From Gemmatimonadota bacterium (GTDB lineage: Bacteria > Gemmatimonadota > Gemmatimonadetes > Gemmatimonadales > GWC2-71-9), in assembly GCA_027294455.1 (NCBI GenBank), contig JAPULZ010000064.1, positions 62,001-126,000 of the forward strand: a DNA stretch of 64,000 nt, written 5' to 3'. The notes below the pieces were generated by a model that was given only the letters and a program-made list of their open reading frames with translations, did no database searches and was not told the DNA's origin. Every line of letters begins with the position of its first letter. The stretch's first letter is position 1. The position numbers and the translations under genes are program-made. Of the stretch, positions 1 through 64,000 are shown one piece after another.

Positions 1-1
1 T

Positions 2-2992
2 CCCTGGGGGAACACCACGTTCGAGGGAACCGCGCAGCACCGCCATGGGAACGGCCCCATCAGTGTTGCACGCGGAGTCGTGCGTCTCGATCATCGCACC
101 GACACGGTGGGCGTGTGGGCGCAACTCGAGTTGGATTCGTTGAGATTTGCCGGCGTGCACGCCTCGTATCCCCGCCTGCCGGAGCGGGGAGTATTCGGAG
201 GCCGAGCCACACTCAGCGGATTTGCCGATTCGCTCGGGTTCCGCATCGACGCCGAGGGTCCGCCCGGCCGCGTGGTGGCCACCGGGTACCTAGTGCTCCT
301 GCCGGACGTGCTCGGCGTGCAGAACCTCAACGCCCAGGTGCGCCGCCTGAGCCTGGGCGATTTGGAGTCGATGTTTCCGCCCACGGAGCTCTACGGGCGA
401 GTGCACGGCGGCGTGTCGTCCGATTCGGCGGCCGGGCTCGTGGGCGAACTCTCCATCGTGCTCGACGCGTCCTTCGCCGCCGGTTCGCCCATCGACGGTA
501 TGCGGGGCGTGGTCCGGTTCGAGAACCGGATGATCTTCGCGGACAGCCTCCGCTTGACGGGCCCGTCCATGACTCTAATCGCCCATGGGGGATTGGGGTT
601 GATCGACGCGCGGCCGGGTGTGCTCCGGGTCCTGGCGGACGTGGATTCGTTGGCCACCATCGAACCACTGCTGCGCGAGCGTTTCCCACGGTTGGAGCAA
701 GACAGCATCTTCACCCGCATGATCGGCTCGGTGGACGCCGAGGTCACCCTGGCCGGGTCCATCGACGAATTCGAAGCCGACATCGTGGTCTCCGTCCCCC
801 TCGCCACCTCGGTGGGTGCGTGGCTCGAGGGGCTGGACGTACGTGCGACGCTGCCGGCGAGTCCCAGGGGAGCCCTCTCCGTCGTGGGCCGTGCCGACTC
901 GCTGGCGCTGGGACGATACGCGTACTCGGATCTCGAGCTCAGCATGTCCGGCCGCCGCAACGCCGCAACCTGGCTTGGGCGGGTGCGGTTGGGGAGCGAG
1001 GGGTCCTGGATCGCCTGGGGACGCACCGAGGTCGATTCCGGGCAGATCCGAATTCCCGTCGAGTTCATGGGGCTGTTGCTCCCCACGCACCGCTGGTTCC
1101 TCGAGCCGGGTGCGGTGGTGACGGTGACCGATTCGGCGTTAGATCTCGCCAACGTCTTGATCAAGAGTGAAGACGGCGGCGCATGGGTCGAGATGGAGGG
1201 ACAAATTCCCCGGGGAGGCGCGACGGGCAGCCTCTCGGGTTCGTGGGTGCGCTTGCCCCTGTCGGACGTGTGGGGGCTCGCCCAACTCGATACTGAGCAT
1301 GTCGGGGGGGACGTGGGCGGCACGTTGGAGCTGTCGGGGTCGGCCACCGCGCCGGTGTGGCATGCGGCGTTCCAGGTGAACGACGGCCGGTTCCGCTCTT
1401 TCCGCATCCCGTTGCTCGAGACGACGGTGGGGTACGAGAACCAGCGGCTGGTCGCAGAGGGAACGATCTGGCGACTGGCCCAGCCCATCCTGACCCTCGA
1501 CCTCGACCTGCCGCTCGATCTCGCCCTGGAGGGGGCTGAACAGCGCCAGCTTCCCGGGCCCCTGACCATCAACGCCACCGCCGACGGGGTCGACCTCTCA
1601 CTCATGGAGCTCGTCACCCCGCTGGTGCGTAACGCCGTGGGACAGCTCGATGCCAACGTCGGGATCACGGGAACCTGGCGCGAACCCCAGCTCACGGGCA
1701 CGCTCGCCCTCACCGATGCCGGCGCCTTCCTGCCGGGACTCGGTGTGACCCACGAGAACATCTCGGGGTCGGTCGTCTTGGCGGGCGATACGATTCGGGT
1801 GGATCGCCTGGTCATCGGCAGCGGAGGAGGAACCGCAGAGATCACCGGGTTCGTCCGCCTGCAAGACCTGACCCAGCCCATCGTCGAATTGGGCATCGTC
1901 GCGAATCAATTCCGCACCCTCGACGTCCCGGATTTTTTGGCGTTCACGATGACCGGAGACCTCTCGCTGGACGGTCCGATCTTCGGCGCGACGTTGCGGG
2001 GTCGGGGCACTTTGAGCGAAACGGATCTGTATTTCGCGGATCTCATCCAAAAGCGCATCATCAATCTCGAAGACACATTGTACGCGTTCAGCCCGTCTTT
2101 CATCGATCGGGAGCTTCTGCGCGAGGAGGGACTCCTCGCGGCGTTGCAGATTCGGCTGCTCGACAGCTTGCGGATCGAAGACCTGGCGCTCGAGATGGGC
2201 TCCAACGTGCGTTTGCTGTCCACTGAAGCGGATATTGCCCTCACGGGCCGGCTGTTGATAGGCAAGGTGGCGGACCAGTATCGGTTCGACGGAACCCTGA
2301 ACGCCCCGCGTGGGACGTACCGCCTTTCGTTCGGGAGCAGCGCCGGTCTCGGCGAGCTGATCGTGCGTGAGTTCACGGTGACCGGGGGACAGGTGCAGTA
2401 CTTCGGGACGCCCGATTTGAACGCCGGCTTGAACATCGACGCCCGCTACAATCTTCGCACGACCAAGGGCGAGGATCTCACCATTTTCGTGAACGTCGGG
2501 GGAACGCTCTACGCCCCGGACCTGACGCTGAGTAGCGACTTCCGGCCGCCCCTCCCCGAGGACGAGGTGATCTCCTACCTCCTGTTCAATGCGCCGAGCG
2601 TCGAGGCGCTGGGTGGGCAGGAACTAGGATTCTTGCGGTCCCAGCTGCTGGGGGCCCTGTCCAGCCAGATCGGTGGGCTCCTCATCTCGGACCTGGGGGT
2701 GCCGCTCAGTTATCTCAGCATCCGGCCGCCGTCCCAGGGATTGTCCGGGACGGAAGTAGCCCTGGGGTGGCAGATCGGTCCCAAGACGTATGTGACGCTG
2801 AGCCCGCGCATCTGCCAGCAGCAGGAGGTGTTCCATCCGGACCTCGGTGCCAGCGTCGAGTACCGCTTCACGCAAAATTGGCTTTTCTCGGCCAGCCGCG
2901 ATCCGGTGAACACGTGTTCGGTGCTGGGCGGCCCCTCCCGCGCCATCAAGTCGCAGCTCGGTGTCGATCTGTTCTGGGAAAAACGATACTAG
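2..2992 (+). CDS. tamB: TamB / DUF490-family translocation and assembly module protein (5' truncated by window edge)
   Basis: Frame is open from base 2 to the stop at 2992; repetitive beta-rich sequence and a TamB-type C-terminus (TLSSDFRPPLPEDEVISYLLFNAPS...LGWQIGPKTYVTLSPR). Confidence 0.8.
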   Translation, partial: PWGNTTFEGTAQHRHGNGPISVARGVVRLDHRTDTVGVWAQLELDSLRFAGVHASYPRLPERGVFGGRATLSGFADSLGFRIDAEGPPGRVVATGYLVLLPDVLGVQNLNAQVRRLSLGDLESMFPPTELYGRVHGGVSSDSAAGLVGELSIVLDASFAAGSPIDGMRGVVRFENRMIFADSLRLTGPSMTLIAHGGLGLIDARPGVLRVLADVDSLATIEPLLRERFPRLEQDSIFTRMIGSVDAEVTLAGSIDEFEADIVVSVPLATSVGAWLEGLDVRATLPASPRGALSVVGRADSLALGRYAYSDLELSMSGRRNAATWLGRVRLGSEGSWIAWGRTEVDSGQIRIPVEFMGLLLPTHRWFLEPGAVVTVTDSALDLANVLIKSEDGGAWVEMEGQIPRGGATGSLSGSWVRLPLSDVWGLAQLDTEHVGGDVGGTLELSGSATAPVWHAAFQVNDGRFRSFRIPLLETTVGYENQRLVAEGTIWRLAQPILTLDLDLPLDLALEGAEQRQLPGPLTINATADGVDLSLMELVTPLVRNAVGQLDANVGITGTWREPQLTGTLALTDAGAFLPGLGVTHENISGSVVLAGDTIRVDRLVIGSGGGTAEITGFVRLQDLTQPIVELGIVANQFRTLDVPDFLAFTMTGDLSLDGPIFGATLRGRGTLSETDLYFADLIQKRIINLEDTLYAFSPSFIDRELLREEGLLAALQIRLLDSLRIEDLALEMGSNVRLLSTEADIALTGRLLIGKVADQYRFDGTLNAPRGTYRLSFGSSAGLGELIVREFTVTGGQVQYFGTPDLNAGLNIDARYNLRTTKGEDLTIFVNVGGTLYAPDLTLSSDFRPPLPEDEVISYLLFNAPSVEALGGQELGFLRSQLLGALSSQIGGLLISDLGVPLSYLSIRPPSQGLSGTEVALGWQIGPKTYVTLSPRICQQQEVFHPDLGASVEYRFTQNWLFSASRDPVNTCSVLGGPSRAIKSQLGVDLFWEKRY

Positions 2993-3879
2993 TGCGGCGT
3001 ATTCTCTTGATAAAAAACCCGGCCGCCGCACGTACCCGCCGGCGGACCAGAGAGTCTGTCGTGGCCGCCATGGAGGAGTTGGGGTGTGAGGTGCGTGTGG
3101 CCGTGACCACCGGCCAGGGCGATGCGGTGCAGGTTGCCCGAGCCGGCGCCCAGGACGGAGTCGACGCCATCGCCGTCTACGGCGGCGACGGAACGGTCAT
3201 GCAGGCGGTGGAAGGCATGATGGGCCACGACATCCCGATTGGCATCATCCCCGGTGGGACCGGCAACCTGCTGGCCGGCAACCTGCGGCTACCCCGGGAT
3301 CCCGTCGCCGCGGCCCGTATCGTCGCCTCCGGCCGGCCCCGGGCCATCGATCTCGGCCGATTGGACCAGGCCGGGCGAACGCAATATTTTGCCGTGGCGG
3401 CCGGCTCGGGATTCGACGCCGATCTGATGGCGCGCACCACCAGCGCCGCCAAGCGACGATGGGGGTTCGCCGCCTACGTGGCCCAGGCTGTGACACTGGC
3501 CGGGGCGTTGCGAACCGGTTCGTTTCGGGTCACGATTGATGGCGAGCCGATGGAGCTGGATGCGACCACGGTCTTGGTGGCGAACTGCCGGGAATTCGCG
3601 CCCCCGAGGATGAGTCTCGCGCCGGACATCGCCTTCGACGACGGCGTGTTGGACGTCGTGGTGCTCAAGGCAAAGGGGGTGTTGGAATCGGCTGGGATCT
3701 TGTGGAAACTTTGGAACGACACAGTTGATGGTGTTGCGGTGCGTCATTATCGGGGAACGGAAATAACGGTGGAAACCCAGCCGAGCCGCCCGGTTCAGCT
3801 CGACGGCGAGGTGAGTGGCGAGACCCCCTTCACTGCGACCATACTACCCAAAGGACTTTCGGTGCTCGTCCCGGCATAG
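2992..3879 (+). CDS. Diacylglycerol kinase / YegS-like lipid kinase
   Basis: GTG start overlaps the tamB stop by 1 nt; VYGGDGTVMQAVEG and IPGGTGNLLAGNL motifs of the DAGK catalytic domain. Confidence 0.85.
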   Translation: MRRILLIKNPAAARTRRRTRESVVAAMEELGCEVRVAVTTGQGDAVQVARAGAQDGVDAIAVYGGDGTVMQAVEGMMGHDIPIGIIPGGTGNLLAGNLRLPRDPVAAARIVASGRPRAIDLGRLDQAGRTQYFAVAAGSGFDADLMARTTSAAKRRWGFAAYVAQAVTLAGALRTGSFRVTIDGEPMELDATTVLVANCREFAPPRMSLAPDIAFDDGVLDVVVLKAKGVLESAGILWKLWNDTVDGVAVRHYRGTEITVETQPSRPVQLDGEVSGETPFTATILPKGLSVLVPA

Positions 3880-3922
3880 GCCGTCCGGGGCCTTGGGGTT
3901 TTTTTGGACATTGGCAGGGTTC

Positions 3923-5269
3923 ATGGATCAATCCGTATTGTTGGTCGACGACGATCCAGCAATTCTCAAATCTGTCGGCAACTTCCTCGAGCGGTCCGGC
4001 TATCAGGTTTTCCGTGCTGCGACGGGCGAGCTGGCCCTCCAGCAGAATGAAAAGAATGCGCCGGACGTCGTCTTGCTCGATTTGCATCTGCCCGAGATGC
4101 CCGGTTTCGAGGTGCTGGAGACACTGCGCGAGCAGGACGCGGCCGTCATCGTGTTGACGGGCCGCGGCGACATCGAGACCGCCGTGCAGGCCATGCAGCG
4201 CGGAGCCGAGAATTTCCTCACGAAGCCCGTGGACATGCCCCACCTGCTGCTGGCGGTCGATCGCGTCCGTGACAAGGTGCGGATGCGGCGCGACGTGGGC
4301 CTGCTCATGGCGCGGGCCAACCCGGAGGCCGATCTGTCTTCCTTGGGATCGTCTCCCAAGATGCGGGAAATCGCCCGCCAGGTCGAACTCCTCGCCTCGA
4401 ACGACACCACCACCACACTCATCATCGGCGAGAGCGGGACGGGCAAGGGCTACCTCGCACGCATGATCCACTCGCTGTCCGCGCGCTCCCGGGAACCGTT
4501 CGTCGATATCAACTGCGGCGGCCTCACCGTAGCGCACCTCGACAGCGAGCTGTTCGGCGCCGAGAAAGACACCGATCCGGGAACCCGGGAGCGGCGCCCG
4601 GGCCTGTTCGAGCTGGCCGATCGCGGAACGATTCTGCTGGACTCCGTCGGTGAGTTGGCCCCCGAGCTCCAACCAAAGCTCTTGCACGTGCTCGAGTCCA
4701 AGACCTTCCGCCGGATGGGCGGCGCGCGCGAAATCACCGTCGACGTGCGGGTGATAGCCGCAACGAGCACCGACCTCGGGGAAGCCGTGTGGGCGGGCCG
4801 GTTCCGGGACGACTTGTTCTATCGGCTGAACGTCCTGCCGATCCTGCTTCCGCCGTGTCGCGAGCGCACACAGGAAGATCGCCTGGCGTTGCTGGAGCGA
4901 CTCTTGGCGTCGTTGTGGCGGGGAGACGTGGGGGCGCAGCCGGTCATCGAGACCGCCGCGCTGGAGCGACTGCTCGCGTATTCCTGGCCCGGCAACGTGC
5001 GCGAGATGCGCAACGTCCTCGAGCGGGCACTGTTGCTGGCGCAGGGGCAGTCGAGCATCGGCCTCGGGCACCTCCCCGTCGAGATCCGCCGCGACATGCA
5101 CCTGAGCGACACCAAGTATGACGTCCTGACACTCAAGGAGGTCGAGCGCCGGCAGATCGCCGTGGCGCTCCAACACCACAACGGCAATCGCACGCACACC
5201 GCCCGCGATCTGGCCATTTCGCGTGCGACCCTCATCAAGAAGATCAAACTCTACGAACTGGACGCATGA
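3923..5269 (+). CDS. NtrC-type response regulator (receiver, AAA+, Fis-like HTH) with degenerate AAA+ motifs
   Basis: MDQSVLLVDDDPAIL receiver; GESGTGKG Walker A; SWPGNVREMRNVLERALLL; C-terminal NRTHTARDLAISRATLIKKIK HTH. GAFTGA is absent. Confidence 0.85.
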   Translation: MDQSVLLVDDDPAILKSVGNFLERSGYQVFRAATGELALQQNEKNAPDVVLLDLHLPEMPGFEVLETLREQDAAVIVLTGRGDIETAVQAMQRGAENFLTKPVDMPHLLLAVDRVRDKVRMRRDVGLLMARANPEADLSSLGSSPKMREIARQVELLASNDTTTTLIIGESGTGKGYLARMIHSLSARSREPFVDINCGGLTVAHLDSELFGAEKDTDPGTRERRPGLFELADRGTILLDSVGELAPELQPKLLHVLESKTFRRMGGAREITVDVRVIAATSTDLGEAVWAGRFRDDLFYRLNVLPILLPPCRERTQEDRLALLERLLASLWRGDVGAQPVIETAALERLLAYSWPGNVREMRNVLERALLLAQGQSSIGLGHLPVEIRRDMHLSDTKYDVLTLKEVERRQIAVALQHHNGNRTHTARDLAISRATLIKKIKLYELDA

Positions 5270-5275
5270 GCCGAC

Positions 5276-5464
5276 ATGACCAAGAAGAGTGACGGCATGG
5301 TTTGCCGCGCGTGCGGCAATGATGAACGCGCATCGGAAGGATATCCTTGCGAGGATTGTGGCACGTTCCTTTGCCTGATGTGTTCGTTTCGTGGCGTGTC
5401 CCGGTGTAACGCCTGTGCCGCAAAGGCAGGGGTACCGAACGTTCCGGAAGACCGTCGTTCCTGA
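5276..5464 (+). CDS. Small eight-cysteine zinc-ribbon protein
   Basis: 62 aa with four CxxC pairs: CRAC-x11-CEDC-x4-CLMC-x7-CNAC. Confidence 0.6.
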   Translation: MTKKSDGMVCRACGNDERASEGYPCEDCGTFLCLMCSFRGVSRCNACAAKAGVPNVPEDRRS

Positions 5465-5473
5465 TCCCGCGAC

Positions 5474-6175
5474 ATGACGTTCAGAAAGCTCGTATTGTTC
5501 GACATTGACGGGACGCTGCTCTCGTCCGATGGGGCAGGTCGCGGCGCCATTCGCAACGCCCTGCTTGACGAGATGGGGACGACGGGCCCCATCGACGATT
5601 TCCGGTTCGACGGCAAGACCGATCCGCAAATCGTGCGGGACCTCATGCTGGCGGTCGATCACCCTGATGCCGAAAGCGACATACACGTGCAGGCGGTGTG
5701 CGACCGCTACATCGAGCTCCTCGAGCGGGAGTTCGCGAGCGGACGGCGCGCTTCCCGTGTTTTCCCCGGGGTACGCGAGTTGTTGGACGAACTCGAAGCG
5801 CGGGCCGATGTGATGCTCGGCTTGCTTACCGGAAACCTCGCGGCGGGTGCGAGACTCAAGCTCGTGGCGGTCGGCATCGAGATGGAGCGATTCCGCGTGG
5901 GGGCGTTCGGGTCGGACGCCGCCGATCGCAGGGCGTTGCCGCCCATCGCCGCCGCGCGGGCGGCCGAGGTGTGGGGGACAGCGCCGAGCGGCGAGCAGGT
6001 CGTCATCATCGGTGACACGCCGGCCGACGTCACCTGCGGAGAGTCCGTCGGGGCGCGTGCCCTGGGCGTGGCGACAGGCGCGTACGTCGCGGCGGACCTG
6101 CATGACGCGGGTGCCTTTGCCGTGTTCGAGGATCTCTCCGACACCGATCGGGTCGTCGCAGCGATTTTCGCGTGA
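5474..6175 (+). CDS. HAD-family hydrolase (phosphoglycolate phosphatase-like)
   Basis: LVLFDIDGTLLSSDGAG, GLLTGNL, VIIGDTPADV motifs. Confidence 0.85.
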   Translation: MTFRKLVLFDIDGTLLSSDGAGRGAIRNALLDEMGTTGPIDDFRFDGKTDPQIVRDLMLAVDHPDAESDIHVQAVCDRYIELLEREFASGRRASRVFPGVRELLDELEARADVMLGLLTGNLAAGARLKLVAVGIEMERFRVGAFGSDAADRRALPPIAAARAAEVWGTAPSGEQVVIIGDTPADVTCGESVGARALGVATGAYVAADLHDAGAFAVFEDLSDTDRVVAAIFA

Positions 6176-6909
6176 CCCACGCCAAGCTGCTGATCCCGCT
6201 GCGGATTCCCGAACTGGGGCCGGCCCTGGGCAAGCTCGTCTCCGGAACCGGAAGCGTGATCGAGGGTTTTTCACTCGAATCCAGCCGCCGCCTCCTGGCG
6301 ACTAGGGTGATCGAGATGGGAGGAGAGGCACGCCGCCTGGCTTCGTCCGGCGAGCGGTCCGCGGCCCTTTCCGTACTGGGCCGCGACGCCTGGCTCGTCG
6401 TGTGGGAAGAGGCCGTGACCCCCGCGGCGACGCGCCTCGTGGAGCGGCTGTCCGCGCACCTGCTGGCCGAGGCCACCGCGGTCCACATGCCGCGGCGAGT
6501 GCGTGAGCGGATAGCCATCGGCGAGATGGAGCGCCGCGCCATCGGTGCGCGGCTCGGATCCGCCGGTGCCGGCCTCATTCCCGTGCTGGACGAAATCGAA
6601 GCGCGAAGCGCCGCGCTGGTGGATGCCACCGGTCTCGAACGGGGCGCGCTCGCGGGATGGCAGAGGGCGCAAACGACGGCGGCGCGCCGTCTGGAGGAGG
6701 CGTGGCTGCTGCTCGAGTGCCGCGTCGCCGAGGAGCTGGTGACCTGGCAGCGCGTCGCCGACGAAACTTCCCGGTGGCGGAAACCGTTGTGGCCCGTGAT
6801 TCTGGTGGGCGTCGCGGGAGTCGGCGCCGCCTTGTGGGTCGGCCTGATGCTGGGCGGGGTGCTGACGGCGCCGTCCTGGTTGGTCTCGCTGTGGCGGAGT
6901 GTGCGGTGA
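6172..6909 (+). CDS. Hypothetical helical protein with C-terminal membrane anchor
   Basis: GTG start overlaps the HAD stop by 4 nt; C-terminal hydrophobic segment PVILVGVAGVGAALWVGLMLGGVL. Confidence 0.6.
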   Translation: MTHAKLLIPLRIPELGPALGKLVSGTGSVIEGFSLESSRRLLATRVIEMGGEARRLASSGERSAALSVLGRDAWLVVWEEAVTPAATRLVERLSAHLLAEATAVHMPRRVRERIAIGEMERRAIGARLGSAGAGLIPVLDEIEARSAALVDATGLERGALAGWQRAQTTAARRLEEAWLLLECRVAEELVTWQRVADETSRWRKPLWPVILVGVAGVGAALWVGLMLGGVLTAPSWLVSLWRSVR

Positions 6910-7364
6910 CCCACGACGAACTCGTAGCCGGCCTGGCGGACGCAGCGCACCACATTGGGGAACAGACGCACGCGATTGGCGTCGGGATCGACCTAGTGGA
7001 CATCGACCGGGTGGAGGCGCTGCTCCACCGGCACGGCGTGCGGGCCCTACGGCGGCTGCTGACGGAGCAGGAACAGGCCTACTGCCGGGACATGGCCCGG
7101 CCCGCGCAGCATGTCGCGGCGCGCGTCGCCGCGAAGGAAGCGTCGTACAAGGCGCTGCAACTCGCTGGGAACGCCCGCGGGGTGGGGTGGCTGGATAGCG
7201 AGGTGGTGGTGAACGGCGACGGCCGGCCGACGTTGCGCCTGCACGGTCGGGCCGAGGAAGCGGCGTCCCGGCTCCAGGCGTCAGAAGTGTTGATCTCGTT
7301 GACGCATTCGCGTCATGCCGCGGCGGCGGTGGTCGTGCTTACTCGAGGTGGAGCTTCGCGCTGA
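6906..7364 (+). CDS. acpS: Holo-[acyl-carrier-protein] synthase
   Basis: IGVGIDLVDIDRVEALL...RVAAKEASYKAL...ISLTHSRHAAAAVVV, typical AcpS; GTG start overlaps the upstream stop by 4 nt. Confidence 0.85.
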   Translation: MTHDELVAGLADAAHHIGEQTHAIGVGIDLVDIDRVEALLHRHGVRALRRLLTEQEQAYCRDMARPAQHVAARVAAKEASYKALQLAGNARGVGWLDSEVVVNGDGRPTLRLHGRAEEAASRLQASEVLISLTHSRHAAAAVVVLTRGGASR

Positions 7365-7388
7365 TTCTCCCATACTGCCTCGTCATCA

Positions 7389-7403
7389 CAACCTCAGAGG
7401 TTG
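7389..7403. repeat. 15-bp palindrome CAACCTC-A-GAGGTTG
   Basis: Perfect 7-bp arms around a single A in the convergent acpS/flippase intergenic region, adjoining the duplicated lgt fragment. Confidence 0.6.
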
Positions 7404-7404
7404 C

Positions 7405-7451
7405 GGGGTTGATGCCCTCGGGAATCGGGATTCCGAAGTCGGCGTTCAGGC
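7405..7451. repeat. Near-exact 47-bp duplicate of an lgt coding fragment (46/47 identical to 8823..8869)
   Basis: ggggttgatgccctcgggaatcgggattccgaagtcggcgttcaggc versus ggggttgatgccctcgggaagcgggattccgaagtcggcgttcaggc. Confidence 0.9.
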
Positions 7452-8489
7452 ACCCTCACCCCGTTGGGCTTCCATCTCCAGTGTCGTGCGCACGTCGGAC
7501 TCGATGGACCCGAAACGCAGCCCCAGTCTCCAGGCATAGTAGAGCCCCAGCAGCGTGACCGGGATGAAGCCCGCGAGATGGTACCCGATCGCCAAGCTCA
7601 ACGTCGGCTCTGCCGCGACGCCGAACACATCGTGAACGCTCACGGAGACGCCGGCTTGCAGGGTACCGATGAAGCCGGGGCCCGCCGGTAGAGCAACGAA
7701 CAGAGAGACGGCACACTGCGCGAACATCGCGGCGGTCGCCCCGAGCTCGATGCCGAATGCCCGGAAGGCGGTCCAGAACGACGCAGCCATCCAGACCCAC
7801 AGGAGAAGCGACAAGAGAAAGGCCTTGAGCATGGCCGCCGGTCTGCGAAGCAAATCCAGCCCGGAGAGGAATGACTCGAATTTCGCGACGGCCCCATATT
7901 CAACATCGCCGGGTAGCAACCGCGCGAACGCCCGAACCAACCGTTCGATCACGCTCGGCCAGATGAACAAGACACCGACGGCCGCCGAAGCGATGGCGGC
8001 CACCAGAATCCCCGCCAACGCAGCGTAGCCGACGGAGTGGCCCAAAACGGTCGCACCCGTCGGGAAAGCCGGGGACAGGAGCGTGACGAGCAGGAGCAGA
8101 ACGAGGGCGACCATGTCGAGGAGCCGCTCGAGCACAATCGTTCCCAGAGCACCGGACATGGAGACAGGGGCCATGCGGCTGAGGGCAAAGGGCCGGACGA
8201 TCTCGCCGAGGCGGGCGGGGAGGAGATTCGTGATCATGAACCCGATGTTCAGGGCGGCCCAGCGAGAACGGAGGGTCGTGGGGACGCCGAGTGGCTCCAA
8301 CAGGATGCCCCAACGCAGGGCGCGAATGAGACCGCCACTGGTCAAGAAGGCGCCCGCCACCAAGAGCCAGACCGGGTCGGCGGTCGCGAGCTGCTGAGCG
8401 ATCGCACCCAGATCCTCCCCTCGAAACACCAGCCAAAGTAGCAGGGCGGACACGGCGAGCCCCATCCAGGCCTTCCAGCCGAGCTTCAA
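7446..8489 (-). CDS. Flippase-like (UPF0104 / lysylphosphatidylglycerol synthase TM) integral membrane protein
   Basis: Multi-TM protein; ALRWGILLEPLGVPTTLRSRWAALNIGFMITNLLPARLGEIVRPFAL and LPAGPGFIGTLQAGV are typical of the family. Confidence 0.8.
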   Translation of the reverse strand: MKLGWKAWMGLAVSALLLWLVFRGEDLGAIAQQLATADPVWLLVAGAFLTSGGLIRALRWGILLEPLGVPTTLRSRWAALNIGFMITNLLPARLGEIVRPFALSRMAPVSMSGALGTIVLERLLDMVALVLLLLVTLLSPAFPTGATVLGHSVGYAALAGILVAAIASAAVGVLFIWPSVIERLVRAFARLLPGDVEYGAVAKFESFLSGLDLLRRPAAMLKAFLLSLLLWVWMAASFWTAFRAFGIELGATAAMFAQCAVSLFVALPAGPGFIGTLQAGVSVSVHDVFGVAAEPTLSLAIGYHLAGFIPVTLLGLYYAWRLGLRFGSIESDVRTTLEMEAQRGEGA

Positions 8490-8498
8490 ACGCTGCTC

Positions 8499-9341
8499 CT
8501 AGGTAGTCTTCGGGCCCCGAACGATGGAGTTGGCCGGGATGGCGACCTCGTCTTGCTTCCCGAGGCGTGCCATGATGATCACGCCGGCGATGGCGATCAG
8601 GACGCTCGTCAGCTGGGCGACGGTGAACCCTGCCAGGATTCGGTCGTCTTTGGCCCGCAAGAGCTCCACCAGAAATCGCTCGGTCCCAGCGAACAACAAG
8701 TACGCTCCCATGAGCCATCCCGTGCCATGCGCGTGATCGCGTAAACGCCACAGCGCCCAGAACGCCACCATCATCGCCGCGGTCTCGTAGAGTTGTGTCG
8801 GGTGGACCGCCAGGACGTCGAGGGGGTTGATGCCCTCGGGAAGCGGGATTCCGAAGTCGGCGTTCAGGCGGTGCGCGGTCGTCGGTGGCAGACCTTCCGG
8901 AAATCGCATGCCCCACGGTACGGCTGTGGGAACCCCGTAATCGTCCTGTACCATGAAGCACCCCACGCGGCCCAGGGCATATCCCAGCGCCAGGCTAGGG
9001 GCGACTAGATCCATGGTGAGTCTCGTGGGGACGCTTTGGCGCAACCCGTTGAGATACACGGCCAGCGTCCCGCCGATGAAGCCGCCGTACCACACGAGGC
9101 CGCTGCGGGACGCCAGGGCGCTCGGGTCTTGCGTGAGCACCACGTACCACAGCTTGGCTCCCACGATCCCGCCAATCACAGCCGCCACCACCATGTCGGA
9201 CGCGTACTCTTCGTTCATTCCGCGGCGCCGCAGTTCGCGTTGGATCACCCAACCGGCCATCAGGAATCCGACCATCATCATGAGGCCGTAGCCGGTGAGT
9301 TCCAGGAAACCCAGTTGGAACGTGAGTGGGTAGACGGTCAT
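8499..9341 (-). CDS. lgt: Prolipoprotein diacylglyceryl transferase
   Basis: LVWYGGFIGGTLAVYL...ALGYALGRVGCFMVQDDYG...VHPTQLYE, Lgt signature. Confidence 0.92.
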   Translation of the reverse strand: MTVYPLTFQLGFLELTGYGLMMMVGFLMAGWVIQRELRRRGMNEEYASDMVVAAVIGGIVGAKLWYVVLTQDPSALASRSGLVWYGGFIGGTLAVYLNGLRQSVPTRLTMDLVAPSLALGYALGRVGCFMVQDDYGVPTAVPWGMRFPEGLPPTTAHRLNADFGIPLPEGINPLDVLAVHPTQLYETAAMMVAFWALWRLRDHAHGTGWLMGAYLLFAGTERFLVELLRAKDDRILAGFTVAQLTSVLIAIAGVIIMARLGKQDEVAIPANSIVRGPKTT

Positions 9342-10387
9342 GGTATTCTTGAGGGGGTGGGAAGCAACTCCGAATCGCGCGTGAGGCCCGGCCAGGGCAT
9401 GCGCGCATCGGCGTCGAGATAGTGGGTGCTGGTCCGCCCACTCTCGAGGTGAAACCATCCTGCTCGCGCGATCATAGCGGCATTGTCGACGTTGAGACGT
9501 GGCGGGGCTACCACCAACCTGGCGTGTCCGCGGATCGCGTCGGCCATGTGTACCGCGAGCGCCTGGCTGCTTGCCACCCCGCCTCCCAGCACGACCGTCC
9601 CGTGTCCCGTGGTGTCGAGGGCCATCATGACCTTTTTTGCGAGCACGTCGAACACCGCCGTTTGGAACGATGCGGCTATATCCGCCCGGTCGCGCTCCAG
9701 GTCGTCGCAGTCGCGCACCGCGTAGTACACGGCCGTCTTGAGTCCGCTGAAGGAAAAATCGAACCCCTCGCGCAGCAGCGGCCGGGGAAACTCAAACCGG
9801 TCGCTTCCCGTCGTGGCGAGTGTCTCGATGGCGGGTCCGCCGGGATATCCGAGGCCGAGCAGCTTGGCCACCTTGTCGAACGCTTCGCCCGCGGCGTCGT
9901 CGCGCGTCTGTCCCAGCAGTACGTAGCGTCCCCATTCGAGAACGTCCAACAAGACGGTGTGGCCGCCCGAGACGATCAACCCGACGAAGGGCGGCTCGAG
10001 GTCGGGGTTGTCGAGGGTCGGCGCGAACAGATGGCCTTCCAGATGATGCACGCCGATGAGGCGGCGATTGTCGGCGGCAGCCAGTCCCTTGGCGTAGCAG
10101 ACGCCGACGAGCAACGCCCCGACCAACCCGGGGCCTGCCGTGACGGCAATGGCATCGACGGCGCTCAACGCCACGCCGGCTTCCTTCAACGCCTTGTCGA
10201 CCACCGGCTGCATCACGCGCAGGTGCGCACGGCTTGCCAGTTCGGGAACGACACCTCCGAAGACCTCGTGCACATCCTGCGAGAGAATGACAAGGCTCGC
10301 CAACTCCGGTGTACCGCGCTGGGCCACCAGGACGGCGGTGGACGTCTCGTCGCAGGACGTTTCGATCCCCAGGACCACGTCGTTCAC
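9338..10387 (-). CDS. tsaD: tRNA N6-adenosine threonylcarbamoyltransferase
   Basis: VLGIETSCDETSTAVL; GVHHLEGHLFAP; FVGLIVSGGHTVLLDV; VLGGGVASSQAL. Confidence 0.95.
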   Translation of the reverse strand: MNDVVLGIETSCDETSTAVLVAQRGTPELASLVILSQDVHEVFGGVVPELASRAHLRVMQPVVDKALKEAGVALSAVDAIAVTAGPGLVGALLVGVCYAKGLAAADNRRLIGVHHLEGHLFAPTLDNPDLEPPFVGLIVSGGHTVLLDVLEWGRYVLLGQTRDDAAGEAFDKVAKLLGLGYPGGPAIETLATTGSDRFEFPRPLLREGFDFSFSGLKTAVYYAVRDCDDLERDRADIAASFQTAVFDVLAKKVMMALDTTGHGTVVLGGGVASSQALAVHMADAIRGHARLVVAPPRLNVDNAAMIARAGWFHLESGRTSTHYLDADARMPWPGLTRDSELLPTPSRIP

Positions 10388-11295
10388 AGGATCACACGCC
10401 GCGCCTGCACGGAATCCGGCGAGACGGACGCCGTAACGCCCTCGGGCCCGACGACCCGCACGGCCATCATTTCACCCGCGGTGATGGACGAGTCGGCCGT
10501 GACCATGAGTTGGTCGCGGGTCACCGAACGCACGAGCGACGCCGGCCCCCTGACGCTCACCTGGACCGTCGGCGGGATGCTCTCCCATATGCCGCCGGCG
10601 ATCACGACGGGCACGCCGACGACGATGCGCTCGGTGAGGACCTCGATGTCAAATTGGATCTCGACCTCATGTTGAGAGAGGCGCACCACGCCGAACGCCG
10701 CCGTGTCGATCGGGACCGTCAGGGTCCCGGATTCGTTCACGCGTCGAATCACCAGCGAATCGGTGTACACGCCGCCGATGCGTCGGACCTGTGCTTCCGG
10801 GCCGATGACCAGCACGCTGTCGGGGACGGCGACGACGGGTCCCGTGATCACGAACTCCGAGTCGGGCAGGACGGTCACTCGCGGTATCACGGGCACGCGT
10901 CGTTGCGCCTCGTCATCCAGGAGGACGACCAAACGCTGCGGGATCACGTCGCGCAACGTCACGTCCGCGTCGAACGTCAGGATGACGTCCTGCGGAGAGA
11001 GATTGAACGTGAATACCGACCCGCTCAACGTGTCCGGAACCACTTTCCGGATCAGCGGCGGAGAGGTGTACAGCTTGATGAGCTCGCGGGCCGAACCCTC
11101 GTAGACGGCCTGCACCAGGGGGATTTGCTGGGTGAGAGTGCGGTTGGCAGGAGTGGTGATGGTGACGGATACGGGAATCAGCTGAGTGGTCGGTTCCTCA
11201 GCCTCCACCGCCGCCCACAAGACCGTCGCCAGCACGAGGGCGGTGAGCTTGATCGGCCAGTTGGCAGCGATGGCCCGCTTGAGGTCGAACTGCAT
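10384..11295 (-). CDS. YbbR-like domain protein (CdaR-like)
   Basis: N-terminal NWPIKLTALVLATVLWAAVEAEE followed by repeated YbbR-type beta domains. Confidence 0.75.
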   Translation of the reverse strand: MQFDLKRAIAANWPIKLTALVLATVLWAAVEAEEPTTQLIPVSVTITTPANRTLTQQIPLVQAVYEGSARELIKLYTSPPLIRKVVPDTLSGSVFTFNLSPQDVILTFDADVTLRDVIPQRLVVLLDDEAQRRVPVIPRVTVLPDSEFVITGPVVAVPDSVLVIGPEAQVRRIGGVYTDSLVIRRVNESGTLTVPIDTAAFGVVRLSQHEVEIQFDIEVLTERIVVGVPVVIAGGIWESIPPTVQVSVRGPASLVRSVTRDQLMVTADSSITAGEMMAVRVVGPEGVTASVSPDSVQARRVIL

Positions 11296-11891
11296 CAGTG
11301 CCGCGTTGCGGCTGTCTCCGCGGTCGGCACCTCCTCGCTCTCCTCGGTTTCCAGGCCGAGCAGCCGCTTGAAGCGGGCCGTCTGGACGGGATCGTCCCAC
11401 TCCACGGGACCGATCGCCTTGTGCACGATGACGCCATCGCGGTCGAGGATGACGGTTTCCGGCAACCCGGTGGCCTGGTAGTCCAATTCGATCTGTCCGG
11501 ACCGATCATGCAGTATGTCGAACGTCAGGTCGAGTTCTTGGGCGAATTCCATCACCTTTTCGCTGCCGAGCTGGTCTACACTCACGGCCACGACTTTGAG
11601 TCCGAGAGGACCTAGCTCCTGATACAGGCGTTCCATCGACGGCATTTCCCACCGGCACGGGCCGCACCACGTTGCCCACAGGTTCAGCAACACCACCTCG
11701 CCCGCGTAGCTGGAGAGGGTCACGCTATCGCCGGTGGCGAGATTCACGGCATTGAAGTCCGGCGCTGCGACGCCGGTTGTCACCTGATCGATATCCTCGG
11801 TGAGCAGCGCACCGATCGTCAGCGCTGCGGCCAAGATGGTGACGATCATGCCCACGGCGATCCACTGTCCTTTCGAAGTGTTGCCACTCAT
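11295..11891 (-). CDS. TlpA/ResA-like thiol-disulfide oxidoreductase
   Basis: N-terminal TM; VVLLNLWATWCGPCRWEMPSMERLYQEL thioredoxin-like active site. Confidence 0.88.
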   Translation of the reverse strand: MSGNTSKGQWIAVGMIVTILAAALTIGALLTEDIDQVTTGVAAPDFNAVNLATGDSVTLSSYAGEVVLLNLWATWCGPCRWEMPSMERLYQELGPLGLKVVAVSVDQLGSEKVMEFAQELDLTFDILHDRSGQIELDYQATGLPETVILDRDGVIVHKAIGPVEWDDPVQTARFKRLLGLETEESEEVPTAETAATRH

Positions 11892-12568
11892 ACCGAGACT
11901 CCTTGTTTGCAACGCTCGCGCAGCTGACCGATCATCGATGCGGGGTCGGCCGCGGAAAAGATGGCCGATCCCGCCACGAACGTGTCCGCTCCTGCGCCGT
12001 ACGCCGCGTCAATAGTGTTCAATGCAATGCCTCCGTCTACTTCCAGGTACGCCGTACTGCCCCGATCGTCCAGCAGGGCCCTGGCACGGCGAATCTTGGC
12101 CGTACTGGCGCCGATGTAGGACTGACGGGCGAATCCCGGATTCACGCTCATGATGAGCAGGAGATCCAGGTCGTCCACCACCTCTTCCACCGCGCCGAGC
12201 GGCGTGCCGGGATTCAGCGCCAGGCCGGCGCGCATTCCTCGTTCCCGTACGGACACCAGGTGCCGCTGGAGGTGTCCCGTCGCCTCGGGATGGAAGGTGA
12301 ACACCGACGCGCCCGCTTCTGCAAACGGTTCGATGTAGTGCTCCGGTTCCATCACCATCAAATGTACATCCAACGGCAGATCGGTCACCCGGCGGAGCGC
12401 ATCGATCATGGCGGTGCCGAACGTAAGATTCGGCACGAACCGGCCGTCCATGACGTCGACGTGGAGCCAGTCGGCGCCTCCGGCCTCGAGCTGGGCCACC
12501 TGGTCGCTCAGCTTCAGCAGATCGGCGCTGAGCACACTGGGCGCGATGCGGACCGGCTGGGGCGTCAC
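11888..12568 (-). CDS. rpe: Ribulose-phosphate 3-epimerase
   Basis: IAPSVLSADLLKLSDQV; DWLHVDVMDGRFVPNLTFG; LLIMSVNPGFARQSYI; EVDGGI. Confidence 0.95.
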   Translation of the reverse strand: MTPQPVRIAPSVLSADLLKLSDQVAQLEAGGADWLHVDVMDGRFVPNLTFGTAMIDALRRVTDLPLDVHLMVMEPEHYIEPFAEAGASVFTFHPEATGHLQRHLVSVRERGMRAGLALNPGTPLGAVEEVVDDLDLLLIMSVNPGFARQSYIGASTAKIRRARALLDDRGSTAYLEVDGGIALNTIDAAYGAGADTFVAGSAIFSAADPASMIGQLRERCKQGVSV

Positions 12569-13374
12569 TGGATGCGCTCCCTGGCGATCCATCCCGTGAC
12601 ACTGGTACCGGGTGCCGCGAGGGTACCGGCGGCGGGCGTCTGCTGGACGACGGTCCCCGCTACTTCCCGTGACGTGCGCTGGATGAAATTCCCCATGGTC
12701 AAACCGATGGTCTCCAAGGTATCTCGTGCCTCCTCCAATGTCAGGCCGGCGAGATCCGGGACGGCCACCGTCGCCGCACCCAGGCTCACGAGAACCCGCA
12801 CCACGCGGCCCGGCAGGAGGGTGACCCCCGTGGCCGGCTGCGTGTTGACGACCACGCCCCGGGCTGAGGGGGTCTGGACCGAGTCGATCACCGCGGTGAG
12901 CCCCGCCGACTCGATGAGCATCCTGGCCAGGTCGCCCGTGTAGTTCGACACGTCCGGGACGGGCACCTGCCGGGGGCCCTGGCTGCGCGAGAGGTTGACC
13001 GTAGTGCCTTCGGGCACCACCACGCCGGGGGGGGGATCCTGCCACACGACGGTGCGGGTCGCGGCAGTCGGGTGGTGGATGAGCTTGGTTTCCCCCTGGA
13101 TGAGCCCCTGATTGCGGATGGCCTCCCACGCTTCTGCTTCCGGAAGCCCAATCGTGTTGGGGACCGTCTGGCGGTGCACCAGAAACGGGGCCGGAAAGAG
13201 GACCAGCGCGGCGAAGAGGTATCCGGCCAGCACGAACACCGCGAAGGTGGCCAGGAACCACCGTAGGTCGTTTCCTCCTGGGAGGCCGGCCAACCACTTG
13301 CCCGGCTGAAACCAGCCGAAGAGCCGGGCCCAATCCAGCTTTAGTCCCGGGGAGGTGCGGCGGCGGACCTTCAT
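12565..13374 (-). CDS. PASTA-domain membrane protein
   Basis: N-terminal TM, then three PASTA repeats (e.g. VPNTIGLPEAEAWEAIRNQGL..., VPDVSNYTGDLARMLIESAGL..., VPDLAGLTLEEARDTLETIGL...). Confidence 0.85.
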   Translation of the reverse strand: MKVRRRTSPGLKLDWARLFGWFQPGKWLAGLPGGNDLRWFLATFAVFVLAGYLFAALVLFPAPFLVHRQTVPNTIGLPEAEAWEAIRNQGLIQGETKLIHHPTAATRTVVWQDPPPGVVVPEGTTVNLSRSQGPRQVPVPDVSNYTGDLARMLIESAGLTAVIDSVQTPSARGVVVNTQPATGVTLLPGRVVRVLVSLGAATVAVPDLAGLTLEEARDTLETIGLTMGNFIQRTSREVAGTVVQQTPAAGTLAAPGTSVTGWIARERIQ

Positions 13375-14633
13375 GCCGCGCGCCTCAGCCGAGCACCAAA
13401 GCCGCCGTCGGACCCCTCGCCGGCCGGAAGGACGAACATGTCGTCGCGCTCACGGTGAAAGTCGATGTGTGCGCTCAGAAAATCCTCGACTTGGCGTTCG
13501 TTTTCTTCCGGCTCCAGCGAGCACGTAAGGTATGCCAACAAGCCGCCGGGGCGCACGGCGGGCGCCGCGCCGTGCAGGATCTCTCGCTGCAGCCCGGCCA
13601 GCTCTCTGATCCTGTCGGGACTCAGGCGCCACCGGGCGTCGGGGTGGCGGGCCATGGTGCCGGTGGCACTACAGGGCGCATCGATCATCACGACGTCCAG
13701 CTCCTCGGGGCGGACTGGCGGAAAGCGTGCGTCGGCAACCGCCACGACGGCGCTGGACCCGACGCGCCGCAGATTCTCGCACAAACGGCCCATGCGGGAC
13801 CGCGAAACATCGGACGCCAGCACGGTGCATGTTCGTGCCAGAATGGCTGTCTTTCCCCCGGGGGCCGCGCAGGCGTCCCAGACCGCATCGCCCGCCGACG
13901 CTCCAACGTACTCCAGGATCTTTCGTTGCGTCGCATCCTGCACGATGAATCCGCCTTCGCGGTATCCAGGAAGGTCCGCCACTCTTGCCGCCTCCACCGC
14001 GAATCCCAGATCCGGTCCCATAGTCCGGTACGCGATCTCCGCCTCTTGCCACGCCGCACGGAGCCGGTCGGCGGTCCACGCCGCCGGCTGGATCACCAGG
14101 GGCGGTCGCCTGTTGTTGTGGCGCAGGAGCTGCTCGGTGCGGTCGGCTCCGAAGCGAGGCAGCCAACGCGCTACCAGCCATTCGGGGTGGGAGTACCGCG
14201 TGGCCAAGGCCTCGGGATCCTTCGTTTTCGGTCCGAAGTCGACGGGTCCCGCCGTGCTCGTCTTCCGCAGGACGGCGTTGACCAGCGAGCCGCATTGCTT
14301 GCCGCACACCGCCTTTGCGAGCTCCACGGTGCTTTGGACCACCGCGTAGGACGGAACTCGATCGAGATACAGGAGTTGATACACCCCGATTCGCAACACG
14401 TCTCGCAGGTCCTCGGAGAGCCGCTTGTTCGGCCGCGAGAGTATAGCGGTTATGCGCCGATCGAGCACTGTACGCTGGCGCAGCACCCCCGAGGCGATCT
14501 CGTGGGCGAGCTTGCGGTCCCGGTCGGAAAGGCCTGGGACCGTGGCATCGAGGGCGCGATCGAAGGTTTGGTCTGCCCGCACGGCCCGCAGGATACCGAG
14601 AGCCGCTTCCCGCGGCTCTGTGCCTGCGACCAC
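13371..14633 (-). CDS. rsmB: 16S rRNA (cytosine-C5)-methyltransferase RsmB
   Basis: NusB-like N-terminus plus VWDACAAPGGKTAILA, VMIDAPCSATGTMARHPDARW motifs; GTG start. Confidence 0.9.
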   Translation of the reverse strand: MVAGTEPREAALGILRAVRADQTFDRALDATVPGLSDRDRKLAHEIASGVLRQRTVLDRRITAILSRPNKRLSEDLRDVLRIGVYQLLYLDRVPSYAVVQSTVELAKAVCGKQCGSLVNAVLRKTSTAGPVDFGPKTKDPEALATRYSHPEWLVARWLPRFGADRTEQLLRHNNRRPPLVIQPAAWTADRLRAAWQEAEIAYRTMGPDLGFAVEAARVADLPGYREGGFIVQDATQRKILEYVGASAGDAVWDACAAPGGKTAILARTCTVLASDVSRSRMGRLCENLRRVGSSAVVAVADARFPPVRPEELDVVMIDAPCSATGTMARHPDARWRLSPDRIRELAGLQREILHGAAPAVRPGGLLAYLTCSLEPEENERQVEDFLSAHIDFHRERDDMFVLPAGEGSDGGFGARLRRAA

Positions 14634-14635
14634 GC

Positions 14636-15433
14636 TCAGTCGAGCAGGCCTTTCGCGGGACTCGAGGGAACGGCGATCTCGCGTCGGGGCATGCGGCCGG
14701 CGAGAAACGCTGCGCGTCCCGCCTCCACCGCCCGACGCATCGCTCCCGCCATCATGACCGGGTCCGCCGCCTCGGCGATGGCCGTGTTCATGAGAATGCC
14801 GTCGACACCCTGTTCCATGGTCTCGCATGCGTCCGACGCGGTGCCGACTCCCGCATCGACGATCACCGGCACGCCGAGGCGTTGCTTGATGATACGGATG
14901 TTGTACGGGTTCAGGAGCCCGAGTCCACTGCCGATGGGAGATGCCAGGGGCATCACGGCAGCGCATCCGGCGTCCTCCAGCCGGAGGGCGGTGATCAGAT
15001 CGTCGTTGGTATAGGCCATCACCTGAAAGCCCTCGGCGGCCAGGGTGCGAGCCGCCTCCAGCAGTGCGGCAGTGTCCGGCAGCAACGTATCGGGGTCGCC
15101 GATCACCTCGAGCTTCACGAACTCGTTGAATCCGGCCTCTCGCGCCAAACGGGCGTAGCGCACCGCGTCGTCAGCGGTCGAGCACCCGGCCGTGTTGGCC
15201 AGTAGAAAAACGCGTTCGGAGTCCAAATGGTGGAGAATGCCTTCCTCTTTCGTGCGGTCCAGGTCCACCCGACGCACGGCCACGGTCGCGATCTCCGCGC
15301 CGGAAGCTTCGATCGCGCTGACCATGGTCGGGTTGTCGGCGTACTTGCCGGTACCGACCATGAGGCGGGATCGGAAGGTCCGCCCGCCCACGGTGAGTGG
15401 CGTGTCGGCCGGAGCGCTTACCGTCGAGGTCAT
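14636..15433 (-). CDS. thiG: Thiazole synthase
   Basis: SRLMVGTGKYADNPTMVSAIEASGAEIATVAVRRVD...PVIVDAGVGTASDACETMEQGVDGILMNTAIAEA. Confidence 0.95.
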   Translation of the reverse strand: MTSTVSAPADTPLTVGGRTFRSRLMVGTGKYADNPTMVSAIEASGAEIATVAVRRVDLDRTKEEGILHHLDSERVFLLANTAGCSTADDAVRYARLAREAGFNEFVKLEVIGDPDTLLPDTAALLEAARTLAAEGFQVMAYTNDDLITALRLEDAGCAAVMPLASPIGSGLGLLNPYNIRIIKQRLGVPVIVDAGVGTASDACETMEQGVDGILMNTAIAEAADPVMMAGAMRRAVEAGRAAFLAGRMPRREIAVPSSPAKGLLD

Positions 15434-15455
15434 GTCCGCATCATTCCCGGGAGGC

Positions 15456-15656
15456 TCACCCGCCACCCACAAAGTGGACCAGTTCGACCTGGTCGCCGTC
15501 CGCGAGCCGGGTGGCTTCCAACGCCGGCCGGCGCACGATCGCACGGTTGTGCTCGACCACCACCATGCGGGGATCCAGGGCCAGCGACCGCAGGAGATCA
15601 TCCAGGGATGCCCCGGTTTCGATCTCCCGCGTGTCGCCGTTTACGGTGATTTGCAT
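15456..15656 (-). CDS. thiS: Sulfur carrier protein ThiS
   Basis: 66 aa, ubiquitin-like, C-terminal HFVGGG (GG terminus). Confidence 0.9.
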   Translation of the reverse strand: MQITVNGDTREIETGASLDDLLRSLALDPRMVVVEHNRAIVRRPALEATRLADGDQVELVHFVGGG

Positions 15657-16287
15657 CGCGTTCGTCTTGGCGTCCAGACTTCAATAATAACAACATCGCA
15701 GCGACCACAGAGCCGGGGTCCTTCGCCCCCCACAGGGCCGAGATGGCGGCGACGCCGTACGCGCCCGCGTCGAGGCATTGGGAGACGCGCTCCGGTGTCA
15801 CACCGCCGATGGCCACGACCCGTGCGGGCAGCGCCCGTGCGATGGCGTCGGGGCCCAGGGCCCGTCGACCCGGGTGGGACGCCGTCTCCCAGATCGGTCC
15901 GAGAAAGACGTAATCGGCCCCCTCCTCGACCGCTTCCATGGCCTCCTCGGGGTGATGGACCGAGCGGCCGATCCACACCTCGGGACCCACGAGAGTGCGC
16001 ACCATCGCGGTGGGGAGGCCCGTGGCCGGCAGGTGCACGCCGTCCGCCTCCACGATCTCGGCCACGTCGGCGCGGTCGTTGACGAACAGCCTCGCCCCGG
16101 TCCCCTCGGTCGCACGGCGGAGCCGGTCGGCCAACTCGGCGAGGATGCGCCCCGGCGCCCCGGGCGCTCGGGCGTGGAGGGCGACCTCAGGCCCGCGCGC
16201 GATCGCCGCGGCGCCGGCGTCGATGCCGGCACGGTCGGGCGCATCGATGGGGGTGACGGCGTGGAGGAGCGGTAGGCCCGAATTCAC
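15598..16287 (-). CDS. ThiE/TenI-superfamily protein (thiamine phosphate synthase or thiazole tautomerase)
   Basis: LFVNDRADVAEIVEADGVHLP...GADYVFLGPIWETASHPGR...RVVAIGGVTPERV; lacks the QxRxK motif typical of ThiE; next to thiS-thiG. Confidence 0.8.
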   Translation of the reverse strand: MNSGLPLLHAVTPIDAPDRAGIDAGAAAIARGPEVALHARAPGAPGRILAELADRLRRATEGTGARLFVNDRADVAEIVEADGVHLPATGLPTAMVRTLVGPEVWIGRSVHHPEEAMEAVEEGADYVFLGPIWETASHPGRRALGPDAIARALPARVVAIGGVTPERVSQCLDAGAYGVAAISALWGAKDPGSVVAAMLLLLKSGRQDERDANHRKRRHAGDRNRGIPG

Positions 16288-17216
16288 TCGAATCGTTGGC
16301 CCACCGTGGCGCCGCGTCCGCGCACCCATTCGCTGGCCGCCATGCGCCGGCTCCCGGAGGGTTGCACGTCAAGGAATTGGAGCGCGCCATCCGTGGTCGT
16401 GATGACGAACGCAGGGTGGGTCTCGACGATTTCTCCGCTCGTGCCCCCCTTCTCCGGGATGTCGGCCCCCATGGGCCCGAACAGTTTGATGGGCTCGCCG
16501 TCGAGCTCGGTCCACGCTCCCGGTGTCGGATCCATCGCCCGCACGCGGCGGGCAACCTCCCCCGACGGACGGCTCCAGTCGATTCTCGCCGTCTCGCGGG
16601 TGATCTTCGGTGCCAGCGTGGCCTGGGAATCATCCTGGGGCTCCCAACGGGTCTCACCGAGGGCGATGAGTTCGAGCCCTTCGACCAGCGCGAGCGCTCC
16701 GAGCTCTGCCAGGCGTACGGAGAGCTCCCCGTACGTCTCGTCGTCGGCGATGGGGGTGGCGACCCGCTGGAGCACAGGTCCGCTGTCGAGCCCTTCCTCG
16801 ATCTTCATGATGGAGATTCCCGACTCTTCCAACCCTTCGAGAATGGCGTGCTGGATAGGTGCCGCGCCTCGCAGGCTCGGCAGGGTCGAGGCATGGACGT
16901 TGATCAGTCCCAATCGGGGAACGGCCAGCAACGCGGGCTTGAGAATGTGTCCGTACGCCACCACGACGCCGATGTCGGGTTCGAGGTCTTCGAATTGTTG
17001 CACGAAATCCGGGTCGTTGGGACGGTCGGGTTGCAGGACGGCCAAGTCTTCTTCCAGCGCAACCGTCTTGATCGGCGGCGGGATGAGCTCGGAGCGCTTC
17101 CGGCCGTGCGGCTTGTCGGGCTGGGTGACGACCGCGATGACGTCGAATCCCTCGCCCAGCAACGCACGCAGGGACGGGACCGCGAAGTCGGGCGTTCCGA
17201 AGAAGACGACCCTCAC
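16284..17216 (-). CDS. fmt: Methionyl-tRNA formyltransferase
   Basis: VRVVFFGTPDFAVPSLRALL; NVHASTLPSLRGAAPIQHAILEG. Confidence 0.93.
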   Translation of the reverse strand: MRVVFFGTPDFAVPSLRALLGEGFDVIAVVTQPDKPHGRKRSELIPPPIKTVALEEDLAVLQPDRPNDPDFVQQFEDLEPDIGVVVAYGHILKPALLAVPRLGLINVHASTLPSLRGAAPIQHAILEGLEESGISIMKIEEGLDSGPVLQRVATPIADDETYGELSVRLAELGALALVEGLELIALGETRWEPQDDSQATLAPKITRETARIDWSRPSGEVARRVRAMDPTPGAWTELDGEPIKLFGPMGADIPEKGGTSGEIVETHPAFVITTTDGALQFLDVQPSGSRRMAASEWVRGRGATVGQRFE

Positions 17217-17751
17217 GGGCCCGACGCGCTCGCCGGGGAGGCCTCTTTGAGATACCCGGTCGTTCCCTTGCGAAGCTTCTTCCATTTCTTGAGCAACATC
17301 CGCCGCTTGAGCACACCTAGGTGGTCGAGGAACAGCACGCCGTCCATATGGTCGATCTCGTGCTGCACCGCACGCGCGGGGAAGTTCTTCAACTCGTTCC
17401 GCTGGCGCGTGCCGTCCAGTAGCGTCGTCTCGACCACGATGAGCTCTGCGCGGTCGACGTCTCCGAAGAGGTCCGGAATCGAGAGGCACCCTTCTTCTGA
17501 CCGGGTCTTTCCCTCTTGCTCCACGATGACGGGGTTGATCAACACCATTCGCGGATGGTCCTCGACGTCCACCACCGCCACTCGCTGCGTGACGCCCACC
17601 TGGTTGGCCGCCAGGCCGATCCCCTCGGCGGCGTACATCGTATCGAAAAGGTCAGCGACGAGGGCCAGGATCTCGTCCGTGACTTCCGGCACCTCGTCCG
17701 CGCGTTGCCGTAACACTGGAGATCCCAGCAAATGAATCGTCCGCAGGGGCA

Positions 17752-17752
<1 letters not shown>
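17213..17752 (-). CDS. def: Peptide deformylase
   Basis: GIGLAANQVGV; EEGCLSIPD; QHEIDHMDGVLFLDHL. Confidence 0.95.
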
Positions 17753-20241
<2,489 letters not shown>

Positions 20242-20245
<4 letters not shown>

Positions 20246-21276
20246 TCGTCGAACATGGTCCTCTGTTTGAACGCATCCGAGGCGGGGGTGATGCCCAGGT
20301 GGCGGTAGGCGGCCGGTGTCGCGGTTCGGCCCCGGGGGGTGCGGTTGAGAAAGCCCTCTTGCACGAGAAAGGGTTCGTACACTTCCTCGAGCGTCTCCGC
20401 ATCCTCGCCGACCGCGGCCGCGATGTTCTTGAGGCCCACCGGCCCGCCGTCGAATTTGTCGATGATGGTCGTGAGGATCTTGGCGTCCATGTCGTCGAGG
20501 CCGTACTCGTCGACGTTCAACCGGCCGAGCGCCTCCCGGGCCACGGATACCGTGATCACGCCGTCCGCCTTGACCTCCGCGAAATCCCGTACGCGACGCA
20601 GGAGTCGATTGGCCACGCGGGGCGTTCCCCGGCTGCGTTTGGCGATCTCCGCGGCCCCAAGCTCTTCGATCTTGACGTTGAGGATCGCCCCGGATCGCTC
20701 CACGATCTCCTGCAGGTCGTCCGGCGGATAGTACCCGATGCGCTCGACCAAGCCGAAACGCGCCCGCATCGGCGGCGTCAGCATCCCGTATCGGGTCGAC
20801 GCACCGATCAGGGTGAACGGCTCCAGCCGCAGCGGAACCGTCTGGGCGCTCGGCCCGTCGCCAATCCGGATGTCGACGTGGTAATCCTCCATGGCCGGAT
20901 AGAGAAATTCTTCGAGCACAGGTCGCAGACGGTGAATCTCATCGATGAACAAGATGTCGCCGGCTTGCAGGTCCGTGAGGAGGCCTACCAGATCGCCCGG
21001 TTTTTCGATGACGGGTCCGCTCGTCGTGCGGACGTTGACGCCCATTTCGCGCGAGATGACCATCGCCAGGGTCGTCTTACCGAGACCGGGCGGGCCGACG
21101 AACAGCGTGTGGTCGAGCACGCCGCCGCGCTGCTTGGCCGCGTCGATGGCGATTTGCAGGCTCTCCTTGACCTGTCGCTGCCCGATGAAGTCGGCGAGAC
21201 GGCCCGGCCGGAGCGACGCCTCGGTGGCGTTCTCCTCGGGCAGGATCTCGGGCGTCGTGACTTGGGATCGACTCAC
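20242..21276 (-). CDS. ruvB: Holliday junction branch migration ATPase RuvB
   Basis: [65 protein letters not shown] start. Confidence 0.96.
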
Positions 21277-21437
21277 TTGACGGCGGTCGCGGCCCAGCGG
21301 ATCGGACGCTCGCCGGGCACCACGTCATGACGCTTGTGGCAGGTGATGCAACGGTCCCTCAGCCTGGTCGTGCCAGGTTTGACAAAGGTGCGATTGGTCG
21401 TTTTGCAGTTGGTGCAAATCCACTCGGCGGATGTCAT
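21273..21437 (-). CDS. 54-aa zinc-ribbon protein (not in the ORF track)
   Basis: Own translation [54 protein letters not shown]; two CxxC pairs; 4-nt overlaps with ruvA upstream and ruvB downstream. Confidence 0.7.
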
Positions 21438-22027
21438 TTGCCCTTCGCAAGCAGTTGGAGTGCCGTGCGGATGACGTTGGGAGTCTCCGCGGAGCCGTTG
21501 GATGCCACGGCCGACCGTACCGCGTCGTCCGCTTCCGACCGTCCATAGCCGAGATTGACGAGCGCCTTGATCGCTTCGTCGCCCGCCGACGGTGTCGGTG
21601 CGGGGCCGTGCTCTATCTCAAGGTCGTGCATCCGGTCTTTGAGTTCCAGTACCATGCGCTCGGCCTTCTTCTTGCCCACACCGGACACGGTGCACAGCAA
21701 CGCCAGGTCGTTCTCCTGCACGGCGCGTATGACGCGGTCGCCGCCGAGCGCTGAGATGAGGCCAAGGGCGAGGCGGGGCCCGACGCCGCTCGCGGCCAGC
21801 AGGCGCTGAAAAAGCACGCGCTCGCCGGGAGACTCGAACCCGAACAACGACGAGCTGTCCTCACGCACCACGAGAACCGTGTGCAGGTACACCTCGAGAC
21901 CGGGAGCCGGCAAGTTCTCCACCACGCTGAGTGGCACCGCGATCTCATAGCTGACACCGCCACTAGTGGCCACCACGACCAGGTCGTCGACCTTGCCCGC
22001 GAGCGTGCCGCGGATGGCGGCGATCAT
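21434..22027 (-). CDS. ruvA: Holliday junction DNA helicase RuvA
   Basis: MIAAIRGTLAGKVDDLVVV; FQRLLAASGVGPRLALGLIS; LLCTVSGVGKKKAERMVLELKDR. Confidence 0.95.
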   Translation of the reverse strand: MIAAIRGTLAGKVDDLVVVATSGGVSYEIAVPLSVVENLPAPGLEVYLHTVLVVREDSSSLFGFESPGERVLFQRLLAASGVGPRLALGLISALGGDRVIRAVQENDLALLCTVSGVGKKKAERMVLELKDRMHDLEIEHGPAPTPSAGDEAIKALVNLGYGRSEADDAVRSAVASNGSAETPNVIRTALQLLAKGK

Positions 22028-22506
22028 GATTGCCCGGCCATGAGGCAGGTGAGGGCGATTGCGACACCGTCTGCCGCGTCGTGCGGCTGTGGTGGGGCCT
22101 TCAGGTTCAGCAATCGCTGGACCATGTACCCGACCTGGCTCTTGCCGGCACCGGTGGTGCCGGCGATGGCCTTCTTGACTGTGGCGGGCGGAAACTCACT
22201 GACGTCGATGCCCGCTTGCGCGGCGGCGAGCATTATCACGCCCCGGGCGTGGCCGAGCACGACGGTGGTGTGGACGTTTTTCGCGTAAAAGACACCCTCC
22301 AGCGCCAGGGCTGTCGGCCGGTGCTTGGCGATGAGCTCGACCACGCCCTCATGGATGGCATCGAGCCGATGCCACAGGGCCTCGTTGGGATCGGTGCGGA
22401 TGATCCCACATTCGACGAGACGCCCGGGATGCCCGTTAGACGGCTCGATGATGCCGTACCCCGTCACCGCCGTGCCCGGGTCGATTCCCAGCACCCGGAC
22501 GGTCAC
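22024..22506 (-). CDS. ruvC: Crossover junction endodeoxyribonuclease RuvC
   Basis: VLGIDPGTAVTGYGII; ALEGVFYAKNVHTTVVLGHARGVIMLAA. Confidence 0.95.
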   Translation of the reverse strand: MTVRVLGIDPGTAVTGYGIIEPSNGHPGRLVECGIIRTDPNEALWHRLDAIHEGVVELIAKHRPTALALEGVFYAKNVHTTVVLGHARGVIMLAAAQAGIDVSEFPPATVKKAIAGTTGAGKSQVGYMVQRLLNLKAPPQPHDAADGVAIALTCLMAGQS

Positions 22507-23252
22507 TCGCCGGCCGTGGCCAGGGTCTCCGCGTCGATGTCGCAGTTGCTGAAGACCTGCGACACGTCGTCGTTGTCTTCGAGCAGCGACATCAACTTGA
22601 GCAACTTTTCAGCATCCTTTCCCTCGACGCGCACCGTGCTCTTGGGGATCATGGCCACTGCCGCTTCTTCCGGGGTGATGCCGGCGTTCTCGAGGTGAGC
22701 GCGAACACTGTGGAGTGTGGTGGCGTTGGTCGTGACGACGTATTGATCCCCGTCCCGCTCCATGTCTTCGGCGCCGGCTTCGAGCACCGCCTCCAGGGTG
22801 GCTTCCTCGCCGTACTTGGCCGCGTCGATGTACAATTGCCCGCGGCGATCGAACATCCACGCGACGGAATTGGGCGCTCCGAGATTGCCATTGTGCTTGG
22901 TGAACGCGTGGCGGAGTTCGGCGACGGTACGGTTCATGTTGTCCGTCGTGACCTCGACCAGGATGGCCGCGCCGCCCGGCCCGTACCCTTCGTACGTCGC
23001 CTCTTCGTAGCTGACCCCCTCCAGGTCACCGGTGCCCTTGAGGACTGCGCGCTCGATGTTGTCCAACGGCATGTTGTGCGATTTCGCCGTGTCGATGGCG
23101 AGACGCAATCGTGGGTTGCCCTCGGGGTCCCCACCCCCGGCGCGGGCCGCCACGGTGATTTCACGAATGAGTTTCGTGAACTTGGCACCCCGCTTGGCGT
23201 CGAGAACGGCCTTCTTCCGCTTGATCTGGGACCACTTGCTGTGACCGGACAT
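22503..23252 (-). CDS. yebC: YebC/PmpR-family (TACO1) protein
   Basis: MSGHSKWSQIKRKKAVLDAKRGAKFTKLIREI...EGYGPGGAAILVE. Confidence 0.92.
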   Translation of the reverse strand: MSGHSKWSQIKRKKAVLDAKRGAKFTKLIREITVAARAGGGDPEGNPRLRLAIDTAKSHNMPLDNIERAVLKGTGDLEGVSYEEATYEGYGPGGAAILVEVTTDNMNRTVAELRHAFTKHNGNLGAPNSVAWMFDRRGQLYIDAAKYGEEATLEAVLEAGAEDMERDGDQYVVTTNATTLHSVRAHLENAGITPEEAAVAMIPKSTVRVEGKDAEKLLKLMSLLEDNDDVSQVFSNCDIDAETLATAGE

Positions 23253-23354
23253 TTGGTCTGGTAGTGAGGGTAATTGGCTCAATATAGGCGGTTTGGGCGG
23301 CGGGCCCCAGGTTTGGTGGGCGTGTATGCAGTATTTCTCGCCCTTCATACCCTC

Positions 23355-24362
23355 TCACTCATCCGGATCCAGCATGTCCTCGAACCGCATGTACTGCTGG
23401 TGGAAATACAGGTCTACGAAACCCGTCGGTCCGTTGCGGTTCTTGGCGATGATGAGCTCGGTGGCGCCGTCGACGCCGCGTCCGGGATCGTACATCTCTT
23501 CCCGGTACAACCCCATCACGATGTCGGCATGTTGTTTGACGGAGCCCAGCGCGCCGAAGTCGTCCAGGTTGGGGCGGGGATCCGGGCGGTCCCGGGCATG
23601 CACCGCAAGTTGAGCCACGACCAGACACGCCACGTCCCGCTCCAGTGCCATCGTCTTGAGGGCGCGCAACGCGGCGGCGCAGTCCTCTTCAAGAGTGAGC
23701 CTGCCCGTTGGCGGTGGCAGGAGCTGGAGGTAGTCGATCACGATCAGCCGGGGATCGTGGTCCCAGGCCGCGGCGAGGGCCTCGTCGAAACGCAGCCCCA
23801 CGAGCGGATGAATGTGCAAGGGGAGCTCCTGCAGCCTGAGGGCGACGCCACCGATGGCGGCTCGGGTCTGCTCGGAGAGCTTGGCGGCTCGGATCTGGTC
23901 GATCTGCGTGCGTCCCTCGATGGCCATGGCCCGTTCGAAGATGCGGTCTTCGCTCATTTCCCCTGAAAAGAACACCACGCACGCGCCGGCGCCGGCGCTT
24001 CGCATGGCGAGGCTCAGCGCCAGTGCCGACTTGCCCGATCCCACGTCCCCCCCGAGGACCACCAGGTCGCGCTGACGCAAGCCGCCCCCCAGCACCCTGT
24101 CCAGGGACGGAAAACCCGTCGGCACCGTGTCCGCCGGAGGATTGCCGAGCTCCGGGGTGTCCATCCGGTCGAACAGCCGGTTCAGCGATTGGCGCCCCAG
24201 GGATTTGGGACGGCCCGGGGTCCCGGCTGCCGCGTGCTGGGGTGGAGGCCCTTTCTCGGGATCCCACACGTCCACGCGCCGCCACGTTTCGGGATCGTCG
24301 GGCGATTCGTTCTCTTCTTCGTCCTTCTTGCGGCGAGAGGGCTCTTGGGGCTTATCGTTCAT
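23355..24362 (-). CDS. DnaB-like RecA-fold ATPase lacking the DnaB N-terminal domain
   Basis: PTGFPSLDRVLGGGLRQRDLVVLGGDVGSGKSALALSLA; RLIVIDYLQLL; VKQHADIVMGLYREEMY...ELIIAKNRNGPTG. Confidence 0.8.
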   Translation of the reverse strand: MNDKPQEPSRRKKDEEENESPDDPETWRRVDVWDPEKGPPPQHAAAGTPGRPKSLGRQSLNRLFDRMDTPELGNPPADTVPTGFPSLDRVLGGGLRQRDLVVLGGDVGSGKSALALSLAMRSAGAGACVVFFSGEMSEDRIFERAMAIEGRTQIDQIRAAKLSEQTRAAIGGVALRLQELPLHIHPLVGLRFDEALAAAWDHDPRLIVIDYLQLLPPPTGRLTLEEDCAAALRALKTMALERDVACLVVAQLAVHARDRPDPRPNLDDFGALGSVKQHADIVMGLYREEMYDPGRGVDGATELIIAKNRNGPTGFVDLYFHQQYMRFEDMLDPDE

Positions 24363-24405
24363 GAGTGGCCTTTCTGCTTCCTTAAATAAGTACCCTCTGG
24401 AATAT

Positions 24406-24816
24406 TCATCCCCCGGCTGTCTCCATCCAACCCGTGCGCCTGCGGACCTCGCCGGCAATTCGGGCGGCGCGGGCGATGGCGTCGGCGGACGCGGGGCCCA
24501 GGGTTTCGCCGACGGGGGCGACGAGTTGCCGGAGGGCGATGCTGGCGGCGGCGGCGGTGCCCTCGGAGAGCTGGTGGATGGATCCGGCGAGGGCCTTCCG
24601 CAGGGGTGCCGGCAGCGACAGGCTGTGCAGCCGGCCCGCGATGTTCGCGATCCGCTGCCGGTGTCCGCGGTCGCTCACGCGGTTGGGTGGAAGCAGGTCA
24701 CCGCATGCGCGGAGCACGAGCCAGACGGCGAAGAGGCCGTTGCGCCGCGGACCGCGAACCGCCGCGTGCAGCATGTCACTCAGCGCGGTTTCCTGTCTCG
24801 CAAAGGTGTCGCTCAT
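24406..24816 (-). CDS. Hypothetical helical protein
   Basis: 137-codon ORF, ATG at 24816, divergent from the PorX-like gene; no family recognised. Confidence 0.5.
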   Translation of the reverse strand: MSDTFARQETALSDMLHAAVRGPRRNGLFAVWLVLRACGDLLPPNRVSDRGHRQRIANIAGRLHSLSLPAPLRKALAGSIHQLSEGTAAAASIALRQLVAPVGETLGPASADAIARAARIAGEVRRRTGWMETAGG

Positions 24817-24943
24817 GCCGAAGGCCCGGCGGCGATTGGATACGAGGTCTCGGCAGGCATGAAGTGTGGAATGTAGAGACCGGTGTCCGGGTCGCCAGAG
24901 CACACGTTGCTGTGGGCGGCGCGCACCGAGTACCTTATGCCAC

Positions 24944-26512
24944 ATGACCCGTCCCAAGACGATTCTGTGGGTCGACGACGAAGTCGAGTCCCTTGCCGCC
25001 CATGTGCTTTTCCTCGAGGAGCAGGGATATACGGTGGAGTGCACTCCGCACGGCGACGATGCCATCGTGCTCCTGCAGCGGCAGTCCTACGGGGTCGTAT
25101 TGCTCGACGAACAGCTCCCCGGCAAACGCGGCCTGGAGCTCGTCGCGGAGATTCGCGCCATCGACGCCACGGTGCCTCTGATCATGGTGACCAAGAGCGA
25201 AGAGACCGGTACGATGCGAGAGGCGATCGGGGTCGAGATGGACGACTATCTCGTCAAGCCGGTGAACCCGCGGCAGGTGTTGAGCGCTGTCACCCGTTTG
25301 CTGGAAGGCGCCCAGATTCGCCGGCAGCGGATGGCCCAGGACTTCGTCCGGCGGTTTCGGGAACTGGAGCAGCGGCGGTCGTCGGATCTCGGATGGCGGG
25401 AGTGGATCGAGATCGTGGCGGAGTTGGCCGAGTGGGAGGTGCGTCTCGCCGCCGCCGATGAGTCCGGACTGCGCGAGGCGCACGCCACCTTACAGCAGAG
25501 CCTCCATGTGGACTTCGCCGATTTCATCGAGGGGAACTACCCCCGGTGGCTCTCCGATCCACAGACCGACCGGCCGCCGCTCTCCGTCGACGTGGGCGAA
25601 GAGTTCCTTGTGCCGGTGCTCAAATCGGAAGGCCGCGCCCTGTTGGTCGTCGTGGATTGCTTACGGCTCGATCAATGGGAGATGCTCAAGCCGCTGATCG
25701 CCGAGTTGTTCGACATCGAGGTCAGTTATTACTTCGGGATCGTTCCCACGGCCACGCCGTATTCCCGCAACGCCATATTCAGCGGGTTGTTCCCGGTGGA
25801 AATCGCAGAGCGGTATCCGCAGTGGTGGGGGAGCAAGGGCGAGGAGAGTCTCAATGCGCACGAGGAAGATCTCCTCCGCGAGCAGCTGAAGGAGCTCACG
25901 GGTACCGATGTGTCGATCAAGTACGAAAAACTCTCGACGCTCACCGAGGGCACCGAGATGCTCAAGCGCCTTCCCTCGCATCTCGCCAGCAACGGGGTGA
26001 CGGCCCTGGTGTTCAACTTCATCGACCAGCTCACCCACGGGCGGGGGGAGCACGCCATCTTGTATGAGGTGGCGCGCGACGCCGCGGCGTTGCGCAATCT
26101 CACGCGAACGTGGTTTCGCACGTCCGCACTCTACCACGCGCTCCGCGAGGCGGAGCGGCGGAAGGTGTCCGTGTTGTTGACGACGGACCATGGTTCGATC
26201 CACTGCCACACACCCGCAACGGTGTTTGCCAAGCGTGACGCGACCGCTAACCTGCGTTACAAGTTCGGCGAGGACCTGCGGGCGGAGCGAGCCAGTGCCG
26301 GCATCCTGATCCGGGACCTGCCGGCGTGGGGTTTGCCGGACCGCGGGCTGGGGGCGCGCCTCCTGCTGGCCAGGGGCGATCAGTTCTTCGTCTATCCCAC
26401 GAAGCTCCGCGAATACCAAGCCCGATACCGGGGATCGTTTCTGCACGGCGGGGTCACGCCGGAAGAAATGATCTTGCCCATCGCACTGCTCACCCCCCGC
26501 CGAGGGCGGTAG
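24944..26512 (+). CDS. porX: PorX-like response regulator with C-terminal PglZ (alkaline phosphatase-like) domain
   Basis: ILWVDDEVESLAAHVLFLEEQGYTVECTPHGDDAI...LDEQLPGKRGLEL...VTKSEE...YLVKPVNPRQVL receiver; C-terminal LLVVVDCLRLDQWEML...TTDHGSIHC PglZ core. Confidence 0.82.
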   Translation: MTRPKTILWVDDEVESLAAHVLFLEEQGYTVECTPHGDDAIVLLQRQSYGVVLLDEQLPGKRGLELVAEIRAIDATVPLIMVTKSEETGTMREAIGVEMDDYLVKPVNPRQVLSAVTRLLEGAQIRRQRMAQDFVRRFRELEQRRSSDLGWREWIEIVAELAEWEVRLAAADESGLREAHATLQQSLHVDFADFIEGNYPRWLSDPQTDRPPLSVDVGEEFLVPVLKSEGRALLVVVDCLRLDQWEMLKPLIAELFDIEVSYYFGIVPTATPYSRNAIFSGLFPVEIAERYPQWWGSKGEESLNAHEEDLLREQLKELTGTDVSIKYEKLSTLTEGTEMLKRLPSHLASNGVTALVFNFIDQLTHGRGEHAILYEVARDAAALRNLTRTWFRTSALYHALREAERRKVSVLLTTDHGSIHCHTPATVFAKRDATANLRYKFGEDLRAERASAGILIRDLPAWGLPDRGLGARLLLARGDQFFVYPTKLREYQARYRGSFLHGGVTPEEMILPIALLTPRRGR

Positions 26513-26513
26513 C

Positions 26514-28319
26514 GTGGGCCGCTACGCGCGGCTGCTGGCCTACCTTCGCCCGTATCGGGGATGGTTCGCGATCAGTCTCGTGGCGGCATCGGTGGCATCC
26601 GTGTTGGATGGCTTCACGTTTGTTCTCCTCATCCCCCTGTTGCGCGTGCTGTTCGACGTGGGCGCGGCCGTGGCCGAAACGCCGACGGTCGTGGAACGGG
26701 GGATCGACGCCGTGGCGAGTGGGTGGATCAACACGAACGACCCGGTGACGTCCCTGCGCAACATCGTCCTGCTCGTCCTCGCAGCCACGGCGTTGAAGAA
26801 CGTGGCGGTGTTCGCGACCGGGTACCTCAGTGCGTTCCTGCAGGAGGCGGTGACGCGGGATCTGCGCCGCGATCTCTTCGCCCACTTGCAGCGATTGAGT
26901 CTCGGTTTTCACCAGCGGACCAAGGCCGGTCAACTGGTCAGTCGAATGCTGTCGGATGTCGAACAGGCGGCGTTGTTCTTCAATCAGATGCTGCAGGGAG
27001 TCGTGCGCCAAGGTGTCGTGATCATCGTCTACGTCAGCATCCTGTTCGCATTGTCGTGGCGCCTCACGCTAGTCACCCTGATCGTCGCACCGGCGATCGC
27101 GGCGGCCTTGAAGCCGATCTTGCGAGGACTGCGCGCGCGGTTCGCCGATGCAGCGGACCTTCGAGGGGAACTCACGGCGCAGCTCCACGAAACCCTCCGT
27201 GGGGCGAGGGAGGTGAAGACCTACGTGGCCGAAGAGTACGAGCGTCAACGTTTCGGCCGCACCGTATCGAACTTCTTCACCGGCATGCTGCACGCCCATC
27301 GTCTGTCGGTCGTGGCGAGCCCCTTGAGCGAGACCCTGGCGGCGGGTGTGATGGTGCTGTTGCTCAGTGTGGGTGCATGGCTGACGTTCGGTGGTCAGGC
27401 GATGCGGCCCGAACTCGTCGTGACATATCTCGCGGTGGCGCTGCGGCTGCTATCGCCCGTCAAGCACGTCGCACAATTTCCTGCCGTGGCCGAGCGGGCG
27501 TTGGCGGGCGGCAATCGCGTGTTCGAGATTCTCGATCTGCCCCCGGACGACGTCGACCCCCCACACGCCGTCACCTTCCCTGGCCTCACGGACGCCATCG
27601 AATTTCGTGACGTCTGGTTTGCGTACCGGGGAGAGGACTGGGTGCTGCGCGGAGTGAACCTCTCCGTGCGGCGGGGGGACGTCGTGGCGATCGTGGGCCA
27701 CTCCGGAAGCGGCAAGTCGACGCTCGTGGATCTGCTTCCCCGCTTCATCGATCCGGGCCGCGGCGCCGTGCTGCTGGACGGTGTTCCCACCACCCGGTAC
27801 AGCCGGCAGTCGTTGCGTGAGGCGCTCGGTGTGGTCGCGCAAGAGACCGTCATCTTCAACGATACGGTGCTGGCCAATATCGCCTACGGTGACACCGTGG
27901 ACCGCGACGCCGTGATTGCCGCGGCGCGATCGGCCAATGCGCACGAGTTCATCGAGCAACTGCCCGAGGGGTACGACACGCGGGTCGGTGAACGGGGAAC
28001 GCTGCTGTCGGGGGGCCAACGTCAGCGAATCGCGGTGGCCCGCGCGCTGTTGCGGGACCCGCCGATCCTCATTCTCGACGAGGCCACCTCGGCCTTGGAC
28101 ACGCGCTCCGAGCGTGCGGTGCAGGAGGCCGTGGCCCGCCTCATGCAAAACCGCACGGTCTTCGTGGTGGCGCACCGCCTGTCCACCGTCGCCCGCGCGG
28201 ACACGATCGCGGTGTTGGACGGCGGGGTGATCGTGGAGCAGGGTCGCCATGAGGACCTGGTCACGGCGGGGGGACGGTATCAGGCGCTCCACGAGGTGGA
28301 GTGGGCACCGACGGGCTGA
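26514..28319 (+). CDS. ABC transporter ATP-binding/permease protein (MsbA-like exporter)
   Basis: N-terminal six-TM region; GHSGSGKSTLVDLL, LLSGGQRQRIAVARALLRDPPILILDEATSALD. Confidence 0.9.
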   Translation: MGRYARLLAYLRPYRGWFAISLVAASVASVLDGFTFVLLIPLLRVLFDVGAAVAETPTVVERGIDAVASGWINTNDPVTSLRNIVLLVLAATALKNVAVFATGYLSAFLQEAVTRDLRRDLFAHLQRLSLGFHQRTKAGQLVSRMLSDVEQAALFFNQMLQGVVRQGVVIIVYVSILFALSWRLTLVTLIVAPAIAAALKPILRGLRARFADAADLRGELTAQLHETLRGAREVKTYVAEEYERQRFGRTVSNFFTGMLHAHRLSVVASPLSETLAAGVMVLLLSVGAWLTFGGQAMRPELVVTYLAVALRLLSPVKHVAQFPAVAERALAGGNRVFEILDLPPDDVDPPHAVTFPGLTDAIEFRDVWFAYRGEDWVLRGVNLSVRRGDVVAIVGHSGSGKSTLVDLLPRFIDPGRGAVLLDGVPTTRYSRQSLREALGVVAQETVIFNDTVLANIAYGDTVDRDAVIAAARSANAHEFIEQLPEGYDTRVGERGTLLSGGQRQRIAVARALLRDPPILILDEATSALDTRSERAVQEAVARLMQNRTVFVVAHRLSTVARADTIAVLDGGVIVEQGRHEDLVTAGGRYQALHEVEWAPTG

Positions 28320-29104
28320 TGCCGGCGAAATTTGAAAACGTAGATTGGTACGATTCGCCGCAGTACTACGACATCGTGTTCGCCGCCGACACCGTCCTCG
28401 AATGCGATTTCCTCGAGCAGATTCGTGAGCGGTACGGGCGCAGCCGCGGCAAGCGCGTGCTCGAGCCCGCGTGCGGCAGCGGCAGGCTGGTCGAGGAAAT
28501 GGCTCGCCGCGGTTACGCCGTGACCGGATTCGACCACAATCCCCACATGCTGTCGTATACCCGTACCCGGCTCGCCCGCGCCGGGTTGAGGGCGAGGCTG
28601 TGCGAGATGGAGCTAGACGGTTTTCGATTCCGGCAACGGTTCGATTTGGCGCATTGTCTGGTGAGCACTTTCAAGTATCTGCTGACCGAGCGGGCCGCCG
28701 CCGGCCATCTGCAGTGCACCGCGCGGGCCCTCGAGGTTGGCGGCATCTACGTGCTGGGGTTTCACTTGAGCGAATACGGATCTACGTTGAAGACCCGGGA
28801 GCGGTGGGTCCAGCGCCGCGGGGCGACGACGGTCACGTGCAATACCCAGTTCTGGCCGCCCGACCGGAGGCGCCGTATCGAGCGTGTGCGCACGCGTCTG
28901 ACCGTGCAGGAGCCGGCGGGCATCGCCCGGTATGAGACGCATTGGAAGTTCCGCACGTATGACGCAGGGCAGGTTCGGCGCATGTTGCAAGCAGTCCCCG
29001 AGTTCGACCACGTGGCGACGCATGATTTCTCGTACCAGGCGGAATCGCCTCGCGAGCTTCACGACGACAGACTCGATACGGTCCTGATCCTGCGGCGTGT
29101 GTAG
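28319..29104 (+). CDS. Class I SAM-dependent methyltransferase
   Basis: VLEPACGSGRLVEEMARRGYAVTGFDHNPHML motif I/II; ATG overlaps the ABC gene stop by 1 nt. Confidence 0.8.
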   Translation: MPAKFENVDWYDSPQYYDIVFAADTVLECDFLEQIRERYGRSRGKRVLEPACGSGRLVEEMARRGYAVTGFDHNPHMLSYTRTRLARAGLRARLCEMELDGFRFRQRFDLAHCLVSTFKYLLTERAAAGHLQCTARALEVGGIYVLGFHLSEYGSTLKTRERWVQRRGATTVTCNTQFWPPDRRRRIERVRTRLTVQEPAGIARYETHWKFRTYDAGQVRRMLQAVPEFDHVATHDFSYQAESPRELHDDRLDTVLILRRV

Positions 29105-29171
29105 CCGGGTCCTCCCCAACGCCCCCGGCATTCGATAGTTTTGGGTCCGCACCGTCGTCCCTGTTGGAGGC

Positions 29172-30359
29172 ATGATCGAACCGACGCTGACTGCACCGAG
29201 TGATACGCTTCGGGAGCGTTTTCGGAAACTCCGAGAGAAGGAGTTTCCATGGACGGCCGAAACGACGTACCTGAACAACGCGAGCATCGGTCCCATTCCG
29301 GAACGCACGCGACGTCGCATCGACGCGTTCACGGCCAAACGCACGGCCCCCTACCTCCTTCCCGACGGCGACCTGCAACAGATTTTGCGGGACGCCCGCG
29401 CCGCGGCGGCTCGACTTCTGGGTGCGCACACGTCGGAAATCGGACTTGCCACGAACACGAGCTACGGGATCACGCTGGCCGCGCGGGCGCTCCCGCTGCG
29501 CATGGGAGACGTGGTACTGGTTCCTGATCGGGAGTTTCCGGCCAACGTCTATCCGTGGTTGATGCTGCGGGACAAGGGTGTCCACGTCGAGTTCGCCCCC
29601 AATACCGCCGAAGGCTGGCCCGACGAAGAATTCTTGTTGGAGCGCTTGGAGGATCCCCGAGTGCGAGTGCTCGCGATTTCGTTCGTGCAGTTCTCGAACG
29701 GATACCGGGCAGACCTCGGGCGGTTGAGCGAGGCCTGTCGCGAGCACGACGTGTTCTTGGTCGTCGATGCCATCCAGGGACTCGGCCAGGTTCCTCTCGA
29801 CGTGCGCAAGGTCCGCATCGACGTGCTGGCCTGCGGCGGGCAGAAGTGGCTGCTGTCTCCCTGGGGTGCGGGGTTCGTCTACGTCCGGCAGGACCTCCTC
29901 GAGGTGATTGAGCCGGTGGTGTGCGGGTGGATGGCCTTTCAGGGCACCGACGACTTCACTCGGCTGACCGACTACAATCCCGACTTCCATCTCGACGGCC
30001 GTCGATTGGAGATGGTCACGCTGCCGTTTCAGGATATGGCCGGAATGATCGAGAGCCTCACTATGTTGATGGAGTTGGGTGTGGAAGACATCACTGCGTA
30101 CACCCGGATGCTCCGGGAGCCCCTCGTGCGGTGCGCAGAGCTGGGCGAGTTCACCATCACCTCGCCGTTATCACCTGAACACGATTCTGCGATCGTGTGC
30201 GTGGCGCCGAAGGAACCGGCCGAGGCATTCCACCATCTCAAGCGCGCCAACGTGGTGTGTTCGATGCGCGAGGGTGCCATACGCCTATCGCCGCACTGCT
30301 ACAACACGGTGCGAGAGATGGAGCGGGTGGCGGCGATCCTTGGCGGTCACGCCCCGTAG
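29172..30359 (+). CDS. Class V aminotransferase (cysteine desulfurase/epimerase-like)
   Basis: TTYLNNASIGPIPERT; DAIQGLGQVPLDVR; ACGGQKWLLSPWGAGFVYV (PLP Lys). Confidence 0.85.
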   Translation: MIEPTLTAPSDTLRERFRKLREKEFPWTAETTYLNNASIGPIPERTRRRIDAFTAKRTAPYLLPDGDLQQILRDARAAAARLLGAHTSEIGLATNTSYGITLAARALPLRMGDVVLVPDREFPANVYPWLMLRDKGVHVEFAPNTAEGWPDEEFLLERLEDPRVRVLAISFVQFSNGYRADLGRLSEACREHDVFLVVDAIQGLGQVPLDVRKVRIDVLACGGQKWLLSPWGAGFVYVRQDLLEVIEPVVCGWMAFQGTDDFTRLTDYNPDFHLDGRRLEMVTLPFQDMAGMIESLTMLMELGVEDITAYTRMLREPLVRCAELGEFTITSPLSPEHDSAIVCVAPKEPAEAFHHLKRANVVCSMREGAIRLSPHCYNTVREMERVAAILGGHAP

Positions 30360-30363
30360 CATC

Positions 30364-31644
30364 TCACCCGTCAGTGGAGTCCAGCTTGATGATCACGTCT
30401 TTTTTCTTGCCCCGCCGCAGCCAGATATACCGATCCCCCAGCAGGTTATCCTCCCCGACCGTCGTCTCCATGTCGGCCCGCTCGCCGTTCACCGAGATGC
30501 CTCCCTGCCGCAACTGCCGGCGGGCCTCGCCTTTGGAGTCGGTCAGGCCGGAATTCGCGACTAGATCGACGATCCCCGTGGGGAGGTCGGCTCGCGTCAT
30601 GGTCCAGCACGGCAGTTCCCGCTCCAGCGTCTCCCAAACTTCGACCGATGCGCTCCGAATCGCGTCGACGGTGCTGCGGGCGAAGAACAGCTGCGATGCG
30701 GCGGCCACTCGTTCCACGGCGTGTTCCCCGTGTAGTTGCGCGGTCAGGTCGCGGGCGAGAGCGTGGTGGGGTTCGCGCGCGCCGGGGTCGGCGCCATGCT
30801 GCTCCATCAACCCGGCGATCTCCGCCTGCGTCTTGAACGTGAAAATCTTCAGGTGCGACTCCACGTCCCTGTCGTCCACGTTGATCCAGAATTGATAGAA
30901 CTCATAGGGCGATGTCATGGCCGGGTCGAGCCATACGGCTTCCCCGGCAGACTTGCCGAACTTGGTCCCGCTGGCCGTGGTCAGTAGCGGGGAGCAAAGC
31001 CCGTGGGCCTCGCCGCTGTCTACCCGCCGGATCAAATCGGTGCCGGCGGTGATGTTGCCCCACTGGTCGCTTCCCCCCATTTGCAACTCACAGCCCCGGG
31101 TACGGTATAAATGAAGGAAGTCGTATGCTTGGAGCAACATGTACGCGAATTCCGTGAACGAGATCCCCGAATCCAGCCGCGTTTTCACGGATTCCTTTTG
31201 CAACATGAGGGAGATGGTGAAGTGCTTGCCGATGTCCCGCAGGAAATCCACGAGCACCAGGGGCCGGAGCCAGTCGGCGTTGTTCATCGTCGTGGCGGCG
31301 TTGGAGACGTCGGAAAAATCGAGGAATCGCTCGAGTTGTGCGCGCTGGCGCGCCACGTTGACGTCGACGTCCGCCTGGGTGAGGAGCGGGCGCTCGGAGC
31401 GCTTGCCGCTCGGGTCGCCGATCAGGCCGGTGCCGCCCCCCACGAGCACGATGGGTGTTCCTCCGGCCCGCTGGAGATGGGCCAGGAGCATCACCACGAC
31501 CAGGTTGCCGATCTGGAGGCTCGAGGCGGTGGGATCGAAGCCGATGTATCCGGTGATCGGTCCCCTGGCCAGCCGCGCTGCGAGCGCAGGCGTCTGGTCG
31601 TGGATCAAGCCGCGCCAGCCGAGTTCTTCCAGCAGGTTCGTCAT
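30364..31644 (-). CDS. tyrS: Tyrosyl-tRNA synthetase
   Basis: YIGFDPTASSLQIGNLVVVMLLAHLQRAG; QMGGSDQWGNITAGTDLIRR; GTKFGKSAGEAVWLD. Confidence 0.95.
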   Translation of the reverse strand: MTNLLEELGWRGLIHDQTPALAARLARGPITGYIGFDPTASSLQIGNLVVVMLLAHLQRAGGTPIVLVGGGTGLIGDPSGKRSERPLLTQADVDVNVARQRAQLERFLDFSDVSNAATTMNNADWLRPLVLVDFLRDIGKHFTISLMLQKESVKTRLDSGISFTEFAYMLLQAYDFLHLYRTRGCELQMGGSDQWGNITAGTDLIRRVDSGEAHGLCSPLLTTASGTKFGKSAGEAVWLDPAMTSPYEFYQFWINVDDRDVESHLKIFTFKTQAEIAGLMEQHGADPGAREPHHALARDLTAQLHGEHAVERVAAASQLFFARSTVDAIRSASVEVWETLERELPCWTMTRADLPTGIVDLVANSGLTDSKGEARRQLRQGGISVNGERADMETTVGEDNLLGDRYIWLRRGKKKDVIIKLDSTDG

Positions 31645-31686
31645 GGCGGCGAAGGTTACGAAAGCGCCTAACTGCTGGCAAGCGGA

Positions 31687-33933
31687 ATGGGTTCCTTGTA
31701 CGTTGGAGTTCCTATGGTTTCTCCGGTAAAACCGCTCATCGCGTTGTGGCGCAAACCCGGAACACGCAGAACGGCCGGTTTCGGTGTCTTGGCGATGTTC
31801 GGTCTCGGGCTCGGCGTGTCGTTTGGGTCGTGGACCCGGGCGTGCGCCGGCACGTCGTGTCCGTCGATCGGGTATCTGGAGACGTATCAACCCGAGCAAG
31901 CCGCCAAATTCTACGCGGCGGACGGCCGGCTGATTCAGGACATGGGCATCAGCCGTACGGTGGTGGCCCTCGAGGAGATGTCCCCCGCCATTCCGGCGGC
32001 GTTTCTCGCATCCGAAGACCGGCGCTTCTTCCAGCATCCCGGCGTCGACATGCGGGGGTTCCTTCGCCAGTTCCGCAACCTGGCCCTCGGCCGCCGGCTG
32101 CAGGGTGGCTCCACCATCACCATGCAGCTTGCCCGCAACGTGTACACCGATCAGCTCCCCATGGAGGAGCGGAGCGTTCAGCGGAAGCTCCGCGAGATTC
32201 AGGTCGCGCTGGAGTTGGAGCGGACCTACCCCAAGGAGCGCATCCTCGAGCTATACCTGAACCAGATCTTCCTGGGCGGTCGGGCCAATGGGGTCGAAGA
32301 GGCCGCGCGGCGGTACTTCGGCAAATCGGCTGCCGAGGTCAACGTGGCCGAGGCGGCTACCCTGGCGGGCATCGCGCCTTTCCCCAACGCCCGCGAGCCC
32401 CGGCGTTTCCCCCGACAAGCACTGGTGCACCGGAACACCGTGCTCAACCTCATGCGCGACCAGGGCTATCTGACCCCCGAGGACGCCGAACGGTGGAAGG
32501 CTTTTCCCCTGGAGGTGAGTACCAGGGAGGACTTCCTGGGATACGCGGAGTACTTCGTCGAGTGGGTCAGGAAGAAGCTCTACGCCCGTTTTGGCGACGA
32601 GCTGTTCGCCCGGGGTTACCGGGTGTACACGACGCTCGATCTCGACATGCAGCGGTCGGCGGAGCGGGCCCTCGAGGATCGGCTCCGGGAGATCGAATCC
32701 GGGAATCGACGTCCCGACCGTCCCATCCAGGACTTCCCCCACATCACCTACCAGGAGTACCGGGACAGCCTCGGCGGGAGGCCGTCCGAGCGCAGCGAGA
32801 CACCATATCTGCAAGGGGCCCTGGTCACCATCGAGGCCCAGAACGGATACGTGCGAGCCATGATCGGGGGGCGCAACTACTCGGAATCGAAGTGGAACCG
32901 GGCGACCCAATCCGATCGCCAGGCGGGATCGACGTTCAAGCCGTTCGTCTATTCGGCCGCGATCCGGGCAGGCCGCCCGGCCAGCCACATCATCGTCGAT
33001 GAGCCCATCAGCATCTTCCAACCCACCACGGGACAACCCTGGGAGCCCCGCAACTTCGAGGGTGACTATCGTGGCCCCATGTCTCTCCGCCACGGACTGA
33101 GGACCTCGCGCAACCTGATCGCGATTCAGCTGGGGCGGGAGATCGGCGTCAACACCGTCGTGGGGGAGGCGCTGCGGTTCAAGCTCTCCACGACGATCCC
33201 GGCCGTGCCGTCGGTGTCCATCGGTGCGGCGACGGTCTACACGCTGGAGATGGTGTCCGCCTACTCGGCATTCGCGACCCTCGGCGTGCACGCCGCGCCG
33301 CTCGGCATCCTCCGCGTCGAGGACGGCGAGGGCAATATCGTGTGGGAGCCCCAGGTGCGCACCGAGCGGGTCATGGATGAGGAGCATGCCTGGATCATGA
33401 ACAGCATGCTCCAGGACGTGGTGAATTCGGGCGTCGGGACGGCTTACGGCGCGGTGCGGAACCGGGGCCGGTTCCCATGGCGGATTCCGGCGGCCGGCAA
33501 GACGGGAACGACCAACGACGGTACGGACGTCTGGTTCATGGGCTTCACCCCGGAGTTCGTGACGGGTGTGTGGATGGGATTCGACCGGCCGCAGCGGATC
33601 ATGGACAACGCCACCGGCGGGGGACTCGCGGCCCCGGTATGGGCCACCTACATGAATGAGGTCTACTCCCGGCGGGCGGCGCCCGAGCCCTGGAAACGTC
33701 CCGAGACGCTGATCACGCGGCAGGTCGACAAGTTCACCGGCTATCTCGCCACCCGGGTTTGTCCACCCCAGGAGCGGTATCAGGAGTGGTTCATTCCGGG
33801 CACCGAGCCAACCGAGTACTGCCCGTATCATCCCGACCCGTTCCAATTCGGCATCAGCTCGGCGGTGGATGCCGCGAACCCACCAGGGGGGTGGGGCGCC
33901 CAGCGACACCACGACCATGGTCAGGACCCCTGA
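31687..33933 (+). CDS. Penicillin-binding protein 1A (bifunctional transglycosylase/transpeptidase)
   Basis: ASEDRRFFQHPGVDMRG; QGGSTITMQLARNV; RQAGSTFKPFVYSAA; AAGKTGTTNDGTDVWFMGFTP. Start could also be 31714. Confidence 0.92.
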   Translation: MGSLYVGVPMVSPVKPLIALWRKPGTRRTAGFGVLAMFGLGLGVSFGSWTRACAGTSCPSIGYLETYQPEQAAKFYAADGRLIQDMGISRTVVALEEMSPAIPAAFLASEDRRFFQHPGVDMRGFLRQFRNLALGRRLQGGSTITMQLARNVYTDQLPMEERSVQRKLREIQVALELERTYPKERILELYLNQIFLGGRANGVEEAARRYFGKSAAEVNVAEAATLAGIAPFPNAREPRRFPRQALVHRNTVLNLMRDQGYLTPEDAERWKAFPLEVSTREDFLGYAEYFVEWVRKKLYARFGDELFARGYRVYTTLDLDMQRSAERALEDRLREIESGNRRPDRPIQDFPHITYQEYRDSLGGRPSERSETPYLQGALVTIEAQNGYVRAMIGGRNYSESKWNRATQSDRQAGSTFKPFVYSAAIRAGRPASHIIVDEPISIFQPTTGQPWEPRNFEGDYRGPMSLRHGLRTSRNLIAIQLGREIGVNTVVGEALRFKLSTTIPAVPSVSIGAATVYTLEMVSAYSAFATLGVHAAPLGILRVEDGEGNIVWEPQVRTERVMDEEHAWIMNSMLQDVVNSGVGTAYGAVRNRGRFPWRIPAAGKTGTTNDGTDVWFMGFTPEFVTGVWMGFDRPQRIMDNATGGGLAAPVWATYMNEVYSRRAAPEPWKRPETLITRQVDKFTGYLATRVCPPQERYQEWFIPGTEPTEYCPYHPDPFQFGISSAVDAANPPGGWGAQRHHDHGQDP

Positions 33934-35212
33934 TCTGCTGAGGATCTCCGCAGGAGCGATCTATCCGGTGAGCGGCCCCGTCATCCAACACGGGGCCGTT
34001 CTCGTTCACGGCGATGGGCGGATTGCCGCGGTGGGTCCCGACCAGGAGGTGCCGCGACCCGGCGACGCGGCCACGGTGGATTTCCCCGACGCCGTCGTGC
34101 TCCCCGGCCTGGTGAACGTGCATACCCATCTGGAGTTGACGGTGCTCTCCGGAGCCATCGAGGAGGAGGATTTCTTCGACTGGATCCGGCACGTTCGCCG
34201 GGCCAAGCAGGAGTTGTCTCCCGAGCAGCTCCGCGCTTCCGCGGAGCAGGGGGTCAGGGATGCCTGGCGCTGCGGGATCACCACCGTGGGTGATACCGGT
34301 GATTCGGGTGCCGTGGTGGATGCCCTGTCCAGATTGGGAGGCCGCGGGGTCGTCTTCCAGGAGGTCTTCGGCCCCCACCCGGATCAGGCCGCCGGTGCCA
34401 TCGCAGCCCTCGAGACCCGCGTGGCCGAACTCGCCGCCCGGGCCGGGAGCACGGTGCGCGTCGGCGTTTCACCCCACGCCCCGTATACGGTGAGCGCAGC
34501 TCTCTACGGTCGGGTGGCGGAGCTGGCGGTGCGGGACGCCCTCCCGGTCGCCCTCCACATCGCCGAGTCGCCGGCCGAGGTGGCCCTGGTCACCCGGGGG
34601 AGGGGTCCCTTCGCCGAGCTCTGGCGCGGCCGGGGGATTCCCGGAATCGAAACCGCCCGCTCACCCATCGCCTATCTCGAGCGCACCGGCATCCTCCAAG
34701 CGCGGCCCCTGGCCATTCACGCGGTCCAAACGGACGGCGAGGACCTGGACGCTCTGTGTGCGAATGACTGTGGAGTCGCATTATGCCTGCAGTCTAACGG
34801 CAGGCATGGCCACGGTTTTCCGCCGGTGGCGGCGATGGTGGATCGCGGCTTGGCACTCGGAGTGGGGACCGATTCCCTCGCCAGCGTGGAGTCGCTGGAC
34901 CTGTTCCCGGACTTGCGGTTGGTATGCGAGCGGGCGGGGTTGGGTGCCGGTGCCGCGCTGCGATTGGTGACGGCGGACGCGGCCAAGGTCTTGTGGCTGG
35001 ACTCCGAAATCGGCACCCTCGAACCTGGCAAATGGGGCGATCTCTGCGTGCGCCGGCTTGCCCCGGGCATTCGCTCAGAGCCGGCCGGCCTCGCCAGGAG
35101 GGTCCTCCAGGGTGGTGCCGAGGATGTGTTGGCGACGTATGTTGCAGGGCGGTGCGTGTACGATGGACGCGCCGATAACAATCCCGATCCCGTACGACAC
35201 TCACGCACATGA
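33917..35212 (+). CDS. Amidohydrolase (cytosine/aminodeoxyfutalosine deaminase-like)
   Basis: VVLPGLVNVHTHLELT; GVSPHAPYTV; LHIAESPAE; GVGTDSLASVESLDLF. Confidence 0.82.
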   Translation: MVRTPDLLRISAGAIYPVSGPVIQHGAVLVHGDGRIAAVGPDQEVPRPGDAATVDFPDAVVLPGLVNVHTHLELTVLSGAIEEEDFFDWIRHVRRAKQELSPEQLRASAEQGVRDAWRCGITTVGDTGDSGAVVDALSRLGGRGVVFQEVFGPHPDQAAGAIAALETRVAELAARAGSTVRVGVSPHAPYTVSAALYGRVAELAVRDALPVALHIAESPAEVALVTRGRGPFAELWRGRGIPGIETARSPIAYLERTGILQARPLAIHAVQTDGEDLDALCANDCGVALCLQSNGRHGHGFPPVAAMVDRGLALGVGTDSLASVESLDLFPDLRLVCERAGLGAGAALRLVTADAAKVLWLDSEIGTLEPGKWGDLCVRRLAPGIRSEPAGLARRVLQGGAEDVLATYVAGRCVYDGRADNNPDPVRHSRT

Positions 35213-35658
35213 AGACCCAGCGACACGCGGTCATCCTGCGCCTGGTGCAGCAGGCCCGGGTTCACAGCCAAGAGGAACTCCGCGAGCTGCTCCTGGGCCA
35301 GCACATCGAGGTTACCCAGGCCACGCTGTCGCGGGATCTTCGGGAGCTCGGCCTGGGCAAGGTGGCCGATCCGAAGGGGGATTCGTTCTATGCCCTCCCG
35401 GCGGATCACATCTCCCAATTTCCCCCGGTGGAGCAACTCGTGCCGACCCTCCTTCTCTCCATCGACGGCGTGGGCCCGCTGGCCGTGGTGCGGACCCCTC
35501 CGGGGAGCGCCGAGGCGTTGGGCGGGTCGCTGGATCACGCGGATTGGTCCAACGTGCTGGGGACCATCGCCGGCGACGACACCCTCCTCATCATCACCCG
35601 GAGTGAAAAAGCCCGCCACGAGGTGACCCGGAAGCTCAGGGATCTCGCCGGCATTTGA
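35209..35658 (+). CDS. argR: Arginine repressor
   Basis: Winged-helix VTQATLSRDLRELGLGKV and C-terminal GDDTLLIITR. Confidence 0.88.
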   Translation: MKTQRHAVILRLVQQARVHSQEELRELLLGQHIEVTQATLSRDLRELGLGKVADPKGDSFYALPADHISQFPPVEQLVPTLLLSIDGVGPLAVVRTPPGSAEALGGSLDHADWSNVLGTIAGDDTLLIITRSEKARHEVTRKLRDLAGI

Positions 35659-35660
35659 TG

Positions 35661-35720
35661 TTGACATCCCCCACCCGGGCTGTATTTTTATGCACTTGAT
35701 AGCATAAATCCTCATCAAGT
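35661..35720 (+). promoter_or_regulatory. Putative argG promoter with ArgR box
   Basis: TTGACA (35661-35666), 16-nt spacer, TATTTT (35683-35688); overlapping TGTATTTTTATGCA (35681-35694) and inverted repeats TTTATGC-N8-GCATAAA and CACTTGAT-N13-ATCAAGTG. Confidence 0.55.
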
Positions 35721-35731
35721 GAGTTGACGCA

Positions 35732-36958
35732 ATGGGTCCATTGGTGGTGTTGGCGTATTCGGGTGGACTCGACACCTCGGCCATCGTGCCCTGGTTGAAG
35801 GAACACTACGACGCTCGGGTCCTGTGCTTTGCGGCCGATGTGGGGCAGGGGCAGGGCGAGTTGGATGGACTCGAGGCCAAGGCGGTCCAGTCCGGGGCAG
35901 TGGGCTGCATCGTCGAGGATCTGCGGGAGCGGTTCGTCCGCGACTTCATCTTCCCTACCCTCAAGTCCGGGGCGGTCTATTCCCGGGAGTATCTCCTGGG
36001 GACGGCCATGGCCCGGCCCGCCATCGCGGCGGCGCAGGTAGCGGTGGCGCGGGACGCCAACGCGCACCTGCTCGCCCACGGCTGCACCGGGAAGGGGAAC
36101 GATCAGGTGCGTTTCGAGCTGACCTACGGATGCCTGGCGCCCGATCTGGGCGTGATCGCGCCGTGGCGGGAGTGGGAGTTCAAGGGACGCGAGGATCTGC
36201 TTGGCTATCTGGCGGAGCGGGGCATCGCGGTGGACGTGTCTCCGGCGAAGCCCTACAGTCGGGATCGGAATCTGTGGCATTGCTCCCATGAGGGAGGGGT
36301 GTTGGAAGACCCGTCCGTGGCGCCGCCAGACGATTTGTTCTTGCTCACGAAGCACCCCGCCGACGCTCCCGACACCGCGCAAGACGTGAAGATCGAGTTC
36401 GAGGCCGGAGAGCCGGTGGCCGTCGACGGTGTCCCCTTGGGACCTGTGGCACTGATCGAGCATCTCAACGCCGTGGCGGGAGAGCACGGAGTGGGGCGCG
36501 CCGATGTGGTGGAGGACCGACTGGTGGGCATGAAGTCCCGGGGGGTGTACGAAACCCCGGGGGGCACCCTGCTGCGCACCGCGCACCGGGAGCTGGAGCA
36601 GATCGTCCTCGATCGGCGAACTCTCAACCTCAAGGATCAGTTGGCGCCCCGGTATGCAGATCTGTTGTACGAAGGGCGCTGGTGGACCACCGAGCGCGAG
36701 GCGCTGGACGCGTTGGTGTCCACCACGCAGACGAATGTGTCGGGGGAAATCGAGTTGCGTCTGTTCAAGGGCCATGTGACGGTGCTCTCGCGCATGAGTC
36801 CCCATAGCCTGTACTCGGCAAGGCACGCCACGTTCGAGGCCGACGAGGCCTTCGACCACGCCGACGCCGGCCCGTTCATTCGCCTGTTCGGCCTTCAAGA
36901 ACGCCTCGCCTCGGAGCAGCGGGCCGCGAAGACGTCGCAGGAGCAGGCCTTGGTGTGA
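35732..36958 (+). CDS. argG: Argininosuccinate synthase
   Basis: VLAYSGGLDTSAIVPWLKEHY; ACTGKGNDQVRFEL-type motif (HGCTGKGNDQVRFEL). Confidence 0.95.
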   Translation: MGPLVVLAYSGGLDTSAIVPWLKEHYDARVLCFAADVGQGQGELDGLEAKAVQSGAVGCIVEDLRERFVRDFIFPTLKSGAVYSREYLLGTAMARPAIAAAQVAVARDANAHLLAHGCTGKGNDQVRFELTYGCLAPDLGVIAPWREWEFKGREDLLGYLAERGIAVDVSPAKPYSRDRNLWHCSHEGGVLEDPSVAPPDDLFLLTKHPADAPDTAQDVKIEFEAGEPVAVDGVPLGPVALIEHLNAVAGEHGVGRADVVEDRLVGMKSRGVYETPGGTLLRTAHRELEQIVLDRRTLNLKDQLAPRYADLLYEGRWWTTEREALDALVSTTQTNVSGEIELRLFKGHVTVLSRMSPHSLYSARHATFEADEAFDHADAGPFIRLFGLQERLASEQRAAKTSQEQALV

Positions 36959-38370
36959 GCGACGGCGGCGCATCCGAGAATCCCCCAACCCCATTGTCCG
37001 CCTCGCACCAGCTGTGGGGCGGGCGTTTTGCCAAGCCGCCCAGCGAGGCGATGGCCGCTCTCAACGACAGTCTCTGGATCGACAGGCGCCTGTGGCCGCA
37101 GGACATACGCGGGAGCCAGGCGTGGATCGAGGCCCTCGAGCACGCCGGGATCCTGAGCGCCGCGGAGCGGCAGACCCTCCACGAAGGGCTGGACCGCGTG
37201 GGCGAACGGCTGGCGGGGGGAGGGGAAGCGGACGCGACGGACGAGGACATCCACACCTTGGTGGAGCGTCTGCTGTACGAAGAGGTAGGTGAACTCGCCG
37301 GCAAGCTCCACACGGGACGTTCCCGGAACGACCAAGTGGCGACCGACCACCGGCTCTGGTGTCTCGAAGCCATCGCCGCCCTGGACACCGAGGTCTCGCG
37401 CCTCGGTGCCAGCTTGATCACTCAGGCCCGTGCCGGGATAGACCTGGTGCTTCCTGGGTACACCCACGGCCAGCAAGCCCAGGCGGTGCGGTGGGCGCAC
37501 GTGCTGCTGGCCCATACGTGGCCCCTGGTGCGCGACCGGGAGCGGCTCGCTGCCGTGCGGCACCGGGTGGCGGAACTCCCGTTGGGGTCCGGCGCCCTGG
37601 CGGGCTCCGGGGTCGCCGTGGATCGTGAGTTGTTGCGCGAGCGGCTCGGGTTCGACCGCGTATCGAACAACGCTCTCGACGCCACGGGCGATCGCGATTT
37701 CGTGGTCGAGTTGTTGTTCGCCGTCACCATGATCGCGACACACGTCTCGCGCCTCGGCGGCGAGATGGTGACGTACAGTTCGACGGAGTATGGATTCATC
37801 AAGTTGTCAGACGACTTCTCCACCGGCTCGAGCCTCCTGCCGCAAAAACGCAACCCGGACGTGTTCGAGCTGGCCCGGGCGAAGGCGAGCCGCACGTTGG
37901 GGAATCTGGTGGCCATGCTCGCCACCATGCGGGGCCTCCCGGCCGGGTACAGCAAGGACCTCCAGGAGGACAAGTCGTTGTTGTTCGATGCGGTGGACAC
38001 GGCCCTGGTCACGTTGCCCGCCGTGCGGGGCGCGATGGACGCGCTGGAACCGGTACCCGAGCGGATGCGTGGCGCACTCCAGGAAAGCCTGCTCGCCACC
38101 GACGTCGCCGACGATCTCGTCGCCGCCGGCGTCCCGTTTCGGGAAGCGCACGGACTCGCCGGGAAGCTGGTGCGCACCGCGGAGGAGCTGGGCACGTCGC
38201 TCCGCGGCGTTCCCCGCGACCGGGCGGACGCCATCCACGCCGCGTTGCCGGACATCCTGTCTCGGCTGGGCTCCTTTGAGGAATCGACCCAGCGGCGTGC
38301 CACGGCGGGAGGCACGGCGCGGGAAGCAGTGCTGGCCCAGCTCGAGTCCCTCGAGGGGCGTTTTCTCTAG
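36955..38370 (+). CDS. argH: Argininosuccinate lyase
   Basis: LWGGRFAKPPSEAM; HTGRSRNDQVATD; GSSLLPQKRNPDVFELARAKA. Confidence 0.95.
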   Translation: MSDGGASENPPTPLSASHQLWGGRFAKPPSEAMAALNDSLWIDRRLWPQDIRGSQAWIEALEHAGILSAAERQTLHEGLDRVGERLAGGGEADATDEDIHTLVERLLYEEVGELAGKLHTGRSRNDQVATDHRLWCLEAIAALDTEVSRLGASLITQARAGIDLVLPGYTHGQQAQAVRWAHVLLAHTWPLVRDRERLAAVRHRVAELPLGSGALAGSGVAVDRELLRERLGFDRVSNNALDATGDRDFVVELLFAVTMIATHVSRLGGEMVTYSSTEYGFIKLSDDFSTGSSLLPQKRNPDVFELARAKASRTLGNLVAMLATMRGLPAGYSKDLQEDKSLLFDAVDTALVTLPAVRGAMDALEPVPERMRGALQESLLATDVADDLVAAGVPFREAHGLAGKLVRTAEELGTSLRGVPRDRADAIHAALPDILSRLGSFEESTQRRATAGGTAREAVLAQLESLEGRFL

Positions 38371-38600
38371 CCTCCCAACTCCTGCAGCATCTCGGCGAAA
38401 TTGGGTTCCTCCCACCGAAACCGGTGGGGATCCACTGCGTCACGGATCATGGCCAGCGTGTCCGAAAGCTGGTCGGCGTACTCCTCCTCGAACTCTTCCT
38501 CCCGAAACACATCTTCGGCCCAGGCCGCCAGGTCCTCCACCGTCAGCTGGCCCTCCAGATGGAGCTCGATCTGGGATATCAAATCTGCGCGGGTCACCAT
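38367..38600 (-). CDS. Small acidic conserved-type hypothetical protein
   Basis: 77 aa MVTRADLISQIELHLEGQLTVEDLAAWAEDVFREEEFEEEYADQLSDTLAMI...; convergent with argH sharing CTAG. Confidence 0.5.
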   Translation of the reverse strand: MVTRADLISQIELHLEGQLTVEDLAAWAEDVFREEEFEEEYADQLSDTLAMIRDAVDPHRFRWEEPNFAEMLQELGG

Positions 38601-38734
38601 GGATGGCGTATCGATCCCCCGGGTGCTTGGTTGGACCAAACCTGTGCTCTTGCAATCACTTACGAGACAGCGTAAGATAGGAGCAGACCCTAGCTCTCCC
38701 GCCGGCGCGCTCTGCGCGGCGGGATTTGTGTACT

Positions 38735-39298
38735 ATGAGGCTCCACACACGCTGCCTGGCCCTGAATGCATCGTTCGAGCCGCTGACCCTGGTTCCGGTC
38801 CGGCGGGCGCTCCGGTTGGTCATCGACGGGAAGGCCGAAATCGTGGAGGTGGAGCGGGGCCGCTATTTCCGCAGCGAGCGCCTGACAGTCCCTCGTCCCG
38901 CGGTCATCCGCCTGGTGCAGTTCGTCCACGTGCCTCGCAAGTTCCGTCGCCAGGTAACCAATACGTTCCTGTTCGCCCGCGACCACTACCGCTGTCAGTT
39001 TTGCGGGCGCCTGTCGGCCGAGCTGCGCCATCGGGAATGCCTAACCCGCGACCACCTCGTTCCGCTGTCCCGCGGCGGCACCAACGAATGGACAAACGTG
39101 ACCACGTCGTGTTCAACGTGCAACACCAGGAAGGGTAATCGGCTTCCTGGGGAATGTGGCATGAAGCTCCGCACGCTTCCCCGCGAACCACATTTCGTCC
39201 ATCTGGCGTGGGCGGTTCGCCGTCTCACGCCGCTCCAGGCGAAGTACATACGCATGTTCTATGGCGACCAGACCCTCTCGGAGATTTCGGCGCTGTAA
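38735..39298 (+). CDS. HNH endonuclease
   Basis: RDHYRCQFCGRLSAELRHRECLTRDHLVPLSRGGTNEWTNVTTSCSTCNTRKGNRLP, HNH with CxxC pairs. Confidence 0.88.
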   Translation: MRLHTRCLALNASFEPLTLVPVRRALRLVIDGKAEIVEVERGRYFRSERLTVPRPAVIRLVQFVHVPRKFRRQVTNTFLFARDHYRCQFCGRLSAELRHRECLTRDHLVPLSRGGTNEWTNVTTSCSTCNTRKGNRLPGECGMKLRTLPREPHFVHLAWAVRRLTPLQAKYIRMFYGDQTLSEISAL

Positions 39299-39412
39299 CT
39301 GCCGCTGGGTCGATGGGCTCGGCTCCCGTCCGAGGCGGGGAGGCGCTCATGAAGGCTCATACGACGGTGGTGAGGCGCCTGTGGCCCGGCTATCTTAAAA
39401 GGTTACCATCCT

Positions 39413-40993
39413 GTGACTCAGGGAGATTTGGCGACGTATCATCTGGCTGAGGTCTTCGCCGACCGGGCGGAGCAAGATCCGAATCGGGAGTGCCTCGTGT
39501 TTGGAACCCGACGGATGACGTACGGGCAGGTGGACGCGCAGGCGCGGGCGCTTCAGGCGGCCTTCAGCGACTTCGGCATCGAAGCCGGAGATGCGGTCGC
39601 CGTCGAGTTGCGCAATTGCCCGGAGTGGGTGATTACGCTGTTGGCGGCCGCGCGCCAGGGCGCCGTCGTCGTACCCATCGATCCCTCGGTCAGCTATCAC
39701 GACCTCAAGTACCAGCTGCGTCATGCCGAGGCGACCGTGCTGGTCGTTGCCGAGGACGAGGGGGCGGACCCCCTGGAAATCTTCGAGGATCTCATTGCAG
39801 ATCTCCCCGACCTGCAGTATCTGATCACCGTTGGTGACGAGGACCGGTGGTATGATGATCGCGTGTTTCGGTTTGCAGACATCACCGAGGCGCGGCGGCC
39901 CCTTCTGTCCATCGTCGAGCTGGATCCGGCGGCGGCACCCTTGGCGATCATGTATACCTCTGGCACGATGGGGAAACCGAAGGGTGTCGTCCTGACACAT
40001 CAGAACCTCGTATGGACCGCCATGGCATCCAACGAGGCGCTGGAGGCGACGTCCGACGACGTGGTGCTCGGCGGCGTTCCATGCTCGACGGTATTTGGCA
40101 CTCACGTCGTCTTGGCGGCACTGGTCGTCGGGGCCCGGCTGACCTTGCTGCCGCGGTTCCGGGCGTCGGCGGCGCTCGAGCTCATGGAGCGTGAAGCCGT
40201 CACCGTGTGTCACGGGGTGCCCACCATGTTCCAGCTGTTGATGCGTGACGCATCGTTCGAGAGCCGCAACCTCTCCGCGGTGCGCACCGGCATCGTGGCC
40301 GGGGGTCCGGTCTCCCGGGATCTCGTGCGTCGCGTGCGGGAGTGGAGCAACGTGCAGATCGCCTACGGTCTCACCGAGACCGGGCCCACGGTGACCATCA
40401 CACGTTTCGACGATCCGGTCGAGGCGCGTGAGGCCACGGTTGGCCGGCCCATCGAGGGCGTCGACGTGAAAGTCGTCGATATCAAGACGAACGCCCTCCA
40501 TGAACTCGAGGCTGTGGGCGAACTCGCGGTGAAGGGACCGAACGTCATGGCGGGGTACTACCGCATGCCGTCGGAGACACAGCGATCGATCACCCCCGAA
40601 GGCTATTTCCTCACCGGCGATCTCGCATTGATCGACGAGGACGGGTTCGTGACGATCGTCGGCCGTCGCAAGGAGATGATCATCCGCGGCGGCTACAACA
40701 TCTATCCGCGCGAGCTAGAGGACGTCCTCCGCCCGCATCCTGCTGTTGACGACGTATGTGTATTCGGGATCCCCAACGAAATCCTCGGGGAACTCGTGTG
40801 TGCAAGCGTCGTCCCGATCGAAGGCGCCATGGTTACCGGTGATGAACTCAAGGAGTTCTGCCGCGACCATGTTGCCGACTACAAAGTCCCCGACGTCGTC
40901 CGTTTCTTCGATTCCTTCCCGGTGACCGGGACGGGGAGAGTGAAGAGAAGTGAGCTGGCGGAGTTGGTAAGGCATGAAACGAGCCCTACGTGA
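39413..40993 (+). CDS. Acyl-CoA synthetase / AMP-dependent ligase
   Basis: [68 protein letters not shown]. Confidence 0.92.
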
Positions 40994-42861
40994 ACGACAA
41001 TCTCTCAGGACCCGCCACACCGCAGCGCCCAGACACCGGAAGATCTGGGGCATCCAACGCAGCACTGTTGATCGATTTTGACAACGTCACCCTCGGAATC
41101 CGGTCCGATCTGCAGCACCAGCTCGGCCGGCTGCTGAACTCGGAGGTCATCCGGGGCAAGGTCGCCGTCCAGCGCGCCTACGCCGACTGGCGCCGGTATC
41201 CGCAGTACATCGTCCCGCTGTCAGAGGCCTCGATCGATCTCATCTTCGCCCCGGCGTTCGGGTCGAACAAGAAGAACGCTACCGATATCCGGCTGGCCAT
41301 CGACGCGCTGGAACTGGTATTCACCAGGCCGGAGATCGGCACGTTCATCTTGCTGTCGGGCGACAGCGATTTTTCGAGCTTGGTGCTGAAGCTCAAGGAA
41401 TACGGTAAGTGGGTCATCGGGGTCGGGATTCGGGAATCGGCCAGCGACCTGCTCGTGCAGAATTGCAACGAGTACTTCAGCTACAATGAGCTGACCGGGC
41501 TCACCAAGACCGCCGAAGTCGAGAACAGACGGCGCGATCCATGGGAGCTCGTGATCGAGGCGACGCTCCGGATGAAGGACAGCAACGATACCATGCGCTC
41601 GGATCGCCTCAAGCAGGTCATGCAGCAGATCGATCCGCACTTCGATGAGAAAGACGCCGGGTTCAATCGGTTCAGCAAGTTCGTGCTGGACGCTGGCCAC
41701 CGCGGCTTGTTGGTTCTGCACAAGATGGAGAACGGACAGTACGGGATCGATATCGGACCCGACGCCAATGTCCCCCCCGACGCGGCGGTGGCCGTGGCCG
41801 CGCCGGTGGTCGGGGCCGCACCGGAGCCCGGCGAGCAGCCTGCGCCGCAGAAGCGGGCGCGCCGCCGCCCCGAGGCCGCGAGCCAGAGGGGCATGACCTT
41901 GGCGTCGGCATTCGCGGTCCTGAAGACGGTGCTGATCGATCTCGAGGCCGTGGGCGACGAGGCCGCCGACCTCGATCGCGTGCGCCAGGCGATGAGGGAC
42001 TCCGTGGAGGACGCCGACGATCCCCTGTTCGAGCCGGAGCGCTTCATGCAGATGCTGCGGCAGGCGGACGACGCCGAACTCGTGGAACTGGCCAAGAACC
42101 GCCACGGAGACATCGTCAGCCTGTTGCCCGCATCGCTGACCGAGACCGAGGTCAAGCCCGAGGCGAAAAAGCCTGCGCCCCGGAGCAAGCGCAAGAGCAC
42201 CAAACGTGGAAAGCCGGCGAAGTCCGAACCCGAAGCGCCACAGGACCACGAGGAACAACCCACCGAGCCCAAACCGACCAAGCAAGCCAAGAAGAAGAAG
42301 ACGACCAAATCTGCGAAGTCGACGAAGACCAAACCGGCCGAGCCCCCCGCTGCCCGGGACAAGCCGGTGGGGACCCGCTCGCTGCGCGGACGCGGCAGCA
42401 GCCGGACGCGCGGACCCGTCGGGAAGATGGCGACAGCTGAACCGCAGCCCGACCTCCCCTCGGAGCCGCGCACGCTGGCGTCACCGCGGCCGTCATCCGA
42501 CCGGGACCAGGGCACGCGGTCGGTACGGGGTCGGGGAAGCAGTCGCAGAAGAGGAGCGCCGGCTACCCGTCGGGACACCGAGTCACCGAGCCAGACCATG
42601 GATCGACCGGCTGCGAGTGAGCGACCGACTAGATCGGCCGACCGGGCGCGTCAGTCCCCGAAGCCGCCGACGCGCAAGCGCCAGACCACGTCTCGTTCGG
42701 ACGCCATGCGCGCGTGGTCCGCCGAGGAGAGGTCAGCGGATCGCGAGGAGCCGGCATCGCCCCCCGTCCCGCCCGAGAGCGAAAGTGGCGAGAGCGGCGG
42801 ACTCTTCAAGCGCATGACGGCCGCGCTGCAAAAAGCGCTGGGAGAGGACAAGAACGACTAG
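40990..42861 (+). CDS. NYN (LabA/DUF88-like) nuclease-fold protein with LOTUS/OST-HTH domain(s) and a basic RG-rich tail
   Basis: [12 protein letters not shown]...[48 protein letters not shown]...[16 protein letters not shown]; tail with two GTRS(L/V)RGRGSSR(T/R)RG copies. Confidence 0.82.
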
Positions 42862-42907
42862 TCGCGGCACGATCCCCCGGGAGTTTTTTTCCCGGGAGGC
42901 TCCAGCT

Positions 42908-43489
42908 GTGGCGCGAGATTTGTTGGGGTGCGTGTTGCAGACCCGTGTCCGCGGCGCGATCACGTCGGGGCGAATCGTCGAAGTCGAAGCCTATCTCGGC
43001 CCCGACGATCCCGCCTCGCATAGCGCTGGTTGGCGGCGCACGGCCCGCACGGAGGCGATGTACGGACCGCCCGGCACAGCCTATGTGTACCGCTCGTACG
43101 GCGTGCATTGGTGCTTCAACGTCGTGACGGGCCGGGTGGATTTTCCGGCGGCCGTGTTGATTCGCGCGCTGGAGCCGACGCACGGGAGCCGCACCATGTC
43201 GCGCCGGCGTCATCAGGACAAACCCTCGCTACTGTGTTCGGGACCGGGTCGCCTGTGCGGCGCACTCGGCATCGATGCCCGGATGAATCAGCTGGCCCTC
43301 GACACCGGCCGGATCTGCATCAAAGCATCGACCCCACTGCCCGTGAAGGCAGTGGGGTCGAGTCCGCGGATCGGGGTATCGAAGGCGGCCGATTGGCCGC
43401 TTCGGTTCTTCGAAAAGGGATCACCCTGGCTTTCCCGCAGTAGTGTCCCGACTACCGCTGGGTCGTCACCGCCTCATCCGAGTTTGTGA
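42908..43489 (+). CDS. 3-methyladenine DNA glycosylase (AAG/MPG family)
   Basis: VARDLLGCVLQTRVRGAITSGRIVEVEAYLGPDDPASHSAGW...MYGPPGTAYVYRSYGVHWCFNVV; true N-terminus probably lies upstream (see findings). Confidence 0.85.
   Translation: MARDLLGCVLQTRVRGAITSGRIVEVEAYLGPDDPASHSAGWRRTARTEAMYGPPGTAYVYRSYGVHWCFNVVTGRVDFPAAVLIRALEPTHGSRTMSRRRHQDKPSLLCSGPGRLCGALGIDARMNQLALDTGRICIKASTPLPVKAVGSSPRIGVSKAADWPLRFFEKGSPWLSRSSVPTTAGSSPPHPSL
43328..43361. repeat. Perfect 14-bp inverted repeat with 6-nt loop inside the glycosylase CDS
   Basis: TCGACCCCACTGCC-CGTGAA-GGCAGTGGGGTCGA. Confidence 0.9.
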
Positions 43490-44090
43490 GGTTGTACCGG
43501 ATTCCGAAGGTGAGCGTCTGGTGCTCCGAGGTGATGACGAAGCCGCTGCTGGCCGGCTGATACTGGTACTGGCCGTAGAACGCCCAGCGCGAGTGGAAGC
43601 GATATTGCAGGCCGCCGCTCAGCACCAGAAACGCCTTGGTGGACGCGTCGTCGAGGGCCGACAGGTTGGCGTCCGTGGGCGGGCTCACGAGTTCCGCATC
43701 GGTGATGCGCTGGATCGAGAATCCCCCGCCGAGGATCACCTGGAGCTTGGAGTCGCTGGGTATGGCGTAGATGGTCGCCTGAAACCGCTGGGACGTCCCG
43801 AAGTTGATTTGTTGCCCCGTGGAGATCGTGTGGTTGTTGATCTGGTCGAACAGGATCTGGTCGTACGCCAGGTACAGCGCTGATCTGCCCGCCGTGATGA
43901 ACCAATGGCCACCCGCCGCGACGCCGACGTGAGTCCCGCTCGCCGAGAACGCATAGGCTCCGGCTTGCACGCCCCAGTACCATCTGTTCTGCCACGATCG
44001 GTCCTGAGCGTCCGCCGGCGCTGTCGCCGCTACCGACAGCACTACGGCAACGAGAATTCCCTGTCCTTTTCGCATCTGCTTCGCCTCCAA
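43452..44090 (-). CDS. Outer-membrane beta-barrel-like protein with signal peptide
   Basis: N-terminal ILVAVVLSVAATAPADAQ signal; alternating strands WYWGVQAGAYAF... AFYGQYQYQPAS...LTFGIRYNL. Confidence 0.6.
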   Translation of the reverse strand: MEAKQMRKGQGILVAVVLSVAATAPADAQDRSWQNRWYWGVQAGAYAFSASGTHVGVAAGGHWFITAGRSALYLAYDQILFDQINNHTISTGQQINFGTSQRFQATIYAIPSDSKLQVILGGGFSIQRITDAELVSPPTDANLSALDDASTKAFLVLSGGLQYRFHSRWAFYGQYQYQPASSGFVITSEHQTLTFGIRYNLTNSDEAVTTQR

Positions 44091-44235
44091 CGGGTTAGCC
44101 TCAGAATAGCCACCCGAAGATAGGGGTTTCTGGAAAAAAATGCGACCCCCTAAAGAACCGTGTAGGGCGTTGTGCCTTGCGAGCTTATGCGTCGAAACGG
44201 TGAAAGTACTTGAAGGTATGGGGGCCGTCGGTGAT

Positions 44236-45435
44236 CTAGATCAACCTCAGCTTCGCGCCGACCCGTGCGAAGGCGGCCAGGGCCTGATCGAGGTCCTCTC
44301 GGGTGTGTGCCGCAGAGACCTGACAACGCACACGGGCCTCGCCCTTGGGCACCACGGGGAACCCGAAGCCGGTGACGAACACCCCTTCGTCGAGCAGCAG
44401 ACGGCTCATTTCGATGGCCTTGGAGGTTGCTCCTAGGATGACCGGGATGATGGGCGTCGCGCCCTCGATGGGCTTGAACCCGCGGGCCATGAGCTGCTCG
44501 CGCAAGTAATTCGCGTTGTCGTGCAGCGTCGTGACCAGCTCGGGATGGCTCCGCAGATGCCGCACGGCGGCGAGGGCGCTGCCCGCGACGGTGGCCGGCA
44601 GGGCGTTGGAGAAGAGTTGGGGTCGGGCCCGTTGGGTGAGGTAGTCGGTCACGGCGGCGGACGCGGCGGCGAACCCGCCGGCCGCGCCGCCGATGGCCTT
44701 GCCGAGCGTCGACGTGATGATGTCCACCTCGCCCAACACGCCGGCGTGTTCCGCCACGCCGCGTCCGGTATTGCCGAGGACCCCCGTGCCGTGAGAATCA
44801 TCCACCACCACGGCGGCGTCGTGCTCTCGCGCCAGTTGGAGAATATCGGCCAGCCGGGCGACGTCGCCCTCCATGGAGAACACGCCATCGGTGACCACGA
44901 ACCGGGTCCGCTTAGGTCTAGCGGCCTTGAGCTTCGCCGCCAGATCGTCCATGTCGGAGTGTCGATAGACCGTCGTGTCGCATTTCGAGATCGACTTGGC
45001 GAGCCGCATCGCGTCGATGATCGATGCGTGATTGAGCTGGTCGGAGATGATGATGTCGTCGGGCCCGGTCAGGGTGGAGAAGAGCCCCTCATTGGCGTTC
45101 CAGCACGACGGGTACGTCAGCGACGCTTCGGTGGAGACCAGATCGGCGAGCTCGCGTTCCAGGTCGCGGTGGATGGTGAACGTGCCGCAAATGAAGCGGA
45201 CGCTCGCGGTCCCCGCCCCGAAACGGTCGATGGCGTCCTTGCCTGCCTGCACGACATCGGGTGCGTTGCTGAGGCCCAGGTAGTTGTTGCTGGAGAGGAT
45301 AATGACCTCGCCGTGACCTTCCATCGTGACGCGCGGCGCTTGGGGAGAATCGAGGTAGTTCAGATGCTTGTAGACTCCCTCGCTCTTGAACTGGTCCAGC
45401 TCGTCGCTGAGCCGTTGGTCCAGGCGGCCATTCAT
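44236..45435 (-). CDS. kbl: 2-amino-3-ketobutyrate CoA ligase (glycine C-acetyltransferase)
   Basis: SSNNYLGLSNAPDV; VVVDDSHGTGVLGNTGRG; ITSTLGKAIGGAAGGF. Confidence 0.92.
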   Translation of the reverse strand: MNGRLDQRLSDELDQFKSEGVYKHLNYLDSPQAPRVTMEGHGEVIILSSNNYLGLSNAPDVVQAGKDAIDRFGAGTASVRFICGTFTIHRDLERELADLVSTEASLTYPSCWNANEGLFSTLTGPDDIIISDQLNHASIIDAMRLAKSISKCDTTVYRHSDMDDLAAKLKAARPKRTRFVVTDGVFSMEGDVARLADILQLAREHDAAVVVDDSHGTGVLGNTGRGVAEHAGVLGEVDIITSTLGKAIGGAAGGFAAASAAVTDYLTQRARPQLFSNALPATVAGSALAAVRHLRSHPELVTTLHDNANYLREQLMARGFKPIEGATPIIPVILGATSKAIEMSRLLLDEGVFVTGFGFPVVPKGEARVRCQVSAAHTREDLDQALAAFARVGAKLRLI

Positions 45436-46475
45436 GCGTTGCCTCCGATGTCGAGAATGACCTTCCCCGCTGCGCCGGACCGAATGGCGGCGATGGCGTC
45501 GTCGATCTGTTCCAGCGGGAACGTGTGCGTGATGACGGGCGACGGATCGAAGAGGCCGGATCCGATGAAGGTCTGCATCTGGTACCAGGTGTCGAACATC
45601 TTGCGCCCCACCACCCCGTAGATCGTGAGGCCCTTGAAGATGACCTCCTTGGCGAGCGGGATTGGGACGTCTTGCCTGGGGATCCCGAGGAGTTGTACGC
45701 GTCCACCTGGGCGGGCGCACTCCAGTGCCTGACGAATCGCCGTCGGATGCCCCGACATCTCGCAGACCACGTCGATCCCCTCCGAGCCGGTCTCGTCCAT
45801 GACGCGCTGCACGAGATCGTCCTGCGTCACGTCGATGGTGACGTGGGCGCCCATCTGCGTCGCGAGATCCAGCCGCCGCGGGTTGAGGTCGGCCGCCAAC
45901 ACGCGGGCCGCCCCCGCCGCCCGGGCCACGCCCACAGCGAAACATCCGATGGGCCCGCATCCGAGGACGAGTATGGTGCTCCCGGGAATCTCTGCGGTGA
46001 GCACGGTGTGGAAGGCATTGCCGATCGGATCCATGATCGACCCGATCACCGTGGAGATCTCTCCCAGGGGAATCACGTTCTTGGCCGGCATGGCGATGTA
46101 CTCGGCGAACGCCCCATCGCGGTCGACGCCGATGATCCGCGTGCTGGGACACACATGCCCCTGGCCGGTCCGGCTCTGCTTGGTGTGACCGGAGACGATG
46201 TGCCCTTCGGCGGTGACCCGCTGCCCGATATGGAATGCATCGCCCACATCGGGACCCAGCTCCACGATCTCACCGGCGAATTCGTGACCGACGATCACGG
46301 GCGGCTTGAGTCGACCTTGCGCCCACTCGTCCCAGTCGGCGATGTGCAGATCCGTCCCGCACACGCCGGCGTGTCTGACCCTTATCAACACATCGGCGAC
46401 CCCGCACTCCGGCGTGGAAACCTCCGTTAGGGTGAGTCCAGGTGCTCGCTGGAGCTTTTGAATCGCCTGCATCAA
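45432..46475 (-). CDS. tdh: L-threonine 3-dehydrogenase
   Basis: GVCGTDLHIADWDEWAQG; VGHEFAGEIVELG; coupled to kbl by a 4-nt overlap. Confidence 0.92.
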   Translation of the reverse strand: MMQAIQKLQRAPGLTLTEVSTPECGVADVLIRVRHAGVCGTDLHIADWDEWAQGRLKPPVIVGHEFAGEIVELGPDVGDAFHIGQRVTAEGHIVSGHTKQSRTGQGHVCPSTRIIGVDRDGAFAEYIAMPAKNVIPLGEISTVIGSIMDPIGNAFHTVLTAEIPGSTILVLGCGPIGCFAVGVARAAGAARVLAADLNPRRLDLATQMGAHVTIDVTQDDLVQRVMDETGSEGIDVVCEMSGHPTAIRQALECARPGGRVQLLGIPRQDVPIPLAKEVIFKGLTIYGVVGRKMFDTWYQMQTFIGSGLFDPSPVITHTFPLEQIDDAIAAIRSGAAGKVILDIGGNA

Positions 46476-46788
46476 GAGCCGTCGGGATGATGGTGGTCGA
46501 AGTGCCGGGAAATATAACCCGAGGATCGCGTTTGGCAGGGAGACTCCCTGCGGTTGGAGCTGTGACGTTCCTCACGGCGGTGCCCATCGGGTTTTCTAGG
46601 TTTCGCAGTCACCTCGCGGGGTTGCGTGCTACGCTCCGAGATCACCGCGATTGACGACCACAGCTCGAAGCCAATGTCGAAGAGGTGATGCGCGCGCTGC
46701 ACGCGGCTCACACGACATTCGATCGGATGTTTTGCGGTGTTTTCCGCAAACAGATTTCCCCAAAAGTATTGCGCGTTTTCACGGCATG

Positions 46789-47080
46789 TATAATATTCGC
46801 TTCGACTTAAGCGCCGACCGGAAAATATTCTTGATGAAACGGCCTGGACGCTACAAACACAAGTGTGGTGAGAAACGATGCCTCGAGTCCGAGGCAGCGC
46901 CGACGACTCTTTCTTCCGGCGTCTTTTGGCACCCCACCGTTCTCATCTCCAAAAGGACAATCGAACCGACATCACAGGACTCTGTCTCCATAGCTCGAGT
47001 ATGGAGCGAGCTGCGGCGCCTAGCGCCGTAGAGCAAGCGGTCCGTCCGAATGGGCGGATCGAACAACCGTTTCCCGGGAG
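46789..47080 (+). promoter_or_regulatory. Candidate -10 element (TATAAT, 46789-46794) and structured leader of the histone-like gene
   Basis: Perfect TATAAT; hairpins at 46879-46896, 46986-47006, 47014-47028 and 47041-47058 before the RBS at about 47075-47082. Confidence 0.45.
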
Positions 47081-47087
47081 GGATTTC

Positions 47088-47414
47088 ATGGCAGCCAGAC
47101 GCAGGAAGAAAGCGACCAAGCGCAAGACGACACGGCGCAAGGCCACCAAGCGCAAGACCACGAAGCGCAAGACCACGAAGCGGAAGGCCACCAAGCGCAA
47201 GGCTACGAAGCGCAAGGCCACGAAGCGGAAGGCCACGAAGCGCAAGGCCACGAAGCGGAAGGCCACCAAGCGCAAGGCCACGAAGCGGAAGGTCACGAAG
47301 CGGAAGGTCACGAAGCGGAGAAAGGCCACGAAACGCAAGGCGGCCAAGAAGGCACCTGCACGCCGCCGGCGTAGGAAGGCGGCCGCCGCGACGGCTCCGA
47401 AGCGGCGTCGCTAG
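47088..47414 (+). CDS. Histone H1/Hc1-like Lys/Arg-rich protein with (KATKR)n repeats
   Basis: MAARRRKKATKRKTTRRKATKRKTTKRK...; GGGAGG RBS-like sequence 6-7 nt upstream of the ATG. Confidence 0.85.
   Translation: MAARRRKKATKRKTTRRKATKRKTTKRKTTKRKATKRKATKRKATKRKATKRKATKRKATKRKATKRKVTKRKVTKRRKATKRKAAKKAPARRRRRKAAAATAPKRRR
47100..47340 (+). repeat. 15-bp-period tandem coding repeat (KATKR units)
   Basis: Successive aaggccacgaagcgg/aaggccaccaagcgc units. Confidence 0.9.
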
Positions 47415-47438
47415 CTGGCGTAGGTAACACGTTGCACG

Positions 47439-47462
47439 GGGGCCGGCCGCTTTGCCGGCCCC
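47439..47462. terminator. Terminator-like hairpin
   Basis: GGGGCCGGC-CGCTTT-GCCGGCCCC directly after the histone-like gene; no T-tract. Confidence 0.5.
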
Positions 47463-47505
47463 GCGACGTTTAGGGCCCTACCTCGCGCTTGTCTTCGCGG
47501 GAACG

Positions 47506-48318
47506 CTACGGGCGCTTCGCCAACACCCACCCGGACCGGCCGGTCCGCGACGACGTTTCCGTCTCCCATTCGCCGTACTGCCGCACCCACCCGTCCGGGG
47601 ACTCGGCAGCGCCTGGGCTCGACCCGGGGAGCGACATCACGAGATGGTGGCCGCCGGGGCTCGTCAGGTTCTGGAGATGCGACATGAAGTCGGCTCTCGA
47701 CGTCTCATCCAGGGTCGCGATCAGGTGTGAATCGATCACGATCGCGTGGGGGTGAACATCGGGAAACCAGCCGCCCAGATCGATCACCAGGGCCTGGAAA
47801 CGACTGGCTAGCGCTTCGGAAGCGGCGCGGCTCTCGGTGGCTTCGACCGCAGCCAGGTCCTGGTCGATGAGCAGGACGTTGGCGTCGTGCGCGGCCAGCA
47901 ACAAGGCGACGGGTGCCAAGCGTGCCCCGACGACGAGGGCGATGTCGGCGTCGCTCAGGCCGCGGGCCAGTTGGCCGAGCGGGATGTCCGACGGCAACCC
48001 CCAATGCGTCGGTTCCTGTTGCGCTTGCCGCAGCTTGAGGTGCTTCTGCTGCCAGCGCCGATACGTGGGCAGCCTGAGGCGCCTGGTGATGAGGCGGTCG
48101 ACGTGGTCGAGCATGAGAACTTCCGTGAGCACCAACTGGCCTTCGGGTCCGGCTTCGAGCTCCCGGACGGCTTCGTCCCCCAGGCTCAAGAGCTCCGCCC
48201 GCGACAACCGATCCTTGTAGTCCTCGATGCGCTGCAAGAGGAATTCTTCGTACTCTTGACGAAGCGACCGGGCGCGGCGGGGCGGGGACGGGTTGTCGGA
48301 CTGCGGATTCATCAGCAC
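47506..48318 (-). CDS. Hypothetical protein with methyltransferase-like fold
   Basis: LVVGARLAPVALLLAAHDANVLLIDQDLAAVEATE resembles a degenerate Rossmann SAM-binding region. Confidence 0.5.
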   Translation of the reverse strand: MLMNPQSDNPSPPRRARSLRQEYEEFLLQRIEDYKDRLSRAELLSLGDEAVRELEAGPEGQLVLTEVLMLDHVDRLITRRLRLPTYRRWQQKHLKLRQAQQEPTHWGLPSDIPLGQLARGLSDADIALVVGARLAPVALLLAAHDANVLLIDQDLAAVEATESRAASEALASRFQALVIDLGGWFPDVHPHAIVIDSHLIATLDETSRADFMSHLQNLTSPGGHHLVMSLPGSSPGAAESPDGWVRQYGEWETETSSRTGRSGWVLAKRP

Positions 48319-48366
48319 CTACGTCAACCTTGCGATCGCCGGCGACGCGGTCAAGCCTGGCGCCGG

Positions 48367-49524
48367 CTAGTCAGCGCTGCGCAGCACCGCCCCCTTCAAA
48401 TATCCGGTCTCAGGGATCGTGAGCACGACCGGATGATCGCGGCATTGGCCGACGACGCGTTCGAGGACCAGCCGACGCCCGCTGTCGGAGGCGGCCGAGG
48501 TCAGCATCTCGAAGAAACGATCCCGGCCGACGTGGAACGAACACGATGCCGAGAACAGGATGCCACCGGGTGCGAGAATTCGCATGGCGCGGAGGTTGAT
48601 TTCTTTGTATCCGCGGAGGGCGCGATCGATGGCCGATCGTTGGCGGGCAAATGCCGGCGGGTCGAGCACGATCGTGTCGAACCGACGGCCTTCGCGCTCG
48701 TACTCGCGGAGCAGGTCGAAGACATTGGCTTCGACCCACTCGACATTGTCCAACGCGTTCAGCTCAGCGTTCTTTGCGGCGATCTCCAGCGCGGTGGCAC
48801 TGGAGTCCACGGCCACGACCGATTCGGTCACCTTGCCCATTTGGAGGGCAAAGAGCCCTTGATAGGTGAAGAGGTCCAACGCCTTGCCTCGGGCGATCTC
48901 GCCCATCATGATGCGGTTTTCCCGCTGGTCGAGAAACGTGCCCGTTTTTTGTCCGGTGTGCGGTGCCACCAGATACTGCACGGCGCCCTCGACCGCCTGC
49001 ACCAGTTCGGGGATCGGACCGCGGATCTCTTCGATGGTGAGCGGAAGGTCTTCGTGGCGTCGCACCGACGTGTCGTTTCTCAGGAGAATGAATTTGGGAG
49101 CGACGGCAGCCTCCAGCGCCGCCAGCACATCATCGCGTACCGCTTCCAACCCAGCCGATAACAGTTGCACCACGAGCACGTCTCCGTACCGATCGGCGGT
49201 CAGCGACGGCAAGCCGTCGCCTTCAGCGTGGACCACGCGAAAGCCCGTGGCGTTCAGATGCTCGGGGTCGCGGAGGGCGAGCGCTTCGGCGACCCGGTCC
49301 TTCCACCAGTCGGCGTCGACCGGCTCGTCCTGGGCGGTGAGAAAACGCAAGCTGATTTCGGACGGCGGGCTCCACAGTGCCTGTCCGAGGTAGTTCTCAT
49401 GCGAGTCTTCGACCCGCACGACTCCGGCAGGGGCGTGCGCGTGTTCGACGTCCGAGCGATAGATCCAGGGGTGCCCGCGCCGCCAGCGCCTCGCCCCCCT
49501 GGGAGAAATGATCACGGTGTCCAT
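48367..49524 (-). CDS. RlmI-like 23S rRNA (cytosine-C5)-methyltransferase
   Basis: PUA-like N-terminus; KALDLFTYQGLFALQM; NVEWVEANVFDLLREYEREGRRFDTIVLDPPAFARQRSAI; ASCSFHVGRDRFFEML. Confidence 0.88.
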   Translation of the reverse strand: MDTVIISPRGARRWRRGHPWIYRSDVEHAHAPAGVVRVEDSHENYLGQALWSPPSEISLRFLTAQDEPVDADWWKDRVAEALALRDPEHLNATGFRVVHAEGDGLPSLTADRYGDVLVVQLLSAGLEAVRDDVLAALEAAVAPKFILLRNDTSVRRHEDLPLTIEEIRGPIPELVQAVEGAVQYLVAPHTGQKTGTFLDQRENRIMMGEIARGKALDLFTYQGLFALQMGKVTESVVAVDSSATALEIAAKNAELNALDNVEWVEANVFDLLREYEREGRRFDTIVLDPPAFARQRSAIDRALRGYKEINLRAMRILAPGGILFSASCSFHVGRDRFFEMLTSAASDSGRRLVLERVVGQCRDHPVVLTIPETGYLKGAVLRSAD

Positions 49525-49890
49525 CAGAGATCCAGCCGTATTGTTTGAGCCCACCCTGATACACGAGCTTGATATCAGATGGGGACGTGTCCGTGTTGAG
49601 ATGCACGAGAACCTGTAACAGCGCTTGGGTCCACCCGGGATGTCCGTCTCGACCGCTCCCAAGAGCGGCGCATGGTGCCATCCCACGCCGCGGGCCGCCC
49701 GTTCGGGGAAGGCGCTCCCGAGGTCCTGTGCCATCGTGAACGTGATGCTAGCAATATCGTCAACATCGACGCCGTTGGTAAACTATGCTTTCCAGGAGGT
49801 CCCTGATAGCATTCGGGATGAGCTCAGCCTCATCCTGCGCGACCAGGGTGGCGCCGCCGCGGACTCTCCGCACTGGTATGGCATTCTCGC

Positions 49891-50517
49891 GTGCCTCCTG
49901 ATTACCGCCTGATCGTCATCACGGCGCCCGATGTGCCGCCGCGACAGCTGGTCGAAGCGTGCCGGGCCGCGGCCAGCGGTGGCGCCACGGCCGTCCAGGT
50001 GCGCGCAAAGGGCGCTTCGGCGTCACAGTTGCTGCGCATCACCGACGAGGTGATTGGCGCCATCCACATCCCCGTCTACGTCAATGACCGGGTCGACGTC
50101 GCAAGGGCTTCCGGGGCCCACGGAGTGCATCTTGGGGCCGAGGATCTGCCGCTCGAGCGAGCCCACGCCGCGCTTTCGGCGTCCTTGGCGCTAGGGCTGT
50201 CGGTGGGCTCGGAAGCAGAGGCGGAGGCTGCACGCCGAGCTGGCGCCGATTACTGGAGTCTCGGCCCCTTCTATGGTACCCAAACGAAGTCGGATGTGGG
50301 AGCGCCACTGGGCCAGGCCGGCTTTCGGCGTCTCCGGGCCCTGGCGCCGTCGGGCATGCCCGTGATCGCCATCGGCGGCATCGATCACGGGAATCTGCCT
50401 GGAGTCCTGGAAGCAGGGGCCGCCGGCGTTGCCGTGATCGGTGCCGTTTTCGGGGCGGACGATGTGGAGCGGGCCACGCGTCGGATGCGGAAACTGCTGG
50501 ACGAGGCGCTGGACTAG
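49891..50517 (+). CDS. thiE: Thiamine phosphate synthase
   Basis: AVQVRAKGASASQLL; IPVYVNDRVDVARASGAHGVHLG; YWSLGPFYGTQTKSDVGAPLG; VIAIGGI. Confidence 0.88.
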   Translation: MPPDYRLIVITAPDVPPRQLVEACRAAASGGATAVQVRAKGASASQLLRITDEVIGAIHIPVYVNDRVDVARASGAHGVHLGAEDLPLERAHAALSASLALGLSVGSEAEAEAARRAGADYWSLGPFYGTQTKSDVGAPLGQAGFRRLRALAPSGMPVIAIGGIDHGNLPGVLEAGAAGVAVIGAVFGADDVERATRRMRKLLDEALD

Positions 50518-51488
50518 CGGCCGCCCGGGGATCCACCTTGGCGCACGCGGCGGATCGCGGCCTGGTGCTCCCGATAGGTCCGCGAGAAGATATGCTCCCC
50601 GCCCGGTCCCGCGACGAAGTACAAGAAGTCGCTGACGCGGGGGTAGAGCGCGGCTTCGAGGCTCGCTTCCGACGGCTGTCCCACCGCATGGGGCGGCAAG
50701 CCGTCTATGAGATACGTGTTGTAGCGGGATGGCGTCTCGTAATCTCGCAGGAACAGCCGCCGCCGACGCCCCAACGCATAGATGACGGTGGGGTCGGCCT
50801 GGAGCCGCATTCCACGGCGCAGTCGGTTGTGGTACACCGACGAGACGTAGAACCGATCGGCCTCATGGTGCGCCTCGCCCTCGATGATGGATGCGAGGGT
50901 CACGAGCTCGTCGCGCGTGAGTCCCAGGGTGTCCAGCCGCTGCTCCCATTCCGGCCGCCAACGCGCTTCGAACTCTCCGACCATCTGGCGCACGATTTCC
51001 CGTGCCGTCGTGCCGATCCGGACATGGTAGGTGTTGGGATAGAGGTAGCCTTCGAGGGTTGGTTCCCGAGCGCCCACCTGGCGGGCCAACGCGGTGTCGT
51101 GTGCCGCCACCAGGACGCTTTCGGCGGGAATGTGCAGCTGGGACTCGACGAACTCGGCGATCTCTTTCAGCATCAGACCTTCGGGGAGCACCAGCCGATT
51201 CTGTGCTGCCTGACCGGCCACCAGGGCCCGTACCGCGTCGGCGACGGGTGAGGGCCTCGGGAAGTCGTAAACACCGGCTTGAATGGACCGCTCGTATCCC
51301 GCCAGCTTGATGTACCAGCGAAACCGGCGTGGCGAGAGAATCACGCCACGGGCCGCTAGGGAATCCGTGACGCTCCCCACCGTGGCGCCGCGGGGCACCG
51401 TCACACGAACGGTTTCGGTGCCCGGCTGCACATCGGTGCAGGCTGCGAAGACGGCCACTGCGAGCAACGCCGTCCTTGGCCGGCTCAT
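50514..51488 (-). CDS. mltG: Endolytic murein transglycosylase MltG (putative lipoprotein)
   Basis: LEGYLYPNTYHV; LASIIEGEAHHEADRFYVSSVYHNRLRRGMRLQADPTVIYALG; lipobox-like AVFAAC. Confidence 0.9.
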   Translation of the reverse strand: MSRPRTALLAVAVFAACTDVQPGTETVRVTVPRGATVGSVTDSLAARGVILSPRRFRWYIKLAGYERSIQAGVYDFPRPSPVADAVRALVAGQAAQNRLVLPEGLMLKEIAEFVESQLHIPAESVLVAAHDTALARQVGAREPTLEGYLYPNTYHVRIGTTAREIVRQMVGEFEARWRPEWEQRLDTLGLTRDELVTLASIIEGEAHHEADRFYVSSVYHNRLRRGMRLQADPTVIYALGRRRRLFLRDYETPSRYNTYLIDGLPPHAVGQPSEASLEAALYPRVSDFLYFVAGPGGEHIFSRTYREHQAAIRRVRQGGSPGGR

Positions 51489-51919
51489 GCCCGCCGTCCG
51501 TCGAGATAGGTCTGCAGCAATACGGTCGCGGCCAGCTGATCCACATCGCCTCTACGGTGTCTCGTGGAGCCCCCGAGTTCATGCACGGCGTTCAAGGCGC
51601 GCGCGGTGGTCATCCGTTCGTCCCAGTATACCACTGGGAGCCCTGTTTTCGACCTGACGGACTCACCGGCTTCCCGGGCCCGCTCCGCGTTCGGCCCCAT
51701 CTCGCCGGACGCCTCCAGGGGCAAACCGACCACGACGCCGACTGGTTCGTTCTCGTCCAGGTATGTCTTCAATTGGTTGAGAGGGAAGCGCTTTCCCTGC
51801 CGGCGTGTGATGGTGCCGAGGGGGTGCGCTAACGTCTGCTCTGGATTGCAGAGGGCCAGGCCGATTCGCTTCTCGCCCCAATCAATCGCGAGGAGCCGGC
51901 CGTTGGCGGGAATCTCCAT
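51485..51919 (-). CDS. ruvX: Holliday junction resolvase-like YqgF/RuvX
   Basis: LLAIDWGEKRIGLALCNPEQTLAHPLGTI; VVGLPLEASGEMG; VYWDERMTT. Confidence 0.92.
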   Translation of the reverse strand: MEIPANGRLLAIDWGEKRIGLALCNPEQTLAHPLGTITRRQGKRFPLNQLKTYLDENEPVGVVVGLPLEASGEMGPNAERAREAGESVRSKTGLPVVYWDERMTTARALNAVHELGGSTRHRRGDVDQLAATVLLQTYLDGRRA

Positions 51920-51925
51920 CCATCA

Positions 51926-53176
51926 CTACCCCTGTTGCATGGAGGCGAAGAATTCCTTGTTGGTCTTGCCACGTTTCATCCGTTCGAGCAGGAATTCGAT
52001 TGCCTCCACCGAGGGCATGTCTGCCAGGAAATTGCGAAGCAGGTACGTCTTGTTGAGCGCTTCCGGATCCATCAGGAGCTCTTCCTTGCGGGTGGAGGAT
52101 TTCTGCACGTCGATGGCGGGATAGATGCGGCGGTCCGCGATGCGCCGGTCGAGGACGAGCTCCATGTTGCCCGTGCCCTTGAATTCCTCGAAGATCACCT
52201 CGTCCATCCGACTCCCGGTTTCGATGAGCGCGGTCGCGATGATGGTGAGCGAACCCCCGCCGTCGATGTTTCGGGCGGCACCGAAAAAACGCTTGGGTTT
52301 ATGCAGCGCGTTGGCGTCGACACCGCCGGAGAGGATCTTGCCCGAATGCGGAATCACCACGTTGTGCGCGCGAGCGAGACGGGTGATGGAATCGAGCAGA
52401 ATGATGACGTCCCTCTTGTGCTCGACCAACCGGCGTGCCTTCTCGAGCACCATGTCTGCGACCTGGACATGCCGGTCGGCGGGCTCGTCGAACGTCGACG
52501 CGATCACTTCGGCATTGACGTTCTCCTCCATGTCCGTCACTTCTTCGGGGCGCTCGTCGATGAGCAGCACGATGAGCGTGACGTCCGGATTGCTCTCGGC
52601 AATCGCGTTCGCGATCTTCTGCAGCAGGATGGTCTTGCCGGCCTTTGGCGGCGCGACGATCAACCCGCGCTGCCCGAAGCCGATGGGCGAAAGCATGTCG
52701 ACGACCCGGCACGAGAGGTCGCCGTCTTTGCGCTCGAGACTTATCCGCCGGTCCGGGTAACGCGGTTTCAGGTTGTCGAAGGCGATCCGATGTTTCGCCT
52801 TCTCCGGTTCCTCGTAATTGACGCTTTCGACCTTCAGGAGCGCCAGGTAGCGTTCTCCTTCTTTGGGTGGGCGGACCTGGCCCAGCACCGTGTCTCCCGT
52901 GCGGAGGTCGAAACGCTTGATCTGGCTGGGGCTCACATAGATGTCGTCCGGGCCGTAGAGGTAATTCCAGTCCTGGCTGCGGAGGAAGCCATAGCCTTCT
53001 GGGAGAATCTCGAGGACCCCTTCGCCCCGGAGGACGGTATCGGAGTCGAGCAGGGATTGCTCGATGCGGAAGATGAGATCCTGCTTGCGGAGACCAGAGT
53101 AGTTGGTGATGTTCAACTCTTCGGCCATCGCGTTCAGCTCGGTGACGGATTTCTGTTTGAGCTCAGTGATGTCCAC
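51926..53176 (-). CDS. rho: Transcription termination factor Rho
   Basis: [73 protein letters not shown]. Confidence 0.97.
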
Positions 53177-53338
53177 GGTGGGAGGACTCCATGATTCCAG
53201 CGACTTCCATTGGGGAAAAAAACGGCGCTAAAGCCCGCGGTGAGGCCGCTCGCGTATGATGCCTGGAGGTATCGCTACGGGGTTTCTCAGTGAGGTGAAA
53301 GCTCCTCATAATAGAGTTTGCTGTGGGATGCGTCAAGA

Positions 53339-54466
53339 GTGTCGCTGAGTCCAATCACCCCCTTCCTTAGCTATTGGCGCACGTCGACCGCGCTCGACCG
53401 AGAGGTCGTCGATGCGGTCGTGGCCCCGCAGTACGATCCCCGGTCGCCGGAGCTGCTGGAGGCACTCGCGGCGTGGCCGGGCACCTTCTACTGGTCGCAC
53501 CGGGAAGGGGCGAATCGTGTCGTCCTCATCCGGGCGCTGGCCCCGGGGCCCAAGGAGCGTTGGGGTCTGCACGTCTTCCTGTTCCTGCTCACCTTTGCCA
53601 CGGTGTGGGCGGCGGGTGCCGTGCTCATGGGGCCGTCAGCCCGGTTCAGCCTTCCGGCGACCCTCGATGTGGTGGTGGTCTGGGAAGCCTTGCGCGCCTG
53701 GATGGGGGCGTCGATGCCCGGGTTCGGCTTCGCCGCTTCGTTGATGGGCATTCTGCTGGTCCACGAGATGGGACATTTCGTGGCAGCCAAGCGCTATCAC
53801 ATCAATGCGTCGCCGCCCTATTTCCTGCCGGCGCCACCCCAGCTCAACTTCATCGGGACGTTTGGCGCGTTCATACGGCTGCGGAGTCCGATTGTGGACC
53901 GCCGGCAGCTCCTGGACGTGGGAGCGGCCGGGCCCTGGGCCGGCATGGTGGTCGCCGGGGTCCTGCTGGTCGTGGGATTGCTCAACTCCCAGGTGCTGTC
54001 GGGCACACCGGGGCCCACCCAGCAGCTCATCTATGTGGGGGCCCAGCCCTTCTATCTGGGCGATTCGATCCTCATGCATGCCGCCAGAACCTGGTTCGTG
54101 GGCGACGGGACCGTGATTCTGCACCCAATGGCCCTGGCGGGGTGGTTCGGGATCTTCGTGACCATGTTGAACCTGTTGCCGCTGGGCCAGCTCGACGGCG
54201 GTCACATCGTCTATGCCCTGGTGGGCCGACACCAGGCGAAGATCGGCAAGGTGATGTGGTACGGGCTGTTGATCCTAGGCTTCCAGTTCTGGGGCTGGTG
54301 GCTCTGGGCGGCGTTGATCCTGATCCTGGGCCGGGGCCACGTCGCCCATCCCTCGGTGATGGAGCCGCATCGGCCGATTCCGGTCAGTCGATGGCCCGTG
54401 GGGATTGCCACGGGGATTCTGTTCGTCCTCACGTTCACGGCGGATCCCCTGCCCACCCTCCTGTAG
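53339..54466 (+). CDS. Site-2 protease (M50) family membrane metalloprotease
   Basis: LLVHEMGHFVAAKRY; LLPLGQLDGGHIVYAL; multi-TM; likely GTG start at 53339. Confidence 0.85.
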   Translation: MSLSPITPFLSYWRTSTALDREVVDAVVAPQYDPRSPELLEALAAWPGTFYWSHREGANRVVLIRALAPGPKERWGLHVFLFLLTFATVWAAGAVLMGPSARFSLPATLDVVVVWEALRAWMGASMPGFGFAASLMGILLVHEMGHFVAAKRYHINASPPYFLPAPPQLNFIGTFGAFIRLRSPIVDRRQLLDVGAAGPWAGMVVAGVLLVVGLLNSQVLSGTPGPTQQLIYVGAQPFYLGDSILMHAARTWFVGDGTVILHPMALAGWFGIFVTMLNLLPLGQLDGGHIVYALVGRHQAKIGKVMWYGLLILGFQFWGWWLWAALILILGRGHVAHPSVMEPHRPIPVSRWPVGIATGILFVLTFTADPLPTLL

Positions 54467-54698
54467 CTTTGCCGCGGGCTCCCGCGCGGGTCGGCCCCGG
54501 CGATCCGAATCGACGGTAATAATATAGAAAAGCAAGGATCGGGCCTCCGACCCCCGTGCAGGACAGCGCACCTGGTGACTGATCGCTCACTATTGCGTAA
54601 GTCATGGGGACCATTATATTTACGAAACTCTTCGGAAGGTTCGATTGCCGGCGAATTCAGCCCATCGGCACAATCGGTCTCATTCCAGTGACCCCGTC

Positions 54699-54938
54699 AT
54701 GCACGACCTTCCCCCCATCCGGTTCGGGGAGGATATCATCGCCCTCAGGTTGGTCGTGCGGAGAGCGGAAGACGCGTCCTGGCGAGGGCGGCTCGTCTTC
54801 GGCTCCGACGATCTGGATCGAGCCGCCTCGACCGCAGAAATCTTCTTTGGCGCCACCGAGCCCGACCTGTGGGATTCCGTCCGCGACCTGCGGGATCACC
54901 ATATCCGAGATCTGTATCGTTCGTTGATGGCGGAATGA
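54699..54938 (+). CDS. 79-aa hypothetical protein
   Basis: MHDLPPIRFGEDIIALRLVVRRAEDASWRGRLVFGSDDLDRAASTAEIFFG...; overlaps the next start by 4 nt. Confidence 0.55.
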   Translation: MHDLPPIRFGEDIIALRLVVRRAEDASWRGRLVFGSDDLDRAASTAEIFFGATEPDLWDSVRDLRDHHIRDLYRSLMAE

Positions 54939-55138
54939 CCGAGAGCACATCCACGGACGAGCGACTCCGAAAACTGTGTCACGACATCGCCAACCCGCTC
55001 ACGGCCATCCTGGCCGAGGCGCAGCTGCTCCTCATGGACGAGGGTTCCCTCGCCGACGATACGGTGCGCGCGCTGCGCGAGATTGAGACCCTCTCGCGGC
55101 GCATCCGCGACCTGCTGGCCGAATCTTCCACTGCTTGA
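54935..55138 (+). CDS. Stand-alone HisKA (dimerisation/phosphoacceptor) domain protein, 67 aa
   Basis: RLRKLCHDIANPLTAILAEAQLLL H-box followed by a second helix; no HATPase_c follows. Confidence 0.65.
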   Translation: MTESTSTDERLRKLCHDIANPLTAILAEAQLLLMDEGSLADDTVRALREIETLSRRIRDLLAESSTA

Positions 55139-55258
55139 GCGAACCCGCGCACACGAGTTGGGTGATCCAGGGCACGGTGTCTAAGCCCCGTCAAATGGTA
55201 ATTTTACGGCATCGCAGTTTGCTGAGGGCGATGCCAATACCGCCCATAGAGTGAGATA

Positions 55259-56623
55259 ATGATTGATCCTTCCTTTGGTACCACCGCGCGTGCCGTGTGG
55301 GTGACGCGCCGCCTGGCTGTGGCCGTGGCCCTCGGGGCAGCTTGCGTCCCCGGCGGGCTCTCGGAGGTGTCTCCCGCAGAGGTCCCGGAGCTGGAAGCAC
55401 GCCTGCAACGAGAGCCGGCCAACGGCGAAGTCATGCTGCGCTATGGCGCTGCACTATATGCCGCGCAGCGATGTGACAGTGCCATGGCCGTCGCCCGTCG
55501 TGGCGCAGCGCTGCTTCCCGGCGACGCGCTCGGCCCGATGATTCTGGGGCAATGCCTCGAGCAATCGGGCGACCACGTGCAGGCGATCGCGATCTACACG
55601 GCGTTCATTCGCGATCACCGTGAGGCCCGCGGCGTCGCGGCCGTTCGTGCGCGTGATTTGCTGGCGCGGCGCGAGCAGGCAACCATCTTCGCGCGCACGG
55701 CGCTCGACCGGGAAGCCGATCTGGCCGGGCAAGCTCTGGATCCCCAAACGGTCGCGGTGTTGCCGCTAGCCATCTCGGGCGACGCGCGATACGAGCCGCT
55801 GGGCCGTGGCCTCGCGCATATGATCCAATCCGATCTGGCGCTGTTGCAGCAATTCCGCATGGTCGAACGATTGCAAATCGGCGCGTTGCTCGACGAACTA
55901 GAGTTGGGGCAAACGTCGCGCGTCGATCCGACCACCGTGGCGCGAGTCGGCCGGCTCGTTCGTGCCGGACGCATGGTGCAAGGCTTGGCCGCGATTCCCC
56001 CGCAGGGAGACATCAGGATCGAAGCCAGTATCGTGCAGTCGGACGGCGAGGTGACGGATCCGGAGTTCGTGACGGGACGGTTGCGTGATCTGCTGCAGCT
56101 CGAGAAAGAGCTGGTCGTGCTGATCTCCTCACGATTGGGCTACCAACTCTCGCAGGCGGAACGGCAGTTGATTCTCGGAAACGGCACGCAGGAGTTCGCC
56201 GCATTCCTATTGTACTCACAGGGTCTGATCGCCGAGAAAATCGGTGACTATTCGGCGGCCGCCACGCACTTCTCGTCGGCGATCCGGGCCGACCCGGGTT
56301 TCCGTCAAGCCCGAGTCCAATACGAGGCGACGGCCGCGGCGGACGTGGTGCAACGCGCGGCACCCGGCCAGATCACCTCGATATCGCGCATGATCGTCCA
56401 GCAACCGATTAGCAACACCGTCCCCAATCCGGTGCTGAATGCCGTAGCCAGCGTGGTGATCGACATTGCCGCCACCCGGGCCGAAACGACCACGGCGGCC
56501 GGCCGGGGAGCCGAGCAGCAGGCGACGAGGACGACCACGGCGGTGCCCCCGCCAACGACGACGGCGACCGGAACCACTGCAACGGTGACGGGCATAGTCC
56601 GCATCATCTTCAAGTTGCCATGA
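55259..56623 (+). CDS. CsgG/FlgO-like outer-membrane lipoprotein with TPR-like segments
   Basis: Lipobox-like VALGAAC; TVAVLPLAISGDARYEPLGRGLAHMIQSDLALLQQFRMVERLQIGALLDELELG; Thr-rich C-terminal tail. Confidence 0.7.
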   Translation: MIDPSFGTTARAVWVTRRLAVAVALGAACVPGGLSEVSPAEVPELEARLQREPANGEVMLRYGAALYAAQRCDSAMAVARRGAALLPGDALGPMILGQCLEQSGDHVQAIAIYTAFIRDHREARGVAAVRARDLLARREQATIFARTALDREADLAGQALDPQTVAVLPLAISGDARYEPLGRGLAHMIQSDLALLQQFRMVERLQIGALLDELELGQTSRVDPTTVARVGRLVRAGRMVQGLAAIPPQGDIRIEASIVQSDGEVTDPEFVTGRLRDLLQLEKELVVLISSRLGYQLSQAERQLILGNGTQEFAAFLLYSQGLIAEKIGDYSAAATHFSSAIRADPGFRQARVQYEATAAADVVQRAAPGQITSISRMIVQQPISNTVPNPVLNAVASVVIDIAATRAETTTAAGRGAEQQATRTTTAVPPPTTTATGTTATVTGIVRIIFKLP

Positions 56624-57750
56624 AGAAACCACTGGGAGTATTGGTAGCCGGCGTGTTGAGCGTCGCGCCCGCAACGGCCATGGCGCAGGTTGCCTTGGAC
56701 GTGCGGTCCTCGGCGCTCTTTGAGAGCTACAAATTCGATGCCGGCCTTCCCTTCTCGAAAGTTTCCGAATTCACCGTTCCGGTGGGTATTACGATCGGGT
56801 TGGGACGGTTTGGCAATTTCACCATCTCGTCGGGGTACGCCTCTGTCGAGCTGATCAGCTCCGATCCGGTACAGCTGGCCGACCAGACGGTATCGGGCAT
56901 GCTCGACACCGAAACGCGTCTCACCGTCAACGTCGTGCCGGGTCGCTTGGTGGCGCTGTTCACCGGCGTGCTGCCTACAGGCATCAAGACGGTCCAGTTC
57001 GAGGAGCTTTCGATTCTCGGGGCCATCTCGAGCGACGTCATCGGATTCTCCACGTCCGACATCGGGACGGGGGGCAGCGTGGGGGGAGGATTCGCCGGGG
57101 CGTTCCCCATGGGCAATATGGCCATGGGCTTCGGCGCGACCTACCGCCACCCCCTGTCGTATCAGCCGCTCGTGGGACAGAGCGATCTGTTGCGCCCGGG
57201 ACCCGAGGTGATGGTGCGTGGTGGCCTGGAGGGTGGGATCGCGCGCCGCACGTACCTGCGTGTTGCCGGGATCTTCGCCCGACGGATGAAAGACAAGGTG
57301 AACGGGGGCCTCCAGAACGGGGTGGGCAACCGCTTCATCGGATACCTATCGCTCGAGCAGGGCATCGGCCGGTCCACCGTCACGGTGTACGGGTTCGATG
57401 TGTTTCGAGCCGATCCCCAGGTCGAGCCGACCGCCGCAGGGGCTGCGCTGTTGCCCCGTGGCAACCTCATCGCGTTTGGTGGCCAGATCTCGCTGCCCAT
57501 CGGCCGATCGGTGAGCTTCATCCCGCGCGGGGAGTTTCGACGCTCCAACGCCGCGCCCGACACCGTCGATACCAGCCTGCAGCGATTGGGCGATTCGTTC
57601 CGGTTCGGCGCCGACGTTCGTATTCGTGCGAGTCGTAGTTTCGCCTTCGTCCTGTACGGTGGCGGTTTCACAGGCACCGCGTACCAGTCCGCAACGCGAG
57701 TCGGCGTGACCGGTTTTCGTGCTGCAGTTCATTTGGAAGTGACACGTTGA
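56620..57750 (+). CDS. Outer-membrane beta-barrel protein
   Basis: Signal peptide GVLVAGVLSVAPATAMAQ; alternating beta pattern; GFGATYRHPLSYQPL; C-terminal TGFRAAVHLEVTR. Confidence 0.65.
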   Translation: MKKPLGVLVAGVLSVAPATAMAQVALDVRSSALFESYKFDAGLPFSKVSEFTVPVGITIGLGRFGNFTISSGYASVELISSDPVQLADQTVSGMLDTETRLTVNVVPGRLVALFTGVLPTGIKTVQFEELSILGAISSDVIGFSTSDIGTGGSVGGGFAGAFPMGNMAMGFGATYRHPLSYQPLVGQSDLLRPGPEVMVRGGLEGGIARRTYLRVAGIFARRMKDKVNGGLQNGVGNRFIGYLSLEQGIGRSTVTVYGFDVFRADPQVEPTAAGAALLPRGNLIAFGGQISLPIGRSVSFIPRGEFRRSNAAPDTVDTSLQRLGDSFRFGADVRIRASRSFAFVLYGGGFTGTAYQSATRVGVTGFRAAVHLEVTR

Positions 57751-60700
57751 AAGTAGTTTCTCCTTACCGGTTGTCTTGGCGCGCGCTCGCGGGGGCGGTG
57801 CTCGTTGGACTCGTGACCGCGAATTGCACGGACACGGCCGGCCCGGATACCGCCTCGCAGGGACGCATCGCCATCGTCCCGGTGTTCGAGAGCAGTGCCG
57901 CGGGCATCGTGGCGGTGGATCAAGTCGGCATTGCCCTCCTGCGTTCGGACTCGTCCACCGTGGCACTCGATACGGTCATACAGTTGGAGCCCGGACAGGA
58001 TTCGGTGGATCTGACCGTCACCGTCACGGTGCTGAGGCAGAGCGAGCAGTTCTTCCTGGAGATCACACTGCTGGATGCTGCCAGTGACACCGTTTTCCGT
58101 GGCGGGCCGATGCTGGTCACGGCGAGCACGTCCGGCAGGGGGGAGCCGGTGCTGATTCCGCTCGTCTACACGGGTGTGGGTGCCGATGCCGCCGGCGTGC
58201 GGATCACGACGACCAACGCCACCGCCTTCTTCGGCGACAGTGTTGAATTTGTGGCCGAGGCCTTCGATGGCGGTGGGGTCGCGATTCCTGGGACCCCCGT
58301 GCGCTGGCATACCACCGACGAGACGATCGCGTCCTTCCCCGACCACCGAGCAGCGTGGGCCCATGGCGGCTCGGCACGCGGCTCCGTCCCCGTCGTGGCC
58401 ACCCTCTTGAACGGACCCACCGACACGTCGTCGGTGCTGGTCCAGCCGGTGCCGATCGAGATCGCGGTGTCGGCAGGCGACGGCCAAACCGCTCCCGTGG
58501 GGAGCGTGCTGCCGACGCCCATAGAAATCCTGGTGACGGCCGCCGACTTGCTCGGAGTCGAGGGCGTCCTCGTCGTATTTGGAGTCGCCGGCGGCAATGG
58601 GACCCTCTCGGTGGATTCCGTGGTGACCGACGGGTTCGGCAAGGCCCAAGCGGTGTGGACGCTGGGCGCAACCCCTGGCAACCTGCAGGCGACCGCGGTC
58701 GTTCCGGCCATCGCCGATACGGCATTTGTCAGTGCGACCGGCACCGTGGCGGCGGTGTCCTGGATCAATCCCGCCGGCGGCAACTGGAGCAATGCGGCGA
58801 ACTGGAATCCGGCCATCGTGCCCGGCTTTGGCAATCAAGCGCTCATCGACCTGGACGGTACCTATACCGTCACGCTCGATGTGACGACCCAGGTGAGCGT
58901 GCTCACCGTCGGGGCGGCCACAGGGACGCAGACACTCTCGATCGCGACTAATATCCTCACCGTGGATGCTCCATCGAGCATCGGGGTCAACGGTGTGCTC
59001 GATTTGAGCGGTGGGACGCTCAACGGCATCGGCACGCTGTCGGTGTTCGGTAGCATGCTCTGGTCCGGCGGTACCATGAGTGACGGTGGAACGCTCCGGG
59101 TGGAGACCGGCGGCCTGCTGACCCTCGGCGGCGGCACCAAGACGCTCCTCGGCGGTCGCCGCATCGACAACGTGGGGAACGTCACCTGGCTAGCCGGCGA
59201 TATCAATGCCGGCGAGGCCTCGTCGATCATCAACGAGCCGGGGGCCACAATGGGCATTCAGGGTGACGTGCAGCTCTTGCAGGGCCCGGGCGCGCCGTCG
59301 GCATTCTTCAACGGCGGTATGGTGACCAGGTCCACTGGCACAGGCACGGTCTCCATCAACGTGATCTTCGACAACAACGGGGCCGTGGACGTCTTGAGCG
59401 GTCTCCTCGACCTCGCGGGCGGTGGTTTCGGCACGGGTTCATTCGACGTATCCATCGGTGCCACCCTCCACTTCGAGGGTAACCACGACTTCGGGTCGAT
59501 CGTGAACAACGGCGTGGTGGACGTGGGGGCGGGAATCGCCAGGCTCACCGGCGCCTTCACCCACTCCGCCGGCGCGACCTTGTCGGGCTTCGGGGAGTTC
59601 AAGGTGGACGGGGACATCATCACGACAGGCACCATTGCCATGCCGGCCGGCGAATTGGCCGTGGGCGGGACGCTGAACTCCACGGGGGCCTTCAGCGTGG
59701 GGACTGTCACGTTCTTCGGGACCGCGCAGACCATTCCGGTTTCGTTGGCGTATCAGAATATCCAGGTGCTCGGCACGGCGGCCATCGACGGGACGTTGTC
59801 GATGAGCGGGTTCATCGTCGTGTTCGGATTCGGCGATCTGACCATCAGCTCGGTCGCGGACGTCAGTACATCGAGTGATGTCATCGTGACCGACGACGCG
59901 ACCTTGAACGTCACCGGCGGCGGCCAGCTCACCGTTGGTAACGATCTCATCGCCCAAATGAATGCGGGGGTGTACATCGGATTGGCATCGACGATCAATG
60001 TCGCCAAGCGATTCGTGACGCAGGACCAGGCGTATCTCAACATGGGTATTGGCGTGGTGCTCGACGTTGACGGGGACGTGGAGTTCGGCGGTGGGTCCAC
60101 CGCGGGCATGCTTCCAGACGGCGTCATTTTTGTGGGCGGCAACTTCACCCAGTTGGGCGATCCCTCGAGCTTCGCCGCGTCGGGAGTGCACCAGGTCATT
60201 TTCGACGGGCTCAGTCCCCAGACTATCACGTTCACCGATTTTACGAATTCGTTCTTCCAGAATTTGTCGGGCGCGGGGTTCGCGGACATCGTGATCGCCT
60301 CGGAAATCGAAGTCACGGGCAACATGTCGGTGACGTCGCCCGGCTCGGTCCTCGGCAGCGGCATGGAAATCAACGTCCGCGGAAACTTCGATATCGGAAT
60401 CGGTGCGACACTGTCCCTCTTTGAGCTCGAAATCGACGGCATCTTGAACGCGTCGAACGTGAGCCTCTATGACGTCTTCGAAACCGACTTCCACGGTACC
60501 GGGCAAACCATCCCGACGGACCTTCCGTACAACGACCTAACCGTCAGTGGCGAAGCCGCGTTCATGAACGCGGGCAGCGGCTCGATCGCGGGCAATATCC
60601 TCATATCGGATTTCGGTATCCTGACGATGAATCAGGCGAGCATGACGGTGATGGGTAACTTCAGCACCACCCAGAACGGCGTCCTGGTGATGAACGACCC

Positions 60701-61409
60701 CTTCGATGTCCTGACGGTCATGGGCAACGTGGATTTTGGCGGTGACAACACGAATGCCTTGCTCGACGACGGAACCCTCTACGTCGGCGGGAACTTCACC
60801 CAGAGTGCTCTCGCCAGTCCCGAGAGCTTCCACCCGGGCGGCAACCACACGGTCGTGTTCAACGGCACCGGACCCCAAAACGTGATGTTCGCGACGCCCG
60901 GGATCGGAATCGCGGCCATGCTGTCCCATTTCGCGAACGTGGCGTTCGAGAACACGGGCTCGGGCGTGATTCTGATGAGCGATGTGTTCGCGCACTCGAA
61001 CCTCATCTCATCCACGGGGCCGGCGAGTACGGTCTTCGGAAACGGGTACCGGCTGGCCGTCGGCGGGCTCGACGTCAACGATCTGGTTCTGGATCACGTG
61101 TTGCTGGAGTGGAACGGCACGCCGACCTTCCCGTCATTCGGGTCGTTCATCGGGTTCAACAATGTGACGTTCCAAGGAGCTTACGCCACGAACGACCGCC
61201 AGTTCACGGTCATTCATCCGGGCGCAGCCGCACCATTCGCCTTCACGGGACTGAACTTCACGTTCGCCCCAACGCTGCCGGGCATGTACATCTATGCTAG
61301 TGACAGCGACAGTGCGGCTCCCTTCCTGACGATCAACGTGACCGCGTCGATTCCGGCCACCTCGGGGGGACTCGCGGTCTCTGCCGGTGGCGCAGTGATC
61401 AGCTGGTAG
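57747..61409 (+). CDS. 1220-aa surface lipoprotein: Ig-like (Big) domains plus beta-helix/adhesin-like repeats
   Basis: TTG start; lipobox-like GLVTANC; Big-type VEFVAEAFDGGGVAIPGTPVRWHT; WINPAGGNWSNAANWNPAIVPGFGNQALIDLDGTYTVTLD; repeated GNFTQ and G(T)xQTIP motifs. Confidence 0.75.
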   Translation: MKVVSPYRLSWRALAGAVLVGLVTANCTDTAGPDTASQGRIAIVPVFESSAAGIVAVDQVGIALLRSDSSTVALDTVIQLEPGQDSVDLTVTVTVLRQSEQFFLEITLLDAASDTVFRGGPMLVTASTSGRGEPVLIPLVYTGVGADAAGVRITTTNATAFFGDSVEFVAEAFDGGGVAIPGTPVRWHTTDETIASFPDHRAAWAHGGSARGSVPVVATLLNGPTDTSSVLVQPVPIEIAVSAGDGQTAPVGSVLPTPIEILVTAADLLGVEGVLVVFGVAGGNGTLSVDSVVTDGFGKAQAVWTLGATPGNLQATAVVPAIADTAFVSATGTVAAVSWINPAGGNWSNAANWNPAIVPGFGNQALIDLDGTYTVTLDVTTQVSVLTVGAATGTQTLSIATNILTVDAPSSIGVNGVLDLSGGTLNGIGTLSVFGSMLWSGGTMSDGGTLRVETGGLLTLGGGTKTLLGGRRIDNVGNVTWLAGDINAGEASSIINEPGATMGIQGDVQLLQGPGAPSAFFNGGMVTRSTGTGTVSINVIFDNNGAVDVLSGLLDLAGGGFGTGSFDVSIGATLHFEGNHDFGSIVNNGVVDVGAGIARLTGAFTHSAGATLSGFGEFKVDGDIITTGTIAMPAGELAVGGTLNSTGAFSVGTVTFFGTAQTIPVSLAYQNIQVLGTAAIDGTLSMSGFIVVFGFGDLTISSVADVSTSSDVIVTDDATLNVTGGGQLTVGNDLIAQMNAGVYIGLASTINVAKRFVTQDQAYLNMGIGVVLDVDGDVEFGGGSTAGMLPDGVIFVGGNFTQLGDPSSFAASGVHQVIFDGLSPQTITFTDFTNSFFQNLSGAGFADIVIASEIEVTGNMSVTSPGSVLGSGMEINVRGNFDIGIGATLSLFELEIDGILNASNVSLYDVFETDFHGTGQTIPTDLPYNDLTVSGEAAFMNAGSGSIAGNILISDFGILTMNQASMTVMGNFSTTQNGVLVMNDPFDVLTVMGNVDFGGDNTNALLDDGTLYVGGNFTQSALASPESFHPGGNHTVVFNGTGPQNVMFATPGIGIAAMLSHFANVAFENTGSGVILMSDVFAHSNLISSTGPASTVFGNGYRLAVGGLDVNDLVLDHVLLEWNGTPTFPSFGSFIGFNNVTFQGAYATNDRQFTVIHPGAAAPFAFTGLNFTFAPTLPGMYIYASDSDSAAPFLTINVTASIPATSGGLAVSAGGAVISW

Positions 61410-61453
61410 CAAGTCGCGGCGGGCTGTGAGGCCGGCTCACGGGAAGGTACGAA

Positions 61454-61488
61454 AGTGGGTGGAATTCGCTCGACGAATTCCACCCACT
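61454..61488. terminator. Strong 15-bp hairpin, probable bidirectional terminator
   Basis: AGTGGGTGGAATTCG-CTCGA-CGAATTCCACCCACT between convergent genes. Confidence 0.7.
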
Positions 61489-61508
61489 CGTATATTGGGT
61501 GTAGCCGG

Positions 61509-62150
61509 TCAGTCGCTGCGCTCGATCTTGAAGTTGTGCACCCGCATGTCCACGTTGTGGTTCATGCGGAAGCCAACGATTCCGTCGGTGTACACGTCGG
61601 CCGCTTTTTCACGATGCACTTCCTGGCCATTCAACATGAAGATGACGTCCTCCGGCGTGACGCGCACGGCCAGGGTATTGGTCACGTGTCCCTCGGCTGA
61701 CTGATTGACGGCTGCGTGCTCGGTCCACTGGGTGAGATACGCGGTTTCACTACCGGTGCGCGTCTTGACCAGATAGTTACCGTCCCCTCGTACCAGGACG
61801 TACGTGTATGCCTGGCCCTCGCCCTGCAGGTCGGCGCCGCCGAAGACTAGGCCCACGCCGTGGGCATGGCCCTTGGAGCTGAGCTGTTCGAAATCGGCGC
61901 TGATGGTGTAGCTGCCGTGAGCGACGTCTTCGTCGCGATAGAAGACCACCGCCGGTCCGACGCTGACCTCCCACCCCGTTGCGGTTTCCTCGAAACGCAC
62001 GTTGGAGAAGTCCTGGCCGCGGTCGGTGCGGGCCATCCAACCTTCGGCCAGCTTGCCGCCGCCGGCGATGGCCCGGTCGGCGTCGTGGTCCTGGGCTATG
62101 GCCGGCAGTGCCAAGGAGAGTGCCACCAGGGTCAATGGTATGGAGCGCAT
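61509..62150 (-). CDS. Secreted concanavalin/LamG-like (DUF1080-like) protein
   Basis: Signal peptide IPLTLVALSLALPAIAQ; GSYTISADFEQLSSKGHAHGVGLVFGG...NTLAVRVTPEDVIFMLNGQEV...GIVGFRMNHNVDMRVHNFKIE. Confidence 0.65.
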   Translation of the reverse strand: MRSIPLTLVALSLALPAIAQDHDADRAIAGGGKLAEGWMARTDRGQDFSNVRFEETATGWEVSVGPAVVFYRDEDVAHGSYTISADFEQLSSKGHAHGVGLVFGGADLQGEGQAYTYVLVRGDGNYLVKTRTGSETAYLTQWTEHAAVNQSAEGHVTNTLAVRVTPEDVIFMLNGQEVHREKAADVYTDGIVGFRMNHNVDMRVHNFKIERSD

Positions 62151-62372
62151 GGTTCACCTCGTTAGGGGGTTCGATTCACAGCCTACACGGCCGGTCTCGG
62201 GACAACAATCGGACAATATATTTGGTTCGCCCATGCCCCGGCAGTGGTGGCCGTGGGAGCCGCCCTGCAGGGGTCCATCGGATTCTGGCTCGGTCCTCCT
62301 AGCTCCGCTACTAGTACTGATCGGGCCGGGTTTGGTTCCAGGACCTCACCTGAGGAGCCTATATTCCGCGCC

Positions 62373-63203
62373 ATGAAGGATCCCCTCGACCAGATACGTG
62401 ACGCGCTCCGTGGTCGCTACGACGTGGAGCGCCTGCTCGGAAAAGGCGGGATGGCCACGGTGTTTCTGGGCGTCGATCGCTCCAGTAACGCGCAGGTGGC
62501 GCTCAAGGTTCTGAGTTTGGGCGTCGCCACGCGCATCATGAAGGAGCGGTTTCATCGGGAACTCGGGGTGGGAACCAAACTCGCCCACCCTCACATCGTG
62601 CCGATCGTCGACGGGGGTGAGATCGACGGGCTCCCGTTTCTGGTGATGCCCTACCTGTCCGAGGGCTCCCTGCACCAGCGGCTGGCAGGGGCGCGGCTGG
62701 AAATCGGCGAAGCCCTGCAGATCGGCCGGGAGATCGGCGACGCGTTGGCGTACGCCCACGAGCTCGGCATCATCCATCGCGACATCAAGCCGGACAACGT
62801 CCTTTTCTCTGAGGGGCGTGCGTTGGTGTCCGACTTCGGCGTCGCCGTCGCGATCTCGGCGTCGTTGGACGATCGTCTGACGGTGCCGGGCGAGGTGCTG
62901 GGCACGCCGACGTACATGAGTCCCGAACAGGCGATCGGACGCTACCAGCTGGACGCCCGGACCGACCAGTACAGTTTGGCCTGCGTGATCTGCGAAATGC
63001 TGACCGGGGAGCCGCCCTTTCGGCCCGCCAACCCGGAAGCCATCATCGTCCGCCGCTTCACCGACGATGCCCCGGATATGTGTGCGCTCCGTCCCGACGT
63101 GGGCCGGTCCGTCGCGGACGCATTGCGAACAGCCTTGGAATGGAAGCCCGATCGGCGCTTCGGGTCCATCGCCGAGTTCCGCGACGCCCTGATTACGGAC
63201 TGA
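62373..63203 (+). CDS. Serine/threonine protein kinase (kinase domain only)
   Basis: LLGKGGMATVFLGVD; IIHRDIKPDNVLF; VSDFGVAV; GTPTYMSPEQ; 276 aa with no TM segment. Confidence 0.92.
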   Translation: MKDPLDQIRDALRGRYDVERLLGKGGMATVFLGVDRSSNAQVALKVLSLGVATRIMKERFHRELGVGTKLAHPHIVPIVDGGEIDGLPFLVMPYLSEGSLHQRLAGARLEIGEALQIGREIGDALAYAHELGIIHRDIKPDNVLFSEGRALVSDFGVAVAISASLDDRLTVPGEVLGTPTYMSPEQAIGRYQLDARTDQYSLACVICEMLTGEPPFRPANPEAIIVRRFTDDAPDMCALRPDVGRSVADALRTALEWKPDRRFGSIAEFRDALITD

Positions 63204-63226
63204 GGAGGATCTCGTCCGACTCATAT

Positions 63227-63245
63227 GAGAATAGGACTCATTCTC
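63227..63245. promoter_or_regulatory. Fur-box-like palindrome
   Basis: GAGAATAGGACTCATTCTC, 13/19 to GATAATGATAATCATTATC with a 6-6-1-6 arrangement. Confidence 0.35.
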
Positions 63246-63480
63246 ACGATGAATGCGGGTCGCCCCACGCAAGGGGAGCTCACCCGTACCGGCCCTGCGA
63301 CGGCCAGCGGTGGTCGGTGCAGAGATGCTGAGTCGAGCCACAGGGGCCCCCGCTATGTATCTCTGTGGCAGGGCAATCAAAGATGGCGGACACCCGTTGG
63401 TGGCCCCGACCCGCCTCCCGCGATAGGTTCCAGTCCCGGCCAGGGCGATCCCGCCGATACATGTGAGCCTCGGGGGCAGC

Positions 63481-64000
63481 GTGAAGATTTTTTTGGACAC
63501 GGCGAATCTTCGGGAGATCGAGGAAGCGGCCAGTTGGGGTGTGTTGAGTGGGGTAACCACCAATCCGTCCCTCATGGCCCGCGAAGAGGGCGCCGATTTT
63601 CAGGAAACCATCCAGGCCATCACCCGGCTCGTGGACGGGCCGATCAGTGCCGAGACGGTCTCCGAGGATGCCGACGGCATGGTCAAGGAGGGCAAGACCT
63701 ATGCAGCTTGGCATCCGAACGTCATCGTCAAAGTGCCGGCCACGCTCGAGGGGCTGAAGGCCGTCGCTCGTCTCAAAGACGAAGGCATCCGTACCAACGT
63801 CACGCTGTGCTTCAACGCCAATCAGGCGCTGCTGGCGGCGCGGGCGGGGGCCTTCGTCGTCTCGCCGTTCGTCGGCCGCCTCGACGACATCTCGGAATCC
63901 GGCATCGAGCTCATTCAGGAGATCGCCGACGTGTTCGCCATGGATCGGGAGATCGAGACCCAAATCCTGGCGGCGTCGATCCGGCATCCCCGCCACATCC
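63481..64000 (+). CDS. Transaldolase / fructose-6-phosphate aldolase family (3' truncated by window edge; absent from the ORF track)
   Basis: GTG start; own translation [37 protein letters not shown]...[54 protein letters not shown]. Confidence 0.9.

Follow-up and report, generated by a model that had tools for sequence, protein, structure and literature searches.

How are large proteins placed on the cell surface outside the Proteobacteria and Bacteroidota? To our knowledge this is largely unknown. The Gemmatimonadota, abundant and poorly studied bacteria of soil and freshwater, offer a case in point: a 64,000-nucleotide stretch of one genome (the window) hosts an operon encoding a lipoprotein, a predicted outer-membrane barrel and a very large lipoprotein. 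A first-pass annotation, made from the sequence alone, proposed a dedicated export or surface-display module. Here we find such a module plausible, given the co-inheritance of its parts, a family of candidate cargo proteins and the predicted folds, but not one that works through a CsgG-type channel. Surface display of large adhesive proteins is the probable role of the kit, and the putative cargo is marked by a lipidated N-terminal domain of about 128 residues in gene 3, which we name G3N.

Operon structure

The annotation described three open reading frames, overlapping by 4 nt at both junctions and probably made as one unit. The coordinates bear this out (Table 1), with ATGA shared by genes 1 and 2 and TTGA by genes 2 and 3. 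The first overlap is seen again in most Gemmatimonadota relatives, and at the second junction overlaps of 4 nt or 13 nt are recurrent. Since the overlaps recur in relatives, the 4-nt junctions are not due to chance, and their presence at both junctions supports a single transcription and translation unit. The hairpin behind gene 3 marks the operon boundary and is a possible bidirectional terminator.

Table 1. Features of the operon and its borders; positions are those of the window.
Feature	Position	Strand	Description
Small upstream ORF	54699..54938	+	79 aa; kept upstream of gene 1 in 24 loci; syntenic neighbour
Small upstream ORF	54935..55138	+	67 aa; resembles histidine-kinase dimerisation fragment; kept in 21 loci; syntenic neighbour
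Gene 1	55259..56623	+	454 aa; lipoprotein: TPR, CsgG/TolB_N-like alpha/beta domain, TPR
Gene 1 Cys29	55343..55345	+	predicted lipidation site; C in 48/62 orthologue rows
Gene 1 N-terminal TPR region	55373..55708	+	residues 39-150
Gene 1 alpha/beta domain	55736..56134	+	residues 160-292; CsgG/TolB_N-like; both CsgG membrane hairpins missing
Gene 1 C-terminal TPR region	56153..56356	+	residues 299-366
Gene 1 linker	56375..56587	+	residues 373-443; variable, S/T/P/Q-rich, low model confidence
Gene 1 C-terminal beta-strand	56588..56620	+	residues 444-454; conserved GIVRIIFKLP; proposed docking element
Gene 2	56620..57750	+	376 aa; predicted outer-membrane beta-barrel of 16 strands, within residues 26-375
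Gene 3	57747..61409	+	1220 aa; large secreted/surface lipoprotein
Gene 3 G3N	57825..58208	+	predicted lipid Cys27, then conserved domain
Gene 3 Ig-like region	58197..58736	+	residues ~151-330; Big_1-type, sub-threshold
Gene 3 beta-helix-like repeats	58749..61406	+	residues ~335-1220; two related units, ~636-879 and ~893-1107
Hairpin	61455..61487	.	perfect, 14 bp; closes operon ahead of convergent gene 61509-62150

Gene 1 and the curli comparison

Gene 1 had been read as a lipoprotein with a CsgG-type domain and, further, as a possible channel of the CsgG type through which gene 3 is secreted. The first part stands: besides TPRs, the protein matches the Pfam CsgG family (PF03783) with 27 bits (cut-off 20.8), and so do all of the orthologues scanned (26/26). 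However, the match does not extend into the second half of the model (it spans positions 36-96 of 210). Gene 1 also gives Pfam TPR_Slam matches, but these do not reach the cut-off and are of the sort that any TPR produces.

Structure prediction, which had been suggested as a check of the fold, gives a similarly divided answer. The AlphaFold2 model has an alpha/beta domain of the CsgG/TolB-N kind, but strands 238-246, 252-260 and 269-273 are joined by short turns, and the extended hairpins that insert CsgG into the membrane are absent. They are also absent from the sequence: at the two hairpin sites of CsgG, gene 1 is about 16 and about 22 residues shorter than L184, a full-length CsgG (model positions 7-202) that another locus of this genome encodes. 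In a PDB structure search the neighbours of the domain were TolB-N and the CadC periplasmic domain, and CsgG was absent among the 50 neighbours listed; a sequence search with the domain alone matched no PDB chain. The first-pass annotation had recognised no curli subunit or CsgE/F homologue, and a search of the organism's genome (94% complete) was likewise negative for CsgF (PF10614) and curlin (PF07012), with a positive E. coli control. Gene 1 resembles the curli channel in being a lipoprotein with a CsgG-family domain, and differs from it in the TPRs that flank this domain. The missing hairpins, the partial match and the lack of CsgF and curlin led us to reject the curli reading, and that gene 1 is itself the channel for gene 3 appears extremely improbable.

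The C-terminal strand that follows the variable linker of gene 1 is conserved in 56 of the 62 orthologues, compared with 3 of 1828 control 14-mers.

Gene 2

The annotated outer-membrane barrel is supported by the AlphaFold2 model, which predicts 16 strands (pLDDT 90). Barrels of 16 strands are generic as a fold, and the best structural matches were porins, FadL and BcsC, with TM scores of at most 0.52 (0.51 for BcsC). Pfam, NCBIfam and PDB sequence searches returned no usable relative of gene 2. Among 68 family members there was one weak FadL match (E 0.018) and one weak PorV match (E 0.13), and DUF560 was not among the Pfam matches; two relatives match BCSC_C weakly. A pore, if the three-gene system has one, is gene 2 and not gene 1.

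Gene 3 and the G3N domain

Gene 3 had been annotated as a large lipoprotein with Ig-like domains and beta-helix-like repeats. Our results agree, with a sub-threshold Big_1 match and a non-canonical lipobox, VTAN-C, where N takes the -1 position usually held by A, G or S, as it is in most orthologues. The only Cys of the protein lies at the predicted lipidation site. The protein is acidic (101 acidic versus 25 basic residues), and its internal repeats of about 230 aa align with a score of 278, versus 78 +/- 12 in shuffles.

G3N is not confined to this operon. It heads 95 lipoproteins in 52 of 101 related genomes, most of them encoded far from genes 1 and 2. The tails behind it vary (cohesin-like, Big_2, FN3, InlB B-repeats, beta-helix), as would be expected of conserved targeting combined with variable display. 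Directly behind gene 2, a G3N-type lipoprotein is found in about 28 non-redundant loci, which include other Gemmatimonadota families and the KSB1 phylum (L178). Many third genes share an N-terminal motif, C-x-[DE]-x-x-G-P, which we initially took as a candidate for sorting, in analogy to the Bacteroidota lipoprotein export signal. This candidate was rejected; the motif is inconstant in distant lineages and we therefore prefer the whole G3N domain.

Co-inheritance of the three parts

The three families are co-inherited, which had been put forward as a check on the original proposal. In the 101 genomes gene 1 adjoins gene 2 in 61 of 62 places, and G3N lipoproteins occur in 47 of the 58 genomes with gene 2 versus 5 of the 43 without it (Fisher p 1.2e-12, not tree-corrected). 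Within family f1, 31 genomes have both, 3 only G3N, 4 only gene 2 and 23 neither (p 1e-9, not tree-corrected), and with one vote per genus the association still has a p of 1.9e-6 (not tree-corrected). Sister species of genera g26, g29 and g32 have gene 2 and G3N either jointly present or jointly absent. As a control, gene 3 matches of any kind, mostly to Ig-like domains, were found in 92/101 genomes. Most G3N proteins are not encoded beside genes 1 and 2, therefore linkage does not explain the association.

Proposed function and alternatives

We give about an even chance to the explanation that genes 1 and 2 serve, in the outer membrane, to export, flip or anchor large modular surface lipoproteins headed by G3N, gene 3 among them. 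The two proteins would form a two-component apparatus in the outer membrane. G3N would be the part that is recognised, with the variable display modules sitting behind it; gene 1 would accept G3N, and the flexible tail with the conserved strand at its C-terminus would dock onto the barrel; and the barrel would serve as a passage or as an outer-membrane anchor. Counting against this explanation are 11 genomes that have gene 2 and show no G3N match, although in at least two of these (L213, L214) gene 2 has a divergent G3N-like lipoprotein as its neighbour, and the loss or reduction of gene 3 beside genes 1 and 2. The non-canonical lipobox of gene 3, the generic nature of the gene 2 fold and the T9SS tails of giant proteins at the locus in other phyla also weigh against it. 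In one locus from the same genus (L105) only the last ~75 residues of the adjacent gene 3 are left, and genes 1 and 2 also persist at loci without a neighbouring gene 3.

By analogy, genes 1 and 2 would function in the manner of Slam or of the alginate exporter AlgK/AlgE, yet they belong to neither. Slam (DUF560) is a surface-lipoprotein translocator, proposed as type 11 secretion (PMC8406197). It likewise combines periplasmic TPRs with an outer-membrane barrel and has surface lipoprotein cargo that shares a domain and is often encoded next to the barrel gene. However, Slam is a single polypeptide, whereas two genes here encode the TPRs and the barrel. The TPR-bearing partner is itself a lipoprotein and has an additional alpha/beta domain, and no Pfam match likens G3N to TbpB. 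Membership of the Slam family was rejected because DUF560 is absent from gene 2, with its 16 predicted strands. A pair that exports polysaccharide, like AlgK/AlgE or PelC/PelB, with G3N lipoproteins that bind or organise the polymer, we regard as rather unlikely. The predicted structures do combine a TPR lipoprotein with a barrel of the 16/18-strand class, which is the architecture of alginate export; in Pel a lipoprotein ring lies beneath a TPR-barrel exporter, and PelB, BcsC and PgaA have 16-strand barrels (PMC12141448). The BcsC and BCSC_C matches of gene 2 and its relatives point the same way. Yet no polymer synthase was noticed among the gene neighbours read in the window and in relatives, and the conserved, co-inherited partner is a family of modular lipoproteins.

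Genes 1 and 2 could also be a pair that anchors or shuttles giant adhesins surfaced by another route (T9SS or unknown), much as PorP/SprF barrels hold cargo of type-B T9SS; we think this unlikely. PorP-like barrels bind and anchor cognate adhesins, some of which are encoded next door (PMC9143113), and such PorP/SprF-SprB pairs resemble our locus in coupling a barrel gene to a large repetitive surface protein. In several other phyla giant proteins at the same locus carry T9SS tails, so that T9SS, and not genes 1 and 2, should translocate them there, and the window's genome has a SprA homologue. However, the tail (PF18962) was not found in this genome or on gene 3, which is a lipoprotein; among the locus proteins it is confined to the other phyla. 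PorP-like barrels are described as 14-stranded and FadL-type, against 16 predicted strands in gene 2, the PorV match is a single weak one, and PorP/SprF pairs have no counterpart of the extra TPR/CsgG-like lipoprotein. Less probable still, it seems, is a role for gene 1 in envelope maintenance or sensing, as a lipoprotein like TolB, LpoB or FlgO, with gene 2 a porin and gene 3 co-inherited only for regulation. These proteins have the same type of periplasmic alpha/beta domain, some members give sub-threshold or scattered Pfam matches to them, and the structural neighbours of gene 1 fit; so do the short CsgG-like proteins, PEGA-kinases and FHA proteins that cluster with the locus in other lineages. 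Gene 1 nevertheless has other domain partners and another genomic context, and this reading does not account for operon-distant G3N proteins that track gene 2 across genomes.

Distribution and implications

More broadly, we propose, a little short of an even chance, an undescribed outer-membrane secretion or display system in which lipoproteins are moved or anchored via G3N by a 16-strand barrel and a separately encoded TPR/CsgG-like lipoprotein. It would occur in about half of the Gemmatimonadota genomes, each with one cargo gene or several, and be recognisable in KSB1, Zixibacteria, Ignavibacteria, Caldithrix and Rhodothermia. Our literature search found no paper on this three-gene system. 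If the proposal is right, genes 1 and 2 are a defined machine and G3N a recognisable cargo tag, with about 95 predicted cargo proteins in the 101 genomes; a single domain search would then predict surface adhesins of the Gemmatimonadota.

A scan of a collection of named genomes with the single gene 1 sequence gave no match, and an alignment query retrieved 79 loci. Longimonas halophila KCTC 42399 is a cultivable carrier, and genes 1 and 2 also appear to be present in Gemmatimonas phototrophica, judged from a MAG. In favour of the proposed function, some of the loci encode a giant secreted protein between gene 1 and gene 2, as in Longimonas and a relative (L137/L138) and in L149, L164, L172 and L181.

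Operon layout and inheritance

The three-gene operon with ATGA and TTGA overlaps that the first-pass annotation had described is borne out.

Coordinates of the operon and associated features (window positions unless a contig or locus is named)
Feature	Position	Strand	Remark
Gene 1	55259-56623	+	
Gene 2	56620-57750	+	
Gene 3	57747-61409	+	
Perfect 14-bp hairpin	61455-61487		3' of the operon, ahead of a convergent gene
Two tiny overlapping ORFs	54699-55138		5' of gene 1; kept in >20 relatives
CsgG-domain protein L184	own genome contig C131, 1213-2166	-	Near a bactofilin-like gene
Gene 3 remnant, 70 residues	L105 (same-genus genome), 10380-10760		Adjoining gene 2

The order Rho, M50 peptidase, two small ORFs, gene 1 and gene 2 is preserved in ~20 related genomes, so the gene 1-gene 2 pair is ancient and vertically inherited within the host's family. 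One of the small ORFs resembles a histidine-kinase dimerisation fragment, without the catalytic domain. Gene 2 was found in 118 of 249 sampled Gemmatimonadota genomes. Among 101 relatives both genes occur in 58, gene 1 alone in 1 and gene 2 alone in 0, with a strong gene 1 match no more than 1.5 kb from gene 2 in 61 of 62 gene-2 places. There is usually one pair per genome.

Predicted folds of genes 1 and 2

Gene 2 has a family match in none of the libraries searched. Its reading as a barrel is supported by an AlphaFold2 model (68 input sequences, pLDDT 90) with 16 long antiparallel strands. The solved structures nearest to it, CymA, BcsC, FadL and OmpG among them, are generic porins or channels with 14 to 18 strands, and TM-scores (on query) do not exceed 0.52.

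Pfam finds TPRs in gene 1 and a CsgG match that covers only model positions 36-96 of 210, the latter recurring in 26 of 26 scanned orthologues. The AlphaFold2 model (76 sequences; pLDDT 87, core ~97) consists of TPR helices, an alpha/beta domain, TPR helices and a low-confidence tail. In a PDB fold search the top entries were TPR proteins and the TolB N-domain; CadC was matched too, and the best 50 included no CsgG chain. The CsgG pore is made by two hairpins. As a yardstick for their length we used the one full-length CsgG-domain protein of the genome, L184 (317 aa; PF03783 model 7-202, 116 bits), with which no curli genes were found. Counted from the sequences, the segments between core elements are ~34 and ~33 residues in L184 versus ~18 and ~11 in gene 1. 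Since these segments are shorter, both pore-forming hairpins are, judging by sequence, missing from gene 1. The observation that neither curlin nor CsgF is recognisable holds across the genome. Together with the partial match, the missing hairpins and the fold search, it argues against the earlier suggestion of a CsgG-type channel.

The tail of gene 1 begins with a variable linker and closes with a conserved strand, ending in proline, that 56 of the 62 orthologues from Gemmatimonadota share (control for the strand motif, 3 of 1828 14-mers). Gene 1 of Rhodothermia, Ignavibacteria and Bacteroidota has a proline-rich tail instead.

A putatively lipidated domain that travels with the pair

Gene 3 was proposed to be a lipoprotein with Ig-like domains and beta-helix-like repeats, and such regions are indeed recognised behind a predicted lipid Cys27, its sole cysteine, and an N-terminal domain (G3N). 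The orthologous position 3' of gene 2 is occupied by lipoproteins 400-1500 aa long that can be aligned to gene 3 over their first ~128 residues. Beyond this point they carry different modules: Big_2 and a cohesin-like end, FN3 repeats, InlB B-repeats, or beta-helix. A profile of G3N (A7) matches 95 places in 52 of the 101 genomes, mostly distant from genes 1 and 2, in frames of up to 3264 aa.

The first-pass annotation proposed a search for co-occurrence of the three families in Gemmatimonadota genomes. G3N is present in 47 of the 58 genomes with gene 2 versus 5 of the 43 without (p 1.2e-12). The association persists when the set is restricted to genomes of 90% completeness or more (37/46 versus 3/26; p 1e-8), and also inside family f1 (p 1e-9) and at genus level (p 1.9e-6). 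Genera g26, g29 and g32 each contain a species that has both and another that lacks both. As a contrast, counting every match to gene 3, whatever its kind (Ig-like domains for the most part), gives 92 of the 101 genomes.

The L105 remnant shares 29% identity with the last 75 residues of gene 3 (E 4e-5); that genome carries a gene-3-like N-terminus at the end of a different contig, and an assembly break may have caused the reduction. The C-terminal ~280-aa unit of gene 3 occurs in repeated copies in frames of 2178-3102 aa (G036:C62, G036:C361, G055:C360).

Proposed export or anchoring

Co-inheritance of a barrel/TPR-lipoprotein pair with dispersed G3N lipoproteins that differ behind the domain is what one would expect if the pair were an apparatus that exports or anchors these proteins and recognises their shared domain. 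Gene order, predicted folds and co-inheritance are established; export or display of G3N lipoproteins by genes 1 and 2 we consider the likeliest reading, at about even odds. The apparatus would sit in the outer membrane and recognise G3N, the gene 1 tail would dock, and the lipoproteins would be translocated. Alternatively, the pair may anchor surface proteins and not export them. The strongest argument for anchoring is the T9SS tails of giant proteins in other phyla. Records from KSB1, Zixibacteria, Ignavibacteria, Caldithrix and Bacteroidota contain the pair as well. In Ignavibacteria and Bacteroidota, as in Longimonas halophila and a relative, a giant secreted protein (1200-2430 aa) with a terminal T9SS-type sorting domain lies between genes 1 and 2. 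In KSB1, locus L178 carries both genes together with a G3N-like lipoprotein.

Precedents for such an apparatus are Slam, a TPR-plus-barrel protein handling surface lipoproteins (PMC8406197), Pel export, with a lipoprotein ring and TPR-barrel (PMC12141448), and PorP/SprF, which anchors adhesins (PMC9143113). The system lacks tested defining features of CsgG channels and curli (hairpins; CsgF and curlin), Slam and T9SS pairs; it would resemble them in its working but probably belongs to none. It is best called a case of the known kind of surface-display machinery in which a barrel acts with a periplasmic partner; its cargo domain, G3N, is undescribed. No description of the system was found in the open-access literature searched.

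The genome also has a SprA-like frame of 1976 aa (contig C172, L187/L188), and no protein with a T9SS C-terminal tail was found in it; this would be a T9SS-type translocon in Gemmatimonadota, perhaps with cargo signals of another kind. In several lineages (L138, L155, L165, L198, L210, L213, L214) a PEGA-type Ser/Thr kinase, a short CsgG-domain protein and an FHA protein adjoin the pair, and this clustering suggests phospho-regulation of the surface module there.
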